From: Fervidobacterium pennivorans
Lineage (GTDB): Bacteria; Thermotogota; Thermotogae; Thermotogales; Fervidobacteriaceae
NCBI RefSeq assembly: GCF_001644665.1
Contig: NZ_CP011393.1
Location: 828,001 to 892,000, forward strand
Direction: 5' to 3'
Length of the DNA: 64,000 bases
Position 1 is the first letter of the stretch. Each line of letters opens with the position of its first letter. The position numbers and the translations under genes are program-made. Under the pieces are notes generated by a model that saw only the letters and a list, made by a program, of their open reading frames with translations, ran no database searches and was not told the DNA's origin. This document shows, piece after piece, positions 1 to 64,000 of this stretch.

Positions 1-108
<108 letters not shown>

Positions 109-120
109 TCACCTCGCATG

Positions 121-144
121 TTAACTGATTAACTGATTGACTAA
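121..144. repeat. Short tandem repeat between kal and kce
   Basis: TTAACTGA occurs twice in tandem (121-136), followed by the degenerate copy TTGACTAA (137-144). It lies in the 75-base spacer between the kal stop and the kce start. It may be only slipped-strand noise. Confidence 0.4.
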
Positions 145-177
145 ATTGAGGAGGTTTTGTTCTTGTTTGCTTTCTCA

Positions 178-597
178 TCATTCATCATGTTTAAATCTCT
201 GTTTATCTTTTGGAACAACACAAGTTCCGCTTGCTTTACAAACAAGAATCGGTTCATCCAAAACCTCAGCCGCACTATCGTTTATATCTGGTCTCGAACG
301 AATGACTTTGTAAGCTTCAAACTTCATCTTTCTTGAAGTGCGACCGACCTCCACAATTTCCCCGTAGGCTTCGATATAGTCACCGGCAAAGACAGGTGCG
401 AGAAACTCTATACTGTCATACGCTCTAAAAAGTCCTTCATCTCCATCGTATCTGATTAAGAGTTCAGTGGCTACATCTCCAAAAAGTTGCAAAATTCTAG
501 CACCGTCAACTAAGTTTCCTCCATAGTGTGCATCCGCTTGGCTCATACGAACTCTAATCATTGCTTTCGGCAACTGTGAGTTTTTTGCATTTTCCAT
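178..597 (-). CDS. kal: 3-aminobutyryl-CoA ammonia-lyase (hotdog fold)
   Basis: Kal removes ammonia from 3-aminobutyryl-CoA to give crotonyl-CoA, the step after Kce in lysine fermentation. The protein is about 139 residues, normal for the family, with the conserved [11 protein letters not shown] block near residues 18-28, the hotdog helix [10 protein letters not shown], and A-G-D-Y-I-E-A in the middle. I chose ATG at 597 because GGAGG sits 8 bases upstream; an in-frame GTG at 612 has no ribosome binding site. The next gene upstream, atoA, ends about 28 bases before it. The assignment relies on family resemblance plus its place between CoA-transferase genes and kce. Confidence 0.88.
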
Positions 598-625
598 TTT
601 CTCATCCTCCACAGCAAATCTTTGA

Positions 626-1276
626 CTAAAACCTCTTTAAGTTTTCGGAGACTATCAATTTCGCTTCCGTCAATTTCAGTACTTCTTCAAGTGTCGTTTC
701 TTCAGCTATTTCTTCAAGTACGAGCCCTTCATCGGTTGGTCTGATAACGGCAAGTTCTGTCACAATGAGGTCAATTCGTCGGATAGAAGTTAATGGCAAC
801 GTGCACTTTTTAACTATTTTCGGTTCTCCCTTTGCTGTATGGGTCATAGCAACGATAACTCGTTTTGCACCTGTAACTAAGTCCATTGCACCACCCATGC
901 CCGGTATCATTTTGCCGGGTATCATCCAGTTCGCAAGGTGTCCTTCTTCATCAACCTGTAGGCCTCCAAGAACAGTTACGTCCAAATGACCTCCTCGAAT
1001 CATTGCGAATGAAAATGCACTATCGAAAGTCATCGCCCCGGGTAGCGCGGTAACAAAACCTGCACCAGCGTTTGTTAAATCTTTATTCTCAAATCCTTTT
1101 TCAGGTTCTGGTCCCATTCCAATTATTCCATTCTCACTCTGGAAAAAGACATGCACGCCTTTTGGGATATAATTAGCTACAAGTGTTGGAAGTCCGATAC
1201 CAAGGTTTACAAGGTCACCTTCTTTTAATTCTTGAGCAACTCTTCTCGCTATCTTTTCTTTTGGATCAACTGCCAT
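626..1276 (-). CDS. atoA: Acetoacetate:butyryl-CoA CoA-transferase, beta subunit
   Basis: This is the beta subunit of a two-subunit family I CoA-transferase of about 216 residues. The active-site motif S-E-N-G is present with Glu48 as the likely catalytic residue that forms the glutamyl-CoA thioester, followed by G-I-I-G-M-G-P. The glycine-rich [10 protein letters not shown] block also fits. With AtoD it would move CoA between acetoacetate and butyryl-CoA (or acetate) at the end of lysine fermentation. It begins one base after the stop of atoD, with GGGGTG as ribosome binding site inside the end of atoD, so the two are translationally coupled. The exact acyl specificity cannot be read from sequence; context favours acetoacetate/butyryl-CoA. 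Confidence 0.9.
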
Positions 1277-1277
1277 A

Positions 1278-1940
1278 TTACTTCACCCCCTGAGAAACTA
1301 CGACGTAATCTACAAGAACTCCAGGTGTTCTTATCTCATTGGGTGCCAAGGCTCCAACAGGCACTATTTCCTCAACTTCAACGATTACAATTTCAGCAGC
1401 CATAGCCATCAGTGGGTTGAAGTTCTCGGCTGTAAAGTTGTAAACAAGGTTACCGTAATAGTCACACTTCTTAGCTTTGATTAAGGCGATATCTGCCTTT
1501 AAGGGTAATTCAAGCAAATATTTCTTCCCTTCAATTTCAATAACTTGCTTGCCATTCTCAACAACAGTTCCCACACCGGTAGGCGTAAGTATACCACCAA
1601 GACCTGCCCCACCCGCTCTAATACGCTCTGCCAAGGTGCCTTGCGGCACGAGTTCCACTTCCAACTCTCCTGCTATCATCTGCCTCTGCGTTTCTGGGTT
1701 TGTTCCTATGTGTGATACTATGACTTTCTTGCACAGTTTGTTTTTAACAAGTTTTCCAACTCCGCGGTCTTCAAAAGCAGTATCGTTGGCTATTATCGTG
1801 AGATTCCCAATGCCTTTTTCAACGATTTTGTCTATGATCCCTTCTGGAGTGCCTACTCCTAGGAATCCTCCAATCATAACTGTGCTACCAGGCTTCACAA
1901 ATTCAACTGCTTCATCAAATGATATTACCTTCAAGTCCAT
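1278..1940 (-). CDS. atoD: Acetoacetate:butyryl-CoA CoA-transferase, alpha subunit
   Basis: This is the alpha subunit of the CoA-transferase, about 220 residues. The CoA-binding [14 protein letters not shown] motif lies near residues 24-38, and [10 protein letters not shown] plus the conserved [13 protein letters not shown] near the end match AtoD/ScoA proteins. ATG at 1940 follows a G-rich Shine-Dalgarno (GGAAGGGGGG); an ATG at 1958 in the same frame lacks one. It is the first gene of the minus-strand operon atoD-atoA-kal-kce and has its own promoter around 1983-2012. Confidence 0.9.
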
Positions 1941-1982
1941 TCCCCCCTTCCAAAACATGAAGTGATAATTTTCTCAATATTC

Positions 1983-2012
1983 AGTATATCATTCTTAAGA
2001 AGCTCTTTCTAA
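1983..2012 (-). promoter_or_regulatory. Promoter of the lysine fermentation operon
   Basis: On the minus strand TATACT (1988-1983) is preceded by TG one base upstream (extended -10) and by TTAGAA (2012-2007) with an 18-base spacer. Transcription would start about 35 bases before the atoD ATG. Confidence 0.55.
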
Positions 2013-2170
2013 CGTTGGAAACTTGAAATTTCTAATGCATACTCAAGGAAGAAAGAGATTTCCAAAGGAAAGAAAGAAAAAGAGTAATCACAAACGCTTA
2101 GGAAGAATCGGTTTCGACTTAGCAAAAGTTTAAGGTACTCTTTGTAACAATGGTTATCAAAAAGAGTACG

Positions 2171-2179
2171 TGTTATAAT
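2171..2179 (+). promoter_or_regulatory. Extended -10 promoter of pgeF
   Basis: TGTTATAAT is a consensus extended -10 (TG-N-TATAAT). No good -35 is seen, as is usual for this class. It lies about 90 bases before the chosen pgeF start. The divergent promoter of atoD is about 160 bases away. Confidence 0.55.
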
Positions 2180-2267
2180 TAGTACTGAAAGAAAGTAGTA
2201 CAAAACTTGGACCTACGTGTTTTCAGATGCAAAATGTATGAAATGTATAATTAGAAGGGGTGAGAAA

Positions 2268-3077
2268 ATGAATAAAATAAAGCACATTGGCAACTATATA
2301 TTGAAAGAAATTGAGGGTGTTTGGGTCTTGCAATCTCCATTACTCAGCCAGTTTCCTGAACTCGTGCATTATATAACTACCAGAAAAATTACGCGGAATG
2401 AAGAAAATAACTCCTTTTCAGAACTAAACTTAGCTATCAGCTGCGAGGATTTTCCAAAGCATTTCGAGTTTTTTGCAAAGAAAGTGAAAATCAATCCTGA
2501 AAGATGCGTATTTTCACACCAGGTACATAGCAAAAATGTCAAGGTTGTAACAAGTGAAGATATAGGAGAGCCATACTGGAACAGAAAACTTCGAGAAGTC
2601 GACGGATTGATAACTAATGAGAAAGGGCTTTTTCTTGTCACTACGTACGCTGATTGTATGCCTATCATTGCATATGACCCGACAAAACAGGTTGTAGGGG
2701 TTGCACACTCTGGTTGGAGGGGAACTTTATTAGAAATTGCAAAAGAGATGATATTAAGAATGAATGAGGAATTTGGAAGTGACCCTTCAGAAATTTTCGT
2801 TTCAATTGGTCCATCAATTGGTCCAGATAGTTTCGAAGTTGGTCCAGAAGTAGCTACCGAATTTTTAATGAAATTTGGAAAAGAAGTTGTCAAAGAAATG
2901 GAAGAAAAAATATACGTGGACCTCTGGAAAGTGGTTCAGTTAACATTAAATTCTGTAGGAGTCTTTAGGGTAGAATTCTCGAACGTGGATACATACAAAC
3001 ACACAGAGCTTTTCTACTCTTACCGAAGAGAAAAGACAAAAAAGCGGTTTGCTGTCGTTGTTGGTTTAGTTGAGTAA
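2268..3077 (+). CDS. pgeF: PgeF/YfiH-type laccase-domain protein (purine nucleoside phosphorylase / peptidoglycan editing factor family)
   Basis: The protein has about 269 residues, typical for the family. The three zinc-ligand motifs are visible: F-S-H-Q-V-H-S near residue 85, T-T-Y-A-D-C-M-P-I near 120, and G-V-A-H-S-G-W-R-G-T near 145. Members have been reported to act on adenosine/inosine with phosphate and, in E. coli, to edit UDP-MurNAc peptides; I cannot decide between these roles. ATG at 2268 follows AAGGGGTGAG; the frame is open upstream to 2217 but without a ribosome binding site there. The next gene starts 23 bases after its stop, suggesting co-transcription. Confidence 0.85.
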   Translation: MNKIKHIGNYILKEIEGVWVLQSPLLSQFPELVHYITTRKITRNEENNSFSELNLAISCEDFPKHFEFFAKKVKINPERCVFSHQVHSKNVKVVTSEDIGEPYWNRKLREVDGLITNEKGLFLVTTYADCMPIIAYDPTKQVVGVAHSGWRGTLLEIAKEMILRMNEEFGSDPSEIFVSIGPSIGPDSFEVGPEVATEFLMKFGKEVVKEMEEKIYVDLWKVVQLTLNSVGVFRVEFSNVDTYKHTELFYSYRREKTKKRFAVVVGLVE

Positions 3078-3100
3078 TTAACTTTTAAGGAGGCTCAAAA

Positions 3101-3820
3101 ATGATGAAGGAGACCACTAGAAGTGTTCGTGAAAAAACTCCGAGGCTACTTTTTGGTGATTCTTTGTCAATTTTAGTTTTTGTGACTCTTGCGGCCCTTT
3201 TGCTAAACGATAAAACAAGAACTGCATACGTTAATTTAAACTCATCACATCCCTATATCTTGGGTTTCCTGAAAGTTGGGATTTTAGCTACATTTGGCGA
3301 GATTTTATCTTTAAGAATATCGAAAGGAAAGTACTCAATGCCTGTGGGTGTAATTTACAGGTTTATTATTTGGGGATTCTTGGGTGTAGTATTTGTTGCT
3401 GTGTTTGAACTTTTCTCATCAGGAACAAGAACGTTATTGGAAAAACAATTGCTTCCTTATGCCAACAATGCAAGAACTTTCTTTCAAGCACTTTATACAA
3501 GCGTTCTTATGAATCTTATCTTTGCTCCAACATTCATGGCATTTCACAGAATCACAGATGCATACATAGACCTGGGCAATGGCAATTTAAAGAAGATATT
3601 CACCACAAAATTTGATGATGTTCTAAATGCCATTGATTGGAGGTTCTTCGTGAAATTCGTACTTGGAAAAACTATTCCGTTCTTCTGGATACCGGCGCAC
3701 ACAGTAACGTTTTTATTGCCTCCCAACTACAGAGTTTTAGTTGCTGCTTTGCTCTCTGTATTCCTTGGTATTTTGCTTTCCTTTAAAAAACGTTCAGTTA
3801 AAATTGCAGAAGTTAAATAG
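3101..3820 (+). CDS. Integral membrane protein with an Mpv17/PMP22-like C-terminus
   Basis: The 239-residue protein has hydrophobic segments near residues 23-35, 50-65, 85-105, 125-145, 180-200 and 210-228. The last 40 residues contain F-W-I-P-A-H-T-V-T-F-L-L-P-P and N-Y-R-V-L-V-A-A, ending L-S-F-K-K-R. This resembles the eukaryotic Mpv17/PMP22 signature (W-P-x-x-x-x-x-N-F-x-x-V-P-x-x-Y-R-V-L, ending in a lysine-rich L-S tail). AAGGAGG lies 8 bases before the ATG. It follows pgeF closely, but no functional link is evident. Mpv17 proteins are membrane channel-like proteins of unclear substrate, so no function is proposed. Confidence 0.6.
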   Translation: MMKETTRSVREKTPRLLFGDSLSILVFVTLAALLLNDKTRTAYVNLNSSHPYILGFLKVGILATFGEILSLRISKGKYSMPVGVIYRFIIWGFLGVVFVAVFELFSSGTRTLLEKQLLPYANNARTFFQALYTSVLMNLIFAPTFMAFHRITDAYIDLGNGNLKKIFTTKFDDVLNAIDWRFFVKFVLGKTIPFFWIPAHTVTFLLPPNYRVLVAALLSVFLGILLSFKKRSVKIAEVK

Positions 3821-3837
3821 ACTGTCCAATTCAGAAA

Positions 3838-4431
3838 TTATCTGACAAATTTAAGCTGTTCAACAATTTCCTGGCTTGTGGAGACTACAGCGAATCCATG
3901 AGCCAGGTTTTTCAATGATGCGTAATGGTACCATTCATCCTTGTCCCAAAGACAATCTTCGACCATTACAATTTCGTATCCCCTAACAAATCCTGAACGT
4001 GCCGTTGTTTCACAGCAAAGATGGGTCATAACGCCGGAGATTATGAGCTGGTCAACTGATTTTGCCTTGAGAATATCCTCAAGTTCTGTCATGTAAAACG
4101 CATCGTAACTGTCTTTGTAAATTACAACGTCTACTAAATCCTCCTCTATTGCAAGTTTAGCCCACACGTCTTCTACAACATTGCCCCACCATTTCTTCAT
4201 ATTTTCGCTTCCGCCTTTATGTATAGTTGCTATAACAGGTATACTTAGAGAAAGCCCTTCAGACAATTGACGAATCCGTTTTAGAAACGTTTGAATATTC
4301 TCTCTTACCCGCCAACTACCTTTAAGAAAAGCGGGAGAAGACTCTGAAAAAAAGTATTGTTGCACATCAATAACTAAAATTGCAGGTTTTGAAATTCTAA
4401 GAGGATGGCGTGTCCTTTCAAGGTAGAACAT
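3838..4431 (-). CDS. Isochorismatase-like cysteine hydrolase
   Basis: It belongs to the isochorismatase/nicotinamidase superfamily of about 200 residues. The catalytic triad is visible: Asp in L-V-I-D-V-Q-Q near the N-terminus, Lys in I-H-K-G-G-S-E near residue 80, and the nucleophilic Cys in T-H-L-C-C-E-T-T-A-R near residue 140, preceded by the S-G-V turn (cis-peptide region). The substrate is unknown; nicotinamide and N-carbamoyl compounds are the usual ones. The start is uncertain: ATG at 4431 has an AAGGAAGTGA sequence 11 bases away, while an in-frame TTG at 4455 has none. It converges with the plus-strand gene ending at 3820. Confidence 0.75.
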   Translation of the reverse strand: MFYLERTRHPLRISKPAILVIDVQQYFFSESSPAFLKGSWRVRENIQTFLKRIRQLSEGLSLSIPVIATIHKGGSENMKKWWGNVVEDVWAKLAIEEDLVDVVIYKDSYDAFYMTELEDILKAKSVDQLIISGVMTHLCCETTARSGFVRGYEIVMVEDCLWDKDEWYHYASLKNLAHGFAVVSTSQEIVEQLKFVR

Positions 4432-4485
4432 AAGAAAATCTGTCACTTCCTTCAAGTTACTTTTATTTTTAATTTTCGCTTTTCA

Positions 4486-4818
4486 TTACCGTTCAACAAA
4501 TATTTCTATTTTGATACCGTTTTCATCTTCGAGAACTTCAAACTTTTTCATATGAGGGGCAATGGTGAATATATCCTGCAAACTTCCCACATTTGTTGCA
4601 AGTGCTGAATAATACCGTAGTTCTGGATGATCTTTTATTTTGGAAATTTTCTTCAATTCAGTTAGTATTTCATCCCTTACATTCATACGAGCTTCTAACA
4701 TTATGTAAAAATTTCTCTGCAGAGTTACAATTTCCGTGGAGACAACATGGGCACCGTTTTTTAAAAGGTAGTAAGTCATTTCGTTAACAACTGAAACTAT
4801 CAATTTTTCAAATTCCAT
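4486..4818 (-). CDS. Uncharacterised small protein
   Basis: A 110-residue soluble, probably alpha/beta protein that I do not recognise. It has no membrane segment, no cysteine pair and no signal peptide. The N-terminal half looks helical (E-K-L-I-V-S-V-V-N-E-M-T-Y-Y-L-L-K) and the C-terminus ends in strand-like V-L-E-D-E-N-G-I-K-I-E-I-F-V-E-R. ATG at 4818 follows GGAG located inside the last codons of the DUF1576 gene upstream, so the two are translationally coupled. Confidence 0.7.
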   Translation of the reverse strand: MEFEKLIVSVVNEMTYYLLKNGAHVVSTEIVTLQRNFYIMLEARMNVRDEILTELKKISKIKDHPELRYYSALATNVGSLQDIFTIAPHMKKFEVLEDENGIKIEIFVER

Positions 4819-4820
4819 AT

Positions 4821-6065
4821 TTACCACTCCTCACCGCTTCTTTTCAACCTCTCCAAAAATTTGTTTTTTATATTTCTAAAAGCCTCTATTATAGGTAAGA
4901 GAAACATAGCAACAAACCCTCCAGAAAAACCGTTGTTGTATAGGTTCATTCCGAAATGTAGACTACCAACATTGATAACCAAGGCACTATGCAAGTAACC
5001 TGCAACAACTCCCCACAAAAATCCGAACTCACCAGCAATTGGTGCAAGGGTAGTCCCAAATAGAACAGCTAGCACCATAGCAGGGCTATTAAAAGGTTGC
5101 GAATTTGTCAAAGCTCCTATGAGAACACCTACCACAACAGGTAAAACGTTTTTTGGATGTTTTCCAAGAGCTCCAAAACCAGCAAGTGTCATGATGCCAC
5201 CAATCGTAGGACCATTGAGTTTTGAACCAACTCCAAGTACGTAAATAGTACCTACCAAGCCAAGGATTCCTACGTTTATAAAGGTTATCGCCTCGTTTTC
5301 CAACAACACAAAATCTGTTAGTAATTTGCCCGAGTACTTAAGTATATTTTTATAACCGCTAAGCTTCCAACCATTCAATCTGAATCCGAAGATAAGAACG
5401 ATAGAGAAAAATAAAAACATGAAAACAGCTAATAAAAATTGATTTTTCTCGTGCCATATCAGCCTTGGCTCTGGATGCAAGTCATAGGCTCTTAAAAGTG
5501 CACCTATGAACATTCCTAAGAAACCTGCTGTGAAACCAACGTTATACAAATTGTATCCCTTGTGGAGTGTTAACGCAAAGCTTGCAAGGGGTGGGAGAAA
5601 GAATCCTATGAGCAAAACTATCACAATTCCTAATATGCTAAAGTCATTCCCAAATACCAGATGAGTAGTTATTGGAGCCAGTGCGGTTCCAAAAAATGCC
5701 ACATACAGATATGTCTTGAGATTTTCGCCCACCACTAACGTATAAAGAAAAACCCCCGCTACGATTGGCCAAACATTGAATAAATTTTTTCCGAATAGTG
5801 CAAAACCGCCAATTGTCATAACCGCAGCTATCGAAACACCTGTAGGATTAACCTTTAGTAGTTTAAGTAGAATTGTAAATAAAAGCATAAGTAAACCACT
5901 GTTGAAAAATGCTCCGCCTACACCGGCAATTTCCACATAGTCCGTTATCAAATAGTCAGGTGACTTGATAATTGTGGCAATCTGCGAAGGTATATTGACA
6001 TTGCCAGTAACCAATCCAAATAGTATGAAGAAACTCGATATAAAGAACAGGAATTTGTAAATCAC
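4821..6065 (-). CDS. DUF1576 polytopic membrane protein
   Basis: About 414 residues with around ten hydrophobic segments. It contains two homologous halves: T-I-G-G-F-A-L-F-G-K-N and G-T-A-L-A-P-I-T in the first correspond to T-L-A-G-F-G-A-L-G-K-H and G-T-T-L-A-P-I-A in the second, and L-H-K-G-Y-N-L-Y-N-V-G-F-T-A-G-F corresponds to L-H-F-G-M-N-L-Y-N-N-G-F-S-G-G-F. This architecture is that of DUF1576 proteins, whose function is unknown; the repeat suggests a transporter fold. GTG at 6065 has GGGAGG 7 bases upstream. It is followed at once by the small gene ending at 4486. Confidence 0.75.
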   Translation of the reverse strand: MIYKFLFFISSFFILFGLVTGNVNIPSQIATIIKSPDYLITDYVEIAGVGGAFFNSGLLMLLFTILLKLLKVNPTGVSIAAVMTIGGFALFGKNLFNVWPIVAGVFLYTLVVGENLKTYLYVAFFGTALAPITTHLVFGNDFSILGIVIVLLIGFFLPPLASFALTLHKGYNLYNVGFTAGFLGMFIGALLRAYDLHPEPRLIWHEKNQFLLAVFMFLFFSIVLIFGFRLNGWKLSGYKNILKYSGKLLTDFVLLENEAITFINVGILGLVGTIYVLGVGSKLNGPTIGGIMTLAGFGALGKHPKNVLPVVVGVLIGALTNSQPFNSPAMVLAVLFGTTLAPIAGEFGFLWGVVAGYLHSALVINVGSLHFGMNLYNNGFSGGFVAMFLLPIIEAFRNIKNKFLERLKRSGEEW

Positions 6066-6085
6066 AGGATACCCTCCCTTTCACA

Positions 6086-6140
6086 AAAGGATAATGTTAA
6101 CTAAAAGTATTGAAACTTTCCAAAAACCGCATTATCCTTT
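6086..6140. repeat. 11-bp inverted repeat between the DUF1576 gene and an IS remnant
   Basis: AAAGGATAATG (6086-6096) is perfectly repeated in inverse orientation as CATTATCCTTT (6130-6140) with 33 bases between. It sits just upstream of the DUF1576 gene and just outside the truncated transposase. It could be an operator, or part of the end of an insertion sequence; I cannot tell which. Confidence 0.4.
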
Positions 6141-6188
6141 AAAGAGGGGACCCCCCCAACCAACTCTTGACAAAGGAGGTATCCCAAT

Positions 6189-6389
6189 ATGAACAACTCA
6201 ACGCTCTCTTGTCCCAAATGCGGTTCCACCAGCTTGTACAAAAATGGTCATAACAAATACGGTAACCAACAATTCCTTTGCAAACTCTGCCATCATTCTT
6301 TCAAACTTTCCCATTCTCACAAACGCAAAAACTTTCCTTTCCCTTATCCCAAATGCCCTTCTTGTGGTAGGTCTAAGGTTTTTGGGTAG
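6189..6389 (+). pseudogene. Truncated IS transposase, zinc-ribbon N-terminus only
   Basis: A 66-codon frame encodes a zinc ribbon with C-P-K-C-G-S, then C-K-L-C-H-H-S-F, then C-P-S-C-G-R-S-K, typical of the N-terminus of IS1/InsA-like transposases, preceded by the ribosome binding site AAAGGAGG. It stops right after the second zinc motif and no DDE catalytic domain follows. The bases after it (6390-6560) hold no long frame, so most of the element seems deleted. It is therefore a remnant; terminal inverted repeats could not be recognised with confidence. Confidence 0.65.
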
Positions 6390-6563
6390 TGAAGAATCTT
6401 TGGAAAACGCACAATGGTAATATCAATCGCATTCTTTCACAACTGCATTCTTTCATCACTACAAGTTAACACTATCCACAAAAGACCAATGTGTACCAAC
6501 ATAAATTGTATCATGAGCTGTACAATTTACGAAAAATCATTCTCAAGCATTTGATTGATTAAA

Positions 6564-6603
6564 TCAAAAAAACAAAAAAACAGGGGAATTTTCTCCCCTG
6601 TTT
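6564..6603 (-). terminator. Intrinsic terminator after the queuosine precursor transporter gene
   Basis: AAACAGGGGA (6578-6587) pairs with TCCCCTGTTT (6594-6603), loop of six. On the minus strand the stem is followed by TTTTTTTGTTTTTTT, a strong U-tract. It lies about 40 bases after the stop at 6645. Confidence 0.85.
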
Positions 6604-6644
6604 GCATAGATCCCAAAATCTTATAAACAGATTTAATCGAAATT

Positions 6645-7349
6645 TCAATCTCTAGCTTCCGCTATTTTAAAATTTTCATCGCGCTCTTCGTTCTTCAAAA
6701 AACCAACTCCAAGATACACAACCCAAGTATCTGCATAATCTAATGCAAATTCAACAATGGTTGTTGTTATAAATATCTGAAGGTATGTCTTAAAGTCTAC
6801 AAGCCCTAAGAATGCAATAGTTACAAATATCAGGTTATCAACAATCTGTCCTACTTTTGTTGCAACGTTATTTCTGAACCACAACTTCGTTCTTCCTTTA
6901 AGTGCGTGATGTATCCATACCGCTGTATAACCAGAAAGTATGAATGCCGTCCAGCTTGCAAATGCTATCCTAGGAGTTACTGCAAAAACTTGTGATAGGT
7001 AACTCTGAGCAAAATCGTTTTGCGAAGGGAGATAACTTGTGTAAACTAAGCCAAGCAAAACAAAAGCAAGTTGTGCAAAGAAACCAGTCCAAACAGCTTT
7101 TCTTCCTTCTTCTTTCCCATATACTTCTGTCAAAATGGAATAGATAACAAACGCCATACCCATGCTCATGTTTGCAGCCGTCACTTCAATTCCAAACAAC
7201 TTGAAGAGCTTTGCAACACCGAGGTTGGATGCAATAATAAGAGTAGCAAGTGCTACATAAGCGCCTTCTTTTTTCATAAACCTCAGTGCCAACAAAATTA
7301 TCATGGCTGAAAGTATGTATTCTAAAAACAACACAAAAAAGTTAAACAT
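6645..7349 (-). CDS. Queuosine precursor transporter (YhhQ/VUT family)
   Basis: About 234 residues with six or seven hydrophobic segments and the family markers: early N-L-G-V-A-K-L-F, then S-I-L-T-E-V-Y-G-K-E-E-G-R-K-A-V-W near residue 75, and K-V-G-Q-I-V-D-N-L-I-F-V near residue 165. The family takes up queuine or preQ bases across the inner membrane for tRNA modification. ATG at 7349 follows AAAGGAGG. It is the last gene of a minus-strand string beginning at the ArsB/NhaD-like permease or further upstream, and a strong terminator follows. Confidence 0.82.
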   Translation of the reverse strand: MFNFFVLFLEYILSAMIILLALRFMKKEGAYVALATLIIASNLGVAKLFKLFGIEVTAANMSMGMAFVIYSILTEVYGKEEGRKAVWTGFFAQLAFVLLGLVYTSYLPSQNDFAQSYLSQVFAVTPRIAFASWTAFILSGYTAVWIHHALKGRTKLWFRNNVATKVGQIVDNLIFVTIAFLGLVDFKTYLQIFITTTIVEFALDYADTWVVYLGVGFLKNEERDENFKIAEARD

Positions 7350-7397
7350 AGCCAAACCTCCTTTAAGCTTTTTTCAGATTTTTTAGTAAAAGAACAA

Positions 7398-7733
7398 TTA
7401 CTCTTCCTCTCTGAGTGCTTCGCTAACGGTGTTGTAAATTTTTATAATTCTCTCCAAATCCGTTATTTTAAACAAGGTACGAACGTTCTTATTAGGCGCA
7501 ACAACTTTCAAATAGCCGTCTACTGCTACTATTCTTTTATATATACCAACAAGAATACCTAAGCCGAAGCTATCAACGGTTGTTACATGCGTCATGTCCA
7601 GAATTATATACTTTTTGTCATTTTCCAAAAATTCAGAAACAATCCAATCCTTAAAAACTTCTGCATTTTGCACATCAACAGGTCCGAGAATCTTTATAAT
7701 TACGGCTTTCCCGTGCTCCGTATACGTGTACAA
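7398..7733 (-). CDS. STAS-domain protein (anti-sigma factor antagonist type)
   Basis: A single STAS domain of 111 residues. It shows the conserved beta-alpha core: V-I-I-K-I-L-G-P-V-D-V near residues 10-20, I-I-L-D-M-T-H-V-T-T-V-D-S-F-G-L-G near 40-60, and L-K-V-V-A-P-N. The phosphorylatable serine of the D-S-x-G motif is kept (D-S-F-G). TTG at 7733 is preceded by GGAGGG 7 bases away; the frame is open upstream to 7796 without a ribosome binding site. It directly follows a permease gene, so it could be a permease regulator as in SulP proteins rather than a sigma-factor switch; no anti-sigma kinase gene is nearby. Confidence 0.8.
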   Translation of the reverse strand: MYTYTEHGKAVIIKILGPVDVQNAEVFKDWIVSEFLENDKKYIILDMTHVTTVDSFGLGILVGIYKRIVAVDGYLKVVAPNKNVRTLFKITDLERIIKIYNTVSEALREEE

Positions 7734-7802
7734 GTTAACTCCCTCCTCTTTCTGATACGATAACCATTTCTCATTTAGGTAATACAAAAGCTGCAAGTAA
7801 CA

Positions 7803-9167
7803 TTATAGCACATACACTATATAAACCGCTATGCTGGTGGTAAATAAAGTCACTAGTGCAACAAAGAGCGTTTCTCTGACAAATATTTTGTTGTTCATTT
7901 CTATTCCATACAATTTCAGTATCCTGGACCACATAACACCTGCTAATGCACCTATCAATGTTATATTTCCACCGATGTTCGAACCCACAACTAAACTCAT
8001 GGCATAGTTTATTGGCTTTTTATAAAACGCTTGAGCAAAGAATATTGTCATAGGTTGGTTTATCATAACATTTGCAGCAAAGGCTGTGACAAAAGTTGTG
8101 ATAATCGTTCTAATTAATTCGCTTTGAAAGTTAAAGAGCGAACCAACGTACTTTGTTATGCCAAACCTTGTAAAAATATGAACAAATACAAAGAAAATCA
8201 ACACCATTGGTAACATTTTCCAAGGAACTCTTTTCATCGTATCAAACAAAAACGTTAGATTATAGTCAAACCTTCCAATTTCGACAACGATTTCATCCCT
8301 TTCAGAAAGCACATCCGAAAAAGCGGCGTTCAGCATAAGATATATACCAGAAAATATCAAAATCGACTTCCAAAGCTGCAGACCTATCAAATCTCCAATG
8401 GCTATGGTGATAAAGAATAATACAAAAAAACCACTCGATAGAAAAGCATATCGCGTGTTTTTAATGAAACTTTGAAGTTCTACTTTACTATTTTTGCTAT
8501 TGAAGTCAATATTGAGCTTTTCTGGTAACACGTTTCTATACTTGAGATAGAAACCAAAAAATGAAGTAAGTATTGCTACAATTGTTGGAAAGAACATCAA
8601 CTTTGCGTACTCGATAAAGTTGAGCGAATAAGCTTGTGCTACTACAACATTAGTTGGGTTTCCGATGTAAAAAAACATACTCCAAGTATTCGAAGTAAAG
8701 AAAACAGCTATCAAATAAGGTACAGGGTTTATGTTTGCATATTGACTTATGTAAACTATGATAGGTGTCAATGTCAAGGTTACAATATCATTCGAGGTAA
8801 ATACAGTAAGGATACCTGCAAGAAGAACAAGATTTATAAACAGCTTTTTTCCATTCTTCGAAACGCTCGCAAATTTATAAGCGATGAGCTTAAGCACACC
8901 TGAGGCATCAAGTGAACCACATATGTAAGCGGAACCAAAGAAAATAATAAGTATCTGCCACGGGACTATATTCATTTGCGGCATTATAGCAGATTTTATC
9001 GTCGTAAGAGACGCTATCCCTGAAGCCAGCAACAATCCAAGCACGCCCAATGAAACCCTTGCGTAATCTAATACAACTTTTTTGTTTTTTATCACAAGCT
9101 CCGGTTCCTTAATAACAAGGTAAACTGTAGCAAAGAACAAATGGATTGTAATAATCGTAGCTATCAT
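7803..9167 (-). CDS. ArsB/NhaD-type ion transporter (SLC13/IT superfamily)
   Basis: A 454-residue inner-membrane protein with about eleven hydrophobic segments. Two re-entrant loop motifs are visible: F-T-S-N-D-I-V-T-L-T-L-T-P near residue 122 and F-I/Y-G-N-P-T-N-V near residue 165, with a second half A-A-N-V-M-I-N-Q-P-M-T and V-V-G-S-N-I-G-G-N-I-T near residue 400. These are the hallmarks of ArsB/NhaD permeases, which export arsenite or exchange sodium for protons, or carry anions. The substrate cannot be chosen; no arsenic genes are nearby. ATG at 9167 follows AGGTGG. It lies 26 bases after sufB and 69 bases before the STAS gene. Confidence 0.78.
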   Translation of the reverse strand: MIATIITIHLFFATVYLVIKEPELVIKNKKVVLDYARVSLGVLGLLLASGIASLTTIKSAIMPQMNIVPWQILIIFFGSAYICGSLDASGVLKLIAYKFASVSKNGKKLFINLVLLAGILTVFTSNDIVTLTLTPIIVYISQYANINPVPYLIAVFFTSNTWSMFFYIGNPTNVVVAQAYSLNFIEYAKLMFFPTIVAILTSFFGFYLKYRNVLPEKLNIDFNSKNSKVELQSFIKNTRYAFLSSGFFVLFFITIAIGDLIGLQLWKSILIFSGIYLMLNAAFSDVLSERDEIVVEIGRFDYNLTFLFDTMKRVPWKMLPMVLIFFVFVHIFTRFGITKYVGSLFNFQSELIRTIITTFVTAFAANVMINQPMTIFFAQAFYKKPINYAMSLVVGSNIGGNITLIGALAGVMWSRILKLYGIEMNNKIFVRETLFVALVTLFTTSIAVYIVYVL

Positions 9168-9193
9168 TCAAACCACCTGTCGTAGAGAAAAAA

Positions 9194-10141
9194 TTACATA
9201 AGGAGTCCTTTGATTATCAATTCAGTTGCCTCTTCTTCTGTTAATCCTTTAGCCATGAGAGTTTCTAATTGCTTTTCACTTACACGTCCTATCGAAGCTT
9301 CGTGGGTTAACTCTGCAAGGTCGTTTGTGATTTTCAAAATAGGTGTGGTTGCTACTATGACTTTTTCTCCCTTTGTGATTTCCTCACATGAAATATGGGC
9401 TCTTGAATAAGGTGCATTACCATACGCTTCGTTCAAAACATTAACCTTACTTTCGTCAAGTCCAACGACGATCGTTTTGGCTAGCCCCCTCGCCTTTTCT
9501 CCATTGAGATGAATTATTTCATTTATATCAACCTCATCGTTCTTCGAAGCTTTTACCTTACTAACAAGTTCACCTACGGCATTTTCTCTCAAAGTTAGGT
9601 TCATCTTAACTTCCAACTTTCCAACCCTGGTTTTTGTGAGGTGAAAAGTGTTTCTATAAACTCCTCCATTTTCGACTACCGCATTGGTTGTGGTTTTCAA
9701 AATTATCGTTCCTGCATCACTATGGTAATGTTCATCATTGTATTCCATAACAGCTCCATCTTCAACAATAACGTTGGACGTTGCTTCGTGTGTAAATTCT
9801 TCGGCTTGCGGGAAAACACAGTGTGCGGTGAATTTGACTTTGGCGTTCCTTTTTACCCTGATATTGAATATAACGCGTTGGTATCCTTTCTTCTCCAGAT
9901 ACCCTGTGCACACATGTACAGGAAAAGGAATTTGAGTGTTTTCCTCAATCTCCATATCAACTTGTACGCCATCTTCTAATGTTGTGGGGGCCAACTTCAA
10001 ACCAGGAACGTTGTTTAAACCTATGACTCTATTGCCACTAATTATGATTGAGGCAATACGCTTATCCATAAAATTAGATGCATCAGTTCCAAGTTTTTCC
10101 GCGGTCTTTACAATAGCTTCAAATTCTCTTTTCACATCCAT
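9194..10141 (-). CDS. sufB: Short SufB/SufD-type Fe-S cluster scaffold protein
   Basis: A 315-residue SufB/SufD-family protein, much shorter than the 420-490 residues of canonical SufB. The right-handed beta-helix region is visible from its alternating hydrophobic pattern, with an S-C-E-E motif near residue 255 that corresponds to the conserved SufB cysteine region (normally C-D). The C-terminal helix motif (L-T-H-E-A-S-I-G-R-V-S, then L-M-A-K-G-L-T-E-E-E-A) is clear. The size and gene order resemble the minimal SufBC pair known in archaea and some anaerobes, which assembles Fe-S clusters on a SufB2C2-like complex. GGGGATG precedes ATG 10141; sufC ends 12 bases upstream. Confidence 0.85.
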   Translation of the reverse strand: MDVKREFEAIVKTAEKLGTDASNFMDKRIASIIISGNRVIGLNNVPGLKLAPTTLEDGVQVDMEIEENTQIPFPVHVCTGYLEKKGYQRVIFNIRVKRNAKVKFTAHCVFPQAEEFTHEATSNVIVEDGAVMEYNDEHYHSDAGTIILKTTTNAVVENGGVYRNTFHLTKTRVGKLEVKMNLTLRENAVGELVSKVKASKNDEVDINEIIHLNGEKARGLAKTIVVGLDESKVNVLNEAYGNAPYSRAHISCEEITKGEKVIVATTPILKITNDLAELTHEASIGRVSEKQLETLMAKGLTEEEATELIIKGLLM

Positions 10142-10153
10142 AATTTCATCCCC

Positions 10154-10888
10154 TTACTTTCTAAGTTCGTTAATCTCAGGAATATTCGGATGAGCACATG
10201 TTTCGCAGGTATTACGAAACGCATTCAGGACATCCTCTGTTTTCCCATGCATAAGCACCTTTCCTGCACAAATCAGATATCCATAGTCCGTGTTATAAGC
10301 CATTTCCTCCCTATGGGTTATAATTATTGGAGTCCCACCGTACTGAGCAATGTAGTTCACTACATCGTTGATTATGCTCAAACTCATCAAATCAATGCCT
10401 GAATCTGGCTCATCAAGAATCGCATACTTTGGTTTCAAAAGAATTATGGAAGCAAGTTCTACACGTTTCCTTTCCCCACCACTGAGAGTTTTATCAACAA
10501 ACCTCTTCAGATAAAGATTTGGATTAAGGCCTACAAATTCCATAGCTTCAGCTACTTCACTCTTTTGAACCGACAATTTCCCTCCGAGTGTCAAGTAGTT
10601 TTCGATAGTCATTCCTTCGAATCTTGCGGGCTCTTGCCACATCAATGTAATTCCCAGTTTTGCTCTGTCTGTTACTGGTAAATCTGTAATGTCCTTTCCA
10701 TTAAGTAAAATCTTTCCTTTGTAAGGCTTGTAGGAACTCAGCCCCATTATGACGTAACCAATAGTACTCTTACCTGCACCGTTAGTTCCTATTACCGCAT
10801 ATTTGTAGCCAGGTAAAAACTTCATACTCACATCGCTTAATATCTCTTTCTCATTTGTTTTGTATGATACATCAACCAACTCCAACAT
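10154..10888 (-). CDS. sufC: SufC ATPase of the Fe-S assembly system
   Basis: A 244-residue ABC-type ATPase without membrane segments. Walker A G-T-N-G-A-G-K-S-T lies near residue 37, the signature L-S-G-G-E-R-K-R near 140, Walker B Y-A-I-L-D-E-P-D-S-G-I-D near 160, and the switch His in I-I-I-T-H-R-E-E near 195. The G-I-D form after Walker B is typical of SufC. It powers cluster assembly on SufB. ATG at 10888 follows GAGGTG with 6 bases between; GTG at 10897 overlaps that site. No sufS, sufD or sufU lies in this window. Confidence 0.9.
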   Translation of the reverse strand: MLELVDVSYKTNEKEILSDVSMKFLPGYKYAVIGTNGAGKSTIGYVIMGLSSYKPYKGKILLNGKDITDLPVTDRAKLGITLMWQEPARFEGMTIENYLTLGGKLSVQKSEVAEAMEFVGLNPNLYLKRFVDKTLSGGERKRVELASIILLKPKYAILDEPDSGIDLMSLSIINDVVNYIAQYGGTPIIITHREEMAYNTDYGYLICAGKVLMHGKTEDVLNAFRNTCETCAHPNIPEINELRK

Positions 10889-10914
10889 CTTTTTCACCTC
10901 GTTTGAATTTTCTA

Positions 10915-11646
10915 TTATTCTACCTTAATTATTTTACAATCCATTAGTTCGGCTAAAATGGGCATGTAATCCACCTTTTGACACAATTCTAAATCTTTGT
11001 CAAAACCTAACTGAGAAAGTTTTTTCGCGTGTTCACCTGAGAAATCGGGTTTTTTAAGAGCATCCCATAGTTTCATCGCTATCTTAGAACTGTCAGACAG
11101 ATAATGGACACGCTCCTTGATAAGTTTTGAGATAATCGCTCCTGCAACTTGTGTATCTTCGTAAGAAATCTCACCGTTGTTGCCTGCACATACAATAACA
11201 ATGTTTGTTGAAGAATCATAACCGGCTAATTCACGTACAACAGTAGTTAAATTTAGAAAAGATGCTATTAAAACTCTCTCAGCTAAATTCGAGGCATGGA
11301 TTATGGCGTTTGTTCCATTACTTGTGGTAAGAACAATGGTTTTGTCCCTAACAACTGCCTCAGTGTACTCTGTAGGTGAGTTTCCAAGTTGAAAGCCCTC
11401 TATTTTTTCCCCGCCACGCTCACCAGCAATTATATATTCTGGATGCCGATGTTTCAAATCCAGAGCTTGTTCAACGGTTGAAACCGGTATAATACTTTTT
11501 GCACCATTTGACAGTGCTGTAATTACAGTAGATGTTGCACGCAGTACATCAATAACAACGGAAACGTTGAATTGTTTCACAAATAACTCACGCTGCTCAA
11601 TTATCCATTCTTGAGCTTCTCTGGGACTTAGGAATGTATATATCAA
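10915..11646 (-). CDS. comB: 2-phosphosulfolactate phosphatase family protein
   Basis: A 243-residue ComB family protein. Recognisable blocks are V-V-I-D-V-L-R-A-T-S-T-V near residue 30, I-A-G-E-R-G-G near 72, G-F-Q-L-G-N-S-P near 83, T-T-S-N-G-T near 107 and V-C-A-G-N-N-G near 150, which match the magnesium-dependent phosphatase that makes sulfolactate in coenzyme M synthesis. No other coenzyme M gene is present, so the natural substrate here is unclear. TTG at 11646 follows GAGGTG, which itself lies in the right arm of a perfect 11-bp palindrome. It precedes sufC by 26 bases. Confidence 0.85.
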   Translation of the reverse strand: MIYTFLSPREAQEWIIEQRELFVKQFNVSVVIDVLRATSTVITALSNGAKSIIPVSTVEQALDLKHRHPEYIIAGERGGEKIEGFQLGNSPTEYTEAVVRDKTIVLTTSNGTNAIIHASNLAERVLIASFLNLTTVVRELAGYDSSTNIVIVCAGNNGEISYEDTQVAGAIISKLIKERVHYLSDSSKIAMKLWDALKKPDFSGEHAKKLSQLGFDKDLELCQKVDYMPILAELMDCKIIKVE

Positions 11647-11651
11647 AAAAA

Positions 11652-11685
11652 TCACCTCAGAGATAATTATACTCCTCTGAGGTGA
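11652..11685 (-). promoter_or_regulatory. Palindrome overlapping the comB -10 box and ribosome binding site
   Basis: TCACCTCAGAG (11652-11662) is repeated in inverse as CTCTGAGGTGA (11675-11685) with a 12-base centre. On the minus strand the centre contains TATAAT, a possible -10, and the downstream arm contains the GAGGTG ribosome binding site of comB, followed by seven T. It could act as an operator, as an mRNA hairpin hiding the ribosome binding site, or as a terminator of the upstream gene. Confidence 0.55.
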
Positions 11686-11725
11686 GATTAAGTGAAAAAT
11701 GTATTGTATCAATTAATCTAAAAAA

Positions 11726-14389
11726 TTAACTTTTCGTAAACTTCGACCTTTCACGTAAAATCTTGGCAAAATCATCAACTGGTATTGGCTTTCCAAAGTA
11801 ATATCCCTGGAATAGCCTGTAACCAATCATTGATAATATTTCCAGTTGTTTTTCATTCTCCACACCTTCTGGTATTGCATCCAAATTAAATGACCTCGCT
11901 ATATTATAAATCGCTTCAAGTATCTTTATTGACCGCGAGTCTTCTGGCATTCGTGATACAAAAGACCTGTCTACTTTTATTTTCTTCAACGGTAAAAGCG
12001 TTAAGTAGGAAAGTGATGAGTACCCTGTTCCAAAATCATCTATACAAATCTGACAACCGAAATTCAACAGTTTTTCTATGTTGTCCTTAACTACCTGGTT
12101 CATTTCTATAAAAATGTTCTCTGTGAACTCAAGTACTATTTTTCTTGGATCAATCTCATGAGCAGAAATAATGTCAATAAAGCGGTCAGCCATATTTGGG
12201 TATCTCAGTTGCACAGGACTCACATTCACATCGACAAAACCTATAGAAGTATCGTTATCAACTATGAATTCGCACACTTGTCTGAGCACTTCTTCACCAA
12301 CGGTTATTATCATCCCATTTTCCTCTATGACCCTTATAAAATCCAGTGGCGGAACCACGGAGCCATCTTTCTTTACCCAACGCAGTAAGGCTTCTGCTCC
12401 AACCACTTCTGAATATGAGTTACATATAGGCTGTAAGAAAATCTTTAATTCCCCGTTGTAGACAGCTTCTTTCAGTGCCCTTTCTCTGGCTGCTAATTCT
12501 TGCAGTTCGTTATCAATAAGAGCGCTGTAGAAAACCACTCCATCTCTCGATGTTTTCGCACGTGCAAGTGCCAAGTTGAGTTTTCTTAATACGTCCTCTG
12601 TAGTGTCCATTGAAGCGAAGATATGTATACCGGTTGAAAATCTTATGTCTAGAATTTCTCCATTGATGTTGTAGAACTTCCTAAGTTCCGATTCAATCTT
12701 CCCTACGATGCTTGACACTGTTTCTTTTGCTTGCCTGTAGTCTTTCCCCACTTTTTCAAGCAAAATCCAAAATTCATCCGCGTATGGCCTAGCTATGGTA
12801 TCACCTTCGCGAAGTACACTCTTTAATCTCTTTGAAATTTCTCTTAGTAATTCATCACCGAAGCTATGTCCCCTGGTACTATTAAACAAAGAGAACTCTC
12901 TAATATCAATTGCAATAACAGCGTTGTAGTCATCTATAGAAGAAAACTCAATTGTGGAGCTCAGTTTTCTTATGAAGTACTGCCTTGTGTAAAGTCCTGT
13001 AAGTGGGTCTTTTTGTAGAATGTTCCTAACGACGTTCATTGCCTCCCTTTCTGCTGTTACGTCTGTATATATAGCATATATAAGTGCCTCTTCACCGGTA
13101 TCTATTGTGGATACGTTAATTCTAACCTCAATTAATGAGCCATCTTTTCTTTTTCTGGTAGTTTCAACCTTTAATGTTTTTTGTTCAATAGCTAATTTCC
13201 GAAGTTTGTCTGGTTCATATTGCAAATCATTTGGAGCTATCAAGTCGTCTATGTTTTTTCCCAATACCTCTTCTTTCGTATACCCAAACATCGCTAAAAA
13301 TTGCTTGTTGCACTCAATTACCACTCCTTCTTTATTAAGTATCACAGCCCCATCAGGAATATTCTCGAAAAGAGTTTTGAAAAGGGTTTGCACTTTTTCA
13401 ATATCTTTTTTAGAAACCATTTCAGCTGTTACGTCTTTCACAACAACAAGTAACGCTCTGTTTTTATCATCTTCAATGGTGGAAATCTTCAGATATTTGT
13501 TTGCCTCAAAGAGTATTTCTCCACTTTTTTTAATTAAAGCTTGTATTTTTTCCTCCTTTCTCCCAATGATAGCCTTTCCATCTAAATCCAGGAGCTTAGC
13601 CGCTTTATCATTGATATCAAGAACACGTTCACTAAGTTCATCAACCACGATAAATCCGTCATCGGAGTGTTCATATGCATTGTAACGTGCCGAAAGTGAT
13701 AGCTTCCTCCATACCAAATCTACAGCTATAAGATCCAAGAACATCGTTGTATGTGACAATATGAAAGAAAGAAGAGTATAGTTAAAATTCACAAGATATG
13801 CTAAAACCGAGCCAACCATTCCAAAAGCAAATGTAAAACCTGAAAGACGTTTCGTTCTTAAGTCAAGTTTCTTACTTCTGGCTATACAAATAAAGGCTAA
13901 CGTAAACAAAACGATTGCAAAAATAAAATACGTCCAGGGAATGAACCCGCCATGTGGGCGCACTTTCTGTAAACCGTAAAGTTCAGTCTTCACTTCACCC
14001 GACCAAAATAACTTGTGGAATTTGTTGGTAAATGCTAAAATTAGGTAAAGCGTGGGTATAGAGTATGCAAGTAGAGTCATTCGCCTGGATTTTTGAATAC
14101 CTGACAAATCCAAGCTGAAGAACAAGATAGTGACTGGAATGTAGAGTAAAAGTATGTCTTGAAGCTTTTCTAGAAGGATTATATTAGGCACTTCGTATTT
14201 GAAAGATTCAACAGCGCTGAAAAATAAAACATATAAAGCCATCTGAATGACAGCTTTTGAGAGATTGTAAACTCTTCTATCTAATACATATACAAAGTTA
14301 ACAACGGACACCAGCAACCCAGACAACGCCAAAAGTTTGTTCAAAGCCAAGAGAATAAATATCACCTCTTTTGAAAATTGATGAGACAC
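11726..14389 (-). CDS. Membrane-bound 7TM-PAS-PAS-GGDEF-EAL signalling protein
   Basis: An 887-residue protein. The first 215 residues hold seven hydrophobic segments of the histidine-kinase-like 7TM sensor type; two PAS domains follow (about 230-320 and 335-450), then GGDEF (460-620) and EAL (635-880). The GGDEF motif is degenerate (Y-A-D-E-F), so cyclase activity is doubtful. The EAL domain keeps E-A-L-L-R, N-V-S, I-D-D-F-G-T-G-Y-S-S-L, K-x-D and E-G-V-E, so it is likely an active c-di-GMP phosphodiesterase. The start is uncertain: GTG at 14389 has no ribosome binding site, while GAGGTG at about 14368 points to an ATT 6 bases on or a TTG 12 bases on. Confidence 0.85.
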   Translation of the reverse strand: MSHQFSKEVIFILLALNKLLALSGLLVSVVNFVYVLDRRVYNLSKAVIQMALYVLFFSAVESFKYEVPNIILLEKLQDILLLYIPVTILFFSLDLSGIQKSRRMTLLAYSIPTLYLILAFTNKFHKLFWSGEVKTELYGLQKVRPHGGFIPWTYFIFAIVLFTLAFICIARSKKLDLRTKRLSGFTFAFGMVGSVLAYLVNFNYTLLSFILSHTTMFLDLIAVDLVWRKLSLSARYNAYEHSDDGFIVVDELSERVLDINDKAAKLLDLDGKAIIGRKEEKIQALIKKSGEILFEANKYLKISTIEDDKNRALLVVVKDVTAEMVSKKDIEKVQTLFKTLFENIPDGAVILNKEGVVIECNKQFLAMFGYTKEEVLGKNIDDLIAPNDLQYEPDKLRKLAIEQKTLKVETTRKRKDGSLIEVRINVSTIDTGEEALIYAIYTDVTAEREAMNVVRNILQKDPLTGLYTRQYFIRKLSSTIEFSSIDDYNAVIAIDIREFSLFNSTRGHSFGDELLREISKRLKSVLREGDTIARPYADEFWILLEKVGKDYRQAKETVSSIVGKIESELRKFYNINGEILDIRFSTGIHIFASMDTTEDVLRKLNLALARAKTSRDGVVFYSALIDNELQELAARERALKEAVYNGELKIFLQPICNSYSEVVGAEALLRWVKKDGSVVPPLDFIRVIEENGMIITVGEEVLRQVCEFIVDNDTSIGFVDVNVSPVQLRYPNMADRFIDIISAHEIDPRKIVLEFTENIFIEMNQVVKDNIEKLLNFGCQICIDDFGTGYSSLSYLTLLPLKKIKVDRSFVSRMPEDSRSIKILEAIYNIARSFNLDAIPEGVENEKQLEILSMIGYRLFQGYYFGKPIPVDDFAKILRERSKFTKS

Positions 14390-14410
14390 GTTTTGAAACC
14401 ATTTCCAAAA

Positions 14411-14422
14411 ATAATTATATCA
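14411..14422 (-). promoter_or_regulatory. Extended -10 promoter of the GGDEF-EAL gene
   Basis: On the minus strand TGATATAAT (TATAAT at 14419-14414) is an extended -10. A start about 7 bases downstream leaves a short leader before the GAGGTG site of the gene. Confidence 0.5.
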
Positions 14423-14531
14423 TATCTATTCGTGATTATTGCGAAACGAAACAGGAAAAACTACAAAAATTGAATAAAATTCAAATAATCTATTTCTGTT
14501 TTTTCGTAAAATTCCAGGAGGTGCATGATAA

Positions 14532-15653
14532 ATGGGACCTTTAGATATTCACAAGCTTTTACAAGGAAAGTACAGGATAACCACACCATTGGAAGTTACT
14601 GAAGATAACTTAAAATATCTCTATACACCTGGAGTTGCGGAGGTTGCACTCGAATGTGCGAAAAACCCAGAAAATTGTTTTATATACGCCAGGCGGAAAC
14701 ATACAATAGCGGTCGTAAGTGATGGAAGTGCGGTCCTTGGTCTTGGCAACGTAGGTCCTTACGGTGCTTTACCAGTTATGGAAGGAAAAGCTATGCTTTT
14801 TAAGGAATTCGGAAATTTAGATGCGTTCCCAATATGTCTCGGTACTCAAAATGTGGAGGAAATAGTAAACATTGTAAAAGCTCTTGAACCTTCTTTTGGA
14901 GGAATAAATTTAGAAGATATATCTGCTCCAAGATGTTTTGAAATATTGAACCGTCTGGATAATGAAATGACTATTCCCGTGTTTCACGATGACCAACAAG
15001 GAACAGCCGTTGTTGTGGTAGCTGGATTGTTAAATGCTTTGAAATTGGCAGGTAAAAGAATATCTGATGTGAAAATTGTGGTAAATGGTATAGGTGCTGC
15101 TGGCTACAATATAGTAAAACTTCTTCTCGAATTTGGAGCAAAGAATATTTTTGCTTGTGATATCGACGGTTTGTTGAATGAGAAAACATCACTTCATAAA
15201 TACCACCTGGAGATTGCAAGACTTACAAATCCAAGCAACATTTCCGCAACTCTTAGAGAATGTTTGAAGGAAGCTGATGTCTTCATCGGGGTTTCAAAGG
15301 GCAACATCTTAACAGGTGAAGATATTAAGCAAATGGCTGTGAAGCCTATAATATTTGCTCTTGCCAATCCAACACCTGAAATAGCACCTGAAGTCGCTTA
15401 TGAAAACGGAGCATTTATAGTTGCGACAGGTCGGTCAGATTATCCAAACCAAGTAAATAACTTACTGGCATTCCCAGGAATCATGCGTGCAGCTGTGGAA
15501 AAGCAAAGAAAGATAACGCTTTTAACACTTATGAAAGCTGCTGAGATAATTTCAAAAACTATTGAACCTGAAAGAAATATGATTCTTCCTAAAGCAACAG
15601 ATAGAAGATTGCATGAGAGTCTATATTACACATTACTTGAAAGTTTTGAATAG
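14532..15653 (+). CDS. NAD(P)-dependent malic enzyme (oxaloacetate-decarboxylating)
   Basis: A 373-residue short-form malic enzyme that converts malate to pyruvate and CO2 in the cytoplasm. Visible motifs are Y-T-P-G-V-A-E-V near residue 35, V-S-D-G-S-A-V-L-G-L-G-N-V-G near 60, the catalytic lysine in M-E-G-K-A near 85, I-N-L-E-D-I near 128, F-H-D-D-Q-Q-G-T-A near 150 (most relatives have Q-H-G-T-A), and the Rossmann G-I-G-A-A-G-Y-N near 185. CAGGAGG precedes the ATG. It starts a plus-strand run after the divergent GGDEF-EAL gene. Confidence 0.9.
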   Translation: MGPLDIHKLLQGKYRITTPLEVTEDNLKYLYTPGVAEVALECAKNPENCFIYARRKHTIAVVSDGSAVLGLGNVGPYGALPVMEGKAMLFKEFGNLDAFPICLGTQNVEEIVNIVKALEPSFGGINLEDISAPRCFEILNRLDNEMTIPVFHDDQQGTAVVVVAGLLNALKLAGKRISDVKIVVNGIGAAGYNIVKLLLEFGAKNIFACDIDGLLNEKTSLHKYHLEIARLTNPSNISATLRECLKEADVFIGVSKGNILTGEDIKQMAVKPIIFALANPTPEIAPEVAYENGAFIVATGRSDYPNQVNNLLAFPGIMRAAVEKQRKITLLTLMKAAEIISKTIEPERNMILPKATDRRLHESLYYTLLESFE

Positions 15654-15685
15654 ACATGAAAATCTAGATCGGAGGTGAATTCGAT

Positions 15686-16096
15686 TTGACGCAAAAGAAC
15701 CCATTCATCATAGCAATGATTGTTATTTTGGCTTTTTCCTCACTTGCACTCGGAGACACCAGTGTTTCTAAGGTTTTTGTATTCCTGAACACCGAAAATT
15801 TCATCGGGGTCGAGTTCAGAACGTGGAATGATTCCTATTCTTATTTTTTCGCCGATATAGGGGTTAGCTACTTATCAATTGGTTTTAGACTGTCTTCTAA
15901 GCATACACAAGGGTTGTATCTATCGCCAAGTATTTATTTACCTTACAATTCAAGTTTAAATCTATGTCTATCAGTAGGTTACAATTTCAGAATAGCTGGT
16001 ATAAATAACATAATTTTTTCACTTGAAGCTGGTGGAAAAGAGTTACTTGATAAACCTAAAAGCTTTGTCAATTTTGCAATTTATCTGCCTTTCTAA
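15686..16096 (+). CDS. Small exported protein, possibly a beta-barrel
   Basis: A 136-residue protein beginning at TTG with GGAGGTG upstream. A cleavable signal peptide is likely: N-P-F-I-I-A-M-I-V-I-L-A-F-S-S-L-A-L-G, with cleavage after L-A-L-G. The mature part alternates polar and aromatic residues in strand-like runs and ends in a phenylalanine (Y-L-P-F), a pattern seen in outer-membrane barrel proteins. I do not recognise a family. A protein of similar size and pattern is encoded at 48424-48804. Confidence 0.7.
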   Translation: MTQKNPFIIAMIVILAFSSLALGDTSVSKVFVFLNTENFIGVEFRTWNDSYSYFFADIGVSYLSIGFRLSSKHTQGLYLSPSIYLPYNSSLNLCLSVGYNFRIAGINNIIFSLEAGGKELLDKPKSFVNFAIYLPF

Positions 16097-16142
16097 GATG
16101 AATAAAGATGAATAACCTTTGAAAACTAGGGGGGATTTGAAT

Positions 16143-16829
16143 ATGGCGAATGTAACAGGTTTGATACCAGCAGTTGTAAATGCCTTTGCTGTTGTTCTTG
16201 GAAGTTCTATTGGTTTCTTCTTTAGGAAAGGCATATCGGAGAGGTACAAAAAAGTCTTGTTTATAGCTGTTGGTTTATCGACGATTGGAATAGGTTCAAA
16301 GATGATTCTAGGGGCAAATAATTTTCTAATAGTATTGTTTTCCATGGTTCTGGGTGGTGTGATTGGCGAATTTTTTAATATAGAAGGCAAGTTGAAAGCA
16401 ATTGGAGATAGTATCAAAGAAGGCGATTTTTCAACCGGATTTGTGACTTCTTCTCTGTTGTTCCTTGTAGGACCTATGACAATTGTTGGTTCCATAACCG
16501 CAGGTCTCAAAGGTGATGGCAGTCTTATTTACACAAAGTCACTACTTGATTTCGTCTCGTCTATTGTTCTTTCGTCAACATATGGACTCGGAGTAATGCT
16601 CTCTGCTGTCAGTGTGTTGGTAATTCAAGGTGGAATAACACTCTTTGCAGGATTATTGACCTTTTTGACAAATCCGATATATCTGAATGACCTTGTCGCG
16701 GTCGGTGGCTTGATGGTCTTTGGGATAGGTCTGAGGATACTTGAAATAAAAGATACAAAGGTAGGAAATTACTTGCCGGCGCTTTTGGTTTCTCCGATGC
16801 TTACGTTTCTAACAACGCTGTTTAAATAA
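16143..16829 (+). CDS. DUF554 membrane protein (YdfK/YqgA-like)
   Basis: A 228-residue integral membrane protein with about seven hydrophobic segments. The family signature is present: N-A-F-A-V-V-L-G-S-S-I-G near residue 12, L-G-G-V-I-G-E near 70, F-V-T-S-S-L-L-F-L-V-G-P-M-T-I-V-G-S near 95, and D-G-L/D-G-S. Function is unknown; the family is proposed to be a transporter. ATG at 16143 follows AGGGGGGA with 6 bases between; the frame is open back to 16119. A bidirectional terminator follows. Confidence 0.82.
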   Translation: MANVTGLIPAVVNAFAVVLGSSIGFFFRKGISERYKKVLFIAVGLSTIGIGSKMILGANNFLIVLFSMVLGGVIGEFFNIEGKLKAIGDSIKEGDFSTGFVTSSLLFLVGPMTIVGSITAGLKGDGSLIYTKSLLDFVSSIVLSSTYGLGVMLSAVSVLVIQGGITLFAGLLTFLTNPIYLNDLVAVGGLMVFGIGLRILEIKDTKVGNYLPALLVSPMLTFLTTLFK

Positions 16830-16847
16830 TGAGATATAACGAACAGC

Positions 16848-16872
16848 AAAGCCCCCTGAGAGAGGGGGCTTT
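16848..16872. terminator. Bidirectional intrinsic terminator between convergent genes
   Basis: AAAGCCCCCT (16848-16857) pairs with AGGGGGCTTT (16863-16872) around a five-base loop. It lies between the DUF554 stop and the superoxide reductase stop, which converge. A-rich and T-rich flanks are short on both sides. Confidence 0.75.
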
Positions 16873-16894
16873 AGCTTAACTTGTTTGAGAGCTA

Positions 16895-17251
16895 TTATTC
16901 TTCTACAACAACGTCTGCGAAACCTTCCCAAAGACCGTGTAGGTTACAGTAGGATAAGGCGATAAGCTTTGAAGTTTTCTCAAGTTTTATTTTGACTTTG
17001 ACGATTGGTTCTTCGAGCGTTGGTGAGAATTCGTATCTTCCAATTCTTAATATGTAAGGTGCGCCTTCTGGCATTGCATAAAGTTCTATCCAAGCAATGT
17101 GGTGCTCAACTGTGTTTGGATGCGGAATCTCTTTTCCCACAGATACTTCAACTTCGAACCATTCACCTTTCTTGACCTTGTCTGGAGCACAGATTACTGG
17201 AACGTGCTTTTCACCTTTAAAATCTCCGGATTTTACAAAATCGCCTATCAT
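16895..17251 (-). CDS. sorA: Superoxide reductase (neelaredoxin type)
   Basis: A 118-residue one-iron superoxide reductase that converts superoxide to peroxide in anaerobes. The iron ligands match: His16 in G-E-K-H-V-P, His44 and His50 in P-H-P-N-T-V-E-H-H, Cys102 and His105 in S-Y-C-N-L-H-G-L. Glu14 and Lys15, which guide superoxide, are also present. There is no N-terminal desulforedoxin domain. It lies downstream of rubrerythrin and perR on the same strand, forming an oxidative stress group; rubredoxin-like domains of the neighbour may donate electrons. Confidence 0.92.
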   Translation of the reverse strand: MIGDFVKSGDFKGEKHVPVICAPDKVKKGEWFEVEVSVGKEIPHPNTVEHHIAWIELYAMPEGAPYILRIGRYEFSPTLEEPIVKVKIKLEKTSKLIALSYCNLHGLWEGFADVVVEE

Positions 17252-17291
17252 TTTCTAACCCCCTTTCATGGATTGCTAAAGTGGTAAAGCT

Positions 17292-17795
17292 TTAAAATTC
17301 AACAAACGCTGACTTTGGAGCACCACATACTGGACACTTTTCTGGTGCTTCTTCTTCGGTTGTGTATCCACATACCGAACAAATGTAGATTTTTTCAGCT
17401 TCGTAGTCTTTTCCTGCGTTTACAAGCTCGAGCGCCTTCTTATACATTTCAGCGTGAATCTTTTCCGCTTCCAACGCATAATATGTGCTTATTTGTGCTT
17501 CTCTTTCTCCTTGCAATTTCGCCGTTTCGTTGTAAACAGGATACATTTCCTCTACTTCGAATGTTTCACCTGCAATACAGGACTGGATGTTGACAGGATT
17601 ATCCCCCAACTTTTTGAGCGCCTTAAAGTGGTTCCTTGCATGGACAAATTCTGCATAAGCAATAGCTTTGAAAAGTTTTGCTAATTTCTTAAGTCCGGAC
17701 TTTTCAGCTTCATCCGCGAAAATGAGATACTTCATGTGTGCCATAGATTCACCCGCAAAAGCATCTTCAAGGAACTTCTTCGTCATATCCCTCAT
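17292..17795 (-). CDS. rbr: Rubrerythrin
   Basis: A 167-residue rubrerythrin: an N-terminal four-helix diiron domain and a C-terminal rubredoxin-like FeS4 domain. Diiron ligands include Glu16 (F-A-G-E-S), E-F-V-H-A-R-N-H near residue 50, and E-A-E-K-I-H-A-E near 112. The rubredoxin cysteines are C-S-V-C-G and C-P-V-C-G near the end. It reduces hydrogen peroxide to water in the cytoplasm. ATG at 17795 follows GGGGAGGTG. A hairpin separates it from perR upstream, and sorA follows 40 bases after its stop. Confidence 0.93.
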   Translation of the reverse strand: MRDMTKKFLEDAFAGESMAHMKYLIFADEAEKSGLKKLAKLFKAIAYAEFVHARNHFKALKKLGDNPVNIQSCIAGETFEVEEMYPVYNETAKLQGEREAQISTYYALEAEKIHAEMYKKALELVNAGKDYEAEKIYICSVCGYTTEEEAPEKCPVCGAPKSAFVEF

Positions 17796-17824
17796 GTTCA
17801 CACCTCCCCTTGAGTGTTTTACAA

Positions 17825-17858
17825 AAGCTCATCTTTTCTTAAACCAAGAAAGATGAGC
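17825..17858 (-). terminator. Hairpin between perR and rubrerythrin, likely terminator or attenuator
   Basis: GCTCATCTTTTCTT (17827-17840) pairs with AAGAAAGATGAGC (17846-17858) with one bulged base. On the minus strand it is followed by TTTTGT, a short U-tract. It would end perR transcripts or reduce read-through into rbr. Confidence 0.6.
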
Positions 17859-17886
17859 AAAATTTTTTAAGAGAAATCCTACACCC

Positions 17887-18321
17887 TCAACGACCCAAAC
17901 AGTTTTTGCATACACCTACCAACGTAAGCTGTACATTTCGAACTTCATGCCCATCGACATTGGTAATACTTGGAAGTTCAACGTTAAGTTCAACATCGTA
18001 TATCTTCTTACATTGAGTGCAGTAGAAATGATGATGATTCTCCTTTGCAAAATCGTATCTTATAGCATCGGGAGTAATAATCACCTTAACTAATCCAGCA
18101 TCTGCCAGAGCTCTAAGGGTGTTGTACACAGTTGCCCTCGAAAGCACAGGTAGTCTTTGCTCTTTAACAAAATGCTCATAGATATCATCTGCCGAAGGAT
18201 GTGAGTAAGTCTTACTAAGGTATTCCAAAATCTCCACTCTATGAACAGTAGGTTTTACACCTTTTTCTTTTAACAACTCGCGTATCACACTTCTCGGGTC
18301 TTTCACGTTACTTTTTACCAT
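17887..18321 (-). CDS. perR: Fur-family regulator, PerR type
   Basis: A 144-residue Fur/PerR repressor. The winged helix contains S-R-A-T-V-Y-N-T-L-R-A-L near residue 60. The regulatory metal site region H-H-H-F-Y-C-T-Q-C lies near 90, and a structural zinc site is formed by C-T-Q-C and C-K-N-C. The neighbours rubrerythrin and superoxide reductase make a peroxide sensor the best reading, but Fur cannot be excluded by sequence alone. ATG at 18321 follows GGAGG (spacing 6). The frame stays open upstream to 18366 without a ribosome binding site. Confidence 0.85.
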   Translation of the reverse strand: MVKSNVKDPRSVIRELLKEKGVKPTVHRVEILEYLSKTYSHPSADDIYEHFVKEQRLPVLSRATVYNTLRALADAGLVKVIITPDAIRYDFAKENHHHFYCTQCKKIYDVELNVELPSITNVDGHEVRNVQLTLVGVCKNCLGR

Positions 18322-18341
18322 TTCGCCGCCTCCTTGAACTT

Positions 18342-18359
18342 TTGTATAACCTTTTACAA
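18342..18359. promoter_or_regulatory. Candidate autoregulatory operator of perR
   Basis: TTGTATAACCTTTTACAA reads as an imperfect palindrome, TTGTA-n-AA-nn-TT-n-TACAA, with 14 of 18 positions symmetrical. It lies just downstream of the perR promoter start point and upstream of the ribosome binding site, where a Fur-family repressor would act. Confidence 0.5.
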
Positions 18360-18370
18360 TGTCCAAGTTT

Positions 18371-18400
18371 ATTATACCATAAATTTATCAAAGATTTCAA
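18371..18400 (-). promoter_or_regulatory. Promoter of perR
   Basis: On the minus strand TTGAAA (18400-18395) and TATAAT (18376-18371) are separated by 18 bases. The transcript would start near 18364, 43 bases before the perR ATG. Confidence 0.65.
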
Positions 18401-18461
18401 GAGTGCCTTTTTGTTATTCTTTAGTGAACTTTTTAAGAATTTAAGAGTTTTACTTTTGTAC

Positions 18462-18509
18462 TTGACAAATCTAGAATGTTATGATACCCTATACTTAGTC
18501 TGACCTAAG
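18462..18509 (+). promoter_or_regulatory. cysE-cysK promoter with inverted repeat
   Basis: TTGACA (18462-18467) is a perfect -35; 17 bases on is TACCCT (18485-18490), a weak -10. Right after it, ACTTAG and CTAAGT form an inverted repeat around six bases (about 18492-18509), placed over the likely start point, suggesting an operator that controls cysteine synthesis. Confidence 0.5.
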
Positions 18510-18556
18510 TGAATAAATTTGCATGAATGGAGAGTGATTGTGATGGGGTGCATCTT

Positions 18557-19225
18557 TTGGTAGATTTCAGAAAAATCAAAAAGCTCATAGCAGAGCTAAT
18601 TAACGCGAGTAAGGCTATTAAGATTGACAAAGAATACTTAAGACGTTTAGACCCCTCTTTCGAAAGCTCCTACCAATATCTTTTCCACGCTGGTTTCAGG
18701 TCGTTAAGGCTTTACAGAATATCGCATGCGTTCTACGTGTCGGATTTCAAATTCTTAGCCTATCTAATATACCATATCAATCGAATATTGTACACTGTTG
18801 ATATTCACCCAGCTGCCGTGCTGGAACCAGGGGTTGTAATAGATCATGGTGCGGGTCTTGTTATTGGTTCAACAGCGGTAGTCGGTAGTGGTACAGTACT
18901 GTATCACGGTGTTACTCTTGGTGCAAAATACATAACCAAAGGGAAGCGTCACCCAACTGTTGGGAGGAATGTGATTATCGGAGCTGGCGCAAAAGTACTT
19001 GGACCAGTATATATAGGTGATAACGCCAAGATAGGCGCGAACAGTGTTGTTATCTCTGATGTTTCAAAAGGAGCAACAGCTGTTGGAATTCCTGCACGTA
19101 TTGTTTTTAAGAATAACACAGAAAGCCCGAAATCTCATCTATTTCATTCCACAATAGACAAAAACGATGGGGGTGATGAACTTTGTCACAAAAAGGAAAA
19201 CAACCTAAAGAAGGTTCTGATGTGA
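18557..19225 (+). CDS. cysE: Serine O-acetyltransferase
   Basis: The 222-residue protein is a serine acetyltransferase of the left-handed beta-helix (hexapeptide repeat) type that makes O-acetylserine for cysteine synthesis. Motifs: the helical domain with F-H-A-G-F-R-S-L-R-L-Y-R-I-S-H, then D-I-H-P-A-A, I-D-H-G-A-G-L-V-I-G near residue 95, Y-H-G-V-T-L-G, R-H-P-T-V-G and G-A-G-A-K-V-L-G-P-V-Y-I-G. TTG at 18557 has GGGGTG 6 bases before it; ATG at 18527 in the same frame has none. Its 3' end overlaps cysK by 43 bases, so the two are translationally coupled. Confidence 0.88.
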   Translation: MVDFRKIKKLIAELINASKAIKIDKEYLRRLDPSFESSYQYLFHAGFRSLRLYRISHAFYVSDFKFLAYLIYHINRILYTVDIHPAAVLEPGVVIDHGAGLVIGSTAVVGSGTVLYHGVTLGAKYITKGKRHPTVGRNVIIGAGAKVLGPVYIGDNAKIGANSVVISDVSKGATAVGIPARIVFKNNTESPKSHLFHSTIDKNDGGDELCHKKENNLKKVLM

Positions 19226-20136
19226 TGGACCAAGATTTCAACAATCAGCTACCGTCTCAATATGTCCGTATGTTTCGAAATATAATCGTCGGAAAGACTC
19301 CTCTTATTTATCTGGAGAAATACTCTATTTACGCTAAGGTTGAGCGAAACAACCTTACAGGTAGCGTTAAGGATAGACCTGTCTACTTTATGATTTTGAA
19401 AGCTTTAAAAGACGGATTAATAAATCCCAATACTATCATCGTCGAGCCGACAAGCGGTAACACGGGAATTGCGCTAGCATGGATAGGTGCGAAGCTGGGT
19501 CTAAAAACAATCCTTACAATGCCAGAAACCGTTTCTGTCGAACGACGTCAGATATTGACAAGTTTAGGTGCAGACGTAATCCTTACCGAAAACATGTCGA
19601 AGGCGGTAGAAAAAGCGCTTGAGATTGTTTCAACAAAATCCGCGTTCATGCCAAATCAATTTGAGAATCCTGAAAATGTAAATGCACATTTTGTGACAAC
19701 CGGACCAGAGTTGTTGAGCCAAATGGATTATCAGTTGGATGCCTTTGTCGCAGGTATCGGAACTGGAGGAACAATAACCGGGGTTGGGAAGTTTCTAAAA
19801 AACTTTTGTTCAGAAATCAAAATAATAGGTGCAGAACCTTTACAATCACCTGTTATAACTGGAGGAATACCAGGTAAACACAGAATCCAAGGCATCGGTG
19901 CTGGATTCGTACCCAAAATCTTGGATTTACAGGTGGTAGATGAAGTTATTCAAGTAGATGACGAAGAAGCTATAAGATGGACTTCTAAGCTTTGGAAGGA
20001 AGGGATATTCGTAGGAATATCGTCCGCTGCTAACCTAATCGCAAGTATATTAGTTAAAGAAAAGTATGGCTTACAGCGTGTTGCAACCGTTTTTCCAGAC
20101 GATGGCTCGAAGTATATTTCGGTTCTCTCTAGGTAG
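19183..20136 (+). CDS. cysK: Cysteine synthase (O-acetylserine sulfhydrylase)
   Basis: A 317-residue PLP enzyme of the beta family that makes cysteine from O-acetylserine and sulfide. The PLP lysine lies in N-L-T-G-S-V-K-D-R near residue 63, the substrate loop P-T-S-G-N-T-G near 92, and the phosphate-binding G-I-G-T-G-G-T-I-T-G near 192. TTG at 19183 has GGGGGTG 7 bases upstream; ATG at 19225 is an alternative with a weak site. It overlaps cysE and shares its promoter. Confidence 0.92.
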   Translation: MSQKGKQPKEGSDVMDQDFNNQLPSQYVRMFRNIIVGKTPLIYLEKYSIYAKVERNNLTGSVKDRPVYFMILKALKDGLINPNTIIVEPTSGNTGIALAWIGAKLGLKTILTMPETVSVERRQILTSLGADVILTENMSKAVEKALEIVSTKSAFMPNQFENPENVNAHFVTTGPELLSQMDYQLDAFVAGIGTGGTITGVGKFLKNFCSEIKIIGAEPLQSPVITGGIPGKHRIQGIGAGFVPKILDLQVVDEVIQVDDEEAIRWTSKLWKEGIFVGISSAANLIASILVKEKYGLQRVATVFPDDGSKYISVLSR

Positions 20137-20144
20137 AAAGTAAT

Positions 20145-20229
20145 AAAAAAAATAAACGTGTGCACGCCTGTGGCGTGCACACATAACGTATAGAGACAGC
20201 TCCCACCTATCCCCAGTACCCCCATTACT
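20145..20229 (-). ncRNA. Candidate small RNA with its own promoter and terminator
   Basis: No gene covers this region, yet the minus strand has a consensus promoter (next entry) and, about 45 bases after the predicted start, a 11-bp perfect hairpin GTGTGCACGCC / GGCGTGCACAC (20159-20169 and 20173-20183) with a three-base loop, followed by GTTTATTTTTTTT. The implied RNA is about 85 bases and roughly 56% GC in the 72 bases before the U-tract, far above its surroundings. Its 5' half has G-runs of 5, 4, 2 and 3 bases within 24 bases. No open reading frame of note is inside. I do not recognise it as 6S, SRP, tmRNA or a tRNA. Confidence 0.6.
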
Positions 20230-20235
20230 GCACAT

Positions 20236-20265
20236 AGTATACCACTTCTTAGGAAGTAATGTCAA
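20236..20265 (-). promoter_or_regulatory. Promoter of the candidate small RNA
   Basis: On the minus strand TTGACA (20265-20260) and TATACT (20241-20236) are separated by 18 bases, a near-consensus sigma-A type promoter with no coding gene downstream. Confidence 0.65.
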
Positions 20266-20383
20266 ATTTCGGGAAAGTTTTTTCAAAAAAAGTTCGCTTG
20301 TCCGCATAAATAAATACTTTGGACAACTTTTGGTATCTGTCTACGAAGGTGTATATCAAAGATTGGACTTGTGCAAAAAGAAT

Positions 20384-20412
20384 TTGCTTTTTTAATAATT
20401 TTGTGGTAAAAT
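20384..20412 (+). promoter_or_regulatory. Promoter of spoVS
   Basis: TTGCTT (20384-20389), a 17-base spacer and TAAAAT (20407-20412). The ribosome binding site AAGGAGG lies about 50 bases downstream. Confidence 0.55.
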
Positions 20413-20475
20413 ATAACCAAACTTAGTAACATATAAGCCGATTCTAATCTCTGCAGAATAAGGAGGATAGGCATT

Positions 20476-20742
20476 ATGGAGATTTTGAAGGTCAGCTCAA
20501 AGTCAAGTCCAAACAAAGTTGCGGGTGCTATTGTGGGTTCTCTCAAGAAGAACGAAAAGGTGGAAATTCAAGCTATTGGTGCTGGTGCAGTTAACCAAGC
20601 ATCAAAATCTTTGGCCGTTGCTAGGAGGTTTTTGGAACAAGAAGGATTAGACCTCTACGTTGTCCCAGCGTTCATCGAAATTCAAATTGGTAATGAAACA
20701 AGAACCGGCATATCTTTCAAAGTTTACCTTCAAAAGAAGTGA
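20476..20742 (+). CDS. spoVS: SpoVS-family protein
   Basis: An 88-residue protein of the SpoVS family, small alpha/beta proteins structurally related to Alba. Signature stretches are L-K-V-S-S-K-S-S-P-N-K-V-A-G-A-I, E-I-Q-A-I-G-A-G-A-V-N-Q-A and V-P-A-F-I-E-I. In Bacillus it affects sporulation; in non-sporulating Thermotogales its role is unknown but nucleic-acid binding is plausible. AAGGAGGATAGG precedes the ATG. It has its own promoter. Confidence 0.93.
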   Translation: MEILKVSSKSSPNKVAGAIVGSLKKNEKVEIQAIGAGAVNQASKSLAVARRFLEQEGLDLYVVPAFIEIQIGNETRTGISFKVYLQKK

Positions 20743-20785
20743 GTTTAAGAAAAGAGTTTATGAAACTGAAAGAATTTGATGGAAG

Positions 20786-21049
20786 ATGGAGGAGCGTTTG
20801 GAAGAACTGAAAGCTATTGCAAGAGCTTGCATTACAGACGAAAGGATTTATGAGATAGTCTATTCAATATCGCAAATGTCGCAGGAAGATTTGCAACAAT
20901 TTCGAAGCAAAGTAGTTAGTTATTTTATGACAAAAAACTCACCAGAAGATATGGAAGCTTACAAGTTCTACAAAATCATATTAGAAGACCAAAATGCAAG
21001 GAAGGTTATGGAATTTTACCAAGAAATTAAAAAGGAAAGTGAACGATAG
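20786..21049 (+). CDS. Uncharacterised helical protein
   Basis: An 87-residue highly charged, entirely helical-looking protein (E-E-R-L-E-E-L-K-A-I-A-R-A-C at the start, E-I-K-K-E-S-E-R at the end). I do not recognise it. Either ATG 20786 or TTG 20798 could be the start; GGAGG fits the TTG better (5 bases). It follows spoVS by 43 bases and is closed by a terminator, so the two probably form an operon. Confidence 0.7.
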   Translation: MEERLEELKAIARACITDERIYEIVYSISQMSQEDLQQFRSKVVSYFMTKNSPEDMEAYKFYKIILEDQNARKVMEFYQEIKKESER

Positions 21050-21057
21050 TTTTAATT

Positions 21058-21081
21058 AGGTGCCGTTGTGGCACCTTTTTT
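21058..21081 (+). terminator. Intrinsic terminator after the spoVS operon
   Basis: AGGTGCC (21058-21064) pairs with GGCACCT (21070-21076) around GTTGT, and six T follow. Confidence 0.85.
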
Positions 21082-21114
21082 AAATGTAAAGCAAACTAGA
21101 AAGAGGTGAAGATT

Positions 21115-22035
21115 TTGAAAGTCGGTGGTCAAGCGGTAATTGACGGTGTTTTAATGATGGGGAAAAAGATAGTTGTAGCTGTTAGAAAGCAGTCAGGAGA
21201 GATAGAGGTTCGTGAACTTGGAATTCCAGGTGTCAGTCAAAAATGGATGAGGATACCATTTATACGTGGGTTTATAAGCCTGTACTACTCTCTTTACTTT
21301 GGGATGAAAGCATTGAATCTCAGTGCCGAAATCTCCACAGATGAAAAGATGAAGAAAAGCGAATCTTTCTTCTCGATTCTTATTGCTGTTGTTTTGGCTG
21401 TAGGCTTGTTTATTGTCTTTCCTGCTTATTTAACAAAATGGTTAGGGTTTAAAGATAACGAATTTCTCTTTTCTTTGGTGGATGGTTTAATAAGGTTGGG
21501 TCTTTTCCTATCGTATGTGTTTTTCATATCACTCTTTGAGGATGTTAAAAGCGTATTCAGATACCATGGTGCTGAGCATAAGGCAGTTCATACATACGAA
21601 CACAACGAGGAATTGACCGTCGAAAACGCAAGAAAATACTCAACGATACATCCAAGATGTGGAACGAATTTTGTTATGATTTTCTTAATAATTGCTATTT
21701 TAGTGCACAGTTTATACGGTCTTCTCGGAGTTACAATGTTAGGACGCATCATTTTCAGAATCTTCGCAATACCGGTAGTTGCAGGAATTTCTTACGAGTT
21801 GTTGAGACTTTTTGACAAATATCCAAAAATCCGATTTTTGGCACTTCCTGGTATGATACTACAAAAACTTACTACCGCTGAACCAGATGATTCACAATTA
21901 GAAGTTGCTCTTGTCTCTCTCCGGCACGCCATTGGAGCCGTTGATACTGCTGTTGTTTTTGATAATAATGAGCTGAAAGAAAAAAATCAACAAACTGAGA
22001 CCGATATATACGAACAACCCGAATTCCTTGGTTGA
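21115..22035 (+). CDS. DUF1385 membrane protein (YqhQ-like)
   Basis: A 306-residue protein with the DUF1385 hallmarks: G-G-Q-A-V-I-D-G-V-L-M-M near the N-terminus, I-R-G near residue 57, the R-Y-H-G-A-E-H-K-A-V-H-T-Y-E motif near 155, and H-P-R-C-G-T-N-F near 182, with three or four hydrophobic segments around residues 85-140 and 190-240. Function is not established. TTG at 21115 has GAGGTG 6 bases upstream; GTG at 21106 overlaps that site. Its last 138 bases overlap, tail to tail, the convergent glycosyltransferase gene. Confidence 0.85.
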   Translation: MKVGGQAVIDGVLMMGKKIVVAVRKQSGEIEVRELGIPGVSQKWMRIPFIRGFISLYYSLYFGMKALNLSAEISTDEKMKKSESFFSILIAVVLAVGLFIVFPAYLTKWLGFKDNEFLFSLVDGLIRLGLFLSYVFFISLFEDVKSVFRYHGAEHKAVHTYEHNEELTVENARKYSTIHPRCGTNFVMIFLIIAILVHSLYGLLGVTMLGRIIFRIFAIPVVAGISYELLRLFDKYPKIRFLALPGMILQKLTTAEPDDSQLEVALVSLRHAIGAVDTAVVFDNNELKEKNQQTETDIYEQPEFLG

Positions 22036-22830
22036 TAACAAAACAAAACCTATGACCAATGAGTACGCAAGAATCAAAAAGAACGTATTGCCAAAGACTT
22101 TGGTTCCTAGGTGATGCAAGTGAAATCTGTCTGGTTTAAATGGATTCTTTTTCAAAAGTAGCCTCCTCAGAAATGAGGAGGCTACTTCATACATAGGATA
22201 GCCAAAAAATACCAGAGCCTTGGTAAGTTCCCTGGGGACTTGTTCATCAGAGATGAGTAAATAAGCAATTAAAAATGCACCGGAATCACCCATGAACAAT
22301 TTGTTGAACACGTTAAAGAGAAACAAAACAAAGAGCACCGGCAAGTACACATAATTCTGCGTGAATGTAAAGTAAATTATTGCCAGTCCTACAAGAAGTC
22401 CGTTAATTCCATCCACAAGGTTGAAGGCATTCAGTAGTGTTATGAAAAAAATAAGTGTCAAAACCACGTCGAGCTTCATATTGTTTGTAAATACAAAATT
22501 GTATGAGTTGATAAAAAACAAACCCGCGAAGAATTGCAAAAGTAACTTCGTGTAATAACGCAGTTCTACCAAATCATCAATCAGACCTATAATGAATACA
22601 ATATAAAGCGGCAGTTCTTTTTTTATATCTGTGAACTGCTGGTTAGATTTTAAGTACAATGTGTAAATAAAGAGAACTACACCACCAACGAGAGGAACTG
22701 GTTCTCTATGCTCTTTCCTCTCCGATGGATGGTCAAGAAGTATACCAAATTTCTTGCAACATGCGACCAAGAATGAAGAGAGCAAAACACTAAAAATAAT
22801 TCCCAACGCGTAGTGATTCATATAATGCAA
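21898..22830 (-). CDS. UDP-GlcNAc:undecaprenyl-phosphate GlcNAc-1-phosphate transferase-like protein (WecA/TagO type)
   Basis: A membrane glycosyltransferase of the MraY/WecA family, about 310 residues with around ten hydrophobic segments. Family motifs: D-H-P-S-E-R-K-E-H near residue 30, G-L-I-D-D-L near 82, N-A-F-N-L-V-D-G-I-N-G near 133, F-M-G-D-S-G-A near 178, and the C-terminal histidine loop P-D-R-F-H-L-H-H-L-G near 235, typical of WecA/TagO rather than MraY. It would load GlcNAc-P on undecaprenyl phosphate for an envelope polymer. TTG 22830 has GGGGG 9 to 10 bases before it; ATG 22821 is the alternative. It sits after mraY and overlaps the convergent DUF1385 gene. Confidence 0.82.
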   Translation of the reverse strand: MHYMNHYALGIIFSVLLSSFLVACCKKFGILLDHPSERKEHREPVPLVGGVVLFIYTLYLKSNQQFTDIKKELPLYIVFIIGLIDDLVELRYYTKLLLQFFAGLFFINSYNFVFTNNMKLDVVLTLIFFITLLNAFNLVDGINGLLVGLAIIYFTFTQNYVYLPVLFVLFLFNVFNKLFMGDSGAFLIAYLLISDEQVPRELTKALVFFGYPMYEVASSFLRRLLLKKNPFKPDRFHLHHLGTKVFGNTFFLILAYSLVIGFVLLSTKEFGLFVYIGLSLLIFFFQLIIIKNNSSINGSNGVPERDKSNF

Positions 22831-22868
22831 GTGATAAAAACCCCCGTTGTTAAAGGATTTTGATAATT

Positions 22869-23798
22869 CTACAACCTTAAAAGGAAAGAGAGATAAGTGA
22901 TTGCAATTGCAAGGTTCCAAGCACTGAAGACACCAACTATCTTTTCTTCTGTCCAGCCGAGCAGTTCAAAGTGGTGATGTATAGGTGCCATTTTAAAAAT
23001 TCTTTTCCCCCTAAGCTTGAACGAACCAACCTGGAGTATCACGCTTATTGTTTCCAACAAGAATATGGTCGTAAAGAAAATAAGGGGAAGTTCATTGCTT
23101 GTCATCAATGCATACGTCGAGATATAAGCTCCCAGCGCTAATGAACCTGTGTCACCCATGAAGACTTTTGCAGGTCTTGTGTTATACACAAGAAACGCAA
23201 GCAAGGGCATTACGAGAACTAATATTGAAATCAATTGATTATAATCGTTTGCCAAAAGTAAAAACGGCAATGCACTTGTGACAAATACCCATCCGGCAAG
23301 TCCGTCAAGCCCATCTGTAAGATTAGTCGCATTGGAATACCCTGAAATTAAAAACATTGTAAATATGTAAAAAAACCACTTTGGAACAGGAAAACCAAAT
23401 ACAGTGCTTTCACGATATTGGAGGACAGTGTAGGCTACCCATATCGAAAACAGCATCTGTAATGCCAACTTTTGCCAAGCTTTAAGTCCCAAAGAGCGCT
23501 TCTTCGCTATGCTAACGAAGTCATCCAAAAATCCGATAAAACCATAGAAAAGAATTGTCAGCAGGAGTTCTTTTTTCACCCCAAGAACGATTCCAGCTAT
23601 AAGCGCAATTGCTAAAAAGACTATACCTCCTGCCGTTGGGGTGCCTTCTTTATAATTGTGCAAATCAGGGCCCTCTTGTCTTATGTACTGCCCTAATTTT
23701 AGTTTTTTCATATAGTTAATGTACTTTGGAAACACCAACAAGCCTATCAGGAATTCTGCCATTAGAACAGTTGCAAAGAAAATATTCGAGGTTTGCAT
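22869..23798 (-). CDS. mraY: Phospho-N-acetylmuramoyl-pentapeptide transferase
   Basis: A 309-residue membrane enzyme that transfers phospho-MurNAc-pentapeptide to undecaprenyl phosphate, making lipid I. Motifs: G-T-P-T-A-G-G near residue 53, F-L-D-D-F near 91, N-A-T-N-L-T-D-G-L-D-G-L near 155, F-M-G-D-T-G-S-L near 212 and the A-P-I-H-H-H-F-E loop near 272, characteristic of MraY. AAGGAGG precedes the ATG. It follows murF by 25 bases in the operon murE-murF-mraY. Confidence 0.95.
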   Translation of the reverse strand: MQTSNIFFATVLMAEFLIGLLVFPKYINYMKKLKLGQYIRQEGPDLHNYKEGTPTAGGIVFLAIALIAGIVLGVKKELLLTILFYGFIGFLDDFVSIAKKRSLGLKAWQKLALQMLFSIWVAYTVLQYRESTVFGFPVPKWFFYIFTMFLISGYSNATNLTDGLDGLAGWVFVTSALPFLLLANDYNQLISILVLVMPLLAFLVYNTRPAKVFMGDTGSLALGAYISTYALMTSNELPLIFFTTIFLLETISVILQVGSFKLRGKRIFKMAPIHHHFELLGWTEEKIVGVFSAWNLAIAITYLSFLLRL

Positions 23799-23823
23799 TA
23801 TTCAGACCTCCTTGGAGTTTTAT

Positions 23824-25101
23824 TCAAGCGTTTGTGTCCTCTAAAAGCTTGTCAACAATTTTATCTAACTCAACTGCTCGAGATGCCTTAAAATAAAGGG
23901 TTCCGGAAAATTCAGGTGCCAAGATCTTATCCTTTATGAATTTCACAATTTCATCCTCTTTTTCGCTTCTGAACAAAAGATTGGCTGGAGTTATATCTTT
24001 GGATTCCGATTCTTTATCATATACTACGACTCCATCAATTTCCTCAAGCAGTTTTGAAAGCAATTGATGGTAATATGTGGAATACTCTCCAAGCTCTTTC
24101 ATTGCCCCAACAACTGCATAAACTGGTCTTGGAAAATGTTCTTTGATTTCTTCTATCCCATGTTTAAAAGACTCATAGCTCGCGTTGTATGTATCGTCAA
24201 TTATGAAAGCTTTTCCCAACCTATGGATGTTAAACCGTCCTTTAAGAGGTTTGAAAGTCAAAAGTTTTATAGGATTGAATAAAATGTCCAACATATCAGT
24301 AACAGCGAATGCTACAAGAACAGATATGGCCATCGCTTTTGGCCAAAAACCTGGCAAAGCGTAATAAAATTCACCTTCACTTGTTTCGAATGTTAGTAAT
24401 GTGTTTTTTCCGTCAAATCTTCTTTCTTTCAAAACGTAGGTTCCACCTTTTGTACCAAAGTATTTGCATTTTTCACATCTCATTCGCTCATCATCGAAAT
24501 TAACCAAAGCTTCTTTTGAATTCTCAACAATTTGCCATTTGCCTTTGAATATACTGTCGACATTACCAGCTACACCTACATGTGCACTTCCTACATTGAG
24601 AAGAACACCTATATCAGGTGGGAAGAGCTTGCAAAGGTATTCAATGTCTCCAACATTTCTTTGAGCCATCTCCAAGACAATGACAGGTTCGCCGCGATAG
24701 GAGTTGATAATTGAAAGAGGAAGTCCTATTTCCGAATTAAGATTGCCTTCGTTTTTAAATGTGGGAATTTCCGCACTGAGCACGTTTGCAACAATCTCTT
24801 TTGTTGTCGTCTTACCATTAGAACCTGTTATACCAACAATCTTCGGACCGAATTTTTCCAGTATCTTACTAGCGAACATTCCAAGAAATTCAACTGTGTT
24901 TGGAACAACTACCTGATTTGGTAGTGACACATCTTTTTCAACAATAACAGCAAATGCTCCTGATTGAACTGCTTGGTTTGCAAAGTCATGTCCATCTACT
25001 CGGTTACCCTTTATCGCAACAAACACATCGCCAGGTTTTACTTCTCTGGAATCTGTAACGAAACGATGACCAACCAAGTCTCTCAGTTCCATTTCGTTCA
25101 C
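23824..25101 (-). CDS. murF: UDP-MurNAc-tripeptide:D-Ala-D-Ala ligase
   Basis: A 425-residue Mur ligase. It has the N-terminal S-R-E-V-K-P-G-D-V-F-V-A-I-K-G block near 18-32, the ATP loop G-I-T-G-S-N-G-K-T-T-T near residue 92, N-E-G-N-L-N-S-E-I-G-L-P-L near 118 and D-D-T-Y-N-A-S-Y near 300, which distinguish MurF. It adds D-Ala-D-Ala to complete the muropeptide. GTG 25101 or ATG 25092 could be the start; both have a GGAG-type site. It sits between murE and mraY. Confidence 0.94.
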   Translation of the reverse strand: MNEMELRDLVGHRFVTDSREVKPGDVFVAIKGNRVDGHDFANQAVQSGAFAVIVEKDVSLPNQVVVPNTVEFLGMFASKILEKFGPKIVGITGSNGKTTTKEIVANVLSAEIPTFKNEGNLNSEIGLPLSIINSYRGEPVIVLEMAQRNVGDIEYLCKLFPPDIGVLLNVGSAHVGVAGNVDSIFKGKWQIVENSKEALVNFDDERMRCEKCKYFGTKGGTYVLKERRFDGKNTLLTFETSEGEFYYALPGFWPKAMAISVLVAFAVTDMLDILFNPIKLLTFKPLKGRFNIHRLGKAFIIDDTYNASYESFKHGIEEIKEHFPRPVYAVVGAMKELGEYSTYYHQLLSKLLEEIDGVVVYDKESESKDITPANLLFRSEKEDEIVKFIKDKILAPEFSGTLYFKASRAVELDKIVDKLLEDTNA

Positions 25102-25125
25102 TCACACTCCAATTATCATTTATTA

Positions 25126-26625
25126 TCATTTATCCACATCTCTTGAGTGATTTTTGTTAATTTTCGAAAGAATTATATCCAACGCGACATCTCTATCTTT
25201 AAAAGGTATCTTTAACGTTTCTGTGAATATCTGGTATGGTTCGTGTCCCCTTCCCGTAATAAGTACAACGTCTCCTCTTGTTGCAAGTGTTATTGCTGTA
25301 TCTATAGCCTCGCGTCTATCAAGCACGGTAAGCGAAAGAGAATTAGGTTGGACACCTTTTTCAACTTCTTTTATAATTTCCTCCGGATCTTCTCCACGAG
25401 GGTCATCTGTTGTAAGTATCGCTATATCCGCAAGTTTTGTTACCACTTCTGCCATCATCGGTCTTTTGCCTTTATCTGCTTGTCCACCAGCTCCATAGAC
25501 AACTATAACTCTTCCTTTTGCGAGTTTTCTTGCAGCGAGTATAACCTTTTCTAAGGCGTCAGGTGAGTGGGCAAAATCTACTATTACTTCAATTCCAAGT
25601 TTTCTTGCTTCCGGAATTGGTTCAAACCTGCCATCAACACCTCTAAACGTGCTTACGTAACTGATGATTTCGTCAGGTTCATATCCGAGCTCGAATAACC
25701 CAGCAATAACCAAGGTAACATTAAAAGCATTGTAATCGCCTATCATCTGTGTGTAGACTTTCTTTGTACCGTAAGGTGAAGTGAGTGTAAAGGTTGTCCC
25801 ATTCCAAGTGGTTGATATATCTGAAATCCTATAAATTGCGTTTTCACTCGTTCCAAATGTGACAAGCTTCGGCACCTTTTTGCTTGAGACAAGCGATGCG
25901 TAATCTTCGTGAACAACCGCTATTCCATCTTTTTTAAGCAAATCAAACAAGTGGAGCTTTGAATTCACGTAATGTTCAAAAGTCGGGTGATAATCAAGGT
26001 GGTCTCTTGTTATGTTTGTAAGACCAGCTATGTCAAATCTGATGGTTTCCACTCGCGCTTGATCTAACGAATGGGAAGAAACTTCCATTGAATAATAACT
26101 TCCACCACTCTTTACCGTTTTTGCCATGTTTTCCATTATCGTTAGCGCATCAGGGGTGGTGTTATGTATGTAGAATTTGTCCCCCATTATGTCGTTCATG
26201 ACTGTTCCAGATAAACTTCCTGTGAGCCCCAGTTGCTGCATTATATGGTGGAATAAATGCGCACATGTAGTTTTTCCGTTCGTACCAGTTACTCCGAAAG
26301 TTATTAGCTTTTTGTAAGGATGTTCGTAAAACTCGGCTGCAAGGTAAGCTTCTGCAAGTCTGCTGTCATAAACCTGGACATAAGGAAGGTTGTTGTTGAT
26401 TTCTCTTTCCGTGACAAAGGCGACTACTCCACTTTCTTTGTAAAGTGTGTCAACAATGGTATGTGAATCGAACTTTGTTCCTTTCCTGCAGATGAATAGA
26501 GAACCTGGAACAACCTTTTTTGAATTGTTGAAGACGCCAGTTACATCCTTGTCTTTTAATTCTTCTGGTATGTTGTCAAAAACAACAAACCTTTGAATGG
26601 ATTCCAAAAGATGTCTTAATTTCAA
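25126..26625 (-). CDS. murE: UDP-MurNAc-L-Ala-D-Glu:diamino acid ligase
   Basis: A 499-residue Mur ligase adding the third amino acid of the stem peptide. ATP loop G-V-T-G-T-N-G-K-T-T near residue 112, T-T-P-D near 155, E-V-S-S-H-S-L near 180 and D-Y-H-P near 213 are present. The third-residue selectivity motif reads D-D-P-R-G-E-D-P, not the D-N-P-R of most diaminopimelate enzymes; Thermotoga MurE is known to add lysine. TTG 26625 follows AAGGGGTGG, which fits the M-K-L-R-x-L-L start of homologues; an earlier in-frame start has no binding site. Confidence 0.93.
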   Translation of the reverse strand: MKLRHLLESIQRFVVFDNIPEELKDKDVTGVFNNSKKVVPGSLFICRKGTKFDSHTIVDTLYKESGVVAFVTEREINNNLPYVQVYDSRLAEAYLAAEFYEHPYKKLITFGVTGTNGKTTCAHLFHHIMQQLGLTGSLSGTVMNDIMGDKFYIHNTTPDALTIMENMAKTVKSGGSYYSMEVSSHSLDQARVETIRFDIAGLTNITRDHLDYHPTFEHYVNSKLHLFDLLKKDGIAVVHEDYASLVSSKKVPKLVTFGTSENAIYRISDISTTWNGTTFTLTSPYGTKKVYTQMIGDYNAFNVTLVIAGLFELGYEPDEIISYVSTFRGVDGRFEPIPEARKLGIEVIVDFAHSPDALEKVILAARKLAKGRVIVVYGAGGQADKGKRPMMAEVVTKLADIAILTTDDPRGEDPEEIIKEVEKGVQPNSLSLTVLDRREAIDTAITLATRGDVVLITGRGHEPYQIFTETLKIPFKDRDVALDIILSKINKNHSRDVDK

Positions 26626-26671
26626 AGTAATCCACCCCTTTTTCTTAACGCAAGATTGGGTCATCGGTTAA

Positions 26672-26699
26672 ATTATACCACCCATACACAATTATTCAA
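26672..26699 (-). promoter_or_regulatory. Promoter of the mur operon
   Basis: On the minus strand TTGAAT (26699-26694), 16 bases, TATAAT (26677-26672). The start would be about 40 bases before the murE TTG. Confidence 0.6.
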
Positions 26700-26740
26700 C
26701 TGAGAAGAAAAGGATATTTGCTCAATACGTTAATTAAAAA

Positions 26741-26773
26741 GAAAAAAGTCCCTCGGTCTATCTTGAGGGACTT
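26741..26773 (-). terminator. Intrinsic terminator of the sugar operon
   Basis: AAGTCCCTC (26746-26754) pairs with GAGGGACTT (26765-26773). On the minus strand it is followed by TTTTC and more T. It lies about 30 bases after the stop of the glycosyltransferase gene at 26801. Confidence 0.8.
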
Positions 26774-26800
26774 ATCAATTTTAAAAAATCAGACATTTTT

Positions 26801-28228
26801 TCAGAGTGTATTAATTAGGTCATAGAATTTTTTAAGCTTTTGCTCGTCTACAATAACTATGCTATCCTTATTATCTAAGACATGTTTTATATTATCCAAA
26901 TATGCTAGCGCCGTGTTTTCCCAACTGAATCTTTTTGCAAGTTCTATAGACTTTTTGGAATCAAACTTTTCTATAGCAAACAGTAGTTTTGTTGCAATGT
27001 CATTGATATTACTTGGATCTATCAGAAGCCCTTCTCCGTGTGCAAATATTTCCGCTGGTCCGCCGTTTTTTGTCACAACGATTTTCAAACCACAAGCAGC
27101 AGCTTCAACAACAGCTAGCCCAAAAGGTTCATAGAGGGCTGGGAGTGCAAACACTGACCCTCTTGCAGCCGCAATACGATACAAGCTTGCCAAATGTCTT
27201 TGGTCGGACACATTTGCGAAAAATATGCTCTTTCCTATTTCATCAACAGAACTTTCGACTATTTCTTTAAGAATTATTGCTTCCTCTGTTTTTTCAGTGT
27301 TTACATATTCCAGGACGTTGTTAATGCCACGTACAACGATAAGTAAGTTCGCTTTATCTTTGAGATGTTCATTCTGCAAGAAAGCTTTCACTACGGCAAT
27401 GTGGTTTTTCTTTCTATCGATTCTACTGGACATTATTATGAACGGCAATCTGTGCCTTTTTATAGGTGTTTTTGAGAGTAGTTGCTTGATATACTCTTCC
27501 ATCTCTTTGTCTTCTGGTTTGGGTTCTTGATTAAAGATTTTGTGATTGATTCCTGGAGGAATAACTTTGAACTTATTGTCGTAAGGGTTTATATCGTAGA
27601 GTTTGTGAGAATACTGTTCATATCTTTCCTGATTCGTGCTGCAAACTATGAACGAAGCATAATGCATTGAGAGATTCTCAGCTGTAATACGCACTGTAAA
27701 CTTGTATTTTCTTTCAGCATCTTCACGTGACATTCCCGATTCTAAGACCTTTTCCATTTTCCATGCACCAAGAGAGTGTGCCGTGAACGAAAATGGTATT
27801 CCTGTTTTTTTAAGAAACATTACCCCTGAAATACCACCATCAGCATAATGAGTAGTCACAAAATCAGGAAATCTTCCTTCTGATTTGTATAACTCGTAAA
27901 TTTTGTCAACATAATCGGGCAAATATTTCCATAAATCTTCCTTGCACAAAAATTTATCTCCACCGAACGGTATTCGAACTATCCTAACTTTAGGAGCGTC
28001 TGGATAATAATCGAAAGGTTCTGCAAATTCGGGCCAGTTTTCGTCGATAATTTGCCTCGTAATAATATCAACTTCTATGCCAAGTTCTCCCATGGCTTTT
28101 GCAAGCTCTTTTACATAAACTAACTGTCCCCCGAAGTCGGGATGCTCTGTTAAGTGACTGTCATGTTTGTCAAAATTCCCTTGTGGATTAAAGAAAGCTA
28201 CTTTTTTTATTTCAACCATATTGCCCAA
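26801..28228 (-). CDS. Sucrose-phosphate-synthase-like family 4 glycosyltransferase
   Basis: A 475-residue GT4 retaining glycosyltransferase. The N-terminal N-P-Q-G-N-F then G-G-Q-L-V-Y-V-K-E-L-A, T-H-Y-A-D-G-G near residue 135, F-T-A-H-S-L-G near 155 and the C-terminal nucleotide site P-A-L-Y-E-P-F-G-L-A-V-V-E-A-A-A-C-G near 375 resemble sucrose-phosphate synthase and mannosylfructose-phosphate synthase. It would join or, run in reverse, split a disaccharide using a nucleotide sugar. TTG 28228 follows GAGGTG with 5 bases. It is the last gene of a transport operon with a PfkB kinase just upstream, which suggests fructose is one product or substrate. Confidence 0.78.
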   Translation of the reverse strand: MGNMVEIKKVAFFNPQGNFDKHDSHLTEHPDFGGQLVYVKELAKAMGELGIEVDIITRQIIDENWPEFAEPFDYYPDAPKVRIVRIPFGGDKFLCKEDLWKYLPDYVDKIYELYKSEGRFPDFVTTHYADGGISGVMFLKKTGIPFSFTAHSLGAWKMEKVLESGMSREDAERKYKFTVRITAENLSMHYASFIVCSTNQERYEQYSHKLYDINPYDNKFKVIPPGINHKIFNQEPKPEDKEMEEYIKQLLSKTPIKRHRLPFIIMSSRIDRKKNHIAVVKAFLQNEHLKDKANLLIVVRGINNVLEYVNTEKTEEAIILKEIVESSVDEIGKSIFFANVSDQRHLASLYRIAAARGSVFALPALYEPFGLAVVEAAACGLKIVVTKNGGPAEIFAHGEGLLIDPSNINDIATKLLFAIEKFDSKKSIELAKRFSWENTALAYLDNIKHVLDNKDSIVIVDEQKLKKFYDLINTL

Positions 28229-28238
28229 GGTCTCACCT

Positions 28239-29240
28239 CTATCGTTTTAAATTTTCAAATTCTGTCTTCAGTTTGGTTATATCAACCTCCGCACCAACAA
28301 AACCGACAATGTAACCAGCAACCATGGAACCTATGTTACAAGCTTGTAGAAAATCATAACCATTAATTAGTCCATAGTAAATACCAGCCCAAAATCCATC
28401 ACCGGCACCTGTTGCGTCAACTACTTTTCTTGCAGAAGCTGGGATATGGACCAAAATTTCTCCATCAAAAGCAAATGCTCCATCTTTCCCTGCTGTGAGC
28501 ACAACGTACTTCACACCATGTTCGTGAAACTTTCTTACATAATATTTGACCAATTCAATGTCTATTTCGTTTGAAAAAAATAATCCTTTACTTCGCTTTT
28601 CACAGTTGGAAATCAGATTGTGGGGCATTCCAAATAAAGCAACTGCATCATCAATGGAAGGTTTTGAATATGTTGTGCACTTTAATAATTCGAAAACCCT
28701 TGAAAGATTTATCTTCTTGCAACTGAATAATTTATTCCGGCAATTTGGGTCAAATGATATCTGAATTCCCTTTTCTAATGCTTTGCGAACTATTCTCATT
28801 GTTGTATCATACAGTTCTTCGTGTGTTAGCATCCAGCAGCTCAGGTGTACAATGCTAACACCATCTAAGATGTTCTCAATCTCGTGCTCCTCTAACTTGA
28901 GATACCTATCCGCGCCCCGAATCACGAAAAAATCAGGACTATCGGGAGTTTTCTGAACGAACACAAGTGTTGTCCCATGGTCTTTGTCTATCTGAACCGA
29001 TGAAATGTCCACTCCTGCTTGCTCCAACTTTTTCAAAATTCTACTACCAATAAGGTCGTCTCCCACACGCGAAACAATCTTGGTTGGAACTCCAAGTTGA
29101 GAGGCAAACCGTGCTATATTGCCTGGAGAACCCCCTGTTTTCATAACAAAATCTTCAGCAACATGAAAATCTTGCCAAGTTATAAGATCTGCAAGAAGTT
29201 CTCCGACAAATAGTATCATGGCTGTTTTTGACCTACTCAT
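28239..29240 (-). CDS. PfkB-family sugar kinase, probably a fructokinase
   Basis: A 333-residue ribokinase-fold kinase. The N-terminal G-G-S-P-G-N-I-A substrate loop lies near residue 36 and the C-terminal D-A-T-G-A-G-D-G-F-W-A-G anion-hole and catalytic motif near 280. An insertion (C-E-K-R-S-K-G-L-F-F-S) precedes the second half. Context (a sucrose-synthase-like transferase and sugar ABC permeases) favours fructose as substrate. The ATG overlaps the malG-type stop (ATGA) and it ends 10 bases before the next gene, so all three are coupled. Confidence 0.82.
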   Translation of the reverse strand: MSRSKTAMILFVGELLADLITWQDFHVAEDFVMKTGGSPGNIARFASQLGVPTKIVSRVGDDLIGSRILKKLEQAGVDISSVQIDKDHGTTLVFVQKTPDSPDFFVIRGADRYLKLEEHEIENILDGVSIVHLSCWMLTHEELYDTTMRIVRKALEKGIQISFDPNCRNKLFSCKKINLSRVFELLKCTTYSKPSIDDAVALFGMPHNLISNCEKRSKGLFFSNEIDIELVKYYVRKFHEHGVKYVVLTAGKDGAFAFDGEILVHIPASARKVVDATGAGDGFWAGIYYGLINGYDFLQACNIGSMVAGYIVGFVGAEVDITKLKTEFENLKR

Positions 29241-30082
29241 CCTTTTACTGCACCTGCGCTCAAACCAGATATAATTCTATTTTGGAACAGTAAAACCAAG
29301 ACTACTAATGGGGCAGTTACAATAACAGCAGCAGCCATTAATTGACCCCATGGCTGTTCGTACTGGGTTCTACCGGCAAACATAGCTATAGCAACAGGAA
29401 CGGTGTAGTACTCGGGTTTTTGCATGAACGTAAATGCAAAAAGGAACTCGTTCCATGCTGTTATGAACGTTAAAAGTCCCGTTGCAACAAGACCTGGTGC
29501 AGACATGGGAAAAACTATTTGGAAAAGAGTTCTCAAACGAGAGCAACCATCAATTGCCGCAGCCTCTTCTATCTCTTTTGGAAGGTCCCTGAAAAAGTTT
29601 TGCAGTATCCAAGTAGTCAGTGGCAATGTAATAGCCACATATGGCAGAATCAAACCTTGGTAAGTGTTTATCATTCCAAGTTTTCTGAGGATGACGAAGA
29701 GGGAACCTAAGATAGAAATCTGTGGAAACATACTAACAGAAAGGATAAGAGCCATTACAAATGCTTTCCCTTTCATTTGTAAGCGTGCTATCGCATATCC
29801 CGCAAAGGAACCGAAAATAAGTGTGGTTAATGTTGTTATACCGGAAACAACTATGCTATTCCAGATGTTTACGTGGAATGGTCTTTCCGCAAAAACTTTT
29901 ACATAATTCGAAAATGTCGGATTTTTAGGTATTAAAGTTGGATTTGGATCAAAAAGTTCTATATTGGGTTTCAAAGATGATACTACCGCCCAGTAGAATG
30001 GAAAAATACACCATATTAAAACAAATACAACTGCCAAGGTCAATGTTACCTTGAAAATCAATTTTTTAGTTTTTGTGGACAC
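29237..30082 (-). CDS. Sugar ABC transporter permease, MalG type
   Basis: A 281-residue inner-membrane permease with six hydrophobic segments and the ATPase-contact loop E-A-A-A-I-D-G-C-S near residue 190, typical of carbohydrate CUT1 permeases. GTG 30082 follows GAGGTG with 6 bases. It pairs with the MalF-type permease upstream (27 bases away). No ATPase gene is in the locus, so a shared MsmK-type ATPase encoded elsewhere is likely. Confidence 0.9.
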   Translation of the reverse strand: MSTKTKKLIFKVTLTLAVVFVLIWCIFPFYWAVVSSLKPNIELFDPNPTLIPKNPTFSNYVKVFAERPFHVNIWNSIVVSGITTLTTLIFGSFAGYAIARLQMKGKAFVMALILSVSMFPQISILGSLFVILRKLGMINTYQGLILPYVAITLPLTTWILQNFFRDLPKEIEEAAAIDGCSRLRTLFQIVFPMSAPGLVATGLLTFITAWNEFLFAFTFMQKPEYYTVPVAIAMFAGRTQYEQPWGQLMAAAVIVTAPLVVLVLLFQNRIISGLSAGAVKG

Positions 30083-30108
30083 GGTTATCACCTCTTATAT
30101 TTTGGTCT

Positions 30109-30996
30109 CTAATCCAGTTTTAACTTCAAGCTCTTTATATAGATTATTGCAAATATTGAGATTAACAAGAATATAATCACAGAAAGCGCTGAACCGTAGC
30201 CAAACCATGCACCAGTAAAAGCCCTATCCATCAGCAACACGCGGTTATAAACAGCCAAAGTTTCCGTGCCTACACTACCTCGAGTCATTATAAATACGAC
30301 ATCAAAAACCCTTAAAGCATCAAGCGTTCTAAATATTAAAGCTACAGCTATCGTTGAACTCAACATAGGAAGAGTAATTTTTGTGAACCTCTGTAACAAA
30401 TTAGCTCCGTCTATTCTTGCAGCTTCATACAACTCCTCAGGAATTAATTGTAAGCCTGCAAGTATGAGCAAAGCCATAAAAGGTGTTGTTTTCCATACAT
30501 CTACTGCGATAATCGCCCAAAGCGCGGTGTTTGGTGAGCCAAGGATAGGAAAACCAGGCTCTATTATATTTAGCTTTTCTAAAAATTTTGTCATTATTCC
30601 CCCTTGATCATTGAACATCCATTTCCACATCTGCGACGATATTGCCGTTGGTATTGCCCAAGGGATGAGCATGGCCGCTCTAACAACTCCTCTGAATTTG
30701 AAAGGCTGATTCACAATGACAGCTATCAAAAGGCCAAACACGGTTTCAAGAGCTACAGAAACAACGGTGAAGATTACCGTTGTTTTTAAAGCAGCAAGAA
30801 AACGTTCGTCATGGAATAAATCTATGTAATTCTTAAGCCCGACAAACTTTTTCTCTATATCCGGTCTCAATCCAAATTCAAAGAAGCTATCGTAGAATGT
30901 TTTGAATAGAGGGAAGAAAGCAATAACAGAAATTACTAAAACTGCCGGTAAAACCATCCCCCATGCTACAACAGTCTCTTTTGTTTTTGCCTTCAA
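30109..30996 (-). CDS. Sugar ABC transporter permease, MalF type
   Basis: A 295-residue CUT1 permease with six hydrophobic segments and the E-A-A-R-I-D-G-A-N loop near residue 200. TTG 30996 is preceded by GGAGG with 8 bases between. It is separated from the binding-protein gene by a strong terminator hairpin, so it is probably expressed at a lower level than the binding protein, as is usual for such operons. Confidence 0.9.
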   Translation of the reverse strand: MKAKTKETVVAWGMVLPAVLVISVIAFFPLFKTFYDSFFEFGLRPDIEKKFVGLKNYIDLFHDERFLAALKTTVIFTVVSVALETVFGLLIAVIVNQPFKFRGVVRAAMLIPWAIPTAISSQMWKWMFNDQGGIMTKFLEKLNIIEPGFPILGSPNTALWAIIAVDVWKTTPFMALLILAGLQLIPEELYEAARIDGANLLQRFTKITLPMLSSTIAVALIFRTLDALRVFDVVFIMTRGSVGTETLAVYNRVLLMDRAFTGAWFGYGSALSVIIFLLISIFAIIYIKSLKLKLD

Positions 30997-31020
30997 ATGG
31001 TCCACCTCCACGTTCTTGAA

Positions 31021-31046
31021 AAACCGGGGGCTAACCCCCGGTTGTA
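31021..31046 (-). terminator. Partial terminator between the binding protein and permease genes
   Basis: AACCGGGGG (31022-31030) pairs with CCCCCGGTT (31035-31043) with a four-base loop. On the minus strand it is followed by TTTC. It should set a high ratio of binding protein to permease mRNA. Confidence 0.8.
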
Positions 31047-31088
31047 TTTTTCATCGTTTTGGTTACTCGCATTGGTTCTCGATTTACT

Positions 31089-32339
31089 TCATTTTCCAAG
31101 GACTTTGTTCAGTTCTTTTGCCATATCTTCAATTGCTTTTTGTGGAGTTGTTTGTTTTGTCAAAGCAGCGTGTACGTATTTCTGAATAACGTCGGATATT
31201 TCACTGTATTTCGCTGTCCTTGGTCTTGGAACAGCGTTGATGAACATTCCATACAATTCAACCATAAATGGAGCTGCCTTTTTGAGTGCTGGGTCTTTGT
31301 AAACATCCATCATCGTTGGGTTCTGTCCCGCATTGACTGCTTTGTAGAGTTGTTGCTCATAGCTTGTTAAGAACTTGATGAGCTTCTTAGCGGCTTCTTT
31401 CTCTTCAGGGGTAGCATTCTTGTTGATACCAAGCATCCAACCACCAAGTGTTGCAGCGGATTTGCCACCAGGACCTGCTGGAAGTGGCGCAACTCCAACT
31501 TTCCCAGCTACTTTAGATTCCTTTGGATCATTCAAGAGAGACCATGCGTATGGCCAATTTCTCATGAACACTGCTTGACCATTCTGGAAAGCTCTTCTTG
31601 CTTCTTCTTCCATGTATGTTGTAACAGCTTGCGGAGAAACCTTGTGGGTGTAAATGAGGTCAACCATAAACTGAAGGGCTTTCACAGCAGCAGGACTGTT
31701 TATGATAACATTACCTTGCTCATCAAGGACATCTCCACCAAATGAGACGAGGTATTCCATGAAGTCACAAACTAAACCTTCATACCTTGCGCCTTGCCAC
31801 ACAAAACCAACCATGTTCTTTTCCTTCGCTGTTATTGTCTTTGCCATCTGCACAAGTTCATCCCATGTCTTTGGAGGGTTCTTGAATCCATATTTCTCAA
31901 GTAAGTCTTTTCTGTAATACAACAAGCCTGCATCGGTGAACCATGGAATCGCTACAATTCTTCCATTCACTGTTGCAGCTTTAACTGTACCAGGAAGAAA
32001 TTTGTTCAGTTCGAAGTAATCTTTATCAGCTGTTAAATCTTCAAGATACGGTGCAAATTCTGCAGGCCAAATGACATCAAGCATTAAAACGGTGGGTTCT
32101 TTTTCTCCAGAAGCCAAGTAGGTAACATAAAGGTCGTGCCTTTCAGTTGATGAGTTCGGCATAGGCATGACGGAAACCTTGATGTTCGGGTTCTGTTTCA
32201 TGAAAACGTCAAGCTGGGCATAGAGAACTTCAAGTTCTTTACCAACTGCACCCGCCGTCATCGTTATCGTAACTCGAGAACCGGAAAACGCTACCACCGC
32301 AAGTGTCAACAACAAAACCGCCAATAAGAACTTTCTCAT
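31089..32339 (-). CDS. Sugar ABC transporter substrate-binding protein (trehalose/maltose type)
   Basis: A 416-residue extracellular solute-binding protein of family 1. The signal peptide M-R-K-F-L-L-A-V-L-L-L-T-L-A-V-V-A-F-S is followed by the mature domain, with no lipobox cysteine. L-D-V-I-W-P-A-E-F-A, I-P-W-F-T-D-A-G-L-L-Y-Y-R and L-G-G-W-M-L-G are the usual blocks of trehalose/maltose binding proteins. ATG 32339 follows AGGAGGTG. Divergent treT strongly supports trehalose as a ligand, perhaps sucrose or maltose also. Confidence 0.88.
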   Translation of the reverse strand: MRKFLLAVLLLTLAVVAFSGSRVTITMTAGAVGKELEVLYAQLDVFMKQNPNIKVSVMPMPNSSTERHDLYVTYLASGEKEPTVLMLDVIWPAEFAPYLEDLTADKDYFELNKFLPGTVKAATVNGRIVAIPWFTDAGLLYYRKDLLEKYGFKNPPKTWDELVQMAKTITAKEKNMVGFVWQGARYEGLVCDFMEYLVSFGGDVLDEQGNVIINSPAAVKALQFMVDLIYTHKVSPQAVTTYMEEEARRAFQNGQAVFMRNWPYAWSLLNDPKESKVAGKVGVAPLPAGPGGKSAATLGGWMLGINKNATPEEKEAAKKLIKFLTSYEQQLYKAVNAGQNPTMMDVYKDPALKKAAPFMVELYGMFINAVPRPRTAKYSEISDVIQKYVHAALTKQTTPQKAIEDMAKELNKVLGK

Positions 32340-32370
32340 ACTTACACCTCCTATTAAATAGTGTGGGCAT

Positions 32371-32396
32371 TTTCGAATTTCAAATGTAGTATAGCA
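32371..32396 (-). promoter_or_regulatory. Extended -10 promoter and operator of the binding-protein operon
   Basis: On the minus strand TGCTATACT gives an extended -10 (TATACT at 32393-32388). Immediately downstream, TTTGAAATTCGAAA (32384-32371) shares the core GAAATTCGAA with the palindrome in front of treT, so both promoters may be controlled by one regulator. Confidence 0.55.
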
Positions 32397-32532
32397 TAAG
32401 ATACCTAAAATAAAGAAATGTAGAAATAGTAAGAAATGACGTATAAGATATAGCAAAACTTTTGTTAGATTAACTAATTGTCTAATATGAAACAATTTAC
32501 AGTTTTTTGCTTGGTTTACCATACAAGATATA

Positions 32533-32570
32533 TGTTATAATAATATTGGACTTATATTCGAAATTCGAAT
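32533..32570 (+). promoter_or_regulatory. treT promoter and palindromic operator
   Basis: TGTTATAAT (32533-32541) is an extended -10. ATTCGAAATTCGAAT (32556-32570) is a near-perfect palindrome just after the start point. The adjacent ROK gene is the likely repressor. Confidence 0.6.
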
Positions 32571-32628
32571 TTACCATGGAACAAAATCTATTTTTTCAAC
32601 TCAAAACCGACAGAAGGAGGCGTTGGTC

Positions 32629-33849
32629 ATGACTGTGGAACTACCGGTTAAGAAGCTTGATGGTTACAGTATATTCTCGAAAGAAGATGTCGAAGCCATA
32701 TTCGAACTTGGAAAAGAACTGAGAGGGCTCAAGGTTGTGCACGTTAACGCAACCGCATACGGTGGTGGTGTTGCTGAACTGCTCATGACTATTGTTCCTT
32801 TGATGAAGGATGCAGGGTTGAATGCGTCTTGGGAAGTACTAGAAGCACCTATGGAATTTTTCAATGTAACCAAAAAACTTCACAATACCCTCCAGGGTGC
32901 GGATATTGAAATTTCAGAAGAAGAGTGGGAATTGTTTGAAAAAGTGAACGAAGAAAATGCGAAAAAGTTGAATCTCGATGCTGATGTTGTAATAATACAC
33001 GACCCTCAACCTGCTTACATCCCATATTTCAAGTCTGATACACACATAAAATACATTTGGAGATGCCACATTGACACAAGTACCCCCAACCTGAAAGTCT
33101 GGAACAGATTAACTTCTAAAATGACGAAGTATGAAAAGGCACTATTCCATATAATGGACTATGTAAGAGCGCCATTTGATAAAATTGCAGTTGAATTTCC
33201 TCCAAGCATTGACCCTCTCAGTCCAAAGAACAGAGAACTTTCAGAAGCAGAGTTAAAGAGTGTAGTTGAGCGTTACAAAATCGACGTCTCAAGACCTCTT
33301 ATAACTGTTGTCGCCAGGTTTGACCCATGGAAGGATTTGTTCTCAGCTATCGATGTGTATCGTAAGGTTAAAGAAAGATATGACATACAACTTGCAATAG
33401 TCTCAGCTATGGCAAAGGATGATCCGGAGGGTTGGATTTTCTTTGAAGATATCCTGCGCTACGCAGGTGTTGATAATGATATTTTATTCCTTACTGACCT
33501 TAAAGGTGTTGGTCACTTAGAAGTTAACGCTATTCAAAGACTTTCTACTTTAGGTTTACACACAGCTACTAGGGAAGGCTTTGGACTTGTAATTAGTGAA
33601 ATGATGTGGAAAGAACATCCCGTTGTTGCACGACCAGTCGGTGGGGTTAAAATCCAGATTGATGATGGGATTAATGGATATTTGAGGCAAAGTGTTGAAG
33701 AACTTGCGGATGCTATTTGTGACCTTTTGGAAAATCAAAGCCGACTCCGCGAGTTTGGAAAAAATGCAAAAGAAAAGGTTAGAAAAACGTATTTATCAAC
33801 TGCACATGTGAAGAGATATTTGGAAGTTATAAAATCTGTTGTTAAATGA
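32629..33849 (+). CDS. treT: Trehalose synthase/glycosyltransferase TreT
   Basis: A 406-residue GT4 enzyme. The N-terminal V-V-H-V-N-A-T-A-Y-G-G-G-V-A-E-L-L near residues 36-52, W-R-C-H-I-D near 143, V-V-A-R-F-D-P-W-K-D near 226 and the C-terminal R-E-G-F-G-L-V-I-S-E near 318 match TreT. It reversibly joins NDP-glucose and glucose to trehalose; in thermophiles with a trehalose importer it is thought to work in the cleaving direction, saving the glycosidic bond energy as NDP-glucose. ATG 32629 follows AAGGAGG (8 bases). Confidence 0.88.
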   Translation: MTVELPVKKLDGYSIFSKEDVEAIFELGKELRGLKVVHVNATAYGGGVAELLMTIVPLMKDAGLNASWEVLEAPMEFFNVTKKLHNTLQGADIEISEEEWELFEKVNEENAKKLNLDADVVIIHDPQPAYIPYFKSDTHIKYIWRCHIDTSTPNLKVWNRLTSKMTKYEKALFHIMDYVRAPFDKIAVEFPPSIDPLSPKNRELSEAELKSVVERYKIDVSRPLITVVARFDPWKDLFSAIDVYRKVKERYDIQLAIVSAMAKDDPEGWIFFEDILRYAGVDNDILFLTDLKGVGHLEVNAIQRLSTLGLHTATREGFGLVISEMMWKEHPVVARPVGGVKIQIDDGINGYLRQSVEELADAICDLLENQSRLREFGKNAKEKVRKTYLSTAHVKRYLEVIKSVVK

Positions 33850-33865
33850 AAGTTATGCTGTATAA
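33842..33865 (+). promoter_or_regulatory. Probable promoter of the ROK regulator
   Basis: TTGTTA overlaps the treT stop, then 16 bases, then TATAAT at about 33860. This would give the regulator its own transcript besides read-through from treT. Confidence 0.45.
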
Positions 33866-33929
33866 TAATAAATCAGGGTGGACAGAAAAAAGTTGACTTT
33901 TTTGTTTTATTTGAACTGGAGGTAGGGAA

Positions 33930-35051
33930 TTGAAGAACGAAGCCAAAATACTGCTTCATATTTTGAGAGAAAAAAAACTTAGGAGAAAGGAACTTGAGAA
34001 GATTATCGGTGTTAATCCTTCAACAATGACATATCTACTTGATAAATTACGAGATTATGTAGAAATTGAGGAGGAATTCCCAGCAACGGGAAAACCTCCT
34101 CAATTGATTTCGATTTCCAAGGAAGCCTGGCATATACTTGCAATAAATGTTGGTAGAGAACGTATAAGAGCTGTTGTTTACAATGGAAAAGGTGAAGAAT
34201 TAGAGAGCTCGGAGTATAAAGTAAAAAGTGAGTTTTTAAACAATGATGGTATAAACGAGCTTCTAAAGAAGACTTTAGAGAAGTTCTATGATTTTGACAG
34301 CATTGGAATAGCATTTTCTGGAACTGTTGTTGATGACAAAGTATACTCAAAGATTCTAAAGCTTGAGCGATACGACCCTGTGAAATCGTTGAAACTCAAA
34401 TCTTTAGGTGTTCCTTACGTTATTTTATCGGATGTTGAAGCAATTGCAGCCTATGAGTCCAAAACTACTGGAAGAGAACGTGTCTTTGTTCTGAACTACG
34501 GGACAGGTATCGGAGCATGCTATTACGAATATCATGCTCTTTTCAGTAAAGATGAGTTTAAGAACATAGCTTTAGGACACATATACTTCGGTGGAGATGA
34601 AAAGTGCTACTGTGGAGCTTATGGATGCCTTGAAACTGTTGCTTCTGATTTTGTTGTTTTCAGGAAATATACTGGGAGTTCGATATCATTTGTTGAGTTC
34701 ATAGCCCACGAGGAAAATTATCTAAATGAACTGAAGACAATTAGAAATTTATATAAAACTGACGAAAGTAAAGCAAAAGAGATTTACTCTGAAGTCATAG
34801 ATAAGCTCGCATACGTTCTTGGAAATCTTTCATTGATTTTAGGTGTTAGTAATGTTGCAATTTACGGAGAAGGGAGCTCCGAATGGTTAGCTCAGCAAAT
34901 CGAGAAGAAATCAAGAAGTCTGTCTCCAAATTTCAATCTTTCCGTTCGATACGGTCACGTGCATGATGCTGTTGAAAGAGGAGTTTCATTAGAGGCTGCT
35001 GTAAATTATGTAAAGAAGACCTTTTCAAAATCTCGGGCATCCAAGCTGTAG
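33930..35051 (+). CDS. ROK-family transcriptional regulator
   Basis: A 373-residue ROK repressor: winged helix-turn-helix at residues 10-45 (K-E-L-E-K-I-I-G-V-N-P-S-T-M-T-Y-L-L-D-K-L) and a sugar-kinase-like domain with N-Y-G-T-G-I-G near 190 and the zinc motif G-H-I-Y-F-G-G then C-Y-C-G-A-Y-G-C-L-E near 220-238. TTG 33930 follows GGAGG (7 bases). It lies just after treT and is the probable regulator of the divergent sugar operon; inducer likely trehalose or glucose. Its helix-turn-helix proves regulator rather than kinase. Confidence 0.88.
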   Translation: MKNEAKILLHILREKKLRRKELEKIIGVNPSTMTYLLDKLRDYVEIEEEFPATGKPPQLISISKEAWHILAINVGRERIRAVVYNGKGEELESSEYKVKSEFLNNDGINELLKKTLEKFYDFDSIGIAFSGTVVDDKVYSKILKLERYDPVKSLKLKSLGVPYVILSDVEAIAAYESKTTGRERVFVLNYGTGIGACYYEYHALFSKDEFKNIALGHIYFGGDEKCYCGAYGCLETVASDFVVFRKYTGSSISFVEFIAHEENYLNELKTIRNLYKTDESKAKEIYSEVIDKLAYVLGNLSLILGVSNVAIYGEGSSEWLAQQIEKKSRSLSPNFNLSVRYGHVHDAVERGVSLEAAVNYVKKTFSKSRASKL

Positions 35052-35083
35052 AGTTCGATACCACGTTCAGGAGGTAGCGAAGA

Positions 35084-35689
35084 ATGTATATAATACTTAT
35101 TGGAGGAGGAACAGGCTCAGGGAAAACAACGGTTGCTAAGCGCATTATGGAACGTTTGGGCTCCGAAAAATGTGTCATGCTCCCAATGGATAATTATTAC
35201 AGAGACATGTCGCATATACCCTTGGAAGAGAGAAAAAAATACAATTATGACCATCCGGATATGATTGAACACACTTTGATTGTGAAACATGTGAAGGAAC
35301 TCTTGACGGGTAAAGCTATAGAATTACCTGACTACGATTTTACTTTGTATACGCGAACGGGAAATTCTACAAAAATCGAACCAAAGCCAATTCTGTTAAT
35401 CGAGGGTATCTTTGCTCTTTACTACGACGAATTGAGAGCACTGGCTGACCTGAAAATATATGTGGACACAGAAGGAGATGAACGGTTTATAAGAAGGTTA
35501 CAAAGGGATATTTTCGAACGTGGAAGAACTATAGAGTCAGTTATAGACCAATACTTAAATACTGTAAAGCCAATGCATGATGCTTATGTCGAACCTACGA
35601 AAAAGCATGCGGATATAATCATACCGCGTGGGGGATACAACGAAAAGGCTATCGAAGTTGTAGTTGAATATGTGCAGAATTTAATATAG
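35084..35689 (+). CDS. udk: Uridine kinase
   Basis: A 201-residue P-loop kinase. Walker A G-G-G-T-G-S-G-K-T-T near residue 8, M-D-N-Y-Y-R-D near 35, Y-N-Y-D-H-P near 53, L-P-D-Y-D-F near 86 and the R-R-L-Q-R-D-I-F-E-R-G-R lid near 138 match uridine/cytidine kinase. It phosphorylates uridine and cytidine for salvage. CAGGAGG precedes the ATG. It follows the ROK gene by 32 bases and a terminator follows it. Confidence 0.93.
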   Translation: MYIILIGGGTGSGKTTVAKRIMERLGSEKCVMLPMDNYYRDMSHIPLEERKKYNYDHPDMIEHTLIVKHVKELLTGKAIELPDYDFTLYTRTGNSTKIEPKPILLIEGIFALYYDELRALADLKIYVDTEGDERFIRRLQRDIFERGRTIESVIDQYLNTVKPMHDAYVEPTKKHADIIIPRGGYNEKAIEVVVEYVQNLI

Positions 35690-35723
35690 TCCTGTATACA
35701 ACCTTCGAAAGAATATCTCAAAT

Positions 35724-35761
35724 TCGTCCATCTGTTTTTTAATTAGATGGACGATTTTTTA
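35724..35761 (+). terminator. Intrinsic terminator after udk
   Basis: TCGTCCATCT (35724-35733) pairs with AGATGGACGA (35745-35754); six T follow. Confidence 0.9.
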
Positions 35762-35781
35762 TATTTCTCAGTGTACATAGA

Positions 35782-35809
35782 TTGAATTTTCGACTAGATA
35801 AAGTATAAT
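35782..35809 (+). promoter_or_regulatory. Promoter of miaB
   Basis: TTGAAT (35782-35787), 16 bases, TATAAT (35804-35809), about 50 bases before the miaB ATG. Confidence 0.6.
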
Positions 35810-35860
35810 TACTTTACGAAAATATACAACTACAAGATGTGCATCTTAAGGAGGTTCGAT

Positions 35861-37153
35861 ATGAAAGTTCATATTTACACATACGGTTGCCAAATGAACG
35901 AAAACGACACGGAAATAGCTAAGCAACTGCTTTTAAATGGCGGATTTGAAGTTGTGGATAGCGAGGATGAAGCTGACATAGTAATTCTTAACACATGCGC
36001 TGTAAGAAAGAAGTCAGAAGATAAGGTCTATAGTCATATTGGGAAGCTCAGAAAAAAAGGAAAAAAAATAGGAATAATGGGATGTGTTGCCGACAAAGAA
36101 AAAGAAAACCTCTTTAGAAGAGGTGTTTTGTTTGTTATTGGTACTCGTGCAATTGCCAAAATCCCAGAAGCTGTTTCAAACGCTAAAGATGGTACTAAAC
36201 AGATTTACCTTGATGATACTCTCGATGAGATTGATTACCATAAGGTGGAAACCAGAAATTCAAAACACCACGCCTGGATAACCATCATATACGGATGCGA
36301 CAGGTTTTGCACTTACTGTATCGTGCCGTATACAAGAGGTAGAGAAAAATCAAGACCAATGGAAAGTGTATTACTCGAAGTGGGTTCATTAGTTGAAAAA
36401 GGCTACAAGGAATTCACATTTCTTGGGCAAAATGTAGATGCATATGGGAAAGACCTGAATGATGGAACATCATTAGCTAAGTTGCTCATAGAAGCAGCAA
36501 AAATCGATGGAGTGAAGCGACTATGGTTCTTGACATCATACCCTACGGACTTTTCTTTAGAGATACCACAAGCTATGGTTGAAAATCCCAAGATTGCTAG
36601 ATCCATACACCTTCCCGTTCAGCACGGAAGCGATAGGATACTAAGAGCTATGAATAGAAGGTATACTCGTGGCGAATACATTGAGTTGATAAACAACATA
36701 AGAAATATTGTTCCGGATGCCTCTATCTCGAGTGATATCATCGTAGGGTTCCCTGGGGAAACTGACGAGGACTTTGAAGCAACTGTTGAACTTGTAAAAG
36801 CTATTAAATTCGAAAGACTCAACCTTGCTATCTACTCTCCACGTGAAGGAACCGTTGCATGGAAATATTTTAAAGACGATGTACCATATAAGACAAAGGT
36901 GCGTAGAATGTCTTACCTATTGAATCTGCAGAAAATGATAAACAGAGAGTTAAATGAAGCCTATAGAGACAAAAGGGTTGAGGTAATAGTCGAGGCACAA
37001 GCAAAAAATGGCCTATTTTACGGAAGGGATATACGTAACAAAATTATCTCTTTTGAAGGTTCTCATGAACTTATTGGAAAAACTGTCATAGTAAAGGTAA
37101 ACAAAATCACAGCAGGCCCGTTGTATGGAACCGTTGAAGAGGTATTGGGATAA
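35861..37153 (+). CDS. miaB: tRNA-2-methylthio-N6-dimethylallyladenosine synthase
   Basis: A 430-residue methylthiotransferase with N-terminal UPF0004 domain (Y-G-C-Q-M-N near 8, N-T-C-A-V-R near 45, G-C-V-A near 78), the radical SAM motif G-C-D-R-F-C-T-Y-C near 148 and a C-terminal TRAM domain. The N-terminal cysteines bind the second Fe-S cluster. It modifies A37 of tRNAs; the Q-M-N-E-N-D form after G-C is typical of MiaB rather than RimO. AAGGAGG precedes ATG 35861. Confidence 0.93.
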
Positions 37154-37258
37154 AGAACTCGGATGTATTGACAATGGTGTAAACTGAAGTAAGAATTATT
37201 CGAAATTCTAATGATTTTTTAAGGTTTTTCCTGTATGATTATCTCGGAGGTGAATCGT

Positions 37259-37975
37259 ATGAGAAAACATATTGTAAGGTTGATAGAAGTTGTAATATTG
37301 TTACTTGCCATTTCTACAACAACGTTAGGTGTTGAATACATCGCGCGTATCGACAACATGGAACTGGGTCGTATTCAAGTTGAATACACGAAAAACGGGT
37401 GGATAAGCGTTAGTGAAATACAGTACGGCGAGAAATATACTATTGAAACCCGAACGGCTTATGGTCCTAATGGTTTCTTCCAGGTCTATGAAGCAACGTT
37501 TAAGACAAACGGAGAACTGGTCGCGAAAATACTTGGTGTTAATAAAGCAGGTAAAACTACAATAACATTATACGCGTACTATGATCCAAAAGCGCCATCT
37601 GTCAAGACTTTCACATTTACAGAGCCAAATATCGTTTTATTAGACAACAATTTTATTATCCCTCATTTTGAGATGATATTGAGAATGCCTCAGCCACGTT
37701 TCCAAATTCTCATACCTCAAGCGCTCTTTAATCCATCAAAGACAGATAAAGCATCAGGAATTGCTATGTTGAAACGACTATCGGACCGTTCCTATGTTCT
37801 TAGCTACGAGGGAACGGAAATAAAGATAACAACAGACGAGAAAGGTATAGTAAGAATGGAATATAACAACGGAATTGTGGTGGAACGAGTAGCAGAAAAG
37901 AAATCTGAAACAACACACCAGCCAATGAATCAAAACCACCAAAATATGAAAAATACCCCGAGGAGTGGCAAATAA
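37259..37975 (+). CDS. Exported protein of unknown function
   Basis: A 238-residue protein with an N-terminal signal peptide (M-R-K-H-I-V-R-L-I-E-V-V-I-L-L-L-A-I-S then T-T-T-L-G). The mature part is strand-rich, and the C-terminal 25 residues are low in complexity (Q, N, T, K). It resembles Thermotogales exported proteins I cannot name. GGAGGTG precedes ATG 37259. A motif ATTCGAAATTCTAAT at about 37197-37211, close to the treT operator, lies upstream. ksgA follows 37 bases later. Confidence 0.75.
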   Translation: MRKHIVRLIEVVILLLAISTTTLGVEYIARIDNMELGRIQVEYTKNGWISVSEIQYGEKYTIETRTAYGPNGFFQVYEATFKTNGELVAKILGVNKAGKTTITLYAYYDPKAPSVKTFTFTEPNIVLLDNNFIIPHFEMILRMPQPRFQILIPQALFNPSKTDKASGIAMLKRLSDRSYVLSYEGTEIKITTDEKGIVRMEYNNGIVVERVAEKKSETTHQPMNQNHQNMKNTPRSGK

Positions 37976-38012
37976 TTACAGCGAAACAAACTCAAGGATG
38001 GTGAGCTTATAA

Positions 38013-38843
38013 CTGAAAACGTCCGATTATTTGAAAAAATACGGTGTCACTCTGAAGAAATCTTTGGGTCAGAATTTTTTGTCCAACGAAGTTTTTGCAA
38101 AAAAGATTGTTGAATTATCAGGAGTAAACAAACAGGATACAGTCCTTGAAATAGGTGCTGGAGCAGGAACTTTAACCGTTGCACTGGCAGAAACTGGTGC
38201 AACGATTTATGCTATAGAAATTGACGAAAGGCTCAAGCCTATCCTTGAAGAACGGTTATTAACATTTCCGAATGTCCATCTAATTTTCTCCGACTTCCTA
38301 GCCCTTGATTTGTCGTTTCTTCCAAGTGGCTACAAATGTGTTTCAAATATTCCCTATTACATCACCGCTCCGATACTTAAAAGACTTATTTTTACACCAT
38401 TTTCAGCACTCTTTATCATGATGCAAAAGGAAGTCGGGGAAAGATTGTTGGAAGAACCTGGTAGCTCAAATAGAGGATTCCTAACTGTTGTGCTCCAAAC
38501 AGTTGCGAACATAGAAAAAATTCTGATGGTCCCAAAAAGTGCATTTGTTCCAAATCCGGAAGTGGATAGCGTTGTTCTGAAAATTACAAGGAAAGAACCT
38601 TTCCCATTCGTAGATAGCTCACAACTTGAATCTTTTTGGAGATTTGTTTCCGATAGCTTTTCTCAAAAGAGAAAAACGATATACAATAATCTAAAAGCCA
38701 TAACCAAAGATACAAAGGTTTTAGAACTGGTAATCAAAGAAGCAAATATACCATCAAATGCAAGACCTGAACAACTCAGTGAAGAACAATTTCTGATGTT
38801 GTGGAAAGCATGGTCGAAATTTACAAATGAGAAGCAAAGGTAA
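38013..38843 (+). CDS. ksgA: 16S rRNA (adenine1518/1519-N6) dimethyltransferase
   Basis: KsgA dimethylates two adjacent adenines of 16S rRNA. Motifs: L-K-K-S-L-G-Q-N-F-L near residue 13-22, V-L-E-I-G-A-G-A-G-T-L near 45, I-E-I-D-E near 68, and the catalytic N-I-P-Y-Y-I near 112. I placed the start at CTG 38013: GGTGAG lies 7 bases upstream, and the extra codons read K-T-S-D-Y-L-K-K-Y-G, which matches the N-terminus of homologues. TTG 38031 is the nearest conventional start but lacks a ribosome binding site and would drop these residues. The 3' end lies near the next gene's start region. Confidence 0.88.
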   Translation: MKTSDYLKKYGVTLKKSLGQNFLSNEVFAKKIVELSGVNKQDTVLEIGAGAGTLTVALAETGATIYAIEIDERLKPILEERLLTFPNVHLIFSDFLALDLSFLPSGYKCVSNIPYYITAPILKRLIFTPFSALFIMMQKEVGERLLEEPGSSNRGFLTVVLQTVANIEKILMVPKSAFVPNPEVDSVVLKITRKEPFPFVDSSQLESFWRFVSDSFSQKRKTIYNNLKAITKDTKVLELVIKEANIPSNARPEQLSEEQFLMLWKAWSKFTNEKQR

Positions 38844-38874
38844 CAAACGAAGGAAGAGAATGGAGGGAAGAAGA

Positions 38875-39720
38875 TTGAGTAATACTAAAAAATTGAAAAA
38901 TAAAAGAACTTTTGTTTTTGATTTGGACGGAACGGTGCTGAATTCTAAAAATGAGTTTCCTCAGGAAACGAAGAGACTGATACTGAACATCCTTGACAAC
39001 GGAGATAACGTAATTTTTGCAACTGGACGAATGCATATATCAGCTAAAAAATTATTAGAAAATGTTTTTAACGAAGATATTTTTCCAATAATCTCTTACA
39101 ATGGAGCCGTTGTCTACGTTCCGAATGTAGGTTTTATTTACGAGAAAACATTAGATATGGAAACAGTACACAAGGTTATAGACTTTCTTAGAGAAAGGAA
39201 GATTCACGTTCAAACATATGTCGATGATAAGCTTTACAGCGAAAAAGACAACGAGGAAATAAAGTTGTACGCAAAACATGCGGACGTTCCTTACTACGTA
39301 GTTGACGACTTGAAAGCAATCGAACATCCACCGATAAAAATGTTAGCGATTGCTGAGCAAGGTATTCTCGACAACTTAATCGAACCTCTCAAAGAAATTG
39401 TGAATCAAAAGGCGAACGTTTTCAAAAGTTTTCCAATCTTTTTAGACATCGTCCCTGCCGACGCTAATAAAGGGAACGCACTTAAGTTTTTAGCAAATTA
39501 CATGGGCTTCGACCTAAAAAACACTGTTGTTTTTGGGGACAACGAGAATGATATTTATATGTTTGAAGTTGCAGGTAAAAAAATTGCCGTTGAAAACGCC
39601 GTAGACAAGTTAAAAGAGGTGGCGGATTTTGTTAGTAAATCCAATGAAGAAAATGGTGTTCTTTATAGCTTTGTTCACCTTTTCCCTGAGTATCTTCGGG
39701 GCATTGAATCTTCCAACTAA
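38875..39720 (+). CDS. HAD-superfamily Cof-type hydrolase
   Basis: A 281-residue Cof/YidA-type phosphatase. Motif I F-D-L-D-G-T near residue 15, motif II A-T-G-R near 47, the conserved Lys in A-N-K-G-N-A-L near 200 and motif III G-D-N-E-N-D near 222 are intact. The substrate is a sugar phosphate or nucleotide by family analogy. TTG 38875 has GGAGG 8 bases upstream; ATG 38827 in frame overlaps ksgA without a site. Its last 92 bases overlap the next gene in another frame. Confidence 0.88.
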   Translation: MSNTKKLKNKRTFVFDLDGTVLNSKNEFPQETKRLILNILDNGDNVIFATGRMHISAKKLLENVFNEDIFPIISYNGAVVYVPNVGFIYEKTLDMETVHKVIDFLRERKIHVQTYVDDKLYSEKDNEEIKLYAKHADVPYYVVDDLKAIEHPPIKMLAIAEQGILDNLIEPLKEIVNQKANVFKSFPIFLDIVPADANKGNALKFLANYMGFDLKNTVVFGDNENDIYMFEVAGKKIAVENAVDKLKEVADFVSKSNEENGVLYSFVHLFPEYLRGIESSN

Positions 39721-40444
39721 CGTGGAAACATCAACTAATCTAAATAGATTATGGCCGTTGAAAGTTCAAGCTAGTTTGATTTGCACGCAAAGATTGGAAG
39801 AAATCATCGAGGACGTCAGTTTGCTGACACTTGGAAGCTTGGGGAATACTTTGCTTGCCGAAGAAGTTGGCAAATACGTTGGTTGGTATGTAAAATCTAA
39901 AGGATTTTCTTATTATGTTGTCGGTCCACTTGATACATTAAGTGTAGATGATGAAGACTATTTCTACAGAGTACACAAGTCTCCCTATATAACAGCCGAT
40001 ATATATGAAAAGTTCTCTACTGGACTTTCAATTGCTGGCGTGATTCCTATTTTTGATGGAAGAGGCAAAATCGACGTAAATTTGATTTCATCACTTGTAA
40101 CCCGGAGACTCACATACCCAGTGTTAGTCGAAGATGAAGGAAAAGCAATTTTACTACGCAATCTCGGATATGCAGCAGTTTTCATAACAAAAGATAAGGA
40201 TGGTTTTTTATTCTTAAACGGTGTGCCTGCAAAGCTGTATTGGTCTACTAAGCCTCCGGAATTCGAAACTCTGAGAAGAGCTGTCTTGGTTAACTCGGTT
40301 ATCTACATAAGTCAAGGAGAAATACACGTGAGAAAGCCATTTGTAACCACGGGTGTTGTTGTCTACTCAAATGATGAGTTTGTTATTCCGGAAGCAAAAA
40401 AAGCCATCGAAAGGCAGTTTGCTCCCGGTCGAGTTCCTTGGTAA
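39629..40444 (+). CDS. Exported protein, possibly a degenerate family 3 glycosidase domain
   Basis: A 271-residue protein with a signal peptide (N-P-M-K-K-M-V-F-F-I-A-L-F-T-F-S-L-S-I-F-G-A). Parts resemble the N-terminal GH3 domain of NagZ: L-A-E-E-V-G-K-Y-V then Y-V-V-G-P-L-D, and S-P-Y-I-T-A-D-I-Y-E-K-F-S-T-G-L followed by A-G-V-I-P. But the K-H-F-P-G-H-G motif is replaced by P-I-F-D-G-R-G, so if it is GH3-derived it is probably inactive. TTG 39629 follows GAGGTG inside the HAD gene. The resemblance is weak. Confidence 0.6.
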   Translation: MLVNPMKKMVFFIALFTFSLSIFGALNLPTNVETSTNLNRLWPLKVQASLICTQRLEEIIEDVSLLTLGSLGNTLLAEEVGKYVGWYVKSKGFSYYVVGPLDTLSVDDEDYFYRVHKSPYITADIYEKFSTGLSIAGVIPIFDGRGKIDVNLISSLVTRRLTYPVLVEDEGKAILLRNLGYAAVFITKDKDGFLFLNGVPAKLYWSTKPPEFETLRRAVLVNSVIYISQGEIHVRKPFVTTGVVVYSNDEFVIPEAKKAIERQFAPGRVPW

Positions 40445-40482
40445 TTGGTGATAAGTAGGAAATAAGAAAGAGAGGAAAGGGC

Positions 40483-41343
40483 ATGAAAAAGAAAATTATC
40501 AACCAGGAACTAAGCGAATTTGAGAGGTTTGTGCTTTTTGAAAAAGGCACAGAACCCCCATTTTCTGGGGAATACGAAAACCATTTTGAAAAAGGCATTT
40601 ACGTGTGTAAGAACTGCGGAATACCATTGTATAATTCTTCTGATAAATTCCACTCTGGATGTGGTTGGCCTGCGTTTGACGATGAGATTCCTGGGGCAAT
40701 ATTTAAGCAAATCGATAGAGATGGAATAAGAACAGAAATTGTTTGCGCTTATTGTGGCGTTCATCTGGGGCATGTGTTTTATGGAGAAGGGTTCACAAAA
40801 AAGAATGTAAGGCACTGTGTGAATTCAGTCTCTTTGAAGTTTATACCAGAAGGACAGAAACCACCCATTGATAGAATGTTTTGCGCTGGCGGTTGTTTCT
40901 GGGGTGTTGAGCATCTTTTCAAACAACTCCATGGAGTTGTGGACACAAGGGTCGGTTACATGGGTGGACGTTGGCCCAACCCAACATACGAACAGGTATG
41001 CACCGGATTGACAGGACATTTAGAAACCGTAGAGGTCATATTCAATCCAAACTTAATAGACGAGGAACAATTGATAAAGTATTTCTTTGAAATCCACGAT
41101 TTTACGCAAGAAGACGGTCAAGGACCAGATATTGGTGAACAATACAAGAGTGCCATATTCTATACAAATGAGAGGCAAAAAGAAATTGCTGAAAAGATAA
41201 TAGAAGAATTAAAGAAACGATACAAGGTTGCAACTCAACTTAGGAAAGCTTCGACGTTTTGGGTTGCTGAAGATTATCACCAGGACTATTACGAAAAGAC
41301 AGGGAAAGCCCCTTATTGTCATTACAGGCGAAAGATATTCTGA
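40483..41343 (+). CDS. msrBA: Fused methionine sulfoxide reductase MsrB-MsrA
   Basis: A 286-residue fusion. The N-terminal MsrB domain has zinc cysteines at 42, 45, 88 and 91 and the catalytic Cys112 in R-H-C-V-N-S-V-S-L. The C-terminal MsrA domain has the G-C-F-W-G motif with Cys138, and Y-H-Q-D-Y near the end. It repairs both R and S forms of methionine sulfoxide. The B-A order is the less common one but known. GAGAGGAAAGG precedes the ATG. It converges on the sirtuin gene with only 2 bases between stops and no terminator visible. Confidence 0.95.
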   Translation: MKKKIINQELSEFERFVLFEKGTEPPFSGEYENHFEKGIYVCKNCGIPLYNSSDKFHSGCGWPAFDDEIPGAIFKQIDRDGIRTEIVCAYCGVHLGHVFYGEGFTKKNVRHCVNSVSLKFIPEGQKPPIDRMFCAGGCFWGVEHLFKQLHGVVDTRVGYMGGRWPNPTYEQVCTGLTGHLETVEVIFNPNLIDEEQLIKYFFEIHDFTQEDGQGPDIGEQYKSAIFYTNERQKEIAEKIIEELKKRYKVATQLRKASTFWVAEDYHQDYYEKTGKAPYCHYRRKIF

Positions 41344-41345
41344 AA

Positions 41346-42104
41346 TCAGTTCAGAAAAGTGTTGAGGGTTTCAAGAATCTTGTTTGAGAATTCTGTCAAA
41401 TCGATGTCAAACTTGAAGGTTGCATACCTATCAAGAGGTGTTTCTCCTTTATTCACAATCACAAGTTTAGCCCCATTTCTGAGAGCATAGATAGGCAACT
41501 GTGCTGCCGGATAAACTACGAGTGAAGAGCCTAACGTTATGAACAAATCGCTACTTTCTGCCCATTTCTGAGCTTTTGCGAACTCATCCACAGGTAGCAT
41601 CTCACCAAAGAACGTTATATTTGGTTTTACCAAACCTCCACAAGAGCATCTGAAATTGGTAGATAATAAAAACTCCCTTTGTCCATCATCAAGGATTTCG
41701 TAGCGTTTAGTACATTTTAAACAATTCCAAATTCTAACACTCCCATGGATTTCTGCCACATTCTTACTGCCCGCTTTTTGGTGCAATCCATCGATGTTCT
41801 GAGTTATAACCCCTTTCAATATACCTGCTTTTTCCAACTTTGCCAACATGTGGTGAACAACATTTGGTTGAGCTGACAACATAGGTATAAGACCTTCCTT
41901 TGCAAAATTGTAAAATCTGTCTGGATTTTTGTAAAACTCATCAATTTCAAAGATATCCTGACCGTATTTCGCGTAAAGCCCATTTGGACTTCTAAAGTCC
42001 GGTATACCACTGGGAACACTGACACCTGCACCAGTGAGTGCAACAACAAATTTTGAAGTCTTGAGCATTTCGCAAAATTTTTCAATAAGTTTGTCGAATG
42101 CCAT
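41346..42104 (-). CDS. cobB: NAD-dependent protein deacylase (sirtuin)
   Basis: A 252-residue Sir2 protein. Motifs: G-A-G-V-S-V-P-S-G-I-P-D-F-R near residue 25, T-Q-N-I-D-G-L-H near 100, the catalytic His in E-I-H-G-S near 118, zinc cysteines C-L-K-C and C-S-C-G near 128-155, and G-S-S-L near 193. It removes acetyl groups from lysines, splitting NAD. It is the gene right after fliI (19 bases), so probably transcribed with the flagellar genes. GGGTGAT precedes the ATG. Confidence 0.93.
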   Translation of the reverse strand: MAFDKLIEKFCEMLKTSKFVVALTGAGVSVPSGIPDFRSPNGLYAKYGQDIFEIDEFYKNPDRFYNFAKEGLIPMLSAQPNVVHHMLAKLEKAGILKGVITQNIDGLHQKAGSKNVAEIHGSVRIWNCLKCTKRYEILDDGQREFLLSTNFRCSCGGLVKPNITFFGEMLPVDEFAKAQKWAESSDLFITLGSSLVVYPAAQLPIYALRNGAKLVIVNKGETPLDRYATFKFDIDLTEFSNKILETLNTFLN

Positions 42105-42123
42105 GGTATTATCACCCTATATA

Positions 42124-43467
42124 TCACACTTTTCTAGCGATGGACAATAAATACTCAACTGTATCATCAAACGTCATTTTCTCACGAATACCTTGTCTAA
42201 GAAATTTGTTGATTTCGTCAATAAGTTCTATAGCTTTATCTATCTTGGGATTTGTTCCCTTTTTGTATGCTCCAACGTCTATAAGGTCTTTCGCATCGTT
42301 ATATGTAGCCATTATATCTCTTAACAAGCGTGCTGCATGGAGATGTTCTGGTTTTACAACATCTGTCATTAAACGACTAACACTCATGAGTACATCTATT
42401 GCCGGATAATGGTTTGCCTCAGCAAGGCGACGTGAGAGTATTATATGCCCGTCAACGATACCCCGAACAGTATCAGAGATAGGCTCGTTGAAATCATCTG
42501 CTTCAACAAGCACAGTGTAAATGCCCGTTATACTACCTTTGTCTGAGTTACCAGCACGTTCAAGGATTTTGGGAAGCTGTGCAAAAACGCTGGGGGGATA
42601 ACCTCGCGTCGTAGGTGGTTCGCCAATAGCAAGTCCAACTTCACGTTGAGCCATCGCCCACCTTGTTAGTGAGTCAACCATTAACATAACTGCATAGCCT
42701 TTATCTCGAAAATACTCTGCTATAGTTGTCGCAGTGAGCAAAGCTTTGATTCTCAACAAAGCAGGCTGGTCTGATGTTGAGACCACAACAACTGAGCGTT
42801 TTAAACCTTCTTCTCCCAAGTCTTTCTCGATGAATTCCCTAACTTCCCTTCCACGTTCTCCTATCAACGCTATTACGTTTATGTCAGCCATCGTATTTCT
42901 TGCAATCATTCCTAGAAGTGTGCTCTTACCAACACCACTACCAGCAAAAATGCCTATCCTTTGTCCTTTTCCAAGTGTGATAAATCCATCGATAGCGCGA
43001 ACACCAACCGGAAGTGGTTCTAAAATTCTTTTTCGAATAAGAGGATTTGGTGCTTCGTTTATTATAGGACGATACTCTCTAAGTACAAGTCTTTTCCCAT
43101 CTATAGGTCTTCCAAGTGCATCAACAACCCTTCCACGCAACTCTTCGCCAACAGGGATGCTTACGGTTTTGTTAGTTTTGATGACTTCACAACCTTTTTT
43201 CAACCCCGTTATATCTTCTAACGGCATTAATACTGTCATATCTTCTTTAAATCCAACAACTTCCGCAAGTGCTTTTTTGTTACCTACGATAATTTTGCAA
43301 AGCTCTCCATAGGCAGCATCTGGACCTTTCGATTCTATCGTAAGACCTATGATTTTTTGAACCTCTCCGATATATTCATATGGGTTTATTTCTTTTACCT
43401 TTTCTTCAAAAAATTCCAACAACTTAAACAAACTACACTTCTTAAAATTAACATTTTTATCAGCCAT
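42124..43467 (-). CDS. fliI: Flagellar export ATPase FliI
   Basis: A 447-residue F1-like ATPase of the flagellar type III export apparatus. Walker A G-S-G-V-G-K-S-T near residue 175, G-E-R-G-R-E-V-R-E-F near 200, Walker B V-M-L-M-V-D-S-L-T-R near 260, and R-G-Y-P-P-S-V-F near 290 are typical of FliI. It binds FliH, encoded 28 bases upstream. The 5' part has a normal N-terminal beta-barrel. Confidence 0.95.
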   Translation of the reverse strand: MADKNVNFKKCSLFKLLEFFEEKVKEINPYEYIGEVQKIIGLTIESKGPDAAYGELCKIIVGNKKALAEVVGFKEDMTVLMPLEDITGLKKGCEVIKTNKTVSIPVGEELRGRVVDALGRPIDGKRLVLREYRPIINEAPNPLIRKRILEPLPVGVRAIDGFITLGKGQRIGIFAGSGVGKSTLLGMIARNTMADINVIALIGERGREVREFIEKDLGEEGLKRSVVVVSTSDQPALLRIKALLTATTIAEYFRDKGYAVMLMVDSLTRWAMAQREVGLAIGEPPTTRGYPPSVFAQLPKILERAGNSDKGSITGIYTVLVEADDFNEPISDTVRGIVDGHIILSRRLAEANHYPAIDVLMSVSRLMTDVVKPEHLHAARLLRDIMATYNDAKDLIDVGAYKKGTNPKIDKAIELIDEINKFLRQGIREKMTFDDTVEYLLSIARKV

Positions 43468-43495
43468 CGTGTTCTTATCCCCTCATGGCAATTTT

Positions 43496-44200
43496 TCATT
43501 CCTCTTTCTTAAATACCTCGTCGAAAATCTCTTCTAGCACTGTGAACTGGAACTTCAGTGTTGCATCGATTGTTCCAAGCTCGGTCTCGGCGATAACACC
43601 ATGTTCTATATTGTCGTTCAATACTATCTCGTAACCGTTTGATTTTGCATACTCTAGTGTTTCTTCATTTATAAGTTTTGCGTCTTTCGGATTAATATGA
43701 ATTTTGACCTTCGTTGAACCTGCAAGGTGCGTAAGTATCTTTTCTATTTTTCTTTTTGTAACTTCTGGATCTATGTTCTTTTCTAAAAACTTTTCAATAA
43801 GCACGAGTGAAATCGATGTTAATTTCTCACAATATTCGTTGTAAAAGGTATCAAGCTGTTGTTCAAAACCTTCAAGCAAATTCTGTATCTGAGTTTGCAA
43901 ATTTGTGAGCATAATTTGAGCACTCTGTTCTGCCTCTTTGGAAATGACAAAGGCTTTCTGATTAGCTTCTTCGATAATTCTATTGTACTCTTCTTGGGCT
44001 TGCAAAAGTATTTGTTGCGCTTGGTTTTGGGCTTCCAAAACAATCTGTTCGGCTTCACGATTAGCCTTAGCCACAATTTCAAGAAGTTGTTTTTCTTTTT
44101 CTTTACTTTGTTCTACTTGTTCTTCTGTGGTTGATGTTGCTGCCTTGTCTTCTATCTTCAATGGTGCGTCAAGATAAACGTAGCGCTTCTTTATTATCAA
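43496..44200 (-). CDS. fliH: Flagellar export regulator FliH
   Basis: A 234-residue protein with a long coiled coil (residues about 30-120: alanine- and glutamine-rich A-N-R-E-A-E-Q-I then A-Q-N-Q-A-Q-Q-I) followed by a globular C-terminal domain with G-V-I-A-E-T and I-D-A-T-L. This matches FliH, the peripheral stator that restrains FliI. TTG 44200 has AAGGTG 6 bases upstream; the longer frame to 44257 runs through the ackA terminator, so the TTG is preferred. Confidence 0.85.
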   Translation of the reverse strand: MIIKKRYVYLDAPLKIEDKAATSTTEEQVEQSKEKEKQLLEIVAKANREAEQIVLEAQNQAQQILLQAQEEYNRIIEEANQKAFVISKEAEQSAQIMLTNLQTQIQNLLEGFEQQLDTFYNEYCEKLTSISLVLIEKFLEKNIDPEVTKRKIEKILTHLAGSTKVKIHINPKDAKLINEETLEYAKSNGYEIVLNDNIEHGVIAETELGTIDATLKFQFTVLEEIFDEVFKKEE

Positions 44201-44245
44201 TGTATTCACCTTCTTTGCCAAATTTACTTCGTTGTTTCTTAAAAG

Positions 44246-44277
44246 AATGTTGGGCACTTGAGTAAGTGCCCAACATT
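44246..44277 (-). terminator. Terminator between ackA and fliH
   Basis: A 14-bp perfect stem, AATGTTGGGCACTT (44246-44259) against AAGTGCCCAACATT (44264-44277), loop of four, followed on the minus strand by CTTTT. Confidence 0.8.
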
Positions 44278-44335
44278 TCTAAGTCACCGATATATATTAT
44301 ACCGCAAATTTTAGTTTGGAGAAGTTCGTTTTTTT

Positions 44336-45556
44336 TTAGTATTCTAACTGCCTTAAGCCTTTTTCTATAATCTCTTTCGTGTCTCTTGCTATCATGAGTT
44401 CTTCGTTTGTTGGAACTATTAGAACTTTTACTTTTGAGTCTGGTGTTGTTATAATCCTTTCCTCACCTTTCACATTGTTTTTCTCATCATCTATCTTTAT
44501 GCCGAGGTAACCAAGGTAGTTTTCACAGATTTCTTTTCTTGTTACTGGAGAATTTTCACCAACGCCAGCCGTAAATGCTATTGCATCAACACCGTTCATC
44601 GCTGCTACGTAAGCACCTATGTATTTTGCAATCCTGTATTCGTAAATATCCAGAGCAAGTCTGCAAACTGGGTCACCCTCAAGTGCTTTGTCTTCTATGT
44701 CTCTCATATCTGAGCTGAAACCATCTGTTAAGCCAAGTACTCCACTCTTTTTGTTAAGAATTGTGTACACCTCTTCTGCAGTCAAGCCTTCTTTTTCCAT
44801 AAGGAATGTGACAATGGATGGGTCAATGTCTCCGCTTCTCGTTCCCATTACCAAACCTTCGAGTGGTGTGAAACCCATCGATGTGTCTATACTATGTCCA
44901 TTCATAACAGCTGCTACAGATGCTCCGTTACCGAGGTGAACTGTTATGATTTTGGATTTGTGGTAATCAAGTCCCAGGATTTCTGCAGTTCTTTTTGACA
45001 CATACCTATGGCTTGTTCCATGGAAACCATACCTTCTGATTTTGTATTTCTTGTAGTATTCGTAGGGTATCGCGTAAAGATACGCTTTTGCTGGCATCTT
45101 TGAATGGAATGCTGTGTCAAAGACTGCAACGTTTGGAACTCCTGGCAGGAGCTTCATCATTGCCCTTATACCCATTATATTTGGTGGATTGTGGAGCGGG
45201 GCAAGGTAGGAATATTCTTCAAGCGCTCTCATCACTTCGTCATCAATCAAAACCGAACCAGAGAACTTTTCTCCGCCATGAACAACTCTGTGACCAACCG
45301 CATCGATTTCGCTCAAGTCTTTTACTCCTCCGACCTTTTCGTCAACTATCAATTCAAGTACATATTTAAGGGCATCTTCGTGGTCTTTCATTGGTTTTTC
45401 AACAACGACTTTTTGTTCATCTTTCTTGTGAACAATTCTGCTTCCTGGGATTCCTATTCTTTCAGCAAGTCCTTTGCACAGCACCTGTTCTGTATCCATA
45501 TCAAGAAACTGATACTTTATCGATGAACTTCCACAGTTGACAACCAAAACTCGCAC
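44336..45556 (-). CDS. ackA: Acetate kinase
   Basis: A 406-residue acetate kinase making ATP from acetyl phosphate. Motifs: V-N-C-G-S-S-S-I-K-Y at residues 5-14, G-H-R-V-V-H-G-G near 88, F-D-T-A-F-H near 145, G-F-H-G-T-S-H near 177, H-L-G-N-G-A-S near 207 and T-A-G-V-G-E-N near 325. GTG 45556 follows GGAGGG (6 bases). It follows fba by 62 bases and is probably in one transcript with it. Confidence 0.96.
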   Translation of the reverse strand: MRVLVVNCGSSSIKYQFLDMDTEQVLCKGLAERIGIPGSRIVHKKDEQKVVVEKPMKDHEDALKYVLELIVDEKVGGVKDLSEIDAVGHRVVHGGEKFSGSVLIDDEVMRALEEYSYLAPLHNPPNIMGIRAMMKLLPGVPNVAVFDTAFHSKMPAKAYLYAIPYEYYKKYKIRRYGFHGTSHRYVSKRTAEILGLDYHKSKIITVHLGNGASVAAVMNGHSIDTSMGFTPLEGLVMGTRSGDIDPSIVTFLMEKEGLTAEEVYTILNKKSGVLGLTDGFSSDMRDIEDKALEGDPVCRLALDIYEYRIAKYIGAYVAAMNGVDAIAFTAGVGENSPVTRKEICENYLGYLGIKIDDEKNNVKGEERIITTPDSKVKVLIVPTNEELMIARDTKEIIEKGLRQLEY

Positions 45557-45618
45557 TTGGATCCCTCCTCTGTATATGTTTTAAGTTAACCGCAAACCTT
45601 TATCCTGAAAACCTAAAA

Positions 45619-46554
45619 TTATGCTTTTCCAGCTGCTCCAAGAAATTCAAGTCTGTTCATAACGACTTCTTTGACTAATTTCTTACCAGCACCTAAATAG
45701 TGTCTTGGATCGAATTCTTTTGGATTTTCTTTTAGGAACTTTCTAAGTCCTGCGATAAAGGCAATTCTCAAATCTGTATCCGTATTAACCTTGTTTATAC
45801 CAAGCTCAACGCACTTTTTGAGTTGGTCCTCAGGTACACCCTTCGCTCCGCCTAAATCTGCTCCGTATTCCTCTGCCATCTTCACGTACTCTGGCAAAAC
45901 ACTCGAGGCACCGTGGAGAACAAGTGGAATTTTTGTCAGTTCTTTAACCTTTTTGAGTCTTTCAAAATCAAGCTTCGCTTCACCTTTGAACTTAAATGCA
46001 CCATGGCTCGTCCCAATTGCTGGTGCCAAGAAGTCAACACCCGTCTCTTCGACAAATATCTTTGCTTGCTCAGGATCTACCAACACGGACTCAGCGGCAA
46101 CTACGTTATCTTCAACACCTGCGAGTTGACCAAGCTCGGCTTCGACAGAAACACCTGCTGCGTGCGCTATTTTGACTATCTCTTTAGTTTCCTTAAGATT
46201 TTCTTCAAAAGGCTTTTCGGAAGCGTCAATCATAACCGAAGAATATCCTGCCTTTATCGCTGCTATTATATACTCAAAGTGCTTACCGTGGTCAAGGTGG
46301 AGTGCTATTGGTATATCAACACTATCGGCAAATAATCTTACCAACTCAACAAAATATCGCGCACCCTTAAATATGTCCCCGTTTCCTGCATATTTTATCG
46401 CACCCTCGCTTGTTTCAATGATAAGTGGGGCTCTTTTTTCCAAAGCACCTTCAAGTATTGCATGGAAAAACTCCATGTTGTTGATGTTAAAAGCAGGAAC
46501 TGCGTAGTACTCTTTGCTAGCCTTTTCCAAAATGTCTTTTGTGTTCACGTACAT
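45619..46554 (-). CDS. fba: Class II fructose-bisphosphate aldolase
   Basis: A 311-residue zinc-dependent aldolase. Motifs: V-P-A-F-N-I-N-N near residue 20, L-H-L-D-H-G-K near 78 with zinc ligands, S-V-M-I-D-A-S near 100, E-A-E-L-G near 130, H-G-A-S-S near 205 and N-V/K-V-N-T-D-T-D near 225. It splits fructose 1,6-bisphosphate in glycolysis. ATG 46554 follows AAAGGAG (8 bases). Its promoter is at 46616-46644. Confidence 0.95.
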   Translation of the reverse strand: MYVNTKDILEKASKEYYAVPAFNINNMEFFHAILEGALEKRAPLIIETSEGAIKYAGNGDIFKGARYFVELVRLFADSVDIPIALHLDHGKHFEYIIAAIKAGYSSVMIDASEKPFEENLKETKEIVKIAHAAGVSVEAELGQLAGVEDNVVAAESVLVDPEQAKIFVEETGVDFLAPAIGTSHGAFKFKGEAKLDFERLKKVKELTKIPLVLHGASSVLPEYVKMAEEYGADLGGAKGVPEDQLKKCVELGINKVNTDTDLRIAFIAGLRKFLKENPKEFDPRHYLGAGKKLVKEVVMNRLEFLGAAGKA

Positions 46555-46615
46555 ACGTTCCACTCCTTTCACCTTCGGAATTTTCTCTAAGAACCTTGGA
46601 TTCTAAACTAAAAAA

Positions 46616-46644
46616 ATTATACCACAAACTGAAGAAAATAATAA
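46616..46644 (-). promoter_or_regulatory. Promoter of fba-ackA
   Basis: On the minus strand TTATTA (46644-46639), 17 bases, TATAAT (46621-46616), overlapping the end of the upstream region. The -10 is perfect, the -35 weak. Confidence 0.5.
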
Positions 46645-46648
46645 GTTA

Positions 46649-46678
46649 AAAAAGGGGACGCAATAATAAACGTCCCCT
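46649..46678 (-). terminator. Terminator after the ferritin-like gene
   Basis: AGGGGACG (46653-46660) pairs with CGTCCCCT (46671-46678); on the minus strand TTTTT follows. It lies 9 bases after the stop at 46687. Confidence 0.8.
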
Positions 46679-46686
46679 ATTTGAAC

Positions 46687-47016
46687 TTAATCTTTCTTTT
46701 TCGTTTTCTTCTTCTTGTTAAGCTTTTCTATTTCTTCCTCAACTTCTGCATATCCTTCTTTGTAGAACTCAAATTCCTTATCATCAAGCTCCATAAGTAA
46801 CCTCAAAAACTCTCCAGCATGCACCTTTTCTTCATCCGCTATGTCTAAAAGAACTTCGCGAACCAATTGATTGTCCGTTGACTCGGCAAGTTGGGTATAA
46901 AGTTGAATAGCTTCATACTCTGCTGCTATCATAAACCTTATAGCTCTTATCAACTCTTCCTTTGTTAGTTTTCTATCATTTTTCAATCCACTGAATGCAT
47001 TTGAAAATTCAGGCAT
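46687..47016 (-). CDS. Ferritin-like diiron protein of the encapsulin-cargo type
   Basis: A 109-residue two-helix protein. E-Y-E-A (Glu33) in the first helix and D-E-E-K-V-H-A-G (Glu63, His66) in the second give one half of a diiron site, so dimers would complete it, as in the encapsulated ferritin-like proteins of Thermotoga. The C-terminal 15 residues are almost all lysine (K-K-K-K-T-K-K-K-D), unlike the usual hydrophobic encapsulin-targeting peptide. No encapsulin shell gene is in this window. It lies 26 bases after thiI. Confidence 0.8.
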   Translation of the reverse strand: MPEFSNAFSGLKNDRKLTKEELIRAIRFMIAAEYEAIQLYTQLAESTDNQLVREVLLDIADEEKVHAGEFLRLLMELDDKEFEFYKEGYAEVEEEIEKLNKKKKTKKKD

Positions 47017-47042
47017 TTTCTTTCCCCCTTAAATTAATTCTA

Positions 47043-48215
47043 TCAGTCCTCACTTACTATTCGATAGCTCTTTCGACACTTAAATGCCTCGAACTCCAAC
47101 TCACGTAATTTTTCCAATTTTGCTTCAATTTCCTTCAATTCATTTATGTTGGACCTTGTCGCAGGATGTTTTGGAGCAAACGCAACGCAACTATCAATGT
47201 ATGGCTTAATTGATATCTCAAAGGTTCCTATCTCCTTTGCTTTATTAGTTATTTCCACTTTATCAAATCCTACAAGAGGTCTTAACACAATTAGGGAACT
47301 TGCCTCTTCTATTGCTGCCATATTTTCTATCGTTTGACTAGCAACTTGTCCTAAGTTTTCACCTGTGATAAGCGCCTTTGCCTTCACTCTCCGTGCAATC
47401 ATACTTGCAATTCTCATCATAGACCTTCTCTGTAGTATCAGCGAATATTCGTCAGGCGCGTTTTCCTTTATGTAGGTTTGAACCTCTGTTAGCGGGACTA
47501 TCCACATTCGCAGACCGTTTGGTAGGTATTTGCTAAGAATCCTTCCAACGCTAAGAACTTTTTCCTCCGATTTTTCAGTTGTAAGCGGTGGGCTCAAGAA
47601 GGTAACTGTTTGAAGTTCCAGCCCTCTGCGCATTGCGTACCATCCTGCAACAGGACTATCGATTCCTGCACTCAGCAACAATAAAGCCCTACCAGATACA
47701 CCAACAGGAAGACCTCCAGAAGATTGTATTTTTCCTGAAAAGACGAATATTTCTTTTTCCCTAACATCAATTCCAATCTCAAATTCGGGATTGTGGACAT
47801 CGACTTTCAAATGAGGAAACGCTTGAAGTACGTACGCTCCAAATTCTCGATTTATCTCAAGACTGGTCATAGGAAAATCTTTGTATCCTCTTTGTGCATT
47901 GATTTTGAACGTTTTCAAACCTTCATTCACATGCCTCTTAGCTAAGTCAAGAACAATTTGCTTTAATTCCTCCATGTCGTGCTCGACAGAAAAACCTAAG
48001 CTGTAGTTTTGAATACCAAATACATAATGCAACCGTTCCAAAATCAGATCAGGGTTGTTCCTACCGATTCTAACAATGATTCTTCCATACCTTTTGTTCA
48101 CTGCGGCAGGCTTGACAATTTTCAAAATATTATCAATAAGCTTTTTCTCAAACCATTCCCTGTTCTTTCCTTTTAGTCCTATCTCAGAATACCTCACAAC
48201 TACGACTGTCTCCAC
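47043..48215 (-). CDS. thiI: tRNA sulfurtransferase ThiI
   Basis: A 390-residue protein with NFLD/THUMP domains (residues 1-165) and a PP-loop domain with S-A-G-I-D-S-P-V-A-G-W near 182. It adenylates uridine 8 of tRNA for 4-thiouridine and contributes sulfur to thiamine synthesis. The C-terminal rhodanese domain of E. coli ThiI is absent, as in many anaerobes. GTG 48215 follows GGAGGG. It precedes the ferritin-like gene on the same strand. Confidence 0.93.
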   Translation of the reverse strand: METVVVVRYSEIGLKGKNREWFEKKLIDNILKIVKPAAVNKRYGRIIVRIGRNNPDLILERLHYVFGIQNYSLGFSVEHDMEELKQIVLDLAKRHVNEGLKTFKINAQRGYKDFPMTSLEINREFGAYVLQAFPHLKVDVHNPEFEIGIDVREKEIFVFSGKIQSSGGLPVGVSGRALLLLSAGIDSPVAGWYAMRRGLELQTVTFLSPPLTTEKSEEKVLSVGRILSKYLPNGLRMWIVPLTEVQTYIKENAPDEYSLILQRRSMMRIASMIARRVKAKALITGENLGQVASQTIENMAAIEEASSLIVLRPLVGFDKVEITNKAKEIGTFEISIKPYIDSCVAFAPKHPATRSNINELKEIEAKLEKLRELEFEAFKCRKSYRIVSED

Positions 48216-48423
48216 AGAATCCCTCCAGTCTGCTTTTCTACTCAGAAATGAACAATTTCAATTCTAACATGTATTCTAAACGTTGAAAAGATTTTTGACA
48301 ATCTTTCTAAAAATAACCTAAGGACAATTCACTTTGGAATATAGATTGAACATTTTTGATATCTAAATTGTCTAATTATGTGTAAGCACAACCCAGTAAT
48401 CTTATATGAAGGGATGTGGTCTC

Positions 48424-48804
48424 ATGTACATAGGTATCGAAATTGTGGTGGCTATCGTGTTCTTCATACCAATAATCGTCCTACTGGGAACTGTAGGGTA
48501 TGAATTGCAAATAATAAACGACTTTTCGCTCATTATTGAAGGTACCACAAGACTGATACCATTTCCCGATGATTTTTCAGAAACTTACTTTGAGTTAAGG
48601 ATTTTAGGAGCTTATCAATTTTTAGAAGTTGTACCATTTTCTTTGAAATTCGATATTGGGCAAGTATCTGCAGAACTTGCAGGCAACAATTTTCAGTTCC
48701 ATTTTGTTCCAAGAATTGGTGGTATTCTAGAATTCCACAATCTAAGGTTGAGCGCTAGTTACGTTAATAAAGCATTTATTGGTGGAATTTACTTAGAATT
48801 TTAG
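48424..48804 (+). CDS. Small membrane or exported protein, possibly beta-barrel
   Basis: A 126-residue protein starting with a long hydrophobic segment (I-G-I-E-I-V-V-A-I-V-F-F-I-P-I-I-V-L-L-G), possibly a signal peptide. The rest is strand-like, with alternating aromatic and polar residues, and ends in Y-L-E-F with terminal phenylalanine. I do not recognise it, but its shape matches the protein at 15686-16096. The ribosome binding site is weak (GGGATG). It stands alone between divergent thiI and convergent PEBP genes. Confidence 0.6.
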   Translation: MYIGIEIVVAIVFFIPIIVLLGTVGYELQIINDFSLIIEGTTRLIPFPDDFSETYFELRILGAYQFLEVVPFSLKFDIGQVSAELAGNNFQFHFVPRIGGILEFHNLRLSASYVNKAFIGGIYLEF

Positions 48805-48813
48805 ATTTTAACT

Positions 48814-49278
48814 CTACTTTCTTTCATACAATCCCACTATTTCTGCCTGGGCAAGGATTCTACCACTCAACGCTTTTTCCAGTTCCTTTTTTGTAACTTT
48901 TCCCTTTAGCTCTATAAGGGTGTTAACGGCGTAAATTTTGAAATGGTAGTGGTGTACACCATGACCTTTTGGTGGACAAGGTCCGTTATATCCAACTTTT
49001 CCAAAGTCATTGTATCCTTGCATAGCTCCATTCTGAAGTTTCTCGACTTTTGGAAGGGCTTCTGGAATTTTTACACTTGGACCACTCACCGGATAATTCC
49101 AAAGTACCCAGTGAACAAACGTACCTATTGGTGCGTCAGGGTCGTCGCAAATTATAGCTATTGTTTTTGCACCTTTAGGAATATTAGAAATCACCAGTTC
49201 TGGATTGACATCTTGTCCTTCACAAGTGTACTTCTTGGGTATGAATTCTTTGTCTTTAAAAACCGAGGAAACTACCAT
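48814..49278 (-). CDS. YbhB/YbcL-type phosphatidylethanolamine-binding protein
   Basis: A 154-residue PEBP-fold protein. D-V-N-P-E-L near residue 25, I-C-D-D-P-D-A-P near 46 and F-V-H-W-V-L-W near 58, G-P-C-P-P-K-G-H-G near 105 and H-H-Y-H-F-K-I-Y-A form the ligand site. ATG 49278 has GGAGGTG 6 bases before it. The frame is open for 79 more codons upstream, including a second well-placed start at ATG 49410 with AAGGTG, which would add a hydrophobic N-terminal segment (P-I-F-L-H-V-A-M-I-F-L-V). Both forms may be made. Ligand and role are unknown. Confidence 0.85.
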   Translation of the reverse strand: MVVSSVFKDKEFIPKKYTCEGQDVNPELVISNIPKGAKTIAIICDDPDAPIGTFVHWVLWNYPVSGPSVKIPEALPKVEKLQNGAMQGYNDFGKVGYNGPCPPKGHGVHHYHFKIYAVNTLIELKGKVTKKELEKALSGRILAQAEIVGLYERK

Positions 49279-49453
49279 TTGCCTCACCTCCTTTTTTTGC
49301 AAACTCGAACATAAAACAATGGACGAAGTAATGACAAAGGTACTCACAAGGAATATCATAGCTACATGTAAGAATATTGGTAGCTTATTGACTGCGGTCC
49401 TGAGCATCATGGAAAACACCTTCCCTATATTCCAAAGTATTATTCCTTCTAAG

Positions 49454-49485
49454 ATTATACCACTTTCGGCCATGAATGATATAAT
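49454..49485. promoter_or_regulatory. Back-to-back promoters of the PEBP and SDR genes
   Basis: TATAAT occurs on the minus strand at 49459-49454 and on the plus strand at 49480-49485. The two -10 boxes point away from each other, toward the PEBP gene and the SDR gene. Neither has a clear -35. Confidence 0.5.
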
Positions 49486-49535
49486 AGTTCTGTAAGTCAA
49501 CCAAAACCGAATCAAAAGTGATTTGAGGTGAGAGT

Positions 49536-50273
49536 ATGTGGAGCAATGACCAAAAAGTGATAGTTGTAACAGGTGGTGCTAAAAACATAGGAAAGGAGAT
49601 TGCTCTGAAATTTCTTGAGATTGGTTGGAGGGTAGGTATAATAGATTACGATATGCAAGCTCTTGAGAATTTCCCGATTAACGATGAGAAAAAAGTATTT
49701 TTATACCACGGTGACACGTCTGATGAATATTCAGTGAGCGAGTTTTACATACAGCTCAAGGAAAGGTTCGGAAGATTGGATGCAATCGTAAATAATGCCG
49801 CAATAGGGGGATTTAAAAATTTTCTTGACCTCTCCGTTTCTGAATGGAAGAGAGTTATAGATGTGAACTTGACAGGGTACTTCTTGATGGCACGGTTTGG
49901 GGTACCGCTCGTGCTCGAAACAGCAGGCAAAGGAGCTATAGTAAACATTTCATCAACCCGCGCATTGATGTCCGAACCAGGTAACGAGGCTTACAGTGCA
50001 TCGAAGGCAGGAATATTAGGTCTTACTCACGCACTGGCCAATTCATTAGGACCAAAAATAAGAGTTAACGCAATATGTCCTGGTTGGATTTTGCATGAGG
50101 GCGAGATAATTTCTGAGAAAGAACATACCCAGCATTTAACCGGGCGTGCTGGAACAATTTCTGATATTGCTGAAATGGTATGGTTCCTTGTAGATGACGA
50201 AAAAAGTGGTTTCATTACCGGACAATTTTTCGTGGTTGATGGCGGAATGACAAAGAAGATGATTTACATCTAA
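49536..50273 (+). CDS. Short-chain dehydrogenase/reductase
   Basis: A 245-residue classical SDR. The cofactor motif T-G-G-A-K-N-I-G-K near residue 12, N-N-A-A near 85, the catalytic Ser in I-S-S-T-R near 138, Y-S-A-S-K (Tyr, Lys) near 153 and P-G-W near 185 are all present. Asp in I-I-D-Y-D-M after the second strand favours NAD. The substrate is unknown. GAGGTG precedes the ATG. MMPL gene follows after 76 bases. Confidence 0.9.
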   Translation: MWSNDQKVIVVTGGAKNIGKEIALKFLEIGWRVGIIDYDMQALENFPINDEKKVFLYHGDTSDEYSVSEFYIQLKERFGRLDAIVNNAAIGGFKNFLDLSVSEWKRVIDVNLTGYFLMARFGVPLVLETAGKGAIVNISSTRALMSEPGNEAYSASKAGILGLTHALANSLGPKIRVNAICPGWILHEGEIISEKEHTQHLTGRAGTISDIAEMVWFLVDDEKSGFITGQFFVVDGGMTKKMIYI

Positions 50274-50349
50274 ACGCATTTAAAACCTGTTCCTTAAAAA
50301 GTTTCGATTGAATATTTAATATTTACTCCACAGAGAGGTGAAGAACAAG

Positions 50350-52434
50350 GTGAGAAAAAACTTGCTGCTTACTTTTTTGGATTGTATAGCAAAATACAAA
50401 TTCACCATCATCAGCCTTATGTTTTTAGTACTTTCTGTTATTATTATCCTAAATAACGCAAAAGTTGAAACTAGAATTGAAACATTCCTACCTGGCTACA
50501 AACCAGGTAGACCTATAACAGAGATAGATGACCCTTCGGTTCAAAACCTCGTGAGTATGAGTCTTAAATTCGGTGATAGGGCAAGGGTATCAGTAATTTA
50601 CGAATCGCCAGTGAGACTTGACAAGACCGGAAGTTTGGAGAACTTAAGAAGATTACACAAGAAACTTGAGAATTTTGAAAATGTTCAGACTGTGATATCT
50701 ATATTAAACTACCCTGGAGCTGACTTATATATCAAAGACGACGCTCTGGATTTAGAAAATCTGCCAAAAGAATATCGAAGTTTTATATCCATGGATGGAA
50801 GGTATGCCCTATTTTTAGTAATGATCTCTGTAAACGGACAGGTTGAGCCTGTCGTTAGGAAGATTACAAATGCTCTCAAAAATGAGCCAGTGGTTGTTTT
50901 GTCAGAAGCTTCTGTGAACAACAAACTTTTCGATGAGCTAAAGAGGTCAATGTTTTTTTACCCCATTTTGATGTTCGGAGTCATATTAGTTATTTTCTTC
51001 TACCAAACACAATCGTTAAGAGCAACTATAGTTTCACTCTTCGTGCCAATAATGGCTTCGATTTACACATATGCTCTTCATTTTGCGTTCGGAGGGGTTC
51101 TAAATATACTCACATCAATGATAGCATCGTTCTTGATAATTATCGGTTCAGCTTATCCTCTGCATTATTATAACGCAATTTTTAGAACTGAGGACAATGT
51201 TCGTAAGCATATTTCGACTCCTATATTTTTCTCGATGTTTACAACTGCTGTTGGTTTTTTATCGTTTTTGTTCGTCAAAATTCCTGCATTTAGAGAATTT
51301 GGTTTTCTCGTTTCCTTGGGTCTTCTCATAGACTTTTTACTTACTGTAACAGTTGGTGATGAATTGTTATTACGTGCGCATAGAAAGGCAGCAAAGAAAC
51401 CTAAGTCCTTCGGAATAAAGTACATAGGCAACAAACCAGCTATGGGCATATTATTTGTCGTTATTTTTTTAGTTGGCTTATCGTTCTTTTTAATACCTTC
51501 TATTAAGGTAGGTTTGACGAGTACAGATTATTTTTCAAAGAAATCAGAGATAACAAAGGCTTATAAGCTTTTAGAAGATAACTTTGGTATGAAAGATGCT
51601 ATCTACTTGGTATTGGAAAAAGAAGAAGGTATATTCCTACCGTTTGACAACAGAAATATTGATGAAATAATAGCTGAGCTTTCGCAACATTCTGAAATCA
51701 GTAGTGTTGATTTCCCCAGAAATGTCCCCGTTACGGCACTCATTTTGGCTTCACGAAACCAACCTTTGTTGAGATACTATATCGCAGATGCTAAGACGAT
51801 ACGTATTTCGATAAACCTTTCACCAGAAGGAGCAGACAATTTGGAAAAGGTTACAAAAATCACGAATGAAGTTATGAAAAAATACAGCTACAATTACTAC
51901 CTTGCAGGAACTCCATTTATATGGAAGGCGGTTAATGATAACATACTCGCGAGCCAAATTCAAAGTTTAGTCACAGCTCTAATCATTGTATTTGCAACAA
52001 TTCTTGTTGTATTTAAGGACTTTGCGGAGTCTGTAAAACTGATTTCTCCTGTTGTTTTCGCTACCATTCTAAATTTCTTTTATATGGCTATCTTCAAGAT
52101 GAAACTTGAAATATCAACTGCGTTGACTTCAAGCATCATTATAGGACTTGCCATTGACTATTCTATACACGTTGGTCACGATTACGGCAAAACTAAAAAT
52201 ATTTTCAGCTCAATAAAAAACGTAGGTCCCGCGATATTAGGGAATGCATTCGGTATCGTCGGTGGTTTTTTGACATTACTGATTGGAGGAGAGTTGGCTA
52301 TGTTTAAAAGAATAGCGATTCTTGTATCTTTGGGTATATCAACCGCTGCTGTACTGACTCTAACTGTTTTACCATTCCTTTTGTCATTGGGAAGAATCAA
52401 AGAAGTTAAAGAAAGTCTCAATGATGAAAAATGA
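50350..52434 (+). CDS. MMPL/RND-family transporter
   Basis: A 694-residue inner-membrane protein of the RND/MMPL type: a first hydrophobic segment, a large external loop (residues about 45-200), five more segments (200-350), a segment near 370, a second external loop (390-540) and five final segments. The G-L-A-I-D-Y-S-I-H motif near residue 600, at the proton-relay position of MMPL proteins, supports export of lipids or hydrophobic compounds. GTG 50350 follows GAGGTG. The next gene begins 20 bases after its stop. Confidence 0.85.
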   Translation: MRKNLLLTFLDCIAKYKFTIISLMFLVLSVIIILNNAKVETRIETFLPGYKPGRPITEIDDPSVQNLVSMSLKFGDRARVSVIYESPVRLDKTGSLENLRRLHKKLENFENVQTVISILNYPGADLYIKDDALDLENLPKEYRSFISMDGRYALFLVMISVNGQVEPVVRKITNALKNEPVVVLSEASVNNKLFDELKRSMFFYPILMFGVILVIFFYQTQSLRATIVSLFVPIMASIYTYALHFAFGGVLNILTSMIASFLIIIGSAYPLHYYNAIFRTEDNVRKHISTPIFFSMFTTAVGFLSFLFVKIPAFREFGFLVSLGLLIDFLLTVTVGDELLLRAHRKAAKKPKSFGIKYIGNKPAMGILFVVIFLVGLSFFLIPSIKVGLTSTDYFSKKSEITKAYKLLEDNFGMKDAIYLVLEKEEGIFLPFDNRNIDEIIAELSQHSEISSVDFPRNVPVTALILASRNQPLLRYYIADAKTIRISINLSPEGADNLEKVTKITNEVMKKYSYNYYLAGTPFIWKAVNDNILASQIQSLVTALIIVFATILVVFKDFAESVKLISPVVFATILNFFYMAIFKMKLEISTALTSSIIIGLAIDYSIHVGHDYGKTKNIFSSIKNVGPAILGNAFGIVGGFLTLLIGGELAMFKRIAILVSLGISTAAVLTLTVLPFLLSLGRIKEVKESLNDEK

Positions 52435-52454
52435 GTATAGAAGGAGGGAACTTT

Positions 52455-54206
52455 GTGAGAAATGTAAGAATCGCCTTGGCACAGATAAACACGACAGTTG
52501 GTGATATAGAAGGAAACAAACAAAAAATCATCGAGTTTATAAAGCAGGCTGTATCATACAATGCGGATGTTTTGCTTTTTCCTGAAATGTCGATAACGGG
52601 TTACCCACCTGAAGATTTATTGTTCAAAACCCACTTCATTCAAGATAATATAAAAGCTCTTGAAGAAATTGCACAAATTGTGCCAAAGTCACTCATTGCA
52701 GTTGTAGGGTTCGTCGATATAGATGGTGACATTTACAATGCGGCTGCTGTAATAAACAACGGTAAAGTCGTTGCAAAGTACCATAAAAACTACCTGCCTA
52801 ATTACGGTGTTTTTGACGAAATGCGATACTTTCAGAAAGGTAACAAGGCTTTAGTAATTCAGTTTGGCGATGTTCGAATGGGAATAACCATATGCGAAGA
52901 TATCTGGTATCCTGGTGGACCAGCACGTGCTGAGGCTCTTTACGGCGATGCACAAATTTTGGCAAACATCTCAGCTTCACCGCATTACCAAAAGAAACTC
53001 GAATGGAGAGAGAAAATGCTCTCGACAAGGGCAAACGACAACCTGGCGATAGTGGCATATGTAAACCTTGTCGGAGGTCAAGACGAACTCGTTTTCGACG
53101 GAGCAAGCCTTGTATTAGATGAATCAGGCAAGGTTTTGGCTAGGGGAAAACAGTTTGAAGAAGATTTGCTTGTGGTTGATGTAGATGTTGAAATGGTAAA
53201 CAAGGCACGTTTAAAAGACCCAAGAAGAAGGCAGGATAAACTCGTGGTTACAAAAGAAGATTTAGAAACCTTAGAAATTGTCACAATACCTTTCGAAACA
53301 AAAACTCAAAGAAAGGAAATAACTAATCGAATAGAACCTGCACTTTCAGAAGTTGAAGAAGTTTATAACGCATTGGTTGTAAGCCTCCGAGACTATATGA
53401 GAAAGAACGGAATGAAAGAGGCAGTTATTGGACTTAGCGGTGGTATAGACAGTTCTTTGGTTGCTTGTATCGCTGTTGATGCGATAGGTAAAGAAAACGT
53501 CATTGGCGTTTCTATGCCTGGTCCATTTTCATCAGAACACAGCAAAGAGGATGCAAGATTGTTGGCAGAAAATCTAGGCATAAGATTTTTAACGATTCCT
53601 ATTGTTGAGGTATACAATACATTTCTCGAAACTTTGAAACCAATCTTTAGAGACCTGCCGTTCGATACTACTGAAGAAAACTTGCAAGCAAGAATCCGCG
53701 GAGTTATCCTTATGGCACTTTCAAACAAATTTGGTTGGCTTGTCTTAACAACTGGCAATAAAAGTGAGAGTGCAACGGGTTATTCTACTTTGTATGGCGA
53801 TACGGCTGGTGGGTATGCTGTAATCAAAGATGTGTACAAGACGATGGTTTACAAACTAAGCGAGTACGTGAATCAAAAAGCCGGAAGAGAAATTATACCT
53901 CAAAGGGTATTCATAAAACCACCAAGTGCCGAATTGAGGGAGAATCAAACTGACCAAGACAAGCTCCCACCTTATGAAATATTGGATCAAATATTGGAGC
54001 TTTACGTAGAAGAAGACATGAGCGTTGAAGAAATTGTAAATCTTGGCTTTGAGGAAAAAACCGTAAGAGAAGTCGCAAAGATGGTGAACGTAAATGAGTA
54101 CAAACGTAGACAAACACCTCCAGGACCGAAAGTTACAAGAAGAGCTTTCGGAAAGGATAGAAGATTACCCATAACGAATGGATACAGGGAATACAAGAAA
54201 AGGTGA
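52455..54206 (+). CDS. nadE: Glutamine-dependent NAD synthetase
   Basis: A 583-residue fusion. The N-terminal nitrilase-like glutaminase domain (catalytic Glu in F-P-E-M-S near residue 44, Lys in Y-H-K near 113, Cys in I-T-I-C-E-D-I near 145) makes ammonia for the C-terminal synthetase domain, with its PP-loop G-L-S-G-G-I-D-S-S near 325 and T-T-G-N-K-S-E near 432. It converts nicotinate adenine dinucleotide to NAD. GTG 52455 follows AAGGAGG (7 bases). Confidence 0.95.
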   Translation: MRNVRIALAQINTTVGDIEGNKQKIIEFIKQAVSYNADVLLFPEMSITGYPPEDLLFKTHFIQDNIKALEEIAQIVPKSLIAVVGFVDIDGDIYNAAAVINNGKVVAKYHKNYLPNYGVFDEMRYFQKGNKALVIQFGDVRMGITICEDIWYPGGPARAEALYGDAQILANISASPHYQKKLEWREKMLSTRANDNLAIVAYVNLVGGQDELVFDGASLVLDESGKVLARGKQFEEDLLVVDVDVEMVNKARLKDPRRRQDKLVVTKEDLETLEIVTIPFETKTQRKEITNRIEPALSEVEEVYNALVVSLRDYMRKNGMKEAVIGLSGGIDSSLVACIAVDAIGKENVIGVSMPGPFSSEHSKEDARLLAENLGIRFLTIPIVEVYNTFLETLKPIFRDLPFDTTEENLQARIRGVILMALSNKFGWLVLTTGNKSESATGYSTLYGDTAGGYAVIKDVYKTMVYKLSEYVNQKAGREIIPQRVFIKPPSAELRENQTDQDKLPPYEILDQILELYVEEDMSVEEIVNLGFEEKTVREVAKMVNVNEYKRRQTPPGPKVTRRAFGKDRRLPITNGYREYKKR

Positions 54207-54234
54207 AAAACACAGGTAAACAGCTAGAATAAAA

Positions 54235-54263
54235 AATCAGGAGGGTAATAAACCCTCCTGATT
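54235..54263. terminator. Bidirectional terminator between nadE and the CDF gene
   Basis: AATCAGGAGGGT (54235-54246) pairs with ACCCTCCTGATT (54252-54263). On the minus strand T-rich sequence follows; on the plus strand ATATTTA follows. The two flanking genes converge here. Confidence 0.85.
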
Positions 54264-54285
54264 ATATTTAACGAGATTTTGATAT

Positions 54286-55293
54286 TCAAGAACACGATAT
54301 TAATCCAGTATCTTTGCAGCCATTGAACTCAAACTGAATAGTGACATGATTAATACCAAACTTTTCAAGTTCTGATTTGATTTCGTTGTATATTCTCATT
54401 GCGTCACTTAATTTTACATCTTCCTTTAGGTTCACATGTCCCTCAAAAAGGATATTCCTTTCGTCAAGTGCCCAGATATGAATATGATGGATATCTTTTA
54501 TCACGGGGTTTCGCAACAGTTGAGAACTTATATTTTCAACATCAAAACCTGCTGGGGTGCTTTCCATAAGAATTGACAACGATGCGTTAAAGATTTCAAT
54601 CGCTTCTTTGACCACATATAGTGCTATTAAAATAGTTACAACGGAGTCTAAAAATTTTAGGCCGTAAATCTTTATAACTACAGCACCTATCAGAACTGCT
54701 ATAGATGACAGAGAATCCATTAACATGTGCAAATACGCGGACCTTATATTCAAGCTTTCTTTAGACCATTTTTTCAACATTATCATGCTTAAAAGATTTG
54801 CAATAAGTCCTATAGTTCCGACAACTAAAACAACGTTAGTATTTATTGATACTGGTTCAAAGAATCTGCGGATAGCTTCCATCGTAAGCAATCCACCTAT
54901 GACCAAAAGTGTAGATGAGTTGAAAAACGCAGCTATTATATTTGCACGTTTATATCCAAAGGTTTTTCTGTAGTTTTTAGGCTTTTTCGAAACTCTTTCA
55001 GCCACGTAAGAAAGTATCAAAGAAAGCGCATCACTAAAATTGTGCGCAGAATCTGAAATTAATGCTAAGCTACCTGCTATAATACCACCAATAAGTTCTG
55101 CTAAAGTTATTCCAAGGTTTAGTATCACGACAAATGTAAACCCAGCTAAATCTATTTCAGCTCCTATTTTGGCATGATTATGAGTATGGTCATGGGAATG
55201 CTTATGTAAATGAGTATCTCCTAGTTGTGTGTCGTGTTCTGCCCCAGTGTATCCTTGGTTATTATGTTTCCTTGGATTATTATTTTCTACCAT
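54286..55293 (-). CDS. Cation diffusion facilitator (zinc/cobalt efflux)
   Basis: A 335-residue CDF protein with six membrane segments. The metal site residues lie in S-D-S-A-H-N-F-S-D (near 80) and H-M-L-M-D-S (near 185). The first 45 residues are rich in histidine (H-L-H-K-H-S-H-D-H-T-H-N-H), a likely metal-binding tail. The C-terminal cytoplasmic domain ends in a short cysteine pair (G-C-K-D and I-S-C-S). It exports zinc or related metals. AAGGAG precedes the ATG; a palindrome upstream may control it. Confidence 0.92.
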   Translation of the reverse strand: MVENNNPRKHNNQGYTGAEHDTQLGDTHLHKHSHDHTHNHAKIGAEIDLAGFTFVVILNLGITLAELIGGIIAGSLALISDSAHNFSDALSLILSYVAERVSKKPKNYRKTFGYKRANIIAAFFNSSTLLVIGGLLTMEAIRRFFEPVSINTNVVLVVGTIGLIANLLSMIMLKKWSKESLNIRSAYLHMLMDSLSSIAVLIGAVVIKIYGLKFLDSVVTILIALYVVKEAIEIFNASLSILMESTPAGFDVENISSQLLRNPVIKDIHHIHIWALDERNILFEGHVNLKEDVKLSDAMRIYNEIKSELEKFGINHVTIQFEFNGCKDTGLISCS

Positions 55294-55312
55294 ACAACCA
55301 GCTCCTTCATAA

Positions 55313-55326
55313 TTGCAATATTACAA
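55313..55326. promoter_or_regulatory. Candidate operator of the CDF gene
   Basis: TTGCAATATTACAA is a palindrome with 12 of 14 positions symmetrical, placed just upstream of the ribosome binding site and over the probable -10 region of the minus-strand promoter (TTGTCA about 19 bases further up). A metal-responsive repressor could bind here. Confidence 0.4.
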
Positions 55327-55404
55327 TATTCAGAAACAAGCTTTTGACAAAGTCATACTTTTTTGGCAAAAGCATTGATTAAATTCATGTTGAATTACTG
55401 AAAA

Positions 55405-56157
55405 TCAACCGAAGCTTTTAACAAGGCTCACAATAACCGATTCCCATCCATTTGCTAACACAAATATGAGTATTTTAAAAGGAAGCGAAACCAAAACTGG
55501 GGGAATCATAATCATACCAAGCGAAAGAAGAATACTTGCCACTACCATGTCTATTATTATGAAAGGTACGTATATTAAAATGCCCATTTTGAAGCCTATT
55601 TCTATCTCACCTAATACAAATGCTGATGTTAGCAACGAATCTGGAGCATCCTCAATCTTCTGAACATCTTGCTTGAGAGCGTTTGCAAGAACGAACACGT
55701 TGTCTTCGTTATGGTGGTTAACAAGCTCTGTAATCATGAATTTTCTAACAGCTGCCATTGTTCGCGAAAAAAATTCTTCATAGGTTATCTTACCATCCAT
55801 GTATGGTTGGAGAGCATTTGTATTTATCTCATTCCATGTGGGTTGCATTATGAAAAATGTCAAAACCAGTGCAAGCCCTATAAGTACCTGGTTCGGTGGC
55901 ACCTGCCTTGTACCCAAAGCATTTCTCACAAAAGAGAAAACAATTATTATCCTCGTAAAGGAGGTAAAAAGCATCAGAATGCTCGGTGCTAAAGTAAGCA
56001 CCGTCAACACCAAAAGTATTTCCAAAGTTGCTACAAGGTCACGAGGAGATTGATTAGGAGTAACTTGAATACGTATACCTGGAATAGGTACCTCGTCTTG
56101 AGGGAAGAAAGAAGTGGTCAGCATCAAAATGAAAAGCAAGGTAACTATCTTTTTCAT
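55405..56157 (-). CDS. fliP: Flagellar export protein FliP
   Basis: A 250-residue export-gate protein with a cleavable signal (M-K-K-I-V-T-L-L-F-I-L-M-L) and four membrane segments. F-T-S-F-T-R-I-I-I-V-F near residue 68, Q-V-P-P-N-Q near 88, F-M-I-T-E-L near 143 and L-G-M-I-M-I-P-P near 218 are conserved in FliP. It overlaps the end of fliO by 4 bases, so translation is coupled. Confidence 0.95.
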   Translation of the reverse strand: MKKIVTLLFILMLTTSFFPQDEVPIPGIRIQVTPNQSPRDLVATLEILLVLTVLTLAPSILMLFTSFTRIIIVFSFVRNALGTRQVPPNQVLIGLALVLTFFIMQPTWNEINTNALQPYMDGKITYEEFFSRTMAAVRKFMITELVNHHNEDNVFVLANALKQDVQKIEDAPDSLLTSAFVLGEIEIGFKMGILIYVPFIIIDMVVASILLSLGMIMIPPVLVSLPFKILIFVLANGWESVIVSLVKSFG

Positions 56158-56471
56158 TTCTTACCACCAACAAATCTTTGAAGGATGGTTTCGAAATTTG
56201 AGCCAATTTCAGAATCTATTTCACCCTCTTCAATTGTGTCCAGCTTTTTTACAACTGTCGCTTGGTTCTGACTTATCAGGATAACATAGTATTCTTTCAA
56301 TATTCTAACAAGCACCAAAGACGTATTTCTGTCCAAGTAAACTCTACTAATTACTTTAGCAAAACGCCCCCCAACTGCGTTGGGGAGCCTTTTTTTTAAT
56401 ATCCAATAAGTACCTAAGAGTATCACTATTATGGAAACCAGACCTATTAAGAAACTAACAAGTCCTCCGAT
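56154..56471 (-). CDS. fliO: Flagellar protein FliO
   Basis: A small membrane protein just before fliP. The residues L-V-S-F-L-I-G-L-V-S-I-I-V-I-L-L-G-T-Y form the single membrane helix, followed by a positively charged stretch and a short cytoplasmic domain, as in FliO. The only conventional start after the upstream stop is GTG 56426, which would remove half of the helix. ATC 56471 has GGGAG 8 bases before it and would give a complete helix, so I place the start there; a non-standard start codon is inferred, not proven. A sequencing error is the alternative. Confidence 0.65.
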   Translation of the reverse strand: MGGLVSFLIGLVSIIVILLGTYWILKKRLPNAVGGRFAKVISRVYLDRNTSLVLVRILKEYYVILISQNQATVVKKLDTIEEGEIDSEIGSNFETILQRFVGGKK

Positions 56472-56518
56472 TTTCCTCTCTCCCTACATAAATGTGATTT
56501 GGAAAATTGTATTCAAAA

Positions 56519-56878
56519 CTACTTAAGTACCTTTTGAACTGCTTCAATTACCCTTGCCGGTTGGAATGGCTTCACTATGAAATCCTTAGCTCCAGCTTGA
56601 ATAGCTTCTATAACCATTGCCTGTTGTCCCATTGCACTACAGACAATAACCGTAGCATTTGGATCAATCTTTTTAATCTCCTTGATAGCATCTATACCGT
56701 TCATTTCAGGCATCGTGATATCCATGGTAACAACGTCTGGTCTAAGTTCCTTATATTTCTCCACAGCTTCAACTCCGTTGGCAGCTTCCCCGACAACTTC
56801 ATGACCTGCCTTTGTAAGAATATCCTTCAACATCATGCGCATGAAAGCTGCATCATCAACAACTAAAATACGTGCCAT
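56519..56878 (-). CDS. cheY: Chemotaxis response regulator CheY
   Basis: A 119-residue single receiver domain. Acidic pocket Asp8-Asp9, phosphorylated Asp53, Thr/Ser at C-S-A-M near 86 and the conserved Lys in F-I-V-K-P-F near 103. It carries the phosphate from CheA to the flagellar switch. ATG 56878 has GGAGG 9 bases upstream. It lies right after cheW. Confidence 0.96.
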   Translation of the reverse strand: MARILVVDDAAFMRMMLKDILTKAGHEVVGEAANGVEAVEKYKELRPDVVTMDITMPEMNGIDAIKEIKKIDPNATVIVCSAMGQQAMVIEAIQAGAKDFIVKPFQPARVIEAVQKVLK

Positions 56879-56879
56879 C

Positions 56880-57323
56880 TTATGCCACCTCCGACCCAAT
56901 AATTTCTTTAACTATTTCTTCTAAATTGAGATATACTATCAAACGTGCATCTTTCTTTATGAGACCTTTTGCTTTTTTACCGTAAGTATTCATCTTGCCA
57001 AGGTTTGTTTCAAGTTCTTCGTTTCTTACTCGCATAACTCCAACAACTTCGTCAACCATGAGTCCGAACTCAACATCCTCAACTTTGGCAATTATTATTT
57101 TCCTGTATTCAGTGTTACTCTCATTGGCAAGCAACATCGGGAGACTTATAACTGGAACAATTTTTCCTCTCAGGTTAATCACGCCCTCAATTATCTTCTT
57201 TGCTCTTGGGACCGGTGTTATTTCGGTTTTTTCTATAACTATTTCAACCATCTCAACTCCGATTGCCATCTCTTGATTAAGTGCTTTAAAAACAAGAACT
57301 TCAAATTCCATATTATCTGCCAT
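56880..57323 (-). CDS. cheW: Chemotaxis coupling protein CheW
   Basis: A 147-residue CheW. V-P-R-A and G-V-I-N-L-R-G-K-I-V-P-V near 45-58, and F-G-L-M-V-D-E-V near 85 are the coupling-protein marks. It links receptors with CheA. ATG 57323 follows AAGGGGGTG (5 to 6 bases). Its stop is next to the cheY ATG. Confidence 0.95.
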   Translation of the reverse strand: MADNMEFEVLVFKALNQEMAIGVEMVEIVIEKTEITPVPRAKKIIEGVINLRGKIVPVISLPMLLANESNTEYRKIIIAKVEDVEFGLMVDEVVGVMRVRNEELETNLGKMNTYGKKAKGLIKKDARLIVYLNLEEIVKEIIGSEVA

Positions 57324-57370
57324 AATATTCACCCCCTTAAAACTGGTCAAAAACTCAACCTCAACCTTTA

Positions 57371-59416
57371 TTACGCCATCTCAACGATATTTGCAACATC
57401 CAATATCAACGCAATGCTTCCGTCGCCAAGTGTAGCTCCACCACTGAATATCTTAACATCGCTGAAAATCTTTCCAAGAGATTTGATAACTATGTCCTCC
57501 TGACCAATAAGCGTATCGACGGTAAGTCCGTATTTTCTATTTCCATGCTTTACAACAACTACGTTCATTTCACTCGGAGTTTCTTCATGTGGGAAGTTAA
57601 ACACATGCCACAACTTTATCAACGGTATAACCTCTCCCCTGATAACAATGACTTCCTCGTTTTGAACAACTTTTATTTCCTCAGGACTGATGATTAATGT
57701 GCTATCAATAATGGAAATAGGGATGGCATAAACGTAATTGTTAACCTTAACGAGCAATGCTTGGATTATCGCTAACGTGAGTGGTAAGCGTATAGTCACT
57801 TTTGTTCCCTTTCCGGGATTGCTCTCTATGGAAACTGAACCATTCAAAGATTCTATAGTGTTTTTAACCACATCCATTCCAACGCCTCGACCAGAGAGTT
57901 CACTAACCTGGTCTTTCGTTGAAAAACCTGGTAGGAAAATAAAGTCAAAAACCTTTTCATCTGGGAGCGCTGCCGCTTTTTCTTCGGTTATTAAACCTTT
58001 CTCAATGGCTTTCCTCAATATTTTCTCACGATTCAAACCTCTTCCATCATCTTCGACTTCAATAACAACGTTGTTTCCCTCGTGCCGTGCTGATAGTTTA
58101 ACAGTTCCTATCGGAGGTTTTCCTAACGCAATTCTTTCCTCTTTTGTCTCTATTCCATGGTCGATAGCATTTCTGATAAGGTGAACAAGCGGATCGCCTA
58201 TAACTTCAACAAACGTTCTATCAAGTTCTGTTTCTTCACCCTCCATTATAAAATTGATTTCCTTACCTAAGTTTCGTGCCAAATCCCTGACAACTCTTGG
58301 AAATCTGTTAAAAACAAATTCAATAGGAACCATCCTGACCTTCATGACAATGTTTTGTAAGTCCAAGGTTATTCTGCTAAGTTGTGCTAATGATTCGTCC
58401 ACTTCTTTGATATTGTACTTTTTCAAAATATCTGCTATCCTACTTCTTGCAATAACAAGTTCTCCCATCAGGTTCATCAATGTGTCGAGTTTTTCTGTAT
58501 CAACCCTCACAGTCTGTGTAATCTTTGTCCTTTTTTGTTCTTTTACACTTTGCTCTTCGGATTCTTTAGCTTCACTACCAACAGCTGTTTCTTTCTTCTT
58601 TTCTTCAATCTTGAGTGGTTTAACAATTACACTTTTAATTTCTGAAACTCCCATTATCTTTTCGTATATCTTTTCCTGCGGTACATTACCAATGCCTATC
58701 AATTCTACAGTTAGATCGAACTTTTCGTTCTCTATATCCTCGACAGGCGGAATGGAGTGAACTATCTCAACACCTATTTCTTCAAGCGTGTGGAAGACCA
58801 TGTACATTCTTGCTGATTTAAGCTGCGTGCCTTCTTGAAGATTTACAACGATATGATAAGCAGGTACACCCTTTTTAGCAGCTTCTTCCAACACATCTTT
58901 TAAAACCTCTTGTGTGAAGCTTTCTGTAACTAATTTTGCATTCGTTTCCGGTGATGTTTTTTCCTTCACTTCTTTAACCTCTCCAGGCTCGGATTTATCA
59001 ATTCTTTTACTGCTTTTCTCCACCTTTTCACCTTTCGCAATTCTCTCAAACACTTCTACGAGTCCTTCGCTGCTTTCATCTAATTCATCTGAACCATGTT
59101 CAACAATGGCTTTTAACATCTTTTCAATCATATCGAGACCTGCAAACAAATAGTCAAGTTCATCGCTTGTAATTTCAACCTTCCCGCTTCTTACGGCATC
59201 CAGGTAGTTTTCCATTCTGTGGCACAATTTTGCAAGTCTCTCAAACCCCATGGTTCCAGCCATACCCTTTAGGGTATGCAATGCACGAAAAGCTCTATTG
59301 ATCTGTTCAACATCAGTTGTATTTTTCTCTAGTTCTAGTAACGCTTCATTCAAGAGCTGGATGTACTCTTTCGATTCGTCGATAAATACGCCGAGATATT
59401 CGTTGTACTCTCCCAT
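57371..59416 (-). CDS. cheA: Chemotaxis histidine kinase CheA
   Basis: A 681-residue CheA. Hpt domain with phosphorylated His47 (R-A-L-H-T-L-K-G), CheY-binding P2 domain (about 180-280), dimerisation P3 (T-Q-T-V-R-V then [10 protein letters not shown]), ATPase P4 with N-A-I-D-H-G-I-E and G-R-G-V-G-M-D-V-V, and a CheW-like P5 domain. ATG 59416 follows AAAAGGAGGG. It begins the run cheA-cheW-cheY-fliO-fliP. Confidence 0.96.
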
Positions 59417-59430
59417 GTTCCTCCCTCCTT

Positions 59431-60834
59431 TTAGGAGATTATAATTTTGTAATAGCTGAAGTAACCCGTAGTATATTTCCAAAACAACATTTTAGAAGAC
59501 ACGTTAAAACCCGTAGTCGATTTAATTATATCACCAATATCCAGTAAAAGTTTGAAATCGTATGTTGTAAGTTTGGAAAAATCGTAATACATTGGTAGTT
59601 CTTTCAATCGTCCTCGAGTTTTTTCATACTGCTCGTACTTTGTCTTATCAATTGAGCCAAAAAAAACTCGGTTTGCGATGTAGAAGGTATACAATTTAGA
59701 ACTTTGAAAGGTAATGTTCCATTCCTGTTTTTGCGCATCGTATTTTGCACCAAGTTTAGCAACACTTGTCTCTAGTGCCTTTGTGTTAGAATTATCGAAT
59801 ATAAATAGGAAATCTCCCGTTTCCAGTCTGCCAACAACATAAACATTTGAAGAAGAGTTCGAAAGTGCTGAAACAAACTCAAAAACTCTCGCTAAATCTG
59901 CATTGGAACCTTGTAACCACTGTTTGAGAATCTCAACAACACTTTCCGTGTCACTTGAAGGCACTGATAAGTAGTAATTCCAAGCCATGGAAATGTTTCC
60001 GATGTTCTCGCTTATGCGTTTAGTTGTTAACTGCTTTTTATTTTTCTGTTCAAATGTTATACTAAAATTTCCTGCAGAAACAGTTGAGTAAAATAGAACA
60101 TATTCTGACTCAGAAGAGTCAATCGATGCTCCAGGTAAGTTAAATCGCAAGGCCTCCGGTTTTGAATATCCGCTTATAAAGAAAGTCCCTGCCCTCAATC
60201 TTTCAAATACTTTTGATGTCCTTGATAATTGCATATCAGGAGTTGCGTAAGTCTTTAATGCCAACTCTAACGCTGTCTTACTTCCAGCTATTACAAAATA
60301 CTTTCCTGTATACCCACAGTAAAGGGTATCGCCGAGTAAATACTGATTATTTGGCAACGGTTTGTAATTAACCGAGAGCAAGTACGCTATTCCTTTTACA
60401 AACTGAGACGGAGACTTTGTTTGAAAGGCAAAGAAACTGTTTGCAGCAATAGTTTTTACAAAGTCAAAGTAGTAGTTAATATCGAACGACACAACGTTAC
60501 TCAAGTCAATTTGAATTCCTTTAGAAGCAAATAAAATATCTGTTGAAATCGCATCTTGAATAACAGTAGGCAACACACCTGTTCGATAACGCATGTCTTC
60601 AAGTATCCTTAAGAATGATTCTTCGAATCCTAAGCCCTTTCTATTTAAAACAAACGCGAAAAAAGGAACCTTCTTAAGCTCCTCGTACCAACCACCACCG
60701 CTCGAAATTCTGATAAAGAAGTCATAATCTTTATGAACCAAATCAATTATATCAGAATCCGCAAGAACGGACGTTAATGCAATGATTACAAAAAAGATTG
60801 TGAGGGCTAATTTTAGGTCTACGATTTTCTCCAT
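59431..60834 (-). CDS. Large exported protein of unknown function
   Basis: A 467-residue protein with an N-terminal signal ([22 protein letters not shown]). The mature part is rich in strands and serine, with repeated hydrophobic/aromatic segments, and has no cysteine cluster or known motif that I recognise. It may be an envelope protein. ATG 60834 overlaps the tlyA stop and cheA follows 14 bases after its stop, so all three lie in one transcript. Confidence 0.75.
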
Positions 60835-61673
60835 CACCCGAGCTCCTCCCAAGCGCTGTTAACAACCTCGACTATCTTGCTAACCAGAAAAGTATCAGTA
60901 ATGTTTTTATCGTAAGAATCATCTAAATTTTTTTGAAATACTGCAAAGAATTCAACGTTTCCGTTTCCCCCAAGCATCCTGGAAAAATCTAAATACACAA
61001 ACTTAAAACCCTCTTTCATAAAATCTGTCACGACCTCTTTTAAAACCCTCACATGCTCTGATTTGTCTTTAATCACTCCGCAATGAGAATAGCCAACCTC
61101 AAATTGTGGCTTTATCAAAATTATACCATATCCTCCAGGTTTCAGTAAATTCAAAATGTTTCTCTTAATTTTTCTGACGGATATAAAAGAAACATCTACG
61201 CTAACAATATCAACAAGTTCTCCCAAGTCTTCAAAAATTAATTCTTTCGCATTTTTCTGAATAAGTTTCACTCTTTCATCGCTCCGTAACCTGGGATGTA
61301 ATTGCTCTGTATTCACATCAACAGCGTAAACTTTTAGAGCACCGTTTTGGATAAAGAAATCAACAAAACCACCTGTTGAACTCCCTATATCACATATCAC
61401 CTTTCCACGAATTTCTATTTCTGTATCTCCTATCCGAGAAATATTTTTAAACAGCCCTTCGATTTTGTAACCTGCGCGACTAACATATCTAAGAGTTTCT
61501 AAAACCTCTATATTATCAGAAGGACTCACTAATTTGGACGGTTCTCTGCATATCTGCCCATTAACTGACACTTTTCCGGACTTTATAATTTGTTGGGCTT
61601 TTGCCCTACTCTCAATGAGGCCATTTTTGACCATAGCTACATCTAATCTTTCTTTGTGATTTTCACTTGCCAT
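60834..61673 (-). CDS. tlyA: TlyA-family rRNA 2'-O-methyltransferase
   Basis: A 279-residue protein with an N-terminal S4 RNA-binding domain (R-L-D-V-A-M-V-K and S-R-A-K-A-Q-Q-I-I-K-S-G-K-V-S-V-N-G) and an FtsJ-type methyltransferase. The SAM loop D-I-G-S-S-T-G-G-F lies near residue 95 and the catalytic K-D-K-E set is present (K in Y-K-I-E, D in D-V-S-F, K in I-K-P-Q-F-E, E in N-V-E-F-F). The family methylates 16S and/or 23S rRNA ribose. It overlaps the gene upstream by 31 bases. The ribosome binding site is poor. Confidence 0.92.
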   Translation of the reverse strand: MASENHKERLDVAMVKNGLIESRAKAQQIIKSGKVSVNGQICREPSKLVSPSDNIEVLETLRYVSRAGYKIEGLFKNISRIGDTEIEIRGKVICDIGSSTGGFVDFFIQNGALKVYAVDVNTEQLHPRLRSDERVKLIQKNAKELIFEDLGELVDIVSVDVSFISVRKIKRNILNLLKPGGYGIILIKPQFEVGYSHCGVIKDKSEHVRVLKEVVTDFMKEGFKFVYLDFSRMLGGNGNVEFFAVFQKNLDDSYDKNITDTFLVSKIVEVVNSAWEELG

Positions 61674-62974
61674 GTTCCCACATCCGTTACTATATTCAAC
61701 ACACCTTTTGAAATAAACATAAAGAAAATTGAATTTCCGAGGTAAACACCTTCGTAAAAAAAGCCAAAACCAAAATCTTTGACGTTGGTGAATGTCGGAT
61801 ATAGCCTTTTGTTTGGAAAATCATTTTTGAAGAAACTTTCTGTTCTATCCACTTTAATTGAACCATTTACAGACAAAACATAGTTTTCTTTCAAAGCTCT
61901 TAATATCACAGTTGCGCTATGTTCGTCGTAATCAAAACAAATAGCATCTTCAAAAGTGCCTGCAAAAATAACTTTTCGAGTTTTGAGATTTACCGCATAA
62001 ACGTTTTTAGTAACGTCCAATAGGTAAAGCATGTTTTCAACCATCAAAAAATCCAAGGGAGTATTTGAAACCTTTAGTTTCCAGGTAAGCAATAGGTCAC
62101 CAACAGAACCATCCGCATAAATGATATATTTGTCCCAACCAAATATTGGTACCGAGGAAACTGCTTCTTTCTTACCAGTTCTAAGGTTAAGAATGTAATT
62201 TTCCGTCAAAATTGAATAACCTGTGTACAAAAATGGTAAGGAATCGACCTGGTATTGGATTTTTTCAGACATGTAGAGAACTTTATTCTTATAAAAGCTC
62301 CCATCCATAGTTACAACAGCGGGAACGAAATTTATGTATTCTGGAACGACTATCAAAGGTATTCCTGTTGGGACAGTAATATATAACTTGTGAGACTTTG
62401 AGTCATAAACTAAAGTTTCAGGACCTAAATCAGGGGTGTTTTCACTTAAACCAGTTGTAGTATGATCAAAACTCGTGTTGGTGCTAAAGTATTTGAGAAA
62501 ACCACTCTTAAAATCTTCTTCGGATTCAAATACAATTTTACCCGCCCTCGTTGTCAAGGAAATTGTATCCCCAGTAGACTCAACACTTATCTTCAAAAGC
62601 TCTCCACTCACAACATTAGAAACATCAACCGATGTAGTTGTGGAGATTAACTCAAGCTTCGTCTCATCATCAAACACATTATTTGAGATTATGTTGGTTG
62701 CAAAAAAACCAGCTTTTGTCAGCTCTTTAGTAATAAAGAGAGAAAGATGTGGTGCGATGTTTTTTTCAAAAACAACAATTTGAGGTCTCTCCATCCATTT
62801 TTTTATTACAGATAAAACTTCTGCGTCTAAACTTTCATCCGGTATTTGAATACCGGCAAAGGTAATGCCTAAAACAACACCTTGTACAAAAACAATCCAT
62901 GCGCAGGTGCCAACCCAGCTGATTTTGAGCGGTCTTTTGATTCTAACACCTCCAATATCTTGTCTGGTTTCCAA
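61643..62974 (-). CDS. Large exported protein of unknown function
   Basis: A 443-residue frame with one N-terminal hydrophobic segment (W-I-V-F-V-Q-G-V-V-L-G-I-T-F-A-G). The remainder has repeated strand-like segments, some reading like beta-propeller blades (for example Y-I-I-Y-A-D-G-S-V, then L-Y-L-L-D-V-T-K-N-V-Y-A-V-N), but no family is recognised. TTG 62974 has GGAG 7 bases before it; GGAGG further on points to an ATC at 62941 (7 bases) that would give a neater signal peptide. It overlaps truA upstream and tlyA downstream. Confidence 0.7.
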   Translation of the reverse strand: METRQDIGGVRIKRPLKISWVGTCAWIVFVQGVVLGITFAGIQIPDESLDAEVLSVIKKWMERPQIVVFEKNIAPHLSLFITKELTKAGFFATNIISNNVFDDETKLELISTTTSVDVSNVVSGELLKISVESTGDTISLTTRAGKIVFESEEDFKSGFLKYFSTNTSFDHTTTGLSENTPDLGPETLVYDSKSHKLYITVPTGIPLIVVPEYINFVPAVVTMDGSFYKNKVLYMSEKIQYQVDSLPFLYTGYSILTENYILNLRTGKKEAVSSVPIFGWDKYIIYADGSVGDLLLTWKLKVSNTPLDFLMVENMLYLLDVTKNVYAVNLKTRKVIFAGTFEDAICFDYDEHSATVILRALKENYVLSVNGSIKVDRTESFFKNDFPNKRLYPTFTNVKDFGFGFFYEGVYLGNSIFFMFISKGVLNIVTDVGTWQVKITKKD

Positions 62975-63609
62975 CTTCCAACTCCAACCTTTACCAGGTT
63001 CGCAACAATACTCCTAACCATTCCTCGTAAATACGATATACCTTCAACCCTCACTAGTATAAGGTTTTTCTTCAATCTTACAATCCTAATAGCGGTAATG
63101 GTTCTTTCGGTCCTTATCTCTTCTTCTCCTTTTTTGCTAAAAGCTGTAAAATCATGCGTCCCTATAAGGTATTTAGCACCAGCTCTCATCTTTGTAATAT
63201 CCAGTTCATATGGAAACCACCAAGCATACCTTCTAAGGAATATATCGTTCATTTTCGAATTTAAAATGTAATAGTGATAGATTCTACGCTTTGCCTCATA
63301 TCTTGGATTGAAATTTTCACTTGTGAACCATACTTTCTTAACGTATATATCTTTTGGCAGATTTGCGTTTAAAGCGTTTCTGATATCGTTTTCTGAAAGC
63401 TTATCGTTTGGACAATCAAATGCTGCAACTTGTCCATTCGCATGAACGCCCGTATCTGTACGTCCTGCTGCATATGTTTGAATGGGCATTTTAAACACTC
63501 GCTCAAGCGCTTTCTCCAACTCGCCTTGCACGGTTCTCACATCATTTTGACGTTGATAGCCAAAAAAGTCTGTGCCATCGTATGCAAATTCTATGGCGAC
63601 TCTTCTCAT
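62869..63609 (-). CDS. truA: tRNA pseudouridine(38-40) synthase
   Basis: A 246-residue TruA. F-A-Y-D-G-T-D-F-F-G-Y-Q-R-Q at the N-terminus, the catalytic Asp in A-G-R-T-D-T-G-V-H near residue 52, and F-L-R/Y-L-R-G-M-V-R near 195 are diagnostic. It makes pseudouridine in the anticodon arm of tRNAs. ATG overlaps the stop of the GGDEF gene. Its 3' end overlaps the exported-protein gene by about 100 bases. Confidence 0.95.
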   Translation of the reverse strand: MRRVAIEFAYDGTDFFGYQRQNDVRTVQGELEKALERVFKMPIQTYAAGRTDTGVHANGQVAAFDCPNDKLSENDIRNALNANLPKDIYVKKVWFTSENFNPRYEAKRRIYHYYILNSKMNDIFLRRYAWWFPYELDITKMRAGAKYLIGTHDFTAFSKKGEEEIRTERTITAIRIVRLKKNLILVRVEGISYLRGMVRSIVANLVKVGVGSWKPDKILEVLESKDRSKSAGLAPAHGLFLYKVLF

Positions 63610-64000
63610 AAATTGATAATCCTTCCACCTCCGGATTTTTTCCCAGCAACCAAAGCTGTTTTTGCCTTATTCAATATTCCTTCCAAATTGTCTGCATCAA
63701 CTGGATACTTTACAACCGCCCCACTGATACTGACATAGGGGTACTTTTCTTTAATGTTTTCAATAACTTTTTGAACTAAAATCATCGCGTCCGATTTGCT
63801 TTTTGTCCACAGCAAAATCATAAACTCATCACCTATATTGGTATAAAGACCGTAGTTTCTTATTTCGTTTTCTAATGAGTTTTTGATTTCACGTAATATC
63901 TCATCTCCAAAAATATAGCCCTTTTCAAGATTAATCTTATCGAAATTATCTACGTCCAAATACACAAAGGAGAAAGTTCTCTTCATCTCTATGGCTTTCG
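63606..64000 (-). CDS. GGDEF-domain protein, C-terminal part (gene begins beyond the window)
   Basis: The frame stays open to the right edge; the residues before the first methionine (K-A-I-E) continue the domain, so this is the end of a longer gene. Y-L-D-V-D-N-F-D-K-I-N near the start and the GGDEF position read N-I-G-D-E-F, where the first glycine is replaced, so cyclase activity is uncertain. It ends with K-A-K-T-A-L-V-A-G-K-K-S-G-G-G-R-I, typical of GGDEF C-termini. Overlap with truA suggests co-transcription. Confidence 0.8.
   Translation of the reverse strand, partial: KAIEMKRTFSFVYLDVDNFDKINLEKGYIFGDEILREIKNSLENEIRNYGLYTNIGDEFMILLWTKSKSDAMILVQKVIENIKEKYPYVSISGAVVKYPVDADNLEGILNKAKTALVAGKKSGGGRIINL

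Follow-up and report, generated by a model that had tools for sequence, protein, structure and literature searches.

A candidate trans-acting small RNA with an invariant G-rich core in Fervidobacterium

The minus strand of the Fervidobacterium pennivorans genome carries, between a gene for a cysK-like PLP enzyme (PF00291, plus strand, stop at 20136) and spoVS (PF04232, plus strand, 20476-20742), a locus that very likely gives rise to a real working RNA, and we consider it with high confidence to be a functional small RNA (sRNA) gene. Positions are those of the window, the whole stretch of 64,000 nucleotides that was analysed (NZ_CP011393.1, 828,001 to 892,000). Judged by an Rfam search, the sRNA would form a new family of a kind already known, the trans-acting sRNAs with an intrinsic terminator. 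The mechanism that we favour, in which an independently transcribed sRNA acts in trans through pairing of its core with C/U-rich target RNA, has as a whole a probability of about 0.4; transcription, action in trans, the core as the active part, base-pairing, and the involvement of Hfq and of every other partner named below are deduced from the sequence. The locus comprises the following features:

20302..20330, minus strand: conserved upstream element, AAAGTTGTC(n)TATTTATGCGG (identity, pattern uniqueness)
20236..20265, minus strand: promoter, TTGACA-18-TATACT with extended -10 (TGG) (sequence, box conservation, single occurrence)
20147..20229, minus strand: putative small RNA of ~83 nt from its predicted start (sequence features, nine homologues)
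20203..20223, minus strand: G-rich core of 21 nt, GGGGG[T/C]ACTGGGGATAGGTGG (identity 0.98)
20183..20202, minus strand: variable linker, 19-37 nt in relatives (identity 0.34)
20158..20182, minus strand: terminator hairpin with sequence-conserved arms (pairing across the alignment, arm identity)
20147..20157, minus strand: terminator T-tract (sequence)

Conservation and architecture of the locus

DNA and covariance searches recovered homologues in nine genomes, namely eight of nine Fervidobacterium genomes (F. pennivorans included) and one of two from the sister genus, with covariance-model E-values of 1e-19 to 1e-23. Conservation in nine genomes places the locus well beyond chance, and the promoter, G-runs and hairpin were all retained in close relatives, as expected if the first-pass annotation was right in proposing an orphan locus for a small RNA that has both a promoter of its own and an intrinsic terminator. 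No match was found in G002 and G009; since pyrC, the usual upstream neighbour, sits at a contig end in both assemblies, absence of the sRNA there is not established. In a search of 103 genomes from the class, scores beyond these homologues fell from E ~1e-20 to a chance-like 1e-3, and the weak covariance-model matches in other families contained no convincing core plus hairpin. An exact scan for GGGGGNACTGGGGATAGGTGG in ~85,000 species genomes returned, outside Fervidobacterium, a single chance match, which lies inside a glycosyltransferase-like coding gene. A mobile or viral origin was rejected, as viral 15-mer matches had neither a preceding G-run nor a following hairpin and there was no plasmid match. 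As far as searched, the sRNA appears restricted to Fervidobacterium and a sister genus. Rfam 15, queried at gathering and relaxed thresholds, returned no family (19.7 bits at best, with a cut-off of 100), in keeping with the earlier remark that no known RNA family could be recognised. In G008, copies at 32348 and 2254138, near both contig ends, have identical 3-kb flanks, which probably reflect untrimmed overlapping ends of a circular assembly and not a duplication.

The promoter described in the first-pass annotation is present, with a -35 box (TTGACA, 20265-20260) and a -10 box (TATACT, 20241-20236) that are separated by 18 nt and together score 11/12 matches; a TG precedes the -10 box on the minus strand (TGG), making it an extended -10. 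Promoter spacing would place the sRNA start at ~20229, as previously suggested. Mean pairwise identity is 0.92 for the -35 box and 0.82 for the -10 box, compared to 0.39 for the promoter spacer, and is 0.52 between the -10 box and the core. Box sequences and spacer length are kept across homologues, as a transcribed unit would show, and the exact string TTGACA-N15-TGN-TATACT occurs only once, at the sRNA promoter, in the 864 kb of the F. pennivorans genome that were sampled. This arrangement of a -35 plus an extended -10 is also the type favoured by promoters of functional RNAs in T. maritima, according to a multi-omic study (PMC3636130). In addition, a conserved element lies ~70-100 nt 5' of the sRNA start, with an identity of 0.70 compared to 0.31-0.36 in both flanks, and its combined pattern was found nowhere else in the same 864 kb. 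The element accompanies the sRNA even in species where pyrC is not a neighbour and may be a regulator binding site or a UP-type element. In the form AAAGTTGTC(7)TnTATTTATGCGG (AAAGTTGTC...ATGCGG), it was seen in most homologues, ahead of the sRNA promoter.

Conservation across the nine-genome alignment argues well for a modular architecture of the RNA body, with mean pairwise identities of 0.98 for the core, 0.34 for the linker and 0.91 for the hairpin. The core, which contains the G-runs of 5, 4, 2 and 3 reported earlier (within 20223-20202, minus strand), is exact in 9/9 genomes except for one T/C position, while the linker differs among homologues in both sequence and length. The hairpin, GTGTGCACGCC-ACA-GGCGTGCACAC (20182-20158), has the 11 bp previously described, extended to 13 in F. 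pennivorans by two flanking pairs, and is followed by the T-tract. All of its cells are paired across the alignment; G006 shows one fully compensatory change, from C-G to U-A, and another pair varies on one side. In a comparison set of 17 orthologous gene pairs with an intrinsic terminator in both members, terminator arms were on average 0.49 identical between F. pennivorans and G006, close to the 0.45 of random pairs, and the sole one above 0.67 belonged to a false gene in rRNA; the corresponding value for the sRNA terminator is 0.91. Together with the single compensatory pair, this arm identity indicates that the hairpin retains its stem and, for the most part, its exact letters too. Of the compensatory changes that the first-pass annotation expected, only one fully compensatory pair is seen, and the case for an sRNA rests on sequence conservation.

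The ~83-nt RNA folds far more stably than shuffled sequences (z -5.3), almost entirely because of the terminator hairpin, and the G-rich half has no conserved pairing partner within the linker. The idea that high local GC marks structured RNA at this locus consequently holds for the terminator and not for the G-rich half. Folds predicted for 65 C leave most of the core unpaired in the more divergent homologues G001, G003 and G006, and in the closest relatives the linker is able to pair with it. An ATG ahead of the G-run is replaced by CG in three of the nine homologues and the part downstream cannot be aligned; with the ATG not kept and the linker not coding, a short-protein reading was rejected and the locus can be regarded as non-coding, in agreement with the first-pass annotation.

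How the RNA may act

Under the favoured mechanism, a strong promoter with a -35 box and an extended -10 would drive synthesis of an RNA of ~83-100 nt that ends at the intrinsic terminator. Its invariant 21-nt G-rich 5' core would be the part acting in trans, most likely by pairing with one or several target RNAs at C/U-rich stretches, with Hfq perhaps bound to the U-tail. The linker would serve as a spacer only, and the 3' hairpin would both terminate transcription and have a sequence-specific role, for example in protein binding or stability. Trans-acting sRNAs usually combine a conserved, often free 5' segment with a U-tailed terminator behind it. We place base-pairing first because the RNA has such a segment and terminator, because an Hfq gene is present (3/3 genomes tested), and because its promoter is of the type favoured in T. 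maritima. The traits of the class are likewise found here, including an own promoter, an intrinsic terminator, independence of neighbouring genes and a conserved recognition segment (core 0.98 versus linker 0.34). At 21 nt, the invariant core exceeds the length of a typical seed, so that protein binding is also conceivable; most likely the core would act either on C/U-rich RNA through base-pairing or as the binding site of a protein, CsrA being one example.

Target searches with the core returned no conserved target: a G:U-tolerant search for the 21-nt complement in ten genomes gave scattered matches only. One of these lies inside polA in G003 alone (G003:C71:8333-8353, L120) and is probably due to chance. 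In a duplex scan of 191 orthologous gene starts, covering ~40% of two genomes, the top match was no better than those of shuffled cores (fraction 0.60), with a marginal excess among the top ten (fraction 0.04).

These outcomes are also compatible with an RNA that serves as the scaffold of a ribonucleoprotein, in which protein recognises both the G-rich core and the sequence-conserved hairpin. Such a scaffold would account for two modules under sequence constraint with a freely varying spacer between them and for terminator arms conserved far past the needs of termination, but there is no candidate protein and a comparison of neighbours across the homologues revealed no co-conserved gene, and we regard it as possible though unlikely. 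That a lineage-specific RNA with both modules read by protein would constitute a novel type of small RNP among the thermophilic Thermotogota seems slightly less likely again.

A more specific role in protein binding, which we consider doubtful, is that of a CsrA decoy, with the two GGA motifs of the core (UGGGGAUAG and GUGGGAG) sequestering CsrA as the RNA arm of the flagellin-controlling FliW-CsrA switch. The csrA gene is present in 15/15 genomes tested, including F. pennivorans, where it adjoins fliW in a fliW-csrA operon, but it is equally present in genomes without an RNA match. Both GGA motifs are kept in all homologues, the second moving by one base where GGTGGGA becomes GGTGGAA, and the sole core substitution, U to C, preserves a predicted UAC/GUG stem around GGGGAUA; placement of the motifs in hairpin loops is nevertheless weak by predicted folds. 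A match to the published SELEX consensus RUACARGGAUGU requires a gap, the core offers only two GGA sites ~9 nt apart where CsrB/RsmZ have many, and CsrA leaves the invariant GGGGG and AUAGGU unexplained. Furthermore, Campylobacter jejuni, also a FliW organism, is described as being without antagonizing sRNAs (PMC4894983). On the side of possible CsrA targets, flagellin leaders bear GGA sites of the AUGGAGGUG type. One flagellin class (L299, L300, L301, L302, L303) has a conserved leader with AGGA/TGGA ~30 nt and CACATGGAGGTG ~14 nt before the start, which resemble paired CsrA sites. G006 has several flagellin genes, and in one of them (L301, 1604484-1604894) codon 13 is an in-frame TAG (MRINHNVNALNS*RN); intact paralogues lie next to it.

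Neighbouring genes bear on whether the locus is instead a DNA-level element, a cis-acting leader or an antisense RNA, such as a cysK 3' antisense or an attenuator. Upstream, six genomes have a divergent pyrC that carries a PyrR-type leader, and the other three have spoVS. Downstream, the neighbour is a convergent cysK in five genomes, a convergent ackA in G013 and a same-strand membrane protein gene in G001 and G005 (pyrC and ackA were named from reading of translations). The convergent cysK genes and the hairpin, which is a DNA palindrome, would suit a cis or DNA-level role, but the downstream gene is not conserved and promoter boxes and spacer length are kept as in a transcribed unit, leaving this explanation improbable. 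A riboswitch or attenuator leader and a cysK cis-antisense RNA were rejected because the neighbours differ, with no same-strand downstream gene conserved; that downstream genes vary while the RNA stays argues against an attenuator, riboswitch or cis-antisense RNA and suggests that the RNA acts alone. The dihydroorotase gene pyrC, divergent from the sRNA, is preceded by the PyrR-type leader (GGTTAATTTGGTCCAGCGAGGCCAAAACC, followed by a terminator) at L005, L006, L007, L008 and L010. Such a leader is also found before pyrC in F. pennivorans (L152) and G004 (L154); in these two genomes the sRNA lies at another place.

The first-pass annotation had further suggested that the G-runs form a two-layer G-quadruplex, which would make the RNA a regulatory quadruplex. 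Four runs of at least two Gs are retained in 9/9 homologues, but the residues between them are as conserved as the Gs, and ViennaRNA with quadruplex energies, which are crude for two layers, did not favour a quadruplex at 37, 65 or 70 C. With loops conserved like the G-runs and no energy model in favour, the quadruplex is not supported, and we consider it very improbable.

Least probable of all is a link of the core to 23S rRNA by pairing or mimicry, with GGATAGGTGGGAG identical to one 23S stretch and GGGTACTGGG complementary to another: equally good matches occur in only 0.4% and 3.3% of shuffled cores but in 3.7% and 3.6% of natural G-rich 30-mers (a control set from which rRNA was not removed), and in G001, G003 and G005 it is exactly the 23S-matched stretch of the core that has changed (GGTGGAAA; U replaced by C in G001 and G005), at positions where 23S itself should be constant. 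The 23S pattern itself had no match in the assemblies of these three genomes. Pairing or mimicry was rejected because the short matches are lost when the core changes and ~3-4% of G-rich controls match equally well.

Relation to known small RNAs

With the Hfq-type trans-acting sRNAs that end at an intrinsic terminator, the Fervidobacterium sRNA shares a sigma-70 promoter, a length of ~80-100 nt, a conserved 5' segment, a variable middle and a 3' hairpin with a U-tail. Unlike them, it has an invariant G-rich segment of 21 nt and sequence-conserved terminator arms, and its Hfq binding and target are putative. RepG of Helicobacter pylori directs a C/U-rich loop against G-repeats. The likeness to RepG lies in homopolymer-based recognition, without homology, and in Fervidobacterium it is the RNA itself that is G-rich. 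CsrB, CsrC, RsmZ and McaS also contain GGA motifs, one of which would lie in a possible loop of the Fervidobacterium sRNA, whereas the latter has two GGA sites only, a FliW-CsrA host and a gapped match to the consensus. The putative ncRNAs of T. maritima come from the same order of thermophiles and have a similar promoter type (PMC3636130); genome searches found no homologue of the sRNA outside Fervidobacterium and its sister genus.

Small RNAs have barely been described in the Thermotogota. The multi-omic study of T. maritima reports only ~12-13 putative ncRNAs, without definable structure at 80 C (PMC3636130). An sRNA family with an invariant core and a sequence-conserved terminator, in hosts that grow at ~65-70 C, would offer a concrete entry to sRNA recognition at high temperature. 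In addition, the family bears on whether bacteria with a FliW-CsrA system too use RNA antagonists.
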